From: Clostridiaceae bacterium
GTDB taxonomy: Bacteria > Bacillota > Clostridia > Clostridiales > Clostridiaceae
DNA: 34,081 nt
Direction: 5' to 3'
Assembly (NCBI GenBank): GCA_014380625.1
Contig: JACMJL010000315.1
Coordinates: 1 to 34,081, forward strand
Shown here in pieces: positions 1-34,081 of the stretch. Every line of letters starts with the position of its first letter. Within the stretch, counting starts at the first letter, position 1. Made by a program: the position numbers and the translations under genes. The notes beneath the pieces were generated by a model that saw only the letters and a program-made list of their open reading frames with translations, made no database searches and was not told the origin of the DNA.

Positions 1-67
1 GCATGAATACTATGATATAAGGAACACGAATTAAAGTGTATCACTTAACATAAAAGGAGGAGAATTT

Positions 68-841
68 ATGTCTATTACTCGTGATGAGTTTATTCCAAGA
101 CCTGGTATTGTCAACAAACAGGGCCACCTTCCCGATCCATCAGAACTTGTATGTATTGAAGTTCCAAAAGTTTTTGATCAGTGTTTAATCAAAAGATGTT
201 TAGTTTATGATGACGGACCAGATACTGATGCAACTGATGAAGAGTTAAGAAGTAATGCGCTTAATAACCCTAGAATATTTACAGGCTGCAGAAACTTCGA
301 ACTAAAACTTATTTCTGCTGAAAAAATTCCATTAAGTAAAAATCCTAGTTATAAAAAAGTAATCGTAACCTTTGTAATTTCATTTTATGCGGATTTCATA
401 GATTCCAATGGTCAAACTCAAAGTGAATTATTTGAAATTAACCGAACAGAGATTATATCTAAACTTTATTGCCCTGATTCTATCGCTCAAATATCTGCAA
501 GCTTTGTTCCTACTGGTAAGTCCAAAGATCTTGATTCTGAAATTATAAAAATTGAAATGGTGGCAGAGTGTTTAGATGGAACCTTTACTAGAAACGATGA
601 TTGCATTAATTTTTTAGATATAACCTTAGGCTTCCATCTAATTGTAAAATGTGAACTCATTGTTCAATTGTTGATTCCTGCTTATGGATTCTGTCCAGTT
701 CCAAAACAATGTGAAGAAGAGCCTGAGGAGGACCCTTGTGAAAAATTTGAAAAAGCTCCTGTACCAAAGTTTTTCCCTGACCAAAAACTTGAACCATTAT
801 TCGAGAGCGAATGTGAATATGATGAAGATTATGATGAGTAA
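68..841 (+). CDS. Probable spore-surface (coat/exosporium-type) protein, acidic C-terminus
   Basis: A 257-residue protein of no family I can name with certainty. AGGAGG lies just upstream and supports the ATG at 68. It has no signal peptide and no membrane segment. The core (about residues 25-210) alternates beta-type hydrophobic segments with scattered Cys, including the stretch CIEVPKVFDQC near residues 29-39, which resembles the start of Clostridium SPOCS/DUF3794-like spore proteins. The tail after residue 215 is strongly acidic and Cys/Pro-rich and ends EYDEDYDE. The neighbours (a DUF4489-like protein and a SPOCS-like protein) also look like spore-surface components, so a structural role in coat or exosporium is inferred from context and composition. 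Assignment to a named exosporium protein would need a database search. Confidence 0.6.
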   Translation: MSITRDEFIPRPGIVNKQGHLPDPSELVCIEVPKVFDQCLIKRCLVYDDGPDTDATDEELRSNALNNPRIFTGCRNFELKLISAEKIPLSKNPSYKKVIVTFVISFYADFIDSNGQTQSELFEINRTEIISKLYCPDSIAQISASFVPTGKSKDLDSEIIKIEMVAECLDGTFTRNDDCINFLDITLGFHLIVKCELIVQLLIPAYGFCPVPKQCEEEPEEDPCEKFEKAPVPKFFPDQKLEPLFESECEYDEDYDE

Positions 842-870
842 TTAAAAACCATAACACCTCAAATAAAGGC

Positions 871-897
871 ACATTTGTAGATTTTGCTCATATAGTG
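871..897 (+). promoter_or_regulatory. Candidate sigma-K-type (mother-cell) promoter for the 1005 gene
   Basis: An AC at 871-872 is followed after 16 bases by CATATAGTG (889-897). The known sigma-K consensus is AC, a 16-17 base spacer, then CATAnnnTA. The last position deviates (TG instead of TA). The same AC-16-xATA layout occurs before three other spore-type genes in this window. The site is 108 bases ahead of the start codon. Confidence 0.35.
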
Positions 898-1004
898 TAT
901 TATAAGAATTCTCACAAATTCTACTTAAATACACTGTTCCTATAGAATTCTTAGTGTTACTAAGTTTAATTATTCAATATTTCAATTTAAGGAGGAATTA
1001 ATAT

Positions 1005-1514
1005 ATGAATTCATTGTCAAAAACTCATAGTAAAGACGATTGTGAACCTAGCCGTAAATTCCACAAAGAATGTGACGTTCTTTTAAAATGCGGAAATCTT
1101 GGTTCCGCAACAATACCTTCATACTCTACAACACCCGTAACAGTTACTTCCCTTACTGTAAATACTTCTCGTTTTCAAAATCCATGCACAAAACTTGAAT
1201 TTACAAGTAATATTGCTGTTACAGCCGGTGCAACTGCAGGTTTTACTTTATCATTCCAAATATTTAAAATTTGTACCAATCAATTAGTAGCAGTCCCTGT
1301 TGGACCATCTTTCAACTTTAATCAACCTACTGGTGCAGCTGGTACTGATGCTTTCACTTTCTTTGTTTGTGATTGTGATTCTTGTTTTAATGATTGCTGC
1401 ACTTACACTGTAGTTGTAACTCCTACTGGTGGCGCTGGTTCTGGAAGTGGTATTGTTACAAACGCAACACTTGCAGCAATAGTTGTAGATAATACGAGTC
1501 AATGTGGCTGTTAG
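1005..1514 (+). CDS. DUF4489-like Cys-rich protein, probable spore-surface component
   Basis: A 169-residue soluble protein that starts after a clear AGGAGG. The first 25 residues are polar and charged. From about residue 29 (LLKCGNLGSATIP) to the end it is a Thr/Val/Ala-rich beta-type domain resembling the clostridial DUF4489 family. Cys residues cluster at CDCDSCFNDCC (about 125-135) and in the final CGC, suggesting disulphide cross-linking or metal binding. No transmembrane segment is visible. A candidate late mother-cell promoter lies upstream and a strong terminator follows, so it is probably a single-gene unit. The DUF4489 label comes from recalled family features; a spore role is inferred from composition and neighbours. 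Confidence 0.65.
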   Translation: MNSLSKTHSKDDCEPSRKFHKECDVLLKCGNLGSATIPSYSTTPVTVTSLTVNTSRFQNPCTKLEFTSNIAVTAGATAGFTLSFQIFKICTNQLVAVPVGPSFNFNQPTGAAGTDAFTFFVCDCDSCFNDCCTYTVVVTPTGGAGSGSGIVTNATLAAIVVDNTSQCGC

Positions 1515-1532
1515 TTCAATTGCAAGTTACTG

Positions 1533-1561
1533 GAAGGCTCTATAAAAAGAGCCTTCTTTTT
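1533..1561 (+). terminator. Intrinsic terminator after the DUF4489-like gene
   Basis: Perfect 8-bp stem GAAGGCTC (1533-1540) and GAGCCTTC (1549-1556), an 8-base loop, then five T residues. It begins 18 bases after the stop codon at 1514. Confidence 0.9.
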
Positions 1562-1661
1562 ATACAAACTAATTGTTACCATATTACATCTTCAGAAAAA
1601 TCTTTCTATATATAATATGTTTCTTATTTAATTTTTATTTGTTATAGAATTGAATAAATAA

Positions 1662-1703
1662 AAGGGACTGTATCAAAATAAAATTATTTTGATACAGTCC
1701 CTT
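1662..1703. repeat. Perfect 20-bp-arm palindrome, probable bidirectional terminator
   Basis: Arms 1662-1681 and 1684-1703 are perfectly complementary with a 2-base centre. The left arm is AAGGGACTGTATCAAAATAA. It lies 6 bases past the stop of the minus-strand gene at 1710, so it can end that transcript and block transcription from the left. A diverged second copy of the same element is at 25175-25213. The GGGACTGT-TCAAAA core resembles the terminal repeats of some insertion sequences, so a mobile (MITE-like) origin is possible. Confidence 0.7.
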
Positions 1704-1709
1704 ATCATA

Positions 1710-2273
1710 TTATTTTAAAGTAACATGTTCTATTCTTACAACTTTGAGTTTAATTTTCACAACCATTTTTTCAAGTATTTTATTAAAGGTTACTGCGAAA
1801 CTTGGTGCACCTACGGGAACAGGATTTGGATCTAATAACTCCTCTATTTCGCCTTCTACAAATGCGTTTAATATTTCAACCTGGTCTGTTTCAACTATTG
1901 GCTCTTTTGCTTTTACGTCAACAAAGGTTGCGAAATCTATTCTGGTTGTAAACTGAAATACTGGTCCACCTACAGCATCCTTCGTGAAATCTGCTATTGT
2001 CTTGTAATTTATATTTTTGTCAATAAATCCATCTATTATTACTTTTGCTCTGAAAAATGGTTGAGAGTCATCATTATCATCAGTTGCAATAAGTTTAAAA
2101 CTTGTAATTGTAACTACCTTATCAACATTTATAATACGAAAAACAGAAGGATTAGGAGGTGATATTACAATTTCTCTTACCACTAATTCTTGTTTTTCTC
2201 CAAATCCTTTAATCACAGGAACCTGAAGTATTTTTTTAGGTGTACAATTATTTGAAATCACTTTATTATCCAT
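1710..2273 (-). CDS. SPOCS/DUF3794-like probable spore-surface protein
   Basis: A 187-residue protein. The start at ATG 2273 is preferred over an in-frame GTG at 2285 because the AAAGGAG ribosome site overlaps that GTG and is 11 bases from the ATG. The body is a beta-rich module: an N-terminal VPVIKGFGEKQE segment, a central GFIDKNINYKTI segment and a FQFTTRIDFATFV segment. The last two match in order the GFIRKNIEY and FTTRITF segments of the two larger proteins at 31097-32140 and 32324-33133, so all three belong to one domain family. No Cys cluster is present apart from one near the N-terminus. A role in the spore outer layers is inferred from the family resemblance and neighbours. Confidence 0.65.
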   Translation of the reverse strand: MDNKVISNNCTPKKILQVPVIKGFGEKQELVVREIVISPPNPSVFRIINVDKVVTITSFKLIATDDNDDSQPFFRAKVIIDGFIDKNINYKTIADFTKDAVGGPVFQFTTRIDFATFVDVKAKEPIVETDQVEILNAFVEGEIEELLDPNPVPVGAPSFAVTFNKILEKMVVKIKLKVVRIEHVTLK

Positions 2274-2579
2274 ATTGTTTTGCACTCCTTTTGTAATTTA
2301 TTTTAATAACATTATTCAATAATGAAGATACTTCATTATGATTTATTGTTATGTAATCCTTGGTTTGTACTATAATATATTCTTTAAAATTATTTATGTT
2401 ACAAAAGTTGTTTTTTACCCTGCTTTAATCATATGTTAATTGAAAATTAAATATATTTTATATAAGTGTTAAGTAATCACAATATTAGTGTATTTTCATA
2501 TTATGGAGTAGTCCAGTATTCTATTTATTATAGAGATTGATTTATAAACTTGATTAGCAATAAGGGAGGGTGGACAGCT
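2274..2579. other. Divergent intergenic region with a hairpin
   Basis: This 306-base AT-rich gap separates the divergent genes at 2273 and 2580. A perfect 9-bp-arm dyad, ATAATGAAG (2319-2327) and CTTCATTAT (2331-2339) around ATA, lies 46 bases upstream of the minus-strand start. It could be an operator or an mRNA hairpin. I see no convincing sigma-A promoter and no open reading frame worth calling. Confidence 0.5.
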
Positions 2580-2846
2580 ATGAAAGTAGAAGAAAATGAA
2601 TATTTAGTTATTTACCCAGGTCATAATATTGCAGCACTTTTATACCAAAGACTACTAAAGAAATCTTGTAATGTTGAATTAGTATCAACACCAGTAAAAA
2701 TAACCTATGGTTGTAGTAAATCCATTAGATTTAAAGAGGTTTATATAGACATTATTAGAGGTGAGATTCGAAAGATAGATACAAAACCGAAGGGTATCTA
2801 CAGAATTGTTAAAAAAGGAAAATCAGAAAGTTACGAAATGATTTAG
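2580..2846 (+). CDS. DUF3343 family protein (putative Se/S carrier-like)
   Basis: An 88-residue protein. The ATG at 2580 is chosen because GGGAGGG sits 9 bases upstream; an in-frame ATG at 2550 has no such site. The sequence EYLVIYPGHNIAALLYQRLLKKS followed by STPVKITYGCSKSIRF matches the layout of DUF3343 (Pfam family called putative Se/S carrier protein-like): an N-terminal beta strand, a helix, then a conserved Cys in a TPxxIxxxC context. Here the Cys is followed by SKS rather than the more common G. The family's biochemical role is not settled. The gene stands alone, ends with its own terminator, and has no selenium genes next to it in this window. Confidence 0.75.
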   Translation: MKVEENEYLVIYPGHNIAALLYQRLLKKSCNVELVSTPVKITYGCSKSIRFKEVYIDIIRGEIRKIDTKPKGIYRIVKKGKSESYEMI

Positions 2847-2865
2847 CTAGTACCTACAAATATTT

Positions 2866-2892
2866 AGGATTTGGTATTCCCAAATCCTTTTT
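2866..2892 (+). terminator. Intrinsic terminator after the DUF3343 gene
   Basis: Stem AGGATTTGG (2866-2874) and CCAAATCCT (2880-2888) with loop TATTC, followed by T residues to 2892. Confidence 0.85.
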
Positions 2893-2904
2893 AAATAAAC
2901 CTTC

Positions 2905-4029
2905 TTAAGGTAATATCTTAGTAATTATATTAAGAGTCTTATCCGTTACTTCCACTATATAACAAACTTTTTTCCCACGTTTATCTTGATTGAAGGATAT
3001 ATTACCGCTAACACCCTCCATAGTCATTTTACTTAATGTTTCTTTTATCTTTTCTGGATTTTCACCTTTTGACGCCCCCCCAAAAATTGACATTATTACT
3101 TTTCCTGCATCATAGGATAAAACGGCTCTAGCATCTGGCATGGATTTATAAGTTTCCTCATAACTTTTTTTAAATTCAATGGTACCAGGTATAGAATCCT
3201 TAGCCATAAATTGGCTTGAAAAATAAGAGCCTTGAAACTCACTTATTGTTAAAATCTCTCCACTATCCCATCCGTCACCCCCCATTAATACAGTATTAAT
3301 CCCCGAAGACCTTATTTGTTTTACAATATTTTTTACATTATAATAATAATCAGGTATAAATATAACATCAAATTTTGAATCCTTAATTTTTTTTAATACT
3401 TCGCTATAATCCTGAGTATTATTCTTATAACTTGATTGTGTAGCTACTGTTCCACCTAATTTTTCAAAGCTAGTCTTATAAAAATTGGTTAAATCCTTAG
3501 AATAGGCCTTGTCTTCATTGTATAAAATTGCTGCCTTTGAAAACTTTAATTTTTCATAGGTAAACTTAGCCAAAGCATTTCCCTCAAATTCGTTACTATA
3601 ACTTAAGCTGTATATAAAGTCCTTCCCTACTTTATCCAACGTTGTATCGGTGGCTGTGGCATTTATTACTATAATTTCATTTTCCGCTGCAATTCTAGTC
3701 ACTGCTTCAGCGCTATTATCTTGAGTACATAAAATAATAGCTTTGATTTTTTCTTTCCCAAGAATTTTTTTAAGAGAATCTTCTACTTTTTCCTTGTTGC
3801 TTTCATCATCTAAATAGATTATTTGTATTCCTTTTTTATCCAAATCCTTTGATAAAAGTTCCAATGCATTTTTGCTTGACTTTCCAAAAGATTTAGCTTC
3901 TCCACTTAAGGACATTATGGCTAATACTTTTACATTTTCTTTTTTACTGGATTGTTTTTCCTTGCAACCATTAAGAAGTAATATTAATATTAAAAAAGGT
4001 AATATGATTAAAACTTTATTTTTAGACAC
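2905..4029 (-). CDS. Branched-chain amino acid-type ABC substrate-binding lipoprotein (LivK-like)
   Basis: A protein of about 374 residues with an N-terminal signal ending in the lipobox LLNGC (Cys near residue 22), so it should be exported and lipid-anchored. The mature part follows the periplasmic-binding-protein type I layout (Peripla_BP_6): VKVLAIMSLSGEAKSFG, IQIIYLDDESN, VINATATDTTL and a hinge with GGDGWDSGE. LivK-family proteins bind Leu/Ile/Val or related ligands; the exact ligand cannot be read from sequence. No permease or ATPase genes flank it. The start is GTG 4029 or TTG 4032; a GAGGTGA ribosome site is compatible with either and favours GTG. It lies 56 bases downstream of the DUF1287 gene and is probably co-transcribed with it. 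Confidence 0.8.
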   Translation of the reverse strand: MSKNKVLIILPFLILILLLNGCKEKQSSKKENVKVLAIMSLSGEAKSFGKSSKNALELLSKDLDKKGIQIIYLDDESNKEKVEDSLKKILGKEKIKAIILCTQDNSAEAVTRIAAENEIIVINATATDTTLDKVGKDFIYSLSYSNEFEGNALAKFTYEKLKFSKAAILYNEDKAYSKDLTNFYKTSFEKLGGTVATQSSYKNNTQDYSEVLKKIKDSKFDVIFIPDYYYNVKNIVKQIRSSGINTVLMGGDGWDSGEILTISEFQGSYFSSQFMAKDSIPGTIEFKKSYEETYKSMPDARAVLSYDAGKVIMSIFGGASKGENPEKIKETLSKMTMEGVSGNISFNQDKRGKKVCYIVEVTDKTLNIITKILP

Positions 4030-4085
4030 CAAACTTCACCTCTCTCATATTCATATTATTTGCAGTTTCGAATATAAAATGCATC

Positions 4086-4823
4086 TTAATTTTTTATTTC
4101 AGATTCCTTAGGATATCTAAAATGTCCAGTTATCTTCGGCATCCATTTAAGCAACTCGTCCTCTTCAACGGTATAAGGTCCTGCATTATGAATAATAAAA
4201 GGTGTTCCATCCTTTTTTCTTTTATCAGATATCATTACCACGTGCTGAGGGTTATCAAAGGTCACTATATCGCCACCCTGCCATTGCTTTAGATTGTTAA
4301 CATCTTTGTCATTAAGTTCTAAGGTAAGCACCTGGGCATTTCTCGTGAAAAAGGTAACTAGATTTGGCACTCTTCTAAAATCAATATTGGAATCTGGTTT
4401 TCCTGCTACTCTTGGGTATTGTTTTACATTAGCTTTAATATCCTTGTCTATCATTTCTTTCAAATTATATCCAGCTCTCATAAAAGCCCTCCAAATAACA
4501 TCTGTGCATACACCTTCATTATCTGGAGGATAACCGCCTACATAGTACTTACTTGTATAAACAGGTTTATTTTTAGCATCAATTCTAGCACCAATAACCA
4601 TTTCATCTAGGTCTAATATGGAATTTCCATTTTTGTCACTATTTATTATAATTCTATCTACTATAATTGCTTTAGAGGTATCTTTTGTAATAAAATCGAA
4701 ATGATTTTTAGTCTCAGTTATTATATCTTTATTTACAATTTTTATATTTATTTTAACCATAATTACAGATAGTACAATTAAAAATAAACTTATAGCTAAA
4801 ATAACAATTTTTAATTTCTTCAT
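4086..4823 (-). CDS. DUF1287 family membrane-anchored protein
   Basis: A 245-residue protein with one N-terminal transmembrane segment (about residues 5-24) and an extracytoplasmic domain. The domain carries the DUF1287 pattern: YYVGGYPPDNEGVCTDVIWRA, DSNIDFRRVPNL, WQGGDIVTFD, HVVMISDK and IHNAGPY. The Cys in GVCTDV and the His in HVVMIS are arranged as in NlpC/P60-like cysteine peptidase folds, so a peptidase or amidase-like activity at the cell surface is plausible but unproven. The ribosome site is AAGGTG. A 9-bp hairpin (TTCTTTCTC with GAGAAAGAA, 4834-4862) lies in the leader and ends just before that ribosome site. Confidence 0.8.
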   Translation of the reverse strand: MKKLKIVILAISLFLIVLSVIMVKINIKIVNKDIITETKNHFDFITKDTSKAIIVDRIIINSDKNGNSILDLDEMVIGARIDAKNKPVYTSKYYVGGYPPDNEGVCTDVIWRAFMRAGYNLKEMIDKDIKANVKQYPRVAGKPDSNIDFRRVPNLVTFFTRNAQVLTLELNDKDVNNLKQWQGGDIVTFDNPQHVVMISDKRKKDGTPFIIHNAGPYTVEEDELLKWMPKITGHFRYPKESEIKN

Positions 4824-4903
4824 CCATTACACCTTCTTTCTCATTTTTAATACGAGAAAGAATAGTAAAAGTTTACTCTTTTAGAGAATAAATTAAAACA
4901 ATA

Positions 4904-4937
4904 TAAAAAAAGGTATAGTGTTTTACACACTATACCT
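4904..4937 (-). terminator. Terminator of the ilv operon, overlapping the ilvB stop
   Basis: Read on the minus strand, AGGTATAGTG (4937-4928) pairs with CACTATACCT (4920-4911) around a 7-base loop and is followed by a T run (4910-4904). The 5' arm includes the last ilvB codons and its TAG stop (4932-4930). Confidence 0.9.
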
Positions 4938-6591
4938 CAAACATCATTTCAATACTTGCACCTGGTGGCACCATTGGTGAAGCCATTTCATCTGGAGCAA
5001 CTCTGAAGTCAATAACCACAGGTCCTTGCCAAGCAATTGCTTCTTTTAATGCATCCTCAACCTGGCTATTATTATTAACTCTAATACCTTTAACGCCAAA
5101 GCCTTCAGCAATTTTTACAAAGTCAGTGTCCTGCTCTAAGGTAGTACTAGAGAACCTTTTAGAGTAAAACAAGTTCTGCCATTGTCTTACCATCCCCAAA
5201 ACTCCATTATTTAATAATATTACTTTTACAGGAATATTATATCTAGAAACAGTCCCTAACTCGTTAAGATTCATTCTAAAGCTACCATCACCAGCAATAT
5301 CAAAAACCATTTCTTTCTTTCCTAAACTGGCACCTATAGCAGCTCCTAATCCATAACCCATTGTACCCAAGCCACCTGAACTAATAAAAGTTCTTGTTTT
5401 AGTATAGGTAAAGGCTTGTGTTGCCCAAATTTGGTTTTGACCTACCTCTGTAGTTATTGTAGCTTTACCTTCTGTAAGTTCACAAAGTTTTCTAATAACA
5501 TAAACAGGATTTACGGTATCAGATTCTTTTACCTTTATAACCTTTGTCTTGTCCTTTTGAATTAGTTCCCTTGCAAAAGCTGTCCACTCATTCTCTTCTC
5601 TTCCAGGAAGACCTTCTAGTAAACCCTTTAACACATCCGGTACATTTCCTATTATCCAGCTATCCGCCTTAATATTTTTTGATACTTCAGCTTCATCTAT
5701 ATCTATATGAATAACCTTGGTGTTTACTGCAAAGGTACTAGGGTCACTAATAACCCTATCACTAAATCTAGCTCCAATAGCAATAATTAAATCACTAGAA
5801 GTTATACACCGATTTGAGGCAAAAGTCCCATGCATACCTAACATTCCTGTATACATAGGGTGGAGACCGTTAAAGGCACCAAGACCCATCATTGTATTGC
5901 ACACTGGACACTTTAACTTATCTTGTAAGTCCTTTAGTACTTCCTCAGCCTCTGATATATTACACCCACCGCCTACAACAATTATTGGTTTAGAGGAGTT
6001 TTTAATGGCTTCAATGGCATACTTTAGTTGTTCTGCCTTAACAGCTTTCTGTTCTATTACCTGTGGAGTTATTGGAAAGTATTCGCCCTCTATTCCAGTT
6101 ATATCCTTAGGTATGTCTATAAGCACAGGACCAGGCCTTCCACTCATTGCAATTTTAAATGCTTTTCTTATGGTAGGCGCTAATTCCTCAATACTTTTAA
6201 CTAAAAAACTGTGTTTTGTTATTGGCATAGTTATACCAACAATATCAACCTCTTGAAATGAATCCTTCCCAATTAGCCCTGTTGCTACTTGCCCAGTAAT
6301 CGCAACCATAGGTACAGAATCCATATAAGCAGTTGCTATACCCGTCACAAGATTTGTAGCTCCAGGTCCAGAAGTAGCAAGACAGACGCCTACTTTTCCA
6401 GTTGCTCTTGCATACCCATCTGCAGCATGAGCTGCCCCTTGTTCGTGGGAAGCTAAGATATGGGTTATTCCCTGAAAAGAATAAAGCTCATCGTATATAT
6501 TTAATACGCTTCCACCTGGATACCCAAAAATTATATCGACGCCTTGTTCTTTAAGACATTCTAGTAAAATTCTTGCACCCCTGTATTTCAT
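4930..6591 (-). CDS. ilvB: Acetolactate synthase large (catalytic) subunit
   Basis: A 553-residue ThDP- and FAD-dependent enzyme that condenses two pyruvates to 2-acetolactate, or pyruvate with 2-oxobutanoate to 2-aceto-2-hydroxybutyrate. Domains run in order: N-terminal ThDP (PYR) domain with FGYPGGSVLNIYDEL and the catalytic Glu in SHEQGAAHAADGY (Glu50), central domain with GARFSDRV, and C-terminal ThDP (PP) domain with GDGSFRMNLNELGT. Length is normal. It is the last gene of the operon, 2 bases after ilvD. Its ribosome site AAGGAGGG is formed by the codons for the last residues of IlvD, so the two are probably translationally coupled. It is unusually far from its regulatory subunit gene ilvN, which is first in the operon. 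Confidence 0.96.
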   Translation of the reverse strand: MKYRGARILLECLKEQGVDIIFGYPGGSVLNIYDELYSFQGITHILASHEQGAAHAADGYARATGKVGVCLATSGPGATNLVTGIATAYMDSVPMVAITGQVATGLIGKDSFQEVDIVGITMPITKHSFLVKSIEELAPTIRKAFKIAMSGRPGPVLIDIPKDITGIEGEYFPITPQVIEQKAVKAEQLKYAIEAIKNSSKPIIVVGGGCNISEAEEVLKDLQDKLKCPVCNTMMGLGAFNGLHPMYTGMLGMHGTFASNRCITSSDLIIAIGARFSDRVISDPSTFAVNTKVIHIDIDEAEVSKNIKADSWIIGNVPDVLKGLLEGLPGREENEWTAFARELIQKDKTKVIKVKESDTVNPVYVIRKLCELTEGKATITTEVGQNQIWATQAFTYTKTRTFISSGGLGTMGYGLGAAIGASLGKKEMVFDIAGDGSFRMNLNELGTVSRYNIPVKVILLNNGVLGMVRQWQNLFYSKRFSSTTLEQDTDFVKIAEGFGVKGIRVNNNSQVEDALKEAIAWQGPVVIDFRVAPDEMASPMVPPGASIEMMFEV

Positions 6592-6593
6592 AG

Positions 6594-8258
6594 TTAATCC
6601 CTCCTTGAGTCTGGAAAAATCGCCCCTTTATTTGCTGAGGAAACAGATTTTCTATAGGTTTTTAAGTAACCCTTAGCTTCCTTCATCTTTCCCTCAGGTT
6701 TTCTTTGCTTTAATTCCTCTTCGTCTACTAATAAATTCAATATCTTATTTTCTATATCTATTTCAATTAGATCCCCATTTTTAACTAATGAGATAGGTCC
6801 ACCTTCAGCGGCTTCAGGCGAAACGTGACCAATTGAAGCTCCTCTAGTTGCACCAGAAAATCTACCATCGGTTATTAATGCAACACTTTTATCTAGCCCC
6901 ATTCCAGCTAAAGAAGCTGTAGGGGAAAGCATTTCTTTCATTCCTGGTCCACCTTTAGGTCCTTCGTATCTTATTACGACTACATCACCGGCTACTATTT
7001 TCCCACCATATATTGCCTTAGTTACTTCCTCTTCACTATCAAAAACCTTTGCAACCCCAGTATACTTCATCATTTCTGGAGCAACTGCTGATTTTTTCAC
7101 CACAGCGCCATCTGGTGCCAGTGTTCCCTTTAATACTACAAGTCCACCAGTAGAACTATATGGGTTTTCAGCAGTTCTAATTATAGCTGTATCTTTTATT
7201 TTTGCATTTTTTACATTTTCATATATTGTTTTACCTGTAACTGTCATGCAATCCTTTTTAATTAAACCCTTCTCTGCCAACACGTTCACAACCGCTGGAA
7301 TTCCACCGGCAAAATGAAGATCCTCCACATGGTGACTTCCAGCAGGACTTAACCTACAGATATTTGGAGTTCTTCCACTGATTACATTTACGTTATCTAA
7401 GTCAAAATCTATACAAGCCTCATAAGCTATTGCAGGTAAATGAAGTAAGGAATTTGTAGAACAGCCAAGAGCCATATCTGCAGTAATAGCATTTGTAAAG
7501 GCATCTGCTGTCATAATATCTCTCGGTTTTATATCTGCTTTTACCAGTTCCATTATCTGCATTCCTGCTTTTTTTGCAAGTCCTAATCTTTCTGAATAAA
7601 CTGCTGGTATCGTTCCATTAAAAGGTAAAGCCATTCCAAGAACTTCTGAAAGACAGTTCATAGAATTAGCAGTAAACATACCGGAACAAGAACCACAAGT
7701 AGGACACGCTGAATTCTCAAGTTCATCTAATTCTTCAAGAGTCATTTTACCTGAGTTTACTGAACCTACAGCCTCGAACACTGCACTTAAATCTGTAACT
7801 TTCCCATTTGTTCTACCTGCTAGCATTGGTCCACCACTAATAAATATTGATGGAACATTTAATCTAGCCGCAGCCATTAGCATTCCTGGAACAACCTTGT
7901 CACAGTTTGGTATGAAAACTAAACCATCAAAAGCATGAGCATCTCCAACTATTTCAATACTATCTGCTATTAATTGCCTTGAAGGTAGTGAGTAATTCAT
8001 TCCCATATGGCCCATAGCAATACCATCACATACAGCAATGGTTCCAAATTCAGCAGGTACTCCTCCAGCCATTCTTATGCCATCCTTAACAGCCTGAGCT
8101 ATCTTATCTAAGTTCATATGTCCTGGAATAACCTCACTATAGGAGCTAACTACACCGATAAGTGGTCTATTCATCTCTTCGTCTATAAAGCCTAACGCTT
8201 TAAAAAGTGAACGATGAGGTGCTTTTTCTACACCTTTTTTTGTAGCATCAGATTTCAT
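6594..8258 (-). CDS. ilvD: Dihydroxy-acid dehydratase
   Basis: A 554-residue iron-sulphur dehydratase that converts 2,3-dihydroxy-isovalerate and -methylvalerate to the 2-oxo acids. Cluster-ligand Cys residues are visible in [11 protein letters not shown] and [18 protein letters not shown]. Other family marks are [14 protein letters not shown] and GGPGMKEML. Length is as expected. It is preceded by AAGGAGGG 6 bases before the ATG and starts 12 bases after leuB. The gene order leuB-ilvD-ilvB is tightly packed on one transcript. Confidence 0.97.
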
Positions 8259-8270
8259 GATAATCCCTCC

Positions 8271-9338
8271 TTAAATTTGGGCTAAAACTAGTTCTCCCAT
8301 TTCTTTTGTTCCTACTCTTTTCATTCCTTCGGTGAATATATCCCCAGTTCTATAGCCTTTATTTAATACAGCCTCAACAGCTGACTCTATATCTCTGGCA
8401 GCCTGTGGCATGTTCAAAGAATACTCAAATAACATAGCACTAGATAATATTTGAGCTAACGGATTAGCTAAATCCTTACCAGCTATATCTGGCGCTGATC
8501 CATGTATGGGTTCATACATACCAAAACTATCTTCCCGAACACTGGCGGATGCTAGCATTCCTATTGACCCAGTGATCATCGAAGCCTCATCGGATAAAAT
8601 ATCACCAAACATGTTGCTTGTTAAAATAACATCAAATTGTGAAGGCTTTCTAACAAGTTGCATTGCTGTGTTATCAACATATAAATGACTTAATTCTACC
8701 TGTGGATATTCTTTAGCCACCCCTTCAACTACTTCTCTCCATAATCTTGAGGATTCAAGAATGTTTGCTTTATCTACCGAAGTAACCTTCTTCTTCCTAA
8801 GCATTGCAGCTTTAAACGCCACATGTGCTATTCTCTTTATTTCATGTACAGAATATCTTTCAGTATCATAAGCAGAACTTCCATCTTCATCTCTGCCTCT
8901 TTCTCCAAAATAAATTCCACCAGTTAATTCTCTTACCACTAAAAGATCCACACCCTCATTTATGATAGCATCTTTTAAAGGTGATGCTGCTTTTAAAACA
9001 TCATATACCTGTGCTGGTCTTAAATTCGCATATAATCCAAGACCTCCTCTTAAGCCTAAAAGTGCTTTCTCTGGTCTTCCTTCACCTGGAAGCACATCCC
9101 ACTTAGGACCTCCAACTGCACCTAAAAGCACTGCATCACTTTTTTTACATTCTTCTAAAGTTTCTACTGGTAGTGGAGTGCCAAATTCATCAATAGCACA
9201 CCCACCTGCTAAAACCTTTGTAAAATGTAATTTGGTATCATACTTAGCTGAAATCTTCTCCATTACTTTCAAGGCTTGTTCTGTTATATCCACTCCTATG
9301 CCGTCTCCAGCTATAACTGCAATTTTAAATTCTTTCAT
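8271..9338 (-). CDS. leuB: 3-isopropylmalate / methylmalate dehydrogenase
   Basis: A 355-residue NAD-dependent decarboxylating dehydrogenase. Signature segments: [15 protein letters not shown] at the N-terminus, GAVGGPKWD, substrate-binding [13 protein letters not shown], and [21 protein letters not shown]. In leucine synthesis it oxidises 3-isopropylmalate. Next to cimA it is also expected to oxidise erythro-3-methylmalate to 2-oxobutanoate in the citramalate route to isoleucine. No leuA, leuC or leuD is in this window, so the isomerase must be encoded elsewhere. The ribosome site is GGGGG before the ATG. Confidence 0.96.
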
Positions 9339-9359
9339 TTTCTTGCCCCCATTTTATCT

Positions 9360-10943
9360 TTATTTATTTATATTCACTTTTTCATCTTCAAGTAATCTAT
9401 ATTCTACGGAATCTACTAGTGCTTTCCAACTTGCTTCCACTATATCATAGGAAACTCCAACTGTTGTCCAAGTTGTATTTCCATCTGTAGATTCTATTAA
9501 AACTCTAACCTTGGCGCTAGAAGCTTTATCTCCACCTATGACTCTAACCTTATAATCAGTTAAATACATGGAGGAAATAGACGGATAAAACACACTAAGC
9601 GCTTTTCTTAGCGCTTTGTCCAGTGCATTTACCGGTCCATTTCCATCCGCAGCAGTTACTTCCAGTACTCCATTTACCTTGATTTTCATGGTAACGGTAG
9701 AACTACGATCAGTTCTGCTCGGTTCATCTATCATTACCCTATATTCAATTAATTCAAAAGAAGGTTTAAAAAGTCCTAATTCCTTAATTACCAAAAGCTC
9801 AAAACTTCCTTCTGCGCCTTCAAACTGATAACCCATATGCTCAAGTTCTTTCAATCTTTTCATTATTCTACCTGTAGCCTCAGAATCCTTGGTTACACCA
9901 GGGTCAACCTTGTTAATCATGGACATTAAGGTACTTCGTCCAGCAACCTCTGACATAAGTACAGTTCTCTCGTTGCCAACTTTTAAAGGACTAACATGTT
10001 CGAAAGAAATAGGATTTTTTTGAACCGCATCAACATGCATTCCACCCTTATGCGCAAAAGCGCAACTTCCAACATAAGCTTCTCTATCATTTGGAATGAT
10101 ATTGCTAACTTCACAAATATATCTATAGTCTGATACTAACTTATCTAAATTCTCTAATGGGATTACCTCGAAGTTCATCTTTAGCATTAGGTTAGGAATT
10201 ATAGTGCTTAAATTTGCATTTCCACAGCGTTCTCCAAGTCCGGTGAAAGTTCCTTGAACCTGCCGTACTCCAGCTTCCACTGCAATTAAGGAGTTAGCTA
10301 CTGCAGTTCCAGAGTCATTGTGACAATGAATACCTAAATTTTTAAAGCCAATACTTACCAAAAAATCCACTGTAGGTTTTATAGAACTTGGGAGAACCCC
10401 TCCATTGGTATCACAAAGTACTATCCAATCTGCTCCCGCTTCTTTTGCAGTTGACAGTACCTTAAGAGCATAATCAGAATTATTTTTGAAACCGTCAAAA
10501 AAATGTTCAGCATCAAAAATAACCTCTTTATTAAATGCTTTTAAATACTGGATGCTCTCCTTAATCATTGCTAAATTTTCTTCTAGTGTAGTTTTTATTA
10601 TTTCTGTTACATGAAAATCCCATGTCTTTCCAAAAATACAAAAAACATCTACACCTGAATCTAATAAAGCCTGTAAATTATTATCCTCTTCAACCTTTAT
10701 ATTGGCTTTCCTTGTACTTCCAAAAGCACAAAGTTTAGAATTTTTTAACTCAAGGTCTTTTACCTTTTCGAAAAATTCTGCATCCTTAGGATTTGAACCA
10801 GGGTTACCGGCTTCAATATAACTTACGCCTAATTCATCAAGTTTTTTTGTGATTTTAAGTTTATCCTTAACACTAAAGGAAATTCCTTGTGCCTGGGATC
10901 CATCTCTTAGTGTGCTATCAAAAATATACACTTTATTATTCAA
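9360..10943 (-). CDS. cimA: Citramalate synthase
   Basis: A 527-residue enzyme that joins pyruvate and acetyl-CoA to (R)-citramalate, the entry to threonine-independent isoleucine synthesis. The N-terminal TIM-barrel domain (about 1-280) has FDSTLRDGSQAQGISFSV, the metal site LGIHCHNDSGTAVANS and GTFTGLGERCGNANL. A linker and a C-terminal LeuA-type regulatory domain (about 390-520) follow, the usual site of isoleucine feedback. The RDGSQ-QGISFS start and the length of over 500 residues fit the CimA subfamily (TIGR00977 type) rather than 2-isopropylmalate synthase. The start codon is TTG with a weak GGTGG site. It is 115 bases after ilvC, with a hairpin in the gap. Confidence 0.93.
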   Translation of the reverse strand: MNNKVYIFDSTLRDGSQAQGISFSVKDKLKITKKLDELGVSYIEAGNPGSNPKDAEFFEKVKDLELKNSKLCAFGSTRKANIKVEEDNNLQALLDSGVDVFCIFGKTWDFHVTEIIKTTLEENLAMIKESIQYLKAFNKEVIFDAEHFFDGFKNNSDYALKVLSTAKEAGADWIVLCDTNGGVLPSSIKPTVDFLVSIGFKNLGIHCHNDSGTAVANSLIAVEAGVRQVQGTFTGLGERCGNANLSTIIPNLMLKMNFEVIPLENLDKLVSDYRYICEVSNIIPNDREAYVGSCAFAHKGGMHVDAVQKNPISFEHVSPLKVGNERTVLMSEVAGRSTLMSMINKVDPGVTKDSEATGRIMKRLKELEHMGYQFEGAEGSFELLVIKELGLFKPSFELIEYRVMIDEPSRTDRSSTVTMKIKVNGVLEVTAADGNGPVNALDKALRKALSVFYPSISSMYLTDYKVRVIGGDKASSAKVRVLIESTDGNTTWTTVGVSYDIVEASWKALVDSVEYRLLEDEKVNINK

Positions 10944-10980
10944 ATTTTTCCACCATCTTATAAATTCCCCCTAATCCAAG

Positions 10981-11050
10981 ATACTTAAGAAAACCAAGTT
11001 CAATTCTCCATCTTTTAGAACTTGGTTCTCCGAATTAATATATTAAGTAT
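10981..11050 (-). promoter_or_regulatory. Intercistronic two-tier hairpin between ilvC and cimA
   Basis: An inner perfect 10-bp stem (10992-11001 AACCAAGTTC with 11018-11027) sits inside an outer 8-bp stem (10981-10988 ATACTTAA with 11043-11050). On the minus strand the inner stem is followed by TTTTCTT, so it may act as a weak terminator or a processing or stability element that lowers expression of the downstream genes relative to ilvC. Confidence 0.55.
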
Positions 11051-11058
11051 TAGTTATG

Positions 11059-12063
<1,005 letters not shown>

Positions 12064-12088
12064 CTAATTATTATTTTTATTTATATTT

Positions 12089-12583
12089 TTAGATTATTGT
12101 GTCTGCACCCCTTTGCATAGCAATAAATCCACTGCTAACTATTTCTAAAATACCAAACGGCTCTATCAAGTTTTCAAAAGCACACAATTTACTATTATCT
12201 CCTGTAATTTCGATAGTTAATGTTGTTTGAGTTACATCCACAATAGAAACCCTGAAAATATTTACAATATTTATAATTTCCTGTCTGTTATTACCCTCTG
12301 CTTTAACTTTTATAAGCAAAATTTGTTTGCAAATAGAGTTTTCATTATCTAATTGGTAAACATTGTGAACATCTTCTAATTTTCTAATTTGTTTAATTAT
12401 TTGATCTATACCTTCAGCATCTTCAACTTTAGTTAATAAAGTTATTCGGGTTAATCTTTCATTTTCAGTATGACCAGAGGAAACACTCTCAATATTAAAA
12501 CCTCTTCGGTTAAATAATGCACATACTCTTGTGAGTACTCCTGGGTTGTTGTCAACTAAAATTGACAGTACATGTGAAATCAA
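12089..12583 (-). CDS. ilvN: Acetolactate synthase small (regulatory) subunit
   Basis: A 164-residue protein with an N-terminal ACT domain (HVLSILVDNNPGVLTRVCALF, RRGFNIESVSSG) and a C-terminal ALS small-subunit domain (about 80-160). It activates the catalytic subunit and confers valine feedback. The start is set at TTG 12583: GGGAGG lies 8 bases upstream. A longer reading from TTG 12604 would place that ribosome site inside the gene. First gene of the operon, with a leader of roughly 60 bases from the predicted promoter, too short for a T-box. Confidence 0.93.
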   Translation of the reverse strand: MISHVLSILVDNNPGVLTRVCALFNRRGFNIESVSSGHTENERLTRITLLTKVEDAEGIDQIIKQIRKLEDVHNVYQLDNENSICKQILLIKVKAEGNNRQEIINIVNIFRVSIVDVTQTTLTIEITGDNSKLCAFENLIEPFGILEIVSSGFIAMQRGADTII

Positions 12584-12652
12584 AAATATCGCCTCCCTTT
12601 CCAAAAGTAACTAATTCCTAGTGGATTTGTAATTCATATCAACTTTCTATGT

Positions 12653-12681
12653 ATCGTAACATCAAAAAAATAAATTGTCAA
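12653..12681 (-). promoter_or_regulatory. Sigma-A promoter of the ilv operon
   Basis: On the minus strand, TTGACA (12681-12676), a 17-base spacer and TACGAT (12658-12653). This is a consensus -35 and a good -10 at ideal spacing, about 70 bases before the ilvN start. Confidence 0.75.
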
Positions 12682-12682
12682 C

Positions 12683-12697
12683 GAAAATCAGAATATT
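12683..12697. promoter_or_regulatory. Marginal CodY-box candidate between the divergent promoters
   Basis: The 15 bases at 12683-12697 match the known CodY consensus AATTTTCWGAAAATT at 10 of 15 positions. The site lies between the -35 hexamers of the ilv and T-box promoters, where a regulator could affect both. Five mismatches make this weak. Confidence 0.25.
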
Positions 12698-12712
12698 TTT
12701 TTTATTATCACA

Positions 12713-12741
12713 TTGACATACTTTTTCATTAGTAGTATATT
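12713..12741 (+). promoter_or_regulatory. Sigma-A promoter of the tandem T-box transcript
   Basis: TTGACA (12713-12718), 17 bases, TATATT (12736-12741) on the plus strand: a near-consensus vegetative promoter. It is back to back with the ilv promoter, with 31 bases between the two -35 elements. Transcription would start near 12748 and enter the first T-box. Confidence 0.8.
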
Positions 12742-12774
12742 AGATTACAAGGAAATTTTTAATTATAATTTTAA

Positions 12775-13017
12775 AAGCTTTGATAGGGAAGAGTAATCAT
12801 TTTGGTATTCTATAAGAGAGTGGGGTTAGGAATCTAATAATTCCTTAAGGTGAAAGCCCATGAATATGAAATGAAGAAAATCACCCTGGAGCTGCAAGCT
12901 GAAATGAAGTTCAGACTTTAGGTAAGCTGTGCCGGCAGTGCCGTTATTGATTTAAGATATAAATTTGGGTGGTACCGCGAACAGACTCTCGCCCCAGGCA
13001 GGAGTGCTGTTTTTTTT
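12775..13017 (+). promoter_or_regulatory. T-box leader 1 with terminator, probable Ile (AUC) specifier
   Basis: A complete T-box leader on the plus strand. GAAGAGTAATCA near the 5' end is the stem I AGTA bulge region. A specifier segment GAAAATCACCC places codon ATC at 12880-12882, by alignment with the known GAA-A-codon-A layout of glyQS. Then come GGAGCTGC, a stem III region ending GTGCCGGCAGTGCCGTTAT, and the T-box GGGTGGTACCGCG (12967-12979). The TGGT bulge (12970-12973) would pair with a tRNA ending ACCA, as tRNA-Ile does. The terminator is ACAGACTC (12981-12988) with GAGT-G-CTGT (13002-13010) and seven T residues. No gene follows before the second leader. The orientation is unambiguous. 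Confidence 0.93.
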
Positions 13018-13040
13018 ATACAATTAAATAACTAAAATAA

Positions 13041-13313
13041 AAGCTTTGATAGGGAAGAGTAATCATTTTGATGTTCATAAGAGAGTGGGGTTAGGAATCT
13101 AATGATTCCTTAAGGTGAAAGCCCATGAATACTCAGATGAAGAAAATCACCCTGGAGCTGTAAGCTGAAAAAAGTCTTTGACTAAGATTTAAAATAAACT
13201 GACAAGTCAATGATTCTAAAGTAAGCTGTGCCGGCACTGCCGTTATTTATCAAGATATAAATTGGGTGGCACCGCGAACAGACTTCTCGCCCCAAGCGAA
13301 AGGTCTTTTTTTT
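13041..13313 (+). promoter_or_regulatory. T-box leader 2 with terminator, tandem copy
   Basis: A second T-box offset 266 bases from the first and nearly identical in its 5' half (AAGCTTTGAT at 13041, as at 12775). The specifier ATC is at 13146-13148 in the same GAAAATCACCC context. The stem III region is longer than in copy 1. The T-box reads GGGTGGCACCGCG (13264-13276), so the bulge is TGGC, not TGGT. The terminator pairs AGACTTCTCGC (13280-13290) with GCGAAAGGTCT (13296-13306), one internal mismatch, followed by T residues to 13313. The next gene, aroK, is on the opposite strand, so no conventional target is downstream. Confidence 0.92.
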
Positions 13314-13404
13314 ATGCAAAATATTATTGATTTTTATCCTTCTGAGTAATAGTTAATTGGGGAATTGAATTTTACTTAGATTTATATTTAAAAAATATGA
13401 TAAT

Positions 13405-13430
13405 AAAAAACAACCACATTACTGCAGTTG
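13405..13430 (-). terminator. Terminator of the aro operon, with the aroK stop in its loop
   Basis: On the minus strand CAACTGCA (13430-13423), loop GTAA, TGTGGTTG (13418-13411), then a T run (13410-13405). The stem has two G-T pairs. The TAA stop of aroK (13421-13419) lies in the loop. Confidence 0.8.
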
Positions 13431-13919
13431 CCCAAGAATATCAATTATCTTATTAATTACTTCCTCTTCATTACCGTCATTAACCACAATAATATCACTA
13501 TACTTTTTATACAGAGGATCCCTTGATTCATACATTTCATATAAATTTGTTTTGTTGTTCTTTAGAAGTGGTCTATTTGTGTCATCGATGTCCTTAAGAA
13601 TCATTTCTACTGGGCGATCAATGTATATTACAATACTATTTTTTTTAAGCTCTTTCATGTTAACTTCGTTTTTAATTACTCCTCCACCTGTGGATATTAT
13701 ACAATTTGTGTTTTTAGATACCTTTAAAACTGCATGGCTCTCTATATCTCTAAAGTGGACTTCGCCTTTATTAAAGATTTCTGAAATACTTTTACCTTGA
13801 GTTTTTTCGATATATAAATCTATATCTATTAGTTCTTTATTCAATGCTTTTGAAAGTGCTTTACCTATGGTTGTTTTCCCAGATCCTGACATCCCTATTA
13901 ACACTATATTCTTATTCAT
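13419..13919 (-). CDS. aroK: Shikimate kinase
   Basis: A 166-residue P-loop kinase that phosphorylates shikimate at the 3-hydroxyl. The Walker A is GMSGSGKTT (residues 9-17), the substrate/Mg Asp is in IDIDLYIE (Asp32/Asp34), shikimate-binding Arg is in VHFRDIES (about Arg57), STGGGVIK supplies the Gly triplet, and TNRPLLKN is the lid with its Arg. Length is typical. The ATG overlaps the aroE stop by 8 bases (ATGAATAA), so translation is probably coupled. Last gene of aroB-aroE-aroK. Its 3' end faces the oncoming T-box transcript. Confidence 0.95.
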   Translation of the reverse strand: MNKNIVLIGMSGSGKTTIGKALSKALNKELIDIDLYIEKTQGKSISEIFNKGEVHFRDIESHAVLKVSKNTNCIISTGGGVIKNEVNMKELKKNSIVIYIDRPVEMILKDIDDTNRPLLKNNKTNLYEMYESRDPLYKKYSDIIVVNDGNEEEVINKIIDILGQLQ

Positions 13920-14727
13920 AGAAATTCGACCTTAAATTAGAATATATTTTTTCAACCACCTGTTTTTCAATAATGATATTATTCCATAATTCTTCTGCTA
14001 CAATCGCTTGACCAACTAACATATATAGACCATTTACACTCTTACAACCACTGTCTTTTGCCGTCTTTAAAAATAAAGTCTCAAAGGGATTGTAGATTAA
14101 ATCAACTGCAGCTTGAAATTTACTAAGAATATTTTTACCTACTGGAGTAGCATTTAAATTAGGGTACATTCCTAATGGTGTGGTATTTATGATTAAATCA
14201 CCCTTAGGATTTTTACTTAATTCACTATAATCAATAGTCTTGTAATCCTTATTTGAGGATTTTTCGGATAAGTTCCTAGTTACTACAGTTATTTTAGCTG
14301 ACCCTTTATCTAAAACATACTGAATCACCGCTTTAGAACTACCTCCGGTTCCAAGAACTACAATTTCTTTATTTTTTATATCGATTTCAAATTTGTCTAA
14401 GAGCATTCCAAACCCATAATAATCGGTGTTATACCCTATTGCAATTTCATCCCTAAAACAAATTGTATTCACGGCACCTATTCTTCTAGCTTCTTCAGAA
14501 ATATTATCTAAGTAAGCCATTATATCTATCTTAAAGGGTATTGTCACATTAACTCCAGAAGATCCTAAATACTTAAGACCATAGACAACCTCTTTTAGTC
14601 TTTCTTTTTTTACCTGAAATAGTTGGTAAGTAGCCTGTTCTTTTAGTTCTTCAAAAACCAAATTATGTATCTGAGGAGATATGCTATGTCCAAGCTTTTC
14701 TCCAAGTAATCCGTAAAACTTACCCAA
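13912..14727 (-). CDS. aroE: Shikimate 5-dehydrogenase
   Basis: A 271-residue NADPH enzyme that reduces 3-dehydroshikimate. N-terminal substrate domain: YGLLGEKLGHSISPQIHN and the catalytic Lys in VNVTIPFKIDIM, then AVNTICF and YNTDYYGF. The Rossmann domain has VLGTGGSSKAVIQY; the family C-terminal QAIVAEELW is present. The start is set at TTG 14727, 8 bases from GGAG. The TTG at 14733 is in frame but touches the ribosome site. It follows aroB closely and overlaps aroK. Confidence 0.94.
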   Translation of the reverse strand: MGKFYGLLGEKLGHSISPQIHNLVFEELKEQATYQLFQVKKERLKEVVYGLKYLGSSGVNVTIPFKIDIMAYLDNISEEARRIGAVNTICFRDEIAIGYNTDYYGFGMLLDKFEIDIKNKEIVVLGTGGSSKAVIQYVLDKGSAKITVVTRNLSEKSSNKDYKTIDYSELSKNPKGDLIINTTPLGMYPNLNATPVGKNILSKFQAAVDLIYNPFETLFLKTAKDSGCKSVNGLYMLVGQAIVAEELWNNIIIEKQVVEKIYSNLRSNFYE

Positions 14728-14743
14728 ATTCAACTCTCCTTTC

Positions 14744-15805
14744 CTATATATATTCCTTTATATTATTAAAGTCAATTTCCTTTATAAAAGCATTTCCTAT
14801 AGATTTAAGCAAAATCAGGCTTATGTTATTTCTACTTTTCTTTTTATCTCTAGAAATTATATCTATAATATCATTTGAGGTTAAGTTATCTACAGACCAA
14901 GGTAATTCATATTTTATTAATATTTCTTTTATTTTATTAGCGGATCCTTTTTCAGTAATCCCCAGTTGCTCACTTTTACTGGTGATCCAATACATACCTA
15001 TGGCTACCCCTTCTCCATGGGTATATTTTGTATAATTAAAGTATTGCTCTATACCATGGCCAATGGTATGTCCAAAATTTAAAATCATTCTTTCGCCTAG
15101 ATCTTTTTCATCTCTTTCCACAATATTTCTTTTAATATCGCAACAAGTATAAATAATCTCTTCTATATTATTAAGCAAGTCTTCATCACTATTAAAATTA
15201 AAAAGTTTATTAAAGAGTTCTTCATCTTTAAATGCTCCATACTTTATAGTTTCAGCCATACCATCATGTAAAAAGGTTTTTGGTAAGGTCTTTAAAAGTT
15301 CAGGATCTATAAAGACAGCTACTGGATGATAAAAACTCCCTACCAGATTCTTCCCACTTTCCAAATCTATTGCCACCTTGCCCCCAACAGAGCTATCAAC
15401 CTGTGCTAGTAAGGAAGTGGGGCACTGTAGATATGGCACTCCTCTTAAAAAGGTTGAAGCAGCGAATCCACCAAGATCTCCAACTACCCCACCGCCAAAG
15501 GTTATTATTAAATCTGACCTTGTAATATTATAATGGACTAAAGAAGAATATATCTTCTCTAACTCTTTTAATGACTTACTAGTTTCACCTGGTTCTATCA
15601 CATGCATACCAACTTCATAACCACTACTTTTTAAATTATTATTAAGCAGCTCTCCGTAAATTCTCTGAAGATTTCTATCTGTAATTATAAATAGCTTTTT
15701 TCCATCATATATATTTTTTATCATTTCTCCAATTTTATTTAAGCAACCATTTTCAATTTTTATTTCATAATTTTTATCTGGTATATTCACCTTAATATTT
15801 TTCAA
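14744..15805 (-). CDS. aroB: 3-dehydroquinate synthase
   Basis: A 353-residue NAD- and Zn-dependent enzyme that cyclises DAHP to 3-dehydroquinate. Signature segments: EPGETSKSLKELEKIY, TFGGGVVGDLGGFAASTFLRGVP split across the NAD loop, PTSLLAQVDSSVGGKVAID, and metal-binding His residues in NFGHTIGHGIEQ and THGEGVAIGMYW. Length is typical. The start codon is TTG (15803-15805) with AAGGGG 10 bases upstream. First gene of the aro operon; a long perfect dyad overlaps its predicted promoter. Confidence 0.95.
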   Translation of the reverse strand: MKNIKVNIPDKNYEIKIENGCLNKIGEMIKNIYDGKKLFIITDRNLQRIYGELLNNNLKSSGYEVGMHVIEPGETSKSLKELEKIYSSLVHYNITRSDLIITFGGGVVGDLGGFAASTFLRGVPYLQCPTSLLAQVDSSVGGKVAIDLESGKNLVGSFYHPVAVFIDPELLKTLPKTFLHDGMAETIKYGAFKDEELFNKLFNFNSDEDLLNNIEEIIYTCCDIKRNIVERDEKDLGERMILNFGHTIGHGIEQYFNYTKYTHGEGVAIGMYWITSKSEQLGITEKGSANKIKEILIKYELPWSVDNLTSNDIIDIISRDKKKSRNNISLILLKSIGNAFIKEIDFNNIKEYI

Positions 15806-15834
15806 AATTAAACAACCCCTTAAGTAAATATAAA

Positions 15835-15863
15835 TTTATAATATTGTACCACAATATTATAAA
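15835..15863. promoter_or_regulatory. Perfect 13-bp-arm dyad over the aroB promoter
   Basis: Arms 15835-15847 and 15851-15863 are perfect inverted repeats around ACC. On the minus strand the predicted -10 TATAAT (15861-15856) lies inside the dyad. The dyad could be an operator for a dimeric repressor, or a leader hairpin if transcription starts upstream of it. Confidence 0.55.
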
Positions 15864-15885
15864 AAAGCCTATTAATTGTATTCAA
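15856..15885 (-). promoter_or_regulatory. Candidate sigma-A promoter of aroB-aroE-aroK
   Basis: On the minus strand TTGAAT (15885-15880), an 18-base spacer and TATAAT (15861-15856). The -10 is consensus, the -35 near consensus. It is about 50 bases before the aroB start. Confidence 0.5.
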
Positions 15886-16365
15886 AAAATATGAGTATAT
15901 AATTGAAGGAATAATTGCAAGAAATAAGTTACTTCAATTATTAAAGACTTTTTTAATTTCATTAATACTGTTGTTATTAACAAGTCCTGCATATTTCATA
16001 AGCTTTATTCTATTCATATGATTTTTTACAAGGCAATGAAACAAGCCCCTCAGCATTATGCTAAAAGACTTGTTACCTTAACTATTTTTTCAATTTCTCT
16101 TCTTCAGTGTTTTTCTCATAATTTTTTGCCACCTTTTTAGTCATGTTAGTGGACAAATGATCTAATACTAGCCAATTTGTTCTATACGCTCTGCTTCAAC
16201 TTCCTTTTTAAAAAAGCATTTGAAGCCAATTTTGCATGGAACATGGTATTGAAGCTAAGGGTTACAGATTAGGGACCCCTATATTTGTAAAGTAAGGTAG
16301 AGTCGCCACCATGGATAAAATTAGTGAAGCACTTAATACAAAAATTACTGGGCCTTGCAACTGGA
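15886..16365. other. Gene-poor stretch with degenerate coding fragments
   Basis: About 480 bases with no intact gene. On the minus strand, short frames can be joined by one frameshift between about 16254 and 16082: one segment contains KKEVEAERIEQ and the continuation in another frame contains LDHLSTNMTKKVAKNYEK, ending at a TAG at 16084-16082. A further short minus-strand frame ending near 15940 includes MKYAGLVNNNSINEI. I recognise no family with confidence; an eroded mobile-element or regulator gene is possible. An imperfect hairpin (CAAG...CTTG, about 16043-16073) is also present. Confidence 0.35.
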
Positions 16366-16397
16366 GAAAGCAACTCTATTAAGTTATAGTTGCTTTC
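16366..16397 (-). terminator. 10-bp hairpin at the end of the oxidoreductase gene
   Basis: GAAAGCAACT (16366-16375) and AGTTGCTTTC (16388-16397) form a perfect stem with a 12-base loop that spans the stop codon of the minus-strand gene. The downstream T-content is low, so it is a weak or factor-assisted terminator at best. Confidence 0.45.
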
Positions 16398-17388
16398 TTA
16401 CTATTCTTTTATCTGATGGAAATTCTATGCCTGTTTGTTTCCTTGCCTTTTCAATAATCTCCATAACCATTAGAGATTGGTTATAGGAGTTTATTTCTGA
16501 TTCCCCTTTGCCATTTTTTATTAATTCTATAAACTCTTTTGCTTCATAATACATGGTTTCCTTAAGCTGAGAAACAGATATGTCCTCATTACTTCCATCT
16601 CTATATATAATTTTCACTCTTTCTGTATTATTAATTTTATCTATTATCATAGTGCCCTTTTCTCCTTGAATTTCAGAAGGAAGCTGTGAATCTGCTATCT
16701 TTGAGTGAATTATAATTCCGTCCATATTATCGTATCCCAACATTAATGCTCCTTGTCCATCTACACCAGATTCAAGTTTTAGTGAAGAGGCATTAACACT
16801 ATTAGGCATCCCAAATAGCCTCAATATAGGATGTATGCAGTAAACCCCTATGTCCATAATAGACCCATTAGAAAATTTGGGATCAAAGGTATTCACAGCT
16901 TCTCCTGCTTTATAAGTATCATATCTAGAAGAATACTGACAATAGCTAATAAAAAACCTTCTTACGATTCCAAGTTTGTGTATATTATCTTCTATAACTT
17001 TAAAATTAGGGAGAAAAGCTGACTTCATAGCTTCCATAAGTAATACACCATTGTCCTTAGCCGCTTCTATCATTAAATTTAATTCTTTTACAGTAGAGGC
17101 AATTGCTTTTTCACAAAGCACATGTTTTTTATTTTTCAAAAATATAATAGCTTGTTCTGCGTGAAAGGAATTGGGACTTGCTATGTAAACAGCATCTATA
17201 TATGGGCTCCTGGCCATTTCCTCCAAGTCAGTAAATACATTCGTTAAATTATACTTATCAGCAAAAGACTTTGCGTTGTCTATATTTCTAGAATAGACGC
17301 TACTTAATTTAAATTCTTCCACCAAGTTAGCACCTTTAATAAATTCCTCTGTTATCCAGCTTGTACCTACTACACCTACATTAATCAT
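16384..17388 (-). CDS. Gfo/Idh/MocA family NAD(P)-dependent oxidoreductase
   Basis: A 334-residue protein. The N-terminal Rossmann domain begins NVGVVGTSWITEEF and includes DAVYIASPNSFHAEQA and HVLCEKAIAST; this last segment is the family EKP motif with Ala in place of Pro. The second alpha/beta domain has SNGSIMDIGVYCIHPILRLFG, with the Gly-x-x-x-D-x-G-x-Y-x-x-H arrangement common in this family. Members oxidise or reduce sugars, inositols, dihydrodiols or related compounds, and the substrate cannot be read here. No sugar pathway genes flank it. A ribosome site GGGAGGAAA precedes the ATG at 17388. A 21-base sequence at its 3' end recurs at 17772-17792. Confidence 0.85.
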   Translation of the reverse strand: MINVGVVGTSWITEEFIKGANLVEEFKLSSVYSRNIDNAKSFADKYNLTNVFTDLEEMARSPYIDAVYIASPNSFHAEQAIIFLKNKKHVLCEKAIASTVKELNLMIEAAKDNGVLLMEAMKSAFLPNFKVIEDNIHKLGIVRRFFISYCQYSSRYDTYKAGEAVNTFDPKFSNGSIMDIGVYCIHPILRLFGMPNSVNASSLKLESGVDGQGALMLGYDNMDGIIIHSKIADSQLPSEIQGEKGTMIIDKINNTERVKIIYRDGSNEDISVSQLKETMYYEAKEFIELIKNGKGESEINSYNQSLMVMEIIEKARKQTGIEFPSDKRIVRKQL

Positions 17389-17414
17389 AATATTTCCTCC
17401 CGCTTAAAATAATT

Positions 17415-17723
17415 TTAGCTATGACTATCTAAAAGAAACTTTTGAAAGGACTTCAATGCATCTATTTTTTTATTATAAACTATATTTTCTTCTTTAATTC
17501 TATTAATCTCCCTGTTTTGCTTATTTAATTCCTTTTTAATAGTATTAAGCTCCGATAAAAGATTATCTTTTTCTTTTCTCTTTTTTTCCAATATAGAATT
17601 ATACATTAATTTAATAATTCCATTTTTATTTGATTCAAACTTTATACTATTTATAAACTTATTAATAAATACTTTTGCGTAATTATTAATTTTTGTTATA
17701 ATGTTTATTAATAACTCTTTCAT
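17415..17723 (-). CDS. Small coiled-coil protein, unknown function
   Basis: A 102-residue protein of no family I recognise. Residues 1-45 are rich in Ile, Asn and Lys and may form amphipathic helices. Residues 46-95 (KKRKEKDNLLSELNTIKKE onward) show heptad-like spacing typical of a coiled coil. AAAGAGGTG lies upstream of the ATG. It is 26 bases upstream of the oxidoreductase gene on the same strand, so the two may be co-transcribed. A divergent gene of similar layout (amphipathic start, then coiled coil) begins at 17822. Confidence 0.5.
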   Translation of the reverse strand: MKELLINIITKINNYAKVFINKFINSIKFESNKNGIIKLMYNSILEKKRKEKDNLLSELNTIKKELNKQNREINRIKEENIVYNKKIDALKSFQKFLLDSHS

Positions 17724-17821
17724 AAAAACACCTCTTTTATAACAGTGTAAGGGAGAACCCAGATAAAATACTAAGTCATAGTTGCTGTCTTAAATAGGAA
17801 TATTCCTCGAAAGGAGATTAT

Positions 17822-18280
17822 ATGAATAAAAATTATTTTACCAACCTGAAATTTTTCAGTAGTATTTATCTTAAACTTAAAGAAAAAACAGTCAATTCAC
17901 TAGACCTTAAAGTAAAAGGATTGGAAAATCAAATAGAAAAAGAAAAAAAACTACTTGAAGAAAATAATCAATATTTGGATATAATCTTATTGGAAAACAC
18001 TTCAATAAAGGGAGAGTATTATAATCATCTAAAATTATTTAAAAACGAAAATAAGAGCATATCCATAAGGAATAATAATTACAATATATCAATATGGGAA
18101 AATGTATTTATACGAAAACAATTATCCTATTACGTAATTCAAACTAAAAAAGAAGAAGATATTTATACTTTCAATAAAAGTATGAACAATTTTATTGATT
18201 ATTTTTTAACCCTAGATTACAGTATCGTTGTACTTTCAGTTTCGGAAAAAAGAATTACACTTCAATTAAGGCTACTTTAA
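17822..18280 (+). CDS. Small coiled-coil protein, unknown function
   Basis: A 152-residue protein with AAAGGAG at good distance from the ATG. Residues 1-25 are aromatic and basic, residues 28-60 (VKGLENQIEKEKKLLEENN) form a clear coiled coil, and the C-terminal 90 residues look globular and strand-rich (YYVIQTKKEEDIYTF, YSIVVLSVSEKRITLQLRL). I do not recognise the family. It is transcribed divergently from the coiled-coil gene at 17723 and its last 9 bases overlap, tail to tail, the end of the GGDEF-EAL gene. A 12-base perfect palindrome, AGGAATATTCCT (17796-17807), precedes its ribosome site. Confidence 0.55.
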   Translation: MNKNYFTNLKFFSSIYLKLKEKTVNSLDLKVKGLENQIEKEKKLLEENNQYLDIILLENTSIKGEYYNHLKLFKNENKSISIRNNNYNISIWENVFIRKQLSYYVIQTKKEEDIYTFNKSMNNFIDYFLTLDYSIVVLSVSEKRITLQLRLL

Positions 18281-21139
18281 ATTGAAACTACCTTCTTTAA
18301 GCAATTTCTCTGCAACATCAGCTGGTACAGGCTTACTGAAGAGATACCCTTGAACTTTATCACAATTTTGTGCTTTTAATAAGTTTAACTGCTGTTCATA
18401 TTCTACACCTTCTGCAACCACCTCTAATTCCATTTTATGAGCCAATTGAATTATTCCAAAAGCAATAGCTTCTTCCTTACTGTTTAGACAAATTCCATCA
18501 ATAAAGGACTTGTCTATTTTTAAAGTATTAATTGGCAATCTTCTTAAATAATTGAAGGAGGAATATCCCGTACCAAAATCGTCTAGCGCAATTTTAATCC
18601 CCATATTTCGTAGTCCTTCTAAAATTTTCACATTCTTCTCCAATGACCTCATTAAAACAGTTTCCGTTATTTCAATTTCTAAAAACTCAGGTCTTAAATC
18701 AGCCTCTCTTAATATCTTTGTTATAACCTCTGTAAAATTACCCTGCTGAAATTGTATACAAGAAATATTTACTGATATACATCCAAATTCATATCCCTTG
18801 TCTCTCCATTCTTTGTTTTTTAAACAAGCATTTTTTAGGCACCATTCGCCGATTTCTTTTATTAAGCCACATTCCTCAGCTATAGGAATAAATTCTGTAG
18901 GGGATATAAATCCCATGTTCTCATAATTTAATCTTAGTAGAGCCTCGAACCCAGTAATTTTATTATTTTTAATATCAACCTGAGGTTGATAATAAAGTTC
19001 AAAACTATTTTTATTTAGTGCTCTTCTTAAGATTGCCTCTATTTTAATTCTTCGCTCTAAACCATAATGCATTTTTTCATCAAAAAAAGCATACATGTTT
19101 TTTCCTGAAGCTTTTGCAGTGTACATTGCTGTATCAGCATTTTTAAGAATAGTGGTTGAAGTATCCCCATCTTGATGATAAAGGGCTATTCCTATGCTAG
19201 CTGTGGTATATACTATTTTTTCATATATACTAAAAGGCTCATTAAAGATGTTTAATATAATTTCCGCAAATTTTATTATCTCATTTTGGTTATAAACCGC
19301 AGGTTTTAAAATAATAAATTCATCTCCACCAAATCTACATACAGTACTATTATCCTCTATATTCTCTGTAAATTTTTCTGATATTACTTCTAATAATCTG
19401 TCACCATAGTCATGTCCAAGTGTATCATTGATATTTTTAAAATTATCAAGATCGATAAACATTACTGCCCCAGCGGAAGATTTGTTATTTAATTCTGTTT
19501 CTAACTTTTCTATAAATATAGCTCTATTGGGTAATTTAGTTAATGCATCATAATAGGCCATATATTTTATTTTTTCTTCTATTTCCTTCCTTTCAGAAAT
19601 GTCTGACATGGAGCCAGCTATTTTAATTACCTCATCCTGCGCATTTCGTAATGCCTTGCCTCTAATTAGCATCCATTTATAACTTCCATCTCTAAGTTGA
19701 ATTCTAAACTCGCACTTATAAAATTCCGTTTTATTTTCTATATGATCTCTTGCAGTTTTTAAAACTCTTTGCAAATCAGCTTTATGCACTAGCTTCATAA
19801 AACTTCTAAATGATCTTTTTTCAATTACTGAATTATCTACTATCTCATTCCACTTTTCTGAAACATAGATTTCTTTAGTTTTAACATTAATTTCCCAAAT
19901 TATATCATTTGAACCTTCTACTGCTAGTTTATATTTTTCCTCGCTATTTCTTAAAAATTCTTCGTTTATCTGAAGATCCTCATATTGCGCACGTAATTCT
20001 TCTTCTGTTGCACTAAGTTCTTCATGTACCGCGGCTAACTCTTCATGGCTCAGATTTAACTTATTTAACATTACATTAAAATTTTTCGACAGTTGACCAA
20101 ATTCATTTTTTGATTCAAATTCGCATTTTGAATTCAGATTACCATTTGCTGCTTTATCCATAGCTTCTATTAGTTTACTAATAGGTTTAGTTATTGATTT
20201 AGAAAATTTTATGCTTGTGATTATTGATATTATAATAAAAACAAAAGTGGTAACTAAAATTAATATAAGTACAAATGTAGCTGGCTCATTCATTTCCGAC
20301 TTGTTTTGTGCAAAAACTATAATCCAATTTATATCTGGAATGATACCATAGACCATATACTTTTCTTCACCTTGATAAATGTAAGCTCCATTTCCATTAG
20401 GAACTTTCTCACCTTTTTTAAGCTTACCTACAAGCTTATTGACAGTTGAATTTTCTATAGGCTTCCCAACCCTATTAATATCCGGATGAGCTACTATTAT
20501 TCCTTCATTATCAACTATATATGCATAGCCTTTATTTCCTAATTGCACATTAGCAATTTTATTTTTAAAAAACTCTAATTTTATAGTATTGCAGAGTACC
20601 CCAACTACTCTTCCATCTTTATCAAGAATAGATGTAGACATCACTACAACTTTTTCTCCACTTAATTTTGATAAAACAATATTACTTGTAACGGTTTTTG
20701 ATTTCAATCCTGCTTTAAAATAATGTGTATCACTAACACTTCTATTTAGTAGCTCCTTATTTCCACTTAGGATTATTCTACCATTAAGGTTTGCAACAAA
20801 AATGCTTTCAAGTTCTGTAGATTCTGTTAATGTTTTTGATAATATTAGATTAGCCTCATCTATTAATTTAGCTTTTAACTCACTGCTAGTATTAATTCCT
20901 TCAGCTTCTAATACATCTTCGATTTCATGAATTCTTGCAATGAGTCCAATATCTTTCTTCTGTGAGTTAATTATATTTGTTAAATTTTCGTTGTTATTTT
21001 CAGATATATGAATAATTCTATTCTTACTTACTTCAATTATTTTGCTAGACGTATAATTATACACAAGAATGCTTAAAATTATTAATGGGAATGAAACTAA
21101 AGATATAATTGCAATTTGGACTTTTCTTCTTAATAACAT
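18272..21139 (-). CDS. Membrane receptor with dCache, HAMP, PAS, GGDEF and EAL domains
   Basis: A 955-residue c-di-GMP signalling protein. Order: transmembrane segment (about 9-30), extracytoplasmic double-Cache sensor (about 35-275), second transmembrane segment (about 285-308), HAMP (about 310-362), coiled coil, PAS/PAC (about 405-525, ending GSMSDISERKE), GGDEF (about 530-690) and EAL (about 700-950). The cyclase signature is intact (CRFGGDEF); the product-inhibition RxxD is not visible, NIED being at that position. The phosphodiesterase side has EALLR, NIS, ITET, LDDFGTGYSS, KIDKSF and AEGVE, so catalytic residues look complete. Either activity may dominate. The ligand is unknown, but Cache domains often bind small organic molecules. 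The ATG has only a weak AGGAG site (TAAAGGAGAA). Confidence 0.92.
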   Translation of the reverse strand: MLLRRKVQIAIISLVSFPLIILSILVYNYTSSKIIEVSKNRIIHISENNNENLTNIINSQKKDIGLIARIHEIEDVLEAEGINTSSELKAKLIDEANLILSKTLTESTELESIFVANLNGRIILSGNKELLNRSVSDTHYFKAGLKSKTVTSNIVLSKLSGEKVVVMSTSILDKDGRVVGVLCNTIKLEFFKNKIANVQLGNKGYAYIVDNEGIIVAHPDINRVGKPIENSTVNKLVGKLKKGEKVPNGNGAYIYQGEEKYMVYGIIPDINWIIVFAQNKSEMNEPATFVLILILVTTFVFIIISIITSIKFSKSITKPISKLIEAMDKAANGNLNSKCEFESKNEFGQLSKNFNVMLNKLNLSHEELAAVHEELSATEEELRAQYEDLQINEEFLRNSEEKYKLAVEGSNDIIWEINVKTKEIYVSEKWNEIVDNSVIEKRSFRSFMKLVHKADLQRVLKTARDHIENKTEFYKCEFRIQLRDGSYKWMLIRGKALRNAQDEVIKIAGSMSDISERKEIEEKIKYMAYYDALTKLPNRAIFIEKLETELNNKSSAGAVMFIDLDNFKNINDTLGHDYGDRLLEVISEKFTENIEDNSTVCRFGGDEFIILKPAVYNQNEIIKFAEIILNIFNEPFSIYEKIVYTTASIGIALYHQDGDTSTTILKNADTAMYTAKASGKNMYAFFDEKMHYGLERRIKIEAILRRALNKNSFELYYQPQVDIKNNKITGFEALLRLNYENMGFISPTEFIPIAEECGLIKEIGEWCLKNACLKNKEWRDKGYEFGCISVNISCIQFQQGNFTEVITKILREADLRPEFLEIEITETVLMRSLEKNVKILEGLRNMGIKIALDDFGTGYSSFNYLRRLPINTLKIDKSFIDGICLNSKEEAIAFGIIQLAHKMELEVVAEGVEYEQQLNLLKAQNCDKVQGYLFSKPVPADVAEKLLKEGSFNLK

Positions 21140-21306
21140 CTATTATTCTCCTTTATTTTACAAAATTATCTAAAATACATCACTCATCCATTTTAATTAT
21201 AACTGTTATTCTTCTGTTTTTCTATAAATCCAGCAAACTTTATAATTATATTACCTTTTATAATAAAGTTCCCTGTTATTGAGGAAAATGTAGAAATACT
21301 AATAAA

Positions 21307-21347
21307 AAGACATGCTGTTACCTCTCTTGGAAGTATAAACATGTCTT
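21307..21347 (-). terminator. Terminator of the Cys-rich gene at 21383
   Basis: On the minus strand AAGACATG (21347-21340) pairs with CATGTCTT (21314-21307), with a long partly paired loop, followed by T residues. The paralogue at 30544 ends with a related AGACAT-type stem. Confidence 0.65.
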
Positions 21348-21382
21348 AGCTTTCTTATTCCAGTAATAATTCTATATAATTA

Positions 21383-21763
21383 TTACCCTCTATTAAAGGA
21401 ATTTTCCTCAAAAAGTTCTTCAAGAATTGTGTCACAATCAACAATAACTTCACAAATGCAACTTATACATACAAATCTATAATTGAAGTCATCTTTAATA
21501 ACCACTGTATTATCCATAACAGCAATAACTCTAGCATCTTCTATAAAACAGTGATTTGAGCATGCATCTAGTACGATATCTACTCTGTTTTCATCGTCGT
21601 CATCTTCTGCGATTAATATTAATAGACTCTTTATACTTGTTGGAAATAAAGATCTTCTTCTATCAATACTTATATTTCTAGATGTTTTGCATGGATCACT
21701 AGTGGTATCATCCTTAGAACCACAACCACAGCCACAACTACCTTTTTTTCCTGATTTACTCAT
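21383..21763 (-). CDS. Cys-rich small protein, paralogue of the 30544 gene; probable spore-surface component
   Basis: A 126-residue protein from ATG 21763 (GGGAG is 9 bases upstream; the ATG at 21772 overlaps the ribosome site). The N-terminus holds a CGCGCG cluster. A hydrophobic segment (SLLILIAEDDDDENR) is followed by DACSNHCFIEDARVIAVMD and a C-terminal CISCICEVIVDCD. The Cys pattern is fully shared with the protein at 30544-30948, and the two are near-identical over the last 85 residues. No family is recognised. The shared sigma-K-like upstream element and its spore-type neighbours at the other locus suggest a coat or exosporium protein; metal binding or disulphide cross-linking through the conserved Cys is possible. 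Confidence 0.7.
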   Translation of the reverse strand: MSKSGKKGSCGCGCGSKDDTTSDPCKTSRNISIDRRRSLFPTSIKSLLILIAEDDDDENRVDIVLDACSNHCFIEDARVIAVMDNTVVIKDDFNYRFVCISCICEVIVDCDTILEELFEENSFNRG

Positions 21764-21813
21764 TTTATTCATCTCCCACTTGGATATTATATAAGTAATA
21801 GTCTCTTCACTTA

Positions 21814-21840
21814 TATAATATCCGCTGGATAAAAAGATGT
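21814..21840 (-). promoter_or_regulatory. Candidate sigma-K-type promoter of the 21383 gene
   Basis: On the minus strand AC (21840-21839), 16 bases, then GATATTATA (21822-21814), fitting AC-16-CATAnnnTA except for the first base of the -10. The paralogue at 30544 has the same element with the same spacing. Confidence 0.4.
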
Positions 21841-21892
21841 TCCCAAATTAATTAAATGTTTTTAAAAGGTATTGTAGTTCCTATTATATTTT

Positions 21893-22456
21893 TTAATCTA
21901 GTTCGAAATTTAATAAATTCTCTGTTTTAATTAAATCCTTTAATTCTTCTTTAGCAGTTAAATAAAAATTGTTGGTTAAAAACTTCTTAATCCCCCGCCC
22001 TTTAAAATCCGCTATTTGGGGAAGTATGCAACCTTGATTTTCACTATAGAAGTGTTTTGCCCCAGTAGAATTTCGTTGTATTTCTTTTATCTTTTCGTAA
22101 GATATTTCTAAATAATAGCTATGTATATTTATACTTTCATCCGCATAAGTAGATAATAATTTTATTTCTTTACTTGATTTTTCATTAATTATAAAAGCAA
22201 ATTCTTCTTTTGACTCTCTTATAACTGCTTGAATTAAATCCTCGCCTTTATTTACTAAGCCACCGGGGAAACCTAAAGTTCCATCCCACCTAAGTTGCAT
22301 TAATACTAAGGGAATTAGCAATTCTCTTTGTTGAGGACCAGTCTCATCATAATCCCTATAAACCTGACATTCCCTAGCAAATGGTATTAAAAAAACGCTT
22401 TGACTTTTTCCATCTTGAATTAAGCCCTTTGTAATTTTAACGTACACCTTTATCAC
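21893..22456 (-). CDS. Nudix hydrolase, NUDT16-like
   Basis: A 187-residue protein with a Nudix box that reads GLVNKGEDLIQAVIRESKEE: G-x5-E-x7-R-E-x-x-E-E is kept, while the final Gly-hydrophobic pair is replaced by Phe-Ala. The preceding LVLMQLRWDGTLGFPGG strongly resembles the corresponding segment of NUDT16-type (inosine diphosphatase or decapping-like) hydrolases rather than MutT. Substrate is not determinable here. The start is uncertain: GTG 22456 or GTG 22447. Divergent from the CBO0543-type gene at 22582. Confidence 0.8.
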   Translation of the reverse strand: MIKVYVKITKGLIQDGKSQSVFLIPFARECQVYRDYDETGPQQRELLIPLVLMQLRWDGTLGFPGGLVNKGEDLIQAVIRESKEEFAFIINEKSSKEIKLLSTYADESINIHSYYLEISYEKIKEIQRNSTGAKHFYSENQGCILPQIADFKGRGIKKFLTNNFYLTAKEELKDLIKTENLLNFELD

Positions 22457-22581
22457 CGTCCTTACCCAGGTAGTTTTCCCAATTTCTTATTAATGATTAC
22501 TATTAATAATTTAATATCTTTGGGTAAAAATAAATAATAGAACTTATCTAATATAAAACTTAATTAAAGGATCTGATTAAC

Positions 22582-22938
22582 ATGTATCATGTAGTCTATT
22601 GCATATTATTTGTATTTGTTTGCTGGATAAAGGGAGATTGGAAAAACTGGAGAAAATATTATCCTACAATATTGTTCTTTGCATTAGGAGAGATGGAACT
22701 CAACTTTATATTTTATAAACACTCCCTTTGGGAATATACTTCACCAAACTTCACACATACATTTATTACTTTTTTATGGGATGGTTGGAATTTAGCCTAT
22801 TCTACTGTGTTCGATATATTAATATTTATGCTTCTATATCTACACTTTAAAAAACCTTTATTTGCTTGCTTTGTAGTTATATTTTTAATCCCACTATTTA
22901 TTCACTTAACTAAGTTGCCTTTAAACAATATAAAGTAG
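22582..22938 (+). CDS. CBO0543-type membrane protein, short form
   Basis: A 118-residue membrane protein with about three hydrophobic helices. The start KGDWKNWRKYYPTILFF and the end KKPLFACFVV...KLPLNNIK align with the ends of the 168-residue protein at 28883-29389 (LGDWRNWKIYYPTILFF and KKPIYAWIVA...KIPYNSIR). The short form lacks an internal block of about 50 residues, between HTF and the W-rich segment. Function is unknown; the family name is from recall of the clostridial CBO0543 group. The ribosome site (AAAGGATC) is moderate. Confidence 0.7.
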   Translation: MYHVVYCILFVFVCWIKGDWKNWRKYYPTILFFALGEMELNFIFYKHSLWEYTSPNFTHTFITFLWDGWNLAYSTVFDILIFMLLYLHFKKPLFACFVVIFLIPLFIHLTKLPLNNIK

Positions 22939-23040
22939 TCTGATTAATAGACTAATTATGATATAATGTTTATATTAGGACTAGTTAACAGTACTTATAG
23001 TAAATTAGGTGTTTTATTGTAATTAAATCGAGGTGAATTT

Positions 23041-25155
23041 ATGGTTAGATTTCCTTATTTAGATAGTTTAAAACTTAAAAACAGACTCTTAATTTATATG
23101 ATTGGATTAATCTTACTATCTTGTTTTTCGGTTGGAACATCAAGTTATTTTATTGCAAAGAATGCTCTTGATAACAAAGGCAAAGTAATCTTAAAAAACG
23201 GTGTAGAAATGGCTCTGCTGTTAATAGATTCGCAGAATAATTCTGTTAAAAAGGGTACAATCTCCTTAGTTGAAGCCCAAGAATATGTAAAAGAATATTT
23301 GCTTGGCAAAAAAAATGAAAATGGTTTAAGATTTATGCAACATAATATAGACTTGGGCGAGAATGGCTATTTTATCGCCTATAGTCAAAATGGTATCGAA
23401 CTTATGCATCCAACTCTAGAGGGCCAGAATGTTTGGAATGTTACAGACAAAAGTAATAGTTCCTTTTTATTGGTTCAAGATCAGATTAAAAAGGCACTGT
23501 CTGGTGGAGGATATTCCTACTATACATGGAATAAACCTAATTCTAATGAATTTGGTAAAAAAGTAAGTTATTCTAAATTAGATAAAAACTGGGGATGGGT
23601 CATTACAGCAACTGCCTATGTGAAGGATTACAATAAGGGTGCATATAGTATTATGTTTATAATGATTTTTGCTACCCTAATCATGTTACTAATTGGTATA
23701 CTTTTTTCAATTCATTTTATTAAAGGTATAACAGATCCATTAGTAAAAGTAGTTCAAAGTATGAAACTGGCGGAAAAAGGTCTTTATTCAGGTATTATCG
23801 GTATCCATCGGAAAGATGAAATGGGGCAATTAGTGTCCGGCTTTAATGAAATGGTTTATTCTATAAATGATGCGTACCAAAATCTAATACTAAAAGAGGA
23901 AAAAATAAGTTATCTCGCATATTATGATCAACTAAGTGGCTTACATAATAGAAATAAGTTTAAGGAGCATGTAAATAGCCGAATTAATAATGGTTGCGGC
24001 CAAGCATATCTTATACTAATGGATATTAAAGATTTTAAGCTTATTAATTCAATACTTGGAAATGAGTTTGGAGACCAGATAATTAAGATAATTGGTTCAG
24101 TTTTTCAAAAACTTCAAATTGAAAATGATTTAATTGCAAGAATTAGTGGGAATGAATTTGCGGGATGGTTTGAGACCTGGAACGAATCTGAAATTATACA
24201 GAAGTTAGATAATTTAAAGCACCAGTTTACAGAAGAATTAATAAAAATAGATTTTAATCAGAAGTTTTATTTTCATATTAGCTATTGCGCATATCCCGAT
24301 CATGGATTTGATTTTGAAAGTTGCTACAAAAATGCTACTGTGGCCTTAAAAATTGCTAAAGAGAATAGCCCTACTATGATTTATAAGTTTAAGCAATCTA
24401 TGGCAGATTCAGTAGAGTATGAAGCAAAAATTATAAATTATATTGAAACTTCTATAATTGAAGATGATTTTTTAGTATATTATCAAAATAAAGTTAGCAT
24501 TAAAGATAATAAGGTTATAGGGGTTGAAGCCCTTGCAAGATGGAACTGCAAACAATTAGGCTTTATTAGTCCTGTAATTTTTATACCTGCTATTGATAAA
24601 GCAAACCTAACGGCTAGATTTTCAAAAATGATTATTGAAAAGGTGCTTATGGATTATCCATTACTGGAAAATAAATTTGGTGGTGGAATCACTGTTTCTA
24701 TTAATATTTCACCATTATTCTTTTTCGAGAAGGATTTTACTACTATTATTATAACTGCACTGAAGAACAGTGAGATAAACCCAAATAAAGTAATATTAGA
24801 GATAACTGAAGATATATTTATAAAGGACTTTGTAACTATTCAAAAAATTATTACTGAATTAAAAAGCTTTGGCATAAAAATATCTTTAGATGACTTTGGC
24901 ACTGGTTATTCCTCTTTAAATTACGTTAAAAATATTGATTTCGATGAAATAAAAGTAGACAAATCTTTAATTCAAGGACTATCAACAGATGCGAGAGTCT
25001 TTAGCTTACTAAAATCCATCGACCAAATTGCAAAAACTTATAATTACTCTGTGGTAGCAGAAGGTGTGGAAACAGTTGATGAATTAAATATGATTGCAGA
25101 AGCTGGCTTCGATATCGTGCAAGGTTTTATCTATTCAAGGCCTGAGCCTATTTAA
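23041..25155 (+). CDS. Membrane c-di-GMP phosphodiesterase: Cache, HAMP, degenerate GGDEF, EAL
   Basis: A 704-residue protein: transmembrane segment (about 15-37), single-Cache sensor (about 40-195, with DLGENGYFIAYSQNG and the HPTLEGQNVW motif), transmembrane segment (about 200-222), HAMP (about 222-275), GGDEF-like (about 290-440) and EAL (about 450-700). The GGDEF motif is degenerate (ARISGNEF), so cyclase activity is unlikely; such domains can act as GTP or regulatory sites. The EAL domain keeps VEALARW, INIS, EITED, LDDFGTGYSS, KVDKSL and AEGVET, consistent with an active phosphodiesterase. GAGGTG precedes the ATG. It is convergent with korB, with a hairpin between. Confidence 0.92.
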   Translation: MVRFPYLDSLKLKNRLLIYMIGLILLSCFSVGTSSYFIAKNALDNKGKVILKNGVEMALLLIDSQNNSVKKGTISLVEAQEYVKEYLLGKKNENGLRFMQHNIDLGENGYFIAYSQNGIELMHPTLEGQNVWNVTDKSNSSFLLVQDQIKKALSGGGYSYYTWNKPNSNEFGKKVSYSKLDKNWGWVITATAYVKDYNKGAYSIMFIMIFATLIMLLIGILFSIHFIKGITDPLVKVVQSMKLAEKGLYSGIIGIHRKDEMGQLVSGFNEMVYSINDAYQNLILKEEKISYLAYYDQLSGLHNRNKFKEHVNSRINNGCGQAYLILMDIKDFKLINSILGNEFGDQIIKIIGSVFQKLQIENDLIARISGNEFAGWFETWNESEIIQKLDNLKHQFTEELIKIDFNQKFYFHISYCAYPDHGFDFESCYKNATVALKIAKENSPTMIYKFKQSMADSVEYEAKIINYIETSIIEDDFLVYYQNKVSIKDNKVIGVEALARWNCKQLGFISPVIFIPAIDKANLTARFSKMIIEKVLMDYPLLENKFGGGITVSINISPLFFFEKDFTTIIITALKNSEINPNKVILEITEDIFIKDFVTIQKIITELKSFGIKISLDDFGTGYSSLNYVKNIDFDEIKVDKSLIQGLSTDARVFSLLKSIDQIAKTYNYSVVAEGVETVDELNMIAEAGFDIVQGFIYSRPEPI

Positions 25156-25174
25156 TTTAAAATAATTATAAAAA

Positions 25175-25217
25175 CAAGGGACTGTCTCAAAATAAAATCA
25201 ATTATTTTGAAACGGCC
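25175..25217. repeat. Imperfect palindrome, second copy of the 1662 element; bidirectional terminator
   Basis: CAAGGGACTGTCTCAAAAT (from 25175) pairs with ATTTTGAAACGGCCCCTTG (to 25213), with two mismatches and a wobble pair, flanked by A and T runs on the two sides. It sits between convergent genes (23041 plus and korB minus). Its core matches the palindrome at 1662-1703. Confidence 0.75.
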
Positions 25218-25229
25218 CCTTGTTTTTAT

Positions 25230-26081
25230 CTATTGAAAATCCTTAATAAAGCTACTAATCTTATCTATATCTATTTCACAATCTACTAAGGGCTTACCAT
25301 TCTTAAGAAAATCTAATTTATCCGTAAAATGAGGTTTTTCTTCTCTATATAACACTCCAACTGGAATCTTATCTCCCCATTCCATGGCCTTCTCCATTGC
25401 TTTTAACTTATTCGTCGGATCATAACTTTCATCAAGCATATATATCCTATTCTTATACCATTGATGTGTATTAACTTTATTAAAACTTACACAAGGTTGA
25501 AGGATGTCTACTAGAGAATATCCTTTGTGATTTATTGCCTGTAACATTATTGCCTTTAGTGATTCCTTATCATTACTAAAAGCTCTTGCCACAAAACCTG
25601 CTCCAAGTGTAATTGCAAGTAATACAGGGTTCATTGGTATATTATTTGAACCAAAGGGTTGCACCGTAGTCACATGTCCAACATCAGAGGTGGGTGATGC
25701 TTGGCCTTTTGTTAAACCATAAATCTGATTATCGTGAACAAAATGAGTTATATCAACATTTCTTCTTACATTATGAATAAAATGATTTCCACCCTCTCCA
25801 TAAGCATCACCTTCTCCTGTATCCACAATTACTGTCATAGCCTTATTAGCAATCTTTGCCGCTATAGCTGGTGGTAGAGACCTTCCATGAAGACCACAGA
25901 AACCATTTGTATTTATATATTGAGCAGTTTTAGCTGCTTGCCCAATTCCACCTACTATTAATACTTCATGAGGTTTCTTACCAAGTTCAATAAGTGTTTC
26001 CTTTAACGTAGCTAGTATGTTTATATCTCCACAACCGGGACACCATGCTGTTTCCGAAGTAGAAATCGTGAAATCGCTCAT
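25230..26081 (-). CDS. korB: 2-oxoacid:ferredoxin oxidoreductase, beta subunit
   Basis: A 283-residue ThDP-binding subunit. TAWCPGCGDINILATL near the N-terminus and CGLHGRS supply Cys for an iron-sulphur cluster; IVGGIGQAAKTAQYINT, then DTGEGDAYGEGGNHF and NQIYGLTKGQASPTS form the ThDP/Mg site, and QPCVSFN carries another conserved Cys. With the alpha subunit it should oxidatively decarboxylate a 2-oxo acid (2-oxoglutarate type by family) to an acyl-CoA using ferredoxin. Its start lies 1 base after the alpha-subunit stop; its AAGGAGG ribosome site is inside the last codons of korA. No separate ferredoxin-like delta subunit gene is present. Confidence 0.9.
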   Translation of the reverse strand: MSDFTISTSETAWCPGCGDINILATLKETLIELGKKPHEVLIVGGIGQAAKTAQYINTNGFCGLHGRSLPPAIAAKIANKAMTVIVDTGEGDAYGEGGNHFIHNVRRNVDITHFVHDNQIYGLTKGQASPTSDVGHVTTVQPFGSNNIPMNPVLLAITLGAGFVARAFSNDKESLKAIMLQAINHKGYSLVDILQPCVSFNKVNTHQWYKNRIYMLDESYDPTNKLKAMEKAMEWGDKIPVGVLYREEKPHFTDKLDFLKNGKPLVDCEIDIDKISSFIKDFQ

Positions 26082-26082
26082 T

Positions 26083-27759
26083 TTATCTAACCTCCTTAAA
26101 CTTTTTAAGTATATCCTCAGAAGCTATTGGTCTTCCATCATACCTTAAATAACTTTCATCCATTTGTATTCCTGTATTTTCTCTTATAAGTTGTGCAAGT
26201 TGTCCTGTTGCATTTTGTTCAACATTTATTAATCTTTTAGCTTTAAGGGCCTTCTCTTTAATTAATTTATCCGGTAACGGCCAAATATCTCCAAACACTA
26301 AGGCACCATATTTCTCTTTACCTTCAGCATTTAAAAGTTTAACTGCCTCTTTAATTGGGCTATACAAAGATCCCCATCCGACTAATAAAATATCTACATC
26401 TTCTTCACCTATAAATTCAGGTTCTAACAAATCTCTCTTTAGAAACTCCATTTTTCTTAATCTTTTATCATTCATTACAATTCTTACTGATGCAGATTCT
26501 GTTATATGTCCAGTTTCATCATGTTCGTCACTATCCACTAAAACAGTTTTACCAGGTATTCTTCCTGGAGTTATTCTTGGAGAAATTCCAGACTCTGTAA
26601 CTTCATAGCGATTGTATACCTTATCCCCTCCATACTCCTTTTCGCTTAAGTATCTTTCAATTTTAATTCTATTAAAATCAAAAGGTTTGACTGTTCTCAG
26701 GCTATCAGCAAGAAATTGATCTCCTAGCAAAATCACTGGAATTTGATATTTATCTGCTAAATTAAAAGCTCTCATAGTCTGATAAAAACAGTCCTCAGGG
26801 TCTTTTAAAGCTATTACCATTTTAGGTACCTCTCCTGGAGTTCCTGATATTACAAACTTAAGGTCTGCTTGTTCAGTTCTAGTGGGGAACCCTGTTGTAG
26901 GACCAGGTCTTTGTATTTCAGCAATTACTAATGGTACTTCAAGCATGCCTGATAGACCTACAGCCTCTACCATTAAAGCATACCCTCCACCAGAAGTGCC
27001 TGTCATGGCACGAACCCCAGCGTAGGAAGCACCAATTGCCATATTTATTGCAGCTATCTCATCCTCTGCCTGTTCAACAACTATTTCCGCCTCTTCAATT
27101 TTTGAAGCAAGATAATTCATTATAGTAGTAGAGGGTGTCATAGGATATGCTGAGTAAAATTTACAGCCTGCGGCCAAGGCACCTAAAGCAATAGCGTCAT
27201 TACCATTAATCAATATACTTTGATCTTTTTCCTTTGCTTTAATATCATATTTAGGTGAAATCTCTTTAAACCCCGCTTCGAAGGCAGCAAAATTTTGAAC
27301 TGCTACTTCAACCTCAAAGGTTTCTTTTAATAAATCCTCTACAAAACTTAAATCTAAATTAAAAAGTTTAAGTACTGCGCCTATTGCTATGCTTCCAAAA
27401 ACCTTTTGATTTCCTATGGTTTTAGCTAGAGTTTTTAAGGCAAGGTTGTACAATCTTTCATCTTCGTACTCTATAACTTCATCAGCAATAATAAAACCAG
27501 TATCTTTCAATTCAGATATATGCAATTCAATGGTTTCTTTATTTAAAGCAATAATACCATCTAGTTCATTAAAGTGGGAGTCTATCTCCTCATCTCCAAA
27601 ACGAACTTGAAAAAAATTATGTCCACCTCTAACTCTAGACATATAATCTTGTAACGTAAAAATTTTAAAACCTTTCCTTTTTAAAAGTTTTTCCAGTATC
27701 GTAGCAAGAGTTTCCATACCCTGACCCGCAGCTCCCCCTATTAAAATATTGTAAATCAT
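26083..27759 (-). CDS. korA: 2-oxoacid:ferredoxin oxidoreductase, fused gamma-alpha subunit
   Basis: A 558-residue subunit. The N-terminal third is a gamma domain (GGAAGQGMETLATILEK, YMSRVRGGHNFFQVRFG). The alpha part begins near residue 183 (LINGNDAIALGALAAG) and has YSAYPMTPSTTIMNYLA, EDEIAAINMAIGASYAG, MTGTSGGGYALM and RPGPTTGFPTRTEQADL. The gamma-alpha fusion is a usual arrangement in KorAB-type enzymes. The substrate (2-oxoglutarate, branched-chain or other) is not certain. AAGGAGGC precedes the ATG at 27759. Gene pair korA-korB, coupled. Confidence 0.9.
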   Translation of the reverse strand: MIYNILIGGAAGQGMETLATILEKLLKRKGFKIFTLQDYMSRVRGGHNFFQVRFGDEEIDSHFNELDGIIALNKETIELHISELKDTGFIIADEVIEYEDERLYNLALKTLAKTIGNQKVFGSIAIGAVLKLFNLDLSFVEDLLKETFEVEVAVQNFAAFEAGFKEISPKYDIKAKEKDQSILINGNDAIALGALAAGCKFYSAYPMTPSTTIMNYLASKIEEAEIVVEQAEDEIAAINMAIGASYAGVRAMTGTSGGGYALMVEAVGLSGMLEVPLVIAEIQRPGPTTGFPTRTEQADLKFVISGTPGEVPKMVIALKDPEDCFYQTMRAFNLADKYQIPVILLGDQFLADSLRTVKPFDFNRIKIERYLSEKEYGGDKVYNRYEVTESGISPRITPGRIPGKTVLVDSDEHDETGHITESASVRIVMNDKRLRKMEFLKRDLLEPEFIGEEDVDILLVGWGSLYSPIKEAVKLLNAEGKEKYGALVFGDIWPLPDKLIKEKALKAKRLINVEQNATGQLAQLIRENTGIQMDESYLRYDGRPIASEDILKKFKEVR

Positions 27760-28209
27760 TGTTTGCCTCCTTTTTAATAATTTTCTTTAAAAACTTAAAA
27801 AATACTTTTACTTTAAATTATTCATGTAACACTAACCATTTTTGGGATATATATATCACTATATCACTGTATATATAATATGCAACCTTTATCTTTTAAT
27901 ATTAATTCTTATCTGAGGGAGGTAATTGGGATGTACCCTCCAGTTTGATCCATAACAATAATACTTAGGCATCTGAAATAAAATAAAAATCAAATATACT
28001 AGCAATCTGAATTATTTTCTTGAAAATGCATATAATATAACCTATGAAATTCAGCATAAATAGTTACATAAAACCCTTATGCTAATATAAAAAAATTTCC
28101 CTAATTAAATTTATTACATAGAATAAAATTTGTAATCTTATTGAATACTATATAACTTTTAGGAAAAACTATTTAGAGTTAAATTATATAAAGAAAAGAG
28201 ATTAGAATA
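27760..28209. other. AT-rich divergent intergenic region
   Basis: About 450 bases between korA (minus) and the membrane protein at 28210 (plus). It contains AT dinucleotide-rich runs near 27845-27885 and a strong ribosome-like GAGGGAGG (27915-27922) 8 bases before a five-codon frame ATG...TGA (27931-27948, MYPPV). GGAGG there can pair with CCTCC at 27937-27941. I see no RNA family and no longer gene. Confidence 0.5.
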
Positions 28210-28734
28210 ATGACTTTTATTTTTACTGCTTTTATTATCTTTATATCAATTGGATTTTTAGCAAAAAAGAAGTATAGTTTTTTTGTAGGAGCGGCTATAA
28301 CCTATATTTTTTATCTATTGTTTTTATTCATGCAATATAAATTAAATTTTCAAATTAGCAGCTATAAAATATTACTTGTTCTTTTAACTCTATTGGGTCA
28401 TTTGTTAATTGGAGAATACTTTGACTTTTATATTAAAACAAAGCATTACGATAGACTATTACATGTGTTTGGTTCTTTCTCTTTTTCTATTTTTTTATAT
28501 TCAGTAATATCAAAAATAATTAATCCTATTGATTTATCAAAAATCTATATTTCTATATTTGTGGTCTCTTTAGGTATATCTTTAGGTGTATTCATAGAAA
28601 TCCTTGAGTATATATTAGATTCCACACGCAAAAAAAATAACCAAAAGGGTCTTAAAGATACTAATTTTGATTTAATATATAATGTAATAGGCTCAATCCT
28701 AGCAGGCATCTTTTCTTTTTTTATTAATTTTTAA
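28210..28734 (+). CDS. DUF2238-like multi-pass membrane protein
   Basis: A 174-residue protein with about five transmembrane helices. HYDRLLHVFGSFSFSIFLY, GVFIEILEYILDS and KDTNFDLIYNVIGSILAG follow the order of the DUF2238 (YjdF-like) family: an aspartate/arginine/histidine motif at the start of one helix, a Glu-rich helix and a Asp-x-x-x-N/D motif before the last helix. Function is unknown. The ribosome site is weak (AAGAG, 10 bases from ATG). It is followed after 148 bases by a second membrane protein on the same strand. Confidence 0.6.
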   Translation: MTFIFTAFIIFISIGFLAKKKYSFFVGAAITYIFYLLFLFMQYKLNFQISSYKILLVLLTLLGHLLIGEYFDFYIKTKHYDRLLHVFGSFSFSIFLYSVISKIINPIDLSKIYISIFVVSLGISLGVFIEILEYILDSTRKKNNQKGLKDTNFDLIYNVIGSILAGIFSFFINF

Positions 28735-28882
28735 GAATGTGATAGATAGAGTGAATATTTTCCACCTAAATTTTCACAAAAAACTTATTTCCATTTTAAT
28801 TTTTTTCTATTATTTTTATATCAACAGAACTCTTATGATTTGTTACGTATATAATTTATTAAATACTTAAGTAGGTGTTTTA

Positions 28883-29389
28883 ATGTATCTTATACTTCTT
28901 GCAACTTTATCTATTATTATCTGTTATAAATTGGGAGACTGGAGAAATTGGAAGATTTACTATCCAACAATACTATTTTTTATTTTAAGTAGTGTAGTTT
29001 GTATACTTTTAACTTATGATCATCCTTTATGGTTGTATGAATCATCAATAATAAATCATACCTTTACAGATTTGTTTATTTCAATAACAGTATATCCCTG
29101 TACAATAATGATGTTTATTCCTCATTTACCCAAAGAAATCAGAAAAATAATTCTCCATATTTTTATCTATGTAATTGTATATACTGTTCCAGAATTTATT
29201 GCTGTTAAAATAGGATATTTTACCTACCATAACGGATGGAGTATATGGCATACTCTCATATTTAATGCTATAATGTTCCCAATAATAATTCTTCATCATA
29301 AAAAGCCAATATATGCTTGGATTGTAGCTCTAATAAGTCCTCATATCTTATTTTTTATTATGAAAATTCCATATAATAGCATACGGTAA
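28883..29389 (+). CDS. CBO0543-type membrane protein, full-length form
   Basis: A 168-residue membrane protein with about five hydrophobic helices. LGDWRNWKIYYPTILFF near the N-terminus, HPLWLYESSIINHTF, YFTYHNGWSIWHTLIFN and the end KIPYNSIR mark the family. The paralogue at 22582-22938 keeps both ends but lacks the central helices. Function is unknown. The ribosome site is weak (TAGGTG). It is convergent with the diguanylate cyclase gene. Confidence 0.7.
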   Translation: MYLILLATLSIIICYKLGDWRNWKIYYPTILFFILSSVVCILLTYDHPLWLYESSIINHTFTDLFISITVYPCTIMMFIPHLPKEIRKIILHIFIYVIVYTVPEFIAVKIGYFTYHNGWSIWHTLIFNAIMFPIIILHHKKPIYAWIVALISPHILFFIMKIPYNSIR

Positions 29390-29428
29390 GATAAATTAAA
29401 CCTTAAAATCAATGACTTGCATAACACT

Positions 29429-30328
29429 TTATGAAGATATAGTCATATTCCTACCACTTTTTTTTGCTTTATAAAGGTTTACATCAGCAAAATTAATTAT
29501 GGATTCTATAGTTGATTCATCATTTTGCACTAAGGTATGTACCCCAAAACTCGTTGTTACCTTAATATTACTACCTTCAAACTCAAAAATTTCATTTTGG
29601 ATTTTCTTTCTCATTCTTTCTGCAATCTCAAATGCTTTATCCTTATTAGCGGTTGGAAGACATATCAGAAATTCTTCTCCACCATATCTAGCTACCCAAT
29701 CCCTATCAGTGCGAACACAACTTACTAAAAGATTTGCTACTTCTTTGAGAATAAAATCACCTGCTAAATGACCATAATTGTCATTTACACTTTTAAATAA
29801 GTCAATGTCTGCCATTATCACTGACAAAGTTTCTTTGCGAATTGATTTATTAATAATATCAACTTGCAATCTTTCATCTATAAATCTTCTATTATATATA
29901 CCAGTTAAATGATCCTTAAGCAATAACTTGTCAACATGATCTATAATCCTATGAATATCGACCTCCACGCCTTTATCCTTTTTTACTACAGTCATATTCT
30001 TACTAACATCTTTAAATAATTCAATAACTACAGTTGTCTCACCAATTGCAACAGGTATTGCTATAACCATATAAATCATTTCTTTATGGTATTCAATTTT
30101 AATAAAAACATCATTTTCCTTATATGCTTTTAATGAAATGCAATTATCGCAGATTTTCTCTTTATTCCAGACGTGGTGACAGATAAAATCTGTTTCAGTA
30201 ATTACATTTTCTGTATAACTCAATATTTTTTTCTTTATTGGATCTACAACCCTCATAACATCATATGTTTTTTCTATAAATTTGACATTGTTAATTAATT
30301 CAATAAACTCTTCTCTATTTGCTTCCAT
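29429..30328 (-). CDS. Diguanylate cyclase with a Cys-rich N-terminal sensor
   Basis: A 299-residue cytosolic protein. Residues 1-120 form a PAS-like sensor with ICHHVWNKEKICDNC (about residues 49-63), a Cys/His arrangement that could bind a metal, heme or cluster, or sense redox. The C-terminal GGDEF domain (about 138-299) has DHLTGIYNRRF, ADIDLFKSVNDNYGH and the active-site ARYGGEEF, and should make c-di-GMP from two GTP. The inhibitory RxxD is not in the usual register (TDRD precedes WVAR). TAAAAGGAGGAC before the ATG at 30328 supports the start. Confidence 0.92.
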   Translation of the reverse strand: MEANREEFIELINNVKFIEKTYDVMRVVDPIKKKILSYTENVITETDFICHHVWNKEKICDNCISLKAYKENDVFIKIEYHKEMIYMVIAIPVAIGETTVVIELFKDVSKNMTVVKKDKGVEVDIHRIIDHVDKLLLKDHLTGIYNRRFIDERLQVDIINKSIRKETLSVIMADIDLFKSVNDNYGHLAGDFILKEVANLLVSCVRTDRDWVARYGGEEFLICLPTANKDKAFEIAERMRKKIQNEIFEFEGSNIKVTTSFGVHTLVQNDESTIESIINFADVNLYKAKKSGRNMTISS

Positions 30329-30496
30329 AATGTCCTCCTTTTAATAAAGGATATAAATTATTTACTTTACCAATTTTTATAATTACTAGACTATTATATT
30401 AACATATTCCTTTAGTGTTATAAAGTTTAATTTCAAAGTTGAACCATTAGAGATTTATGAAATCAGATTACTCTGTTTTCATAAATTAATCATAAA

Positions 30497-30536
30497 AGAC
30501 ATATCCGCCACTTTTTTCAAAGTGACGGATATGTCT
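30497..30536 (-). terminator. Terminator of the Cys-rich gene at 30544
   Basis: A 17-bp stem with one mismatch: 30497-30513 (AGACATATCCGCCACTT) and 30520-30536, 6-base loop. T residues follow on the minus strand. Confidence 0.85.
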
Positions 30537-30543
30537 AAGTTTT

Positions 30544-30948
30544 TTAATCTCTATTAAAAGAATGTTCTTCAAAAAGTTCTTCAAGTATTACATCACAATC
30601 AACAATAACTTCACAAATACAGCCTATACATACATATCTAAACTTATCACAATCTTTGATAACAACAGTATTATCCATAACAGCAATAATTCTTGCATCC
30701 TCAATGAAACAGTGATTAGTGCATGCATCAAGTACAAGTGATGCCCTATTTTCTGGATCATCATCGTCTGCTATTAATATTAGAAGACTTTTAATATCTG
30801 TAGGGAATAAAAATCTTCCTCTTCCATATTGTCTTCTTGATGTATTTTCTGCATCTATATAATTATTATCTCTATTTAAATCTGAACATCCTGAACCGCA
30901 ACCTGAATCATTTGATCCGCAACCACAGCTTTTTTTTGATTTTGACAT
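30544..30948 (-). CDS. Cys-rich small protein, paralogue of the 21383 gene; probable spore-surface component
   Basis: A 134-residue protein from ATG 30948 (AAGGAG is 9 bases upstream; an in-frame start at 31026 would give 26 extra residues ahead of the ribosome site and is rejected). The N-terminus has SCGCGSNDSGCGSGCS. The conserved part is FLFPTDIKSLLILIADDDD, DACTNHCFIEDARIIAVMD and CIGCICEVIVDCD. It is nearly identical to the protein at 21383-21763 after residue 45. It lies 70 bases after the SPOCS-like gene on the same strand but has its own candidate promoter. No known family is recognised. Confidence 0.7.
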   Translation of the reverse strand: MSKSKKSCGCGSNDSGCGSGCSDLNRDNNYIDAENTSRRQYGRGRFLFPTDIKSLLILIADDDDPENRASLVLDACTNHCFIEDARIIAVMDNTVVIKDCDKFRYVCIGCICEVIVDCDVILEELFEEHSFNRD

Positions 30949-30993
30949 ATAGTTCATCTCCTTATTAATTACAAGTAATATATCTCTCACTAA

Positions 30994-31020
30994 TATAGTA
31001 TTTATAATATAAAAAAATGT
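30994..31020 (-). promoter_or_regulatory. Candidate sigma-K-type promoter of the 30544 gene
   Basis: On the minus strand AC (31020-31019), 16 bases, then AATACTATA (31002-30994), fitting AC-16-CATAnnnTA except the first base of the -10. Surrounding bases are conserved with the paralogue's upstream region (GGGxACAT before, AGTGA after). Confidence 0.4.
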
Positions 31021-31096
31021 ACCCATTAATTTATTGAGATACTAATTCAAGAAAATTAATTTTCACAATTTAATAGTAAGATGATCAAATAGATTT

Positions 31097-32140
31097 CTAA
31101 TTTCTTCTTAAAATTTCTACTTGTTGATTTTGCAATAATCTTATTGTTAGAAATATTACAACACTTTCAGTAATGCGGTGGAAGCCTTGTTCTAAAGTTT
31201 TTTTACACTCACTATCTATTGTATTTTCAAGAATGTCAGATTCAACAATTTCAGCACTAATTAGTTGACAGAATACTTTTTCATTAAAGAATTCAATCAT
31301 TCTAAAACCTTGTTCTTGGATATCCCTCCCAGTTACATATTCTTCGTTATTCTCAAGAGCTTTTTCTACATCTTGATAAGTATTGCTTTTAAACATAGGC
31401 AGAGTCTTAAACGTAACTCTAGTAGTGCATTTAAAAGGAACGTTAACTGTAATATTCTTAACCTTTAGGCATGATACTCCCTTTTGATTATGGTCCTTTA
31501 TTGTGTATTCTATGTTCTTCCTAATAAAGCCTTCTAAAAATATTATTCCAGTATTGTATTTACCATCTTCAATCTCAGGAATAAAATTACACTGATTTAA
31601 ATATACACTTTTTCTAATAGGGTTAATTTCTAATACAAAATCCTCTAACCCAAGAGATGACATAGAAGTAATTGTTACTGTACATTCTGCTAACACTACC
31701 GGAATTTTTACTATTACAGGTCCTACAGTGACTTCACAAGTATGAGGAATATTCTCACAAAGAGGTAGCACTTCAGAGGTAACCTTGATTTTACAATCCT
31801 CAACTATGACCTTACCCACTTTGTTTTTATGTTCTTTTTCTATGGCATAGTCATCTTCTTCAAAAAAATCTTCATCATATAAATCTTGATATCTAGTATA
31901 ATCCTTGTCTTCTAACCCCTTACTGCTTTTATCTTCTATATCAGTCTCTAAGCGAACATTGTTATTATTTTCTTCAGAATCATCTAAACTTAAATTTAAA
32001 GGCTTTCTTTTGGGATAAGAATTTTTATAATGTTTTCTATTAAGTCCATACTCAATTTGATCCATTTTGTATTGTTTTTTATTATTCTTTTTCTTAATGG
32101 ATTCATTAACCTGAATCTTTGAATAAAGTATTCTACTCAC
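31097..32140 (-). CDS. SPOCS/CsxC-like probable exosporium or coat protein, with charged N-terminal extension
   Basis: A 347-residue protein starting at GTG 32140 (AGGAGG 7 bases upstream). Residues 1-130 are highly charged (Lys/Asn-rich, then acidic EDFFEEDDYA) and low-complexity. Residues 135-345 form the domain shared with the neighbour at 32324: VIVKIPVVLAECTVTI, FLEGFIRKNIEYTI, VNVPFKCTTRVTFKT, FFNEKVFCQLISAEI, LEQGFHRITESVVIFLTIRLLQNQQVE. The layout resembles clostridial CsxC-type or DUF3794-like spore-surface proteins; the label is from memory of those families. Cys residues are spread through the domain. Confidence 0.7.
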   Translation of the reverse strand: MSRILYSKIQVNESIKKKNNKKQYKMDQIEYGLNRKHYKNSYPKRKPLNLSLDDSEENNNNVRLETDIEDKSSKGLEDKDYTRYQDLYDEDFFEEDDYAIEKEHKNKVGKVIVEDCKIKVTSEVLPLCENIPHTCEVTVGPVIVKIPVVLAECTVTITSMSSLGLEDFVLEINPIRKSVYLNQCNFIPEIEDGKYNTGIIFLEGFIRKNIEYTIKDHNQKGVSCLKVKNITVNVPFKCTTRVTFKTLPMFKSNTYQDVEKALENNEEYVTGRDIQEQGFRMIEFFNEKVFCQLISAEIVESDILENTIDSECKKTLEQGFHRITESVVIFLTIRLLQNQQVEILRRN

Positions 32141-32251
32141 GACTTTTCCTCCTATTATAAGTGTTATGAATCAAAGTATTTTAAAGATATTACTCTTTCA
32201 AAACTGTTAATAATAAATTTTTTTCATATATGCCAATGTTTATCGTATTCT

Positions 32252-32291
32252 AAAAATAGACCCAAAGCTACAGCTAGTAAGCTTTGGATCT
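32252..32291 (-). terminator. Terminator after the 32324 gene
   Basis: On the minus strand AGATCCAAAGC (32291-32281) pairs with GCTTTGGGTCT (32268-32258) with one mismatch, 12-base loop, followed by T residues (32256-32252). It separates the two SPOCS-like genes into two units. Confidence 0.85.
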
Positions 32292-32323
32292 AGAGCATCT
32301 AATTTAATTATGGCGGGTATAGT

Positions 32324-33133
32324 TTAGAGTGCTCTAACTTTTACCTGTTGCTTTTGTAATACTTTTAGTGTTAAGTTTACTACTATTTTTTCAGTGAGTT
32401 CTGTGAACTTTTGCTCTGTAGGTGTATGACAGCTTGACCTTGGATTGATGTGAATATCAACTTCAGCAATATCTGCCTTAACTAATTCAACAAAAGGTTT
32501 TTCATTAAAAAATTCTGTGAAGAAGAAACTCTGATCGCAAGGATTACGTCCAATTATTGGATCTGCACAATCATCACAGCCTGAAAGTTTATCTGTAAAG
32601 AATTCTAATTCACTTGGAGCAGGGTTTGCAGTAAATACAGGTGGTCTAAGGAAAGTAATTCTAGTAGTGAAATTAAAAGGAACTTGAACTGTACAGTGCC
32701 TGATATCTCCACATACATTTCCACTTCTACCAGTCTCACAAGTTTCAGTTGCGTACTCAATATTCTTTCTAATAAAACCTGCTATAAATAATATCGCGGT
32801 ACCTGGTTGGTTGTCTTGAGAAAATGGAATAATACGGGATTGAGTTAAAAATACATTCTTTTTAATACGTTTAATCTCCATGACTTTCTGGTCTAATGTA
32901 ATGGTTGCTTCAACAGGAATTGTTATATTTGTCTCTGCTAGCACAACGGGGATCTTAACTACTACATCTCCATCCTTAATAACAATTGGAGATACATCCT
33001 TTTGTTCAGTTATTGATTCAATTAGAGTATCAACAGTTGCGCATGAATCACTTTCTGTACAACAAGATGCAACCTCAGAGCCATTACCCGTATATATTTC
33101 ATTTTCTTGATTTGATTTATAATTTTCATTCAT
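32324..33133 (-). CDS. SPOCS/CsxC-like probable exosporium or coat protein
   Basis: A 269-residue protein. The start at ATG 33133 is fixed by AAGGAGG 8 bases upstream; an in-frame start at 33196 has none. Residues 1-45 are polar with CCTESDSC. The domain (about 50-265) has VVVKIPVVLAETNITI, FIAGFIRKNIEYATE, VQVPFNFTTRITFLR, CDDCADP, FFNEKPFVELVKADI and EKIVVNLTLKVLQKQQVKV. All these recur in order in the downstream paralogue at 31097-32140, and partly in the 1710-2273 protein. It resembles clostridial CsxC-type exosporium proteins; a spore role is probable, not proven. Confidence 0.72.
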   Translation of the reverse strand: MNENYKSNQENEIYTGNGSEVASCCTESDSCATVDTLIESITEQKDVSPIVIKDGDVVVKIPVVLAETNITIPVEATITLDQKVMEIKRIKKNVFLTQSRIIPFSQDNQPGTAILFIAGFIRKNIEYATETCETGRSGNVCGDIRHCTVQVPFNFTTRITFLRPPVFTANPAPSELEFFTDKLSGCDDCADPIIGRNPCDQSFFFTEFFNEKPFVELVKADIAEVDIHINPRSSCHTPTEQKFTELTEKIVVNLTLKVLQKQQVKVRAL

Positions 33134-33234
33134 AATGTTATCCTCCTTTTTATCTAACCAAAGTATGACCAGTGATATACTATACAAAGATATCACTAAA
33201 TCTTAACTTTCTGTTTTATACTCTCTTCATGAAA

Positions 33235-33261
33235 GGTTCTATGAGTCCTTCGGCAAAATGT
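33235..33261 (-). promoter_or_regulatory. Candidate sigma-K-type promoter of the 32324 gene
   Basis: On the minus strand AC (33261-33260), 16 bases, then CATAGAACC (33243-33235). CATA and the spacing fit; the final TA is absent. A 7-bp hairpin (GTGATAT with ATATCAC, about 33173-33197) lies between it and the gene. Confidence 0.35.
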
Positions 33262-33369
33262 AAGATTTAAAGTGTAATCTTTATAATATATATTATTTCG
33301 GTTTATGCTTTTGCGTTACAAAATATGAATTAAAAAACAAGTAAGATTCCTATCACCAAAATTAATAAG

Positions 33370-33403
33370 GCAGAGTTGTGCAGAAAAATCCGCTCAACTC
33401 TGC
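33370..33403. terminator. Hairpin downstream of the NifX-like gene
   Basis: GCAGAGTTG (33370-33378) and CAACTCTGC (33395-33403) form a perfect 9-bp stem. T residues after it are few on either strand, so termination is plausible but not strong. Confidence 0.55.
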
Positions 33404-33509
33404 TTTAATACTAGGTTTCTTTTTCAAATATTGGCGTATCTATAAGTATAGAAATATTAATTCATTATAATTTTTTTAAGAAATTTTAAAGATTACCAAC
33501 GTGCCCGCT

Positions 33510-33866
33510 TTATTTGTGATGATGTTCACCATGATGATTGCAGGTAACACCTTTATCTTGTAAATTTTCATTGATGTATTCCTCAATAATCTTTTTATAT
33601 TCTCCGGATACTCCTGTTATTACTTGAAGACCATTCTGCTGTAACCCACTAATTGCGCCTCCACCAATTCCGCCAGTTATAACTACTGTCGCTCCCTGGT
33701 TTACAAGTAAATCTGCTAAGCCTTGATGCTGATGGGAAAGCTCCTTTGCTGATATTTCTTCAATGCTTATAATTTTTTTGTCTCCTATAGTCCCAATAAT
33801 AAAACTTTCACTCATTCCAAAATGTTGATTAACCATATTACCATTATTAGGTACTGCTATTTTCAT
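33510..33866 (-). CDS. NifB/NifX-family cluster-binding-like protein
   Basis: A 118-residue protein of the dinitrogenase iron-molybdenum cofactor biosynthesis superfamily. MKIAVPNNGNMVNQHFGMSE at the N-terminus carries the typical VxxHFG motif, and VITGGIGGGAISGLQQNGL is the conserved Gly-rich segment. The C-terminal tail CNHHGEHHHK is Cys/His-rich, suggesting metal binding. There are no nitrogenase genes here; such stand-alone members are common in anaerobes and their roles are mostly unknown. GGAGG precedes the ATG. The gene lies 56 bases after a zinc-ribbon gene on the same strand. Confidence 0.85.
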   Translation of the reverse strand: MKIAVPNNGNMVNQHFGMSESFIIGTIGDKKIISIEEISAKELSHQHQGLADLLVNQGATVVITGGIGGGAISGLQQNGLQVITGVSGEYKKIIEEYINENLQDKGVTCNHHGEHHHK

Positions 33867-33922
33867 AAAATTTTACCTCCACTTTCATCTTTTTTAGTCA
33901 TATGCCATTTACATTTACTTTA

Positions 33923-34081
33923 CTATTTATCATCCTGTGCCTGTTTACTGCATTGTCTGTTACAAAAATTGTTTTTCTGGTTACAGACTATTTCCTTGCC
34001 ACCACATTCAGGACAAGTATTTCTGTCTTCTTCGTATTTTATTTCATAAACATTTTCACAGGAACTACATTTAAATTTGCA
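33923..34081 (-). CDS. Zinc-ribbon-type small protein, 5' end outside the window
   Basis: The last 52 residues of a reading frame that enters from beyond 34081 and stops at TAG (33925-33923). It contains FKCSSCENVYEIKY and TCPECGGKEIVCN, a CxxC...CxxC zinc-ribbon pattern, then CNRQCSK. It probably forms a unit with the NifX/NifB-like gene just downstream; such pairs are common in anaerobes. The start and total length cannot be seen. Confidence 0.7.
   Translation of the reverse strand, partial: CKFKCSSCENVYEIKYEEDRNTCPECGGKEIVCNQKNNFCNRQCSKQAQDDK

Follow-up and report, generated by a model that had tools for sequence, protein, structure and literature searches.

The window analysed here, a stretch of 34,081 nucleotides from a Clostridiaceae bacterium, contains two isoleucine T-boxes in tandem on the plus strand, which point towards the 3′ end of a shikimate (aro) operon that converges on them. 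This arrangement had been described in an earlier note on the same DNA and is confirmed by Rfam matches, open reading frames (ORFs) and the AUC specifiers. It raises the question of what the two leaders control, or once controlled, and of whether they form an isoleucine-controlled antisense circuit that couples two amino acid pathways, as the note had proposed. The features concerned are the following.

12089–12604, minus strand: ilvN, divergent neighbour of the leader; it opens the ilvN-ilvC-cimA-leuB-ilvD-ilvB operon (4930–12604)
12713–12741, plus strand: promoter-like element of the T-box leader (TTGACA, 17 nt, TATATT; 11 of 12 consensus positions matched)
12771–12999, plus strand: T-box 1 (Rfam RF00230, 100.2 bits, cut-off 93)
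12978–13017, plus strand: intrinsic terminator of T-box 1 (hairpin 12978–13012, −16.1 kcal/mol, z −2.7, T-run after it)
13037–13297, plus strand: T-box 2 (RF00230, 88.2 bits, under the cut-off of 93, E 7e-19, long insertion)
13279–13313, plus strand: intrinsic terminator of T-box 2 (hairpin 13279–13307, −11.4 kcal/mol, z −2.7, T-run to 13313)
13340–13389, plus strand: weak hairpin, a possible partial terminator before aroK (−12.7 kcal/mol, z −2.3, U-rich tail)
13408–13433, minus strand: intrinsic terminator of the aro operon (−10.7 kcal/mol, z −3.4, T-run on the minus strand only)
13419–13919, minus strand: aroK, shikimate kinase (Pfam SKI, 6.9e-45)
13912–14733, minus strand: aroE, shikimate dehydrogenase (TIGR00507, 225.3 bits, cut-off 200.2)
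14744–15805, minus strand: aroB, 3-dehydroquinate synthase (TIGR01357, 371.2 bits, cut-off 305)

In both T-boxes, the specifier loop holds a specifier codon, the antiterminator bulge shows UGGN and an intrinsic terminator competes with the antiterminator. The specifier is read in both as ...GAAAAUCACCC, AUC being an isoleucine codon, and the T-box sequence is UGGU in T-box 1 and UGGC in T-box 2. Only T-box 1 reaches the curated RF00230 cut-off; its 100.2 bits stand against 100.8, 101.1 and 113.6 bits for T-boxes of relatives. The key motifs are kept in both copies, and decay is not visible. A promoter scan that accepted 9 or more of 12 positions returned 54 matches with 54 expected and is no proof by itself, while DNA comparison finds the promoter-bearing region 12600–12761 in seven relatives at 78–82% identity. 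With a predicted promoter and two T-boxes that look undamaged, the leader probably still yields short terminated RNAs. What the leader lacks is a target, as no co-transcribed amino acid gene follows 12771–13297 on the same strand, and no plus-strand ORF of at least 80 aa occurs after the T-boxes before 17822, save an 82-aa ORF antisense to aroK.

The ilvN/T-box DNA was searched against 206 genomes of the family, 17 of them from genus g24. The promoter region was found in eight genomes, all of which belong to g24, a genus other than that of the window; they include Clostridium algoriphilum (G132), C. frigoris (G138), C. lacusfryxellense (G139) and Clostridium sp. DSM 17811 (G137). In seven of the eight (G132, G134 and G136–G140), a LeuC frame lies downstream in the direction of the T-box, at most about 0.5 kb away from the matching DNA, with gene-by-gene reading in C. 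algoriphilum (L059) and G134. The order in C. algoriphilum is leuC-leuD-leuB, followed by a second T-box and leuA. T-box 1, terminator included, is 82% identical at the DNA level to the C. algoriphilum leader and 80% identical to that of C. lacusfryxellense (L062), and ilvN is 79–82% identical to that of four genomes of the C. estertheticum group. In the eighth genome (G142), where the divergent region has been rearranged, an isoleucine T-box points the same way as ilvC and leads it, and leuC is located on a separate contig behind a CUU (Leu) T-box.

Several further features of these loci were observed. In G142 (L150 1500–3066, contig C321), the isoleucine T-box and its promoter precede ilvC; this place lacks ilvN, and what separates the T-box from ilvC is the former ilvN promoter region. 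The ilv operon of the window (4930–12604) carries the citramalate synthase gene cimA (TIGR00977) and leuB, and its gene order is nearer to that of C. hydrogenum than to that of C. algoriphilum. The specifier of the leuCDB T-box is AUC (Ile) in C. algoriphilum (L059 9600–9808) and C. lacusfryxellense (L062 9615–9823) and CUU (Leu) in DSM 17811, C. frigoris, G134 and G140 (L058, L060, L152 and L154), and both kinds share the same ilvN-divergent site. The difference may represent a change of the sensed amino acid, since LeuCD and LeuB can also serve the citramalate route to isoleucine. A CodY-like site between the divergent promoters agreed with the consensus at 12 of 15 positions in C. algoriphilum and at best at 10 of 15 in the window, and is not claimed.

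The two T-boxes differ in their relationships to these leaders. The 5′ half of T-box 2 is nearly a copy of T-box 1, the two sharing three repeats (55, 39 and 34 nt) at 95–98% identity, and its 3′ half is 90% identical to the G142 T-box before ilvC (L150), with UGGC common to both. A 20-nt insertion in stem I is present in T-box 1 as well as T-box 2 and absent from all seven aligned relatives. This pattern suggests that T-box 2 is a hybrid or gene-converted copy that arose in this lineage. Homology of T-box 1 to the C. algoriphilum and C. lacusfryxellense leaders stops at 13025–13030, and that of T-box 2 to G142 stops at 13321, directly past the second terminator, which marks the break point. 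Between 13316 and 13425, only short AT-rich matches were found to any of the loci examined.

The leu genes of the relatives have left no trace beside the leader: no relic of leuC or leuD was detected in the window (best E 0.58), and none of leuCDB either. The window's genome (4.37 Mb, 338 contigs, 81% complete, alone in its genus among the genomes compared) contains no LeuC of the relatives' type (TIGR02083) in its assembly, the best match over most of the length being 33%. Contig C56 (L242 57–2499) encodes a LeuC of another type (TIGR00170, 768 bits, cut-off 560), divergent from a LysR-type gene, and this type was found in none of nine relatives searched. Given this other LeuC and the leuB within the ilv operon, we infer that the genes formerly behind the T-boxes may have become dispensable in this incomplete genome, although the relatives' leuCD type could be located in the missing part of the 81% complete assembly.

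We consider it likely that the T-boxes stem from a 5′ leader that once preceded leuC-leuD-leuB and was duplicated and then stranded, and that any antisense transcription is incidental rather than an evolved circuit. The starting state would have been a leuC-leuD-leuB leader divergent from ilvN, which gained a second isoleucine T-box in this lineage; the structural genes would then have been lost via a rearrangement with its break directly after the second terminator, leaving the convergent aro operon as the next neighbour. If isoleucine starvation is severe, a fraction of the transcripts may get beyond the two terminators and run antisense to aroK, and such RNA would be a by-product of the rearrangement. 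The anatomy of the leader, the gene order of the relatives, the position of the break and the lack of leuCDB next to the leader are direct observations; gene loss would account for the orphan state, and the transcripts themselves are predicted. Undecayed T-boxes fit a recent loss but also a retained function, and the T-box/aro junction is seen in one assembly.

T-boxes without a gene are uncommon in the genomes inspected. In the window's genome, a co-directional ORF follows 21 of 26 T-box matches (20 by script and L022 by reading ORFs); the other five comprise the window pair, two T-boxes at the ends of contigs and one before an ORF on the opposite strand. All 15 T-boxes inspected in C. algoriphilum (24 matches in all) and all 15 inspected in G202 (30 matches in all) are co-directional with a gene, one of the inspected T-boxes (L227) being settled by reading. 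On a short contig of the window's genome (L004, contig C254), a T-box at the start is followed by an opposite-strand ORF that is transposase-like by eye, which makes it a second candidate stranded T-box.

The explanation closest to the earlier note, which we consider unlikely, is that uncharged tRNA-Ile opens both T-boxes and that the resulting long plus-strand RNA lowers expression of aroK-aroE-aroB, by duplex formation or polymerase collision. The geometry suits it, because the T-boxes and the aro operon are convergent and the aroK stop lies 122 nt beyond the end of T-box 2, within the 500 nt from a convergent target that a survey of antisense riboswitches allows (PMC9943018). The T-boxes are intact, the promoter is good, and two worked precedents of antisense-acting riboswitches are given in the survey (PMC9943018). 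A second aro copy was considered and rejected: the AroB of a relative, used as a query, matches only the window copy in the 81% complete genome. As a separate observation, aroB-aroE-aroK is compact at 13419–15805, whereas aroB and aroE are about 2.8–3.6 kb apart in five of six family genomes read, G020 being a family genome in which they are adjacent.

How much RNA would reach the aro genes depends on termination. The note was right that T residues follow the aro terminator on the minus strand alone. No strong plus-strand terminator was found past 13313, either by a pattern scan or by a fold-based scan, the latter added because the pattern scan missed both T-box terminators as well. The picture differs from the note in one respect, the weak hairpin at 13340–13389, which may stop part of the transcription. 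Only 3 of 200 shuffles fold as well as its 13340–13381 portion, and its U-rich tail is imperfect; it could halt some read-through ahead of the aroK stop codon. Three hairpins of −8 kcal/mol or lower with a T-rich tail occur in 13316–15805, which is not clearly above the density in 12 shuffles (0–4, mean about 0.9), so that the one before aroK is at most a partial terminator.

Any RNA that passes 13313 would first require antitermination at both T-boxes in series. UGGU is present in 22 of 23 other T-boxes with an isoleucine specifier, a set gathered by pattern and so incomplete, and UGGC occurs among them only in G142. Because tRNA-Ile has A at position 73, the UGGC of T-box 2 would pair less well with it. 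Taking UGGC as a sign that T-box 2 is decaying was considered and is weakened by G142, which has UGGC together with AUC before ilvC. In addition, an RNA antisense to aro would be untranslated and exposed to Rho. Read-through past both terminators is expected to be slight.

Comparison with relatives weighs further against a circuit. The T-box/aro arrangement was seen in no other genome, and it occurs in none of the eight sharing the leader region (seven with leuC, one with ilvC), so that the conservation looked for in antisense riboswitches is absent and the usual target of the leader is leuC. Together with the homology break after T-box 2, the serial terminators, the rare UGGC and the weak hairpin before aroK, this leaves the proposed isoleucine-controlled coupling of two pathways unsupported. 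We know of no metabolic link between tRNA-Ile charging and the shikimate enzymes. T-boxes as a class have no antisense tendency in Table 1 of the survey (107 antisense versus 15,851 sense, P = 1.00 for enrichment; PMC9943018), and its tandem antisense cases involve transposases, ABC transporters and a single small hypothetical gene, with no aro gene among them. In the same survey, 292 cases were retained on the basis of a metabolic link between the sensed molecule and the target (PMC9943018). Antisense RNA under isoleucine starvation is possible but looks incidental, and it is improbable that the tandem pair now serves as an antisense switch by which starvation acts on the shikimate operon. 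Were it so, it would be the first worked example, within the literature searched, of a tRNA-controlled antisense RNA joining two amino acid families, as no worked T-box antisense case was found there.

An assembly or binning artefact, in which the ilv/T-box half was wrongly joined to the aro half of a metagenome-style assembly, is quite unlikely. The 338 contigs and 81% completeness would allow it, and the two halves may differ in history, with AroB at most 61% identical to that of any other genome searched, against 85% between two g24 species, and ilvC 90–94% identical to that of the C. estertheticum group in g24. The AroB contrast loses force when other genera are considered: AroB of the window is 56–57% identical to that of the C. 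estertheticum group, compared with 55–58% between two other genera and mostly 55–62% between other genera in general. Because distances between other genera are similar, the aro genes may be native, and by the same protein comparisons the ilv block may be of closer kinship to g24. The nearest match of iorA is in C. algoriphilum (87%), and the proteins encoded next to the remaining T-boxes of this genome show 64–81% identity to those of C. algoriphilum where orthologue-like. In the ilvN tree, the window lies outside the g24 group with full support, and the ilvC and ilvB trees are without resolution. A clear transfer of the ilv block from the g24 group, which would make the locus a cross-species chimera, was dropped after iorA, aroB and the ilvC, ilvN and ilvB trees had been considered. 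GC3 is similar on both sides of the junction. Misassembly at the junction is unlikely because 13316–13420 contains no repeat and the assembly has no second close copy of the T-box DNA, the sole other match being 53 nt at 80%.

It is very improbable that the leader RNAs function without a downstream gene, for example as short terminated RNAs that bind uncharged tRNA-Ile: a good promoter followed by a pair of intact T-boxes, neither of which has a gene to regulate, would suit this, but the gene-less arrangement is not conserved and no precedent was found in the literature searched.

If the stranded-leader reading is correct, the locus offers a snapshot of a riboswitch that has outlived its operon, with the intact state visible in the relatives, and stray T-boxes of this kind are probably one source of the antisense riboswitch candidates in genome surveys. 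If antisense control were true instead, uncharged tRNA would govern a second pathway by antisense, a logic so far seen only for small-molecule riboswitches.

Among the closest known systems is the leuCDB leader of the C. estertheticum group (L058–L060, L062 and G134), which has an isoleucine or leucine T-box in the same ilvN-divergent promoter region; there, one T-box is followed by leuC-leuD-leuB, whereas the window has two T-boxes and no leu genes. With regard to antisense systems, Andre et al. reportedly described in 2008 the ubiG-mccBA operon of C. acetobutylicum with its antisense S-box. The comparison with this operon made in the earlier note is apt in geometry, as there too a riboswitch is placed where a convergent biosynthetic operon ends, but not in logic: as cited in the survey, SAM belongs to the very pathway that the ubiG operon serves, and antisense RNA is reported (PMC9943018), whereas the window pairs tRNA-Ile with the shikimate pathway and its antisense RNA is predicted. 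The cobalamin riboswitch antisense to pocR in Listeria monocytogenes, as summarized in the same survey (PMC9943018), has a similar 3′-end antisense geometry, and its ligand and target are metabolically linked, whereas we know of no such link for the window. T-boxes have been catalogued in C. difficile (PMC11477304), and tandem T-boxes are described as enriched on branched-chain genes in Bacillota (PMC12452182). The window resembles the tandem leaders of the latter account in having two complete T-boxes with their own terminators in a branched-chain context, leuC, ilvC and ilvN being among the targets listed; it differs from them in that no co-directional gene follows and in that both T-boxes carry an isoleucine specifier, one of them with UGGC.
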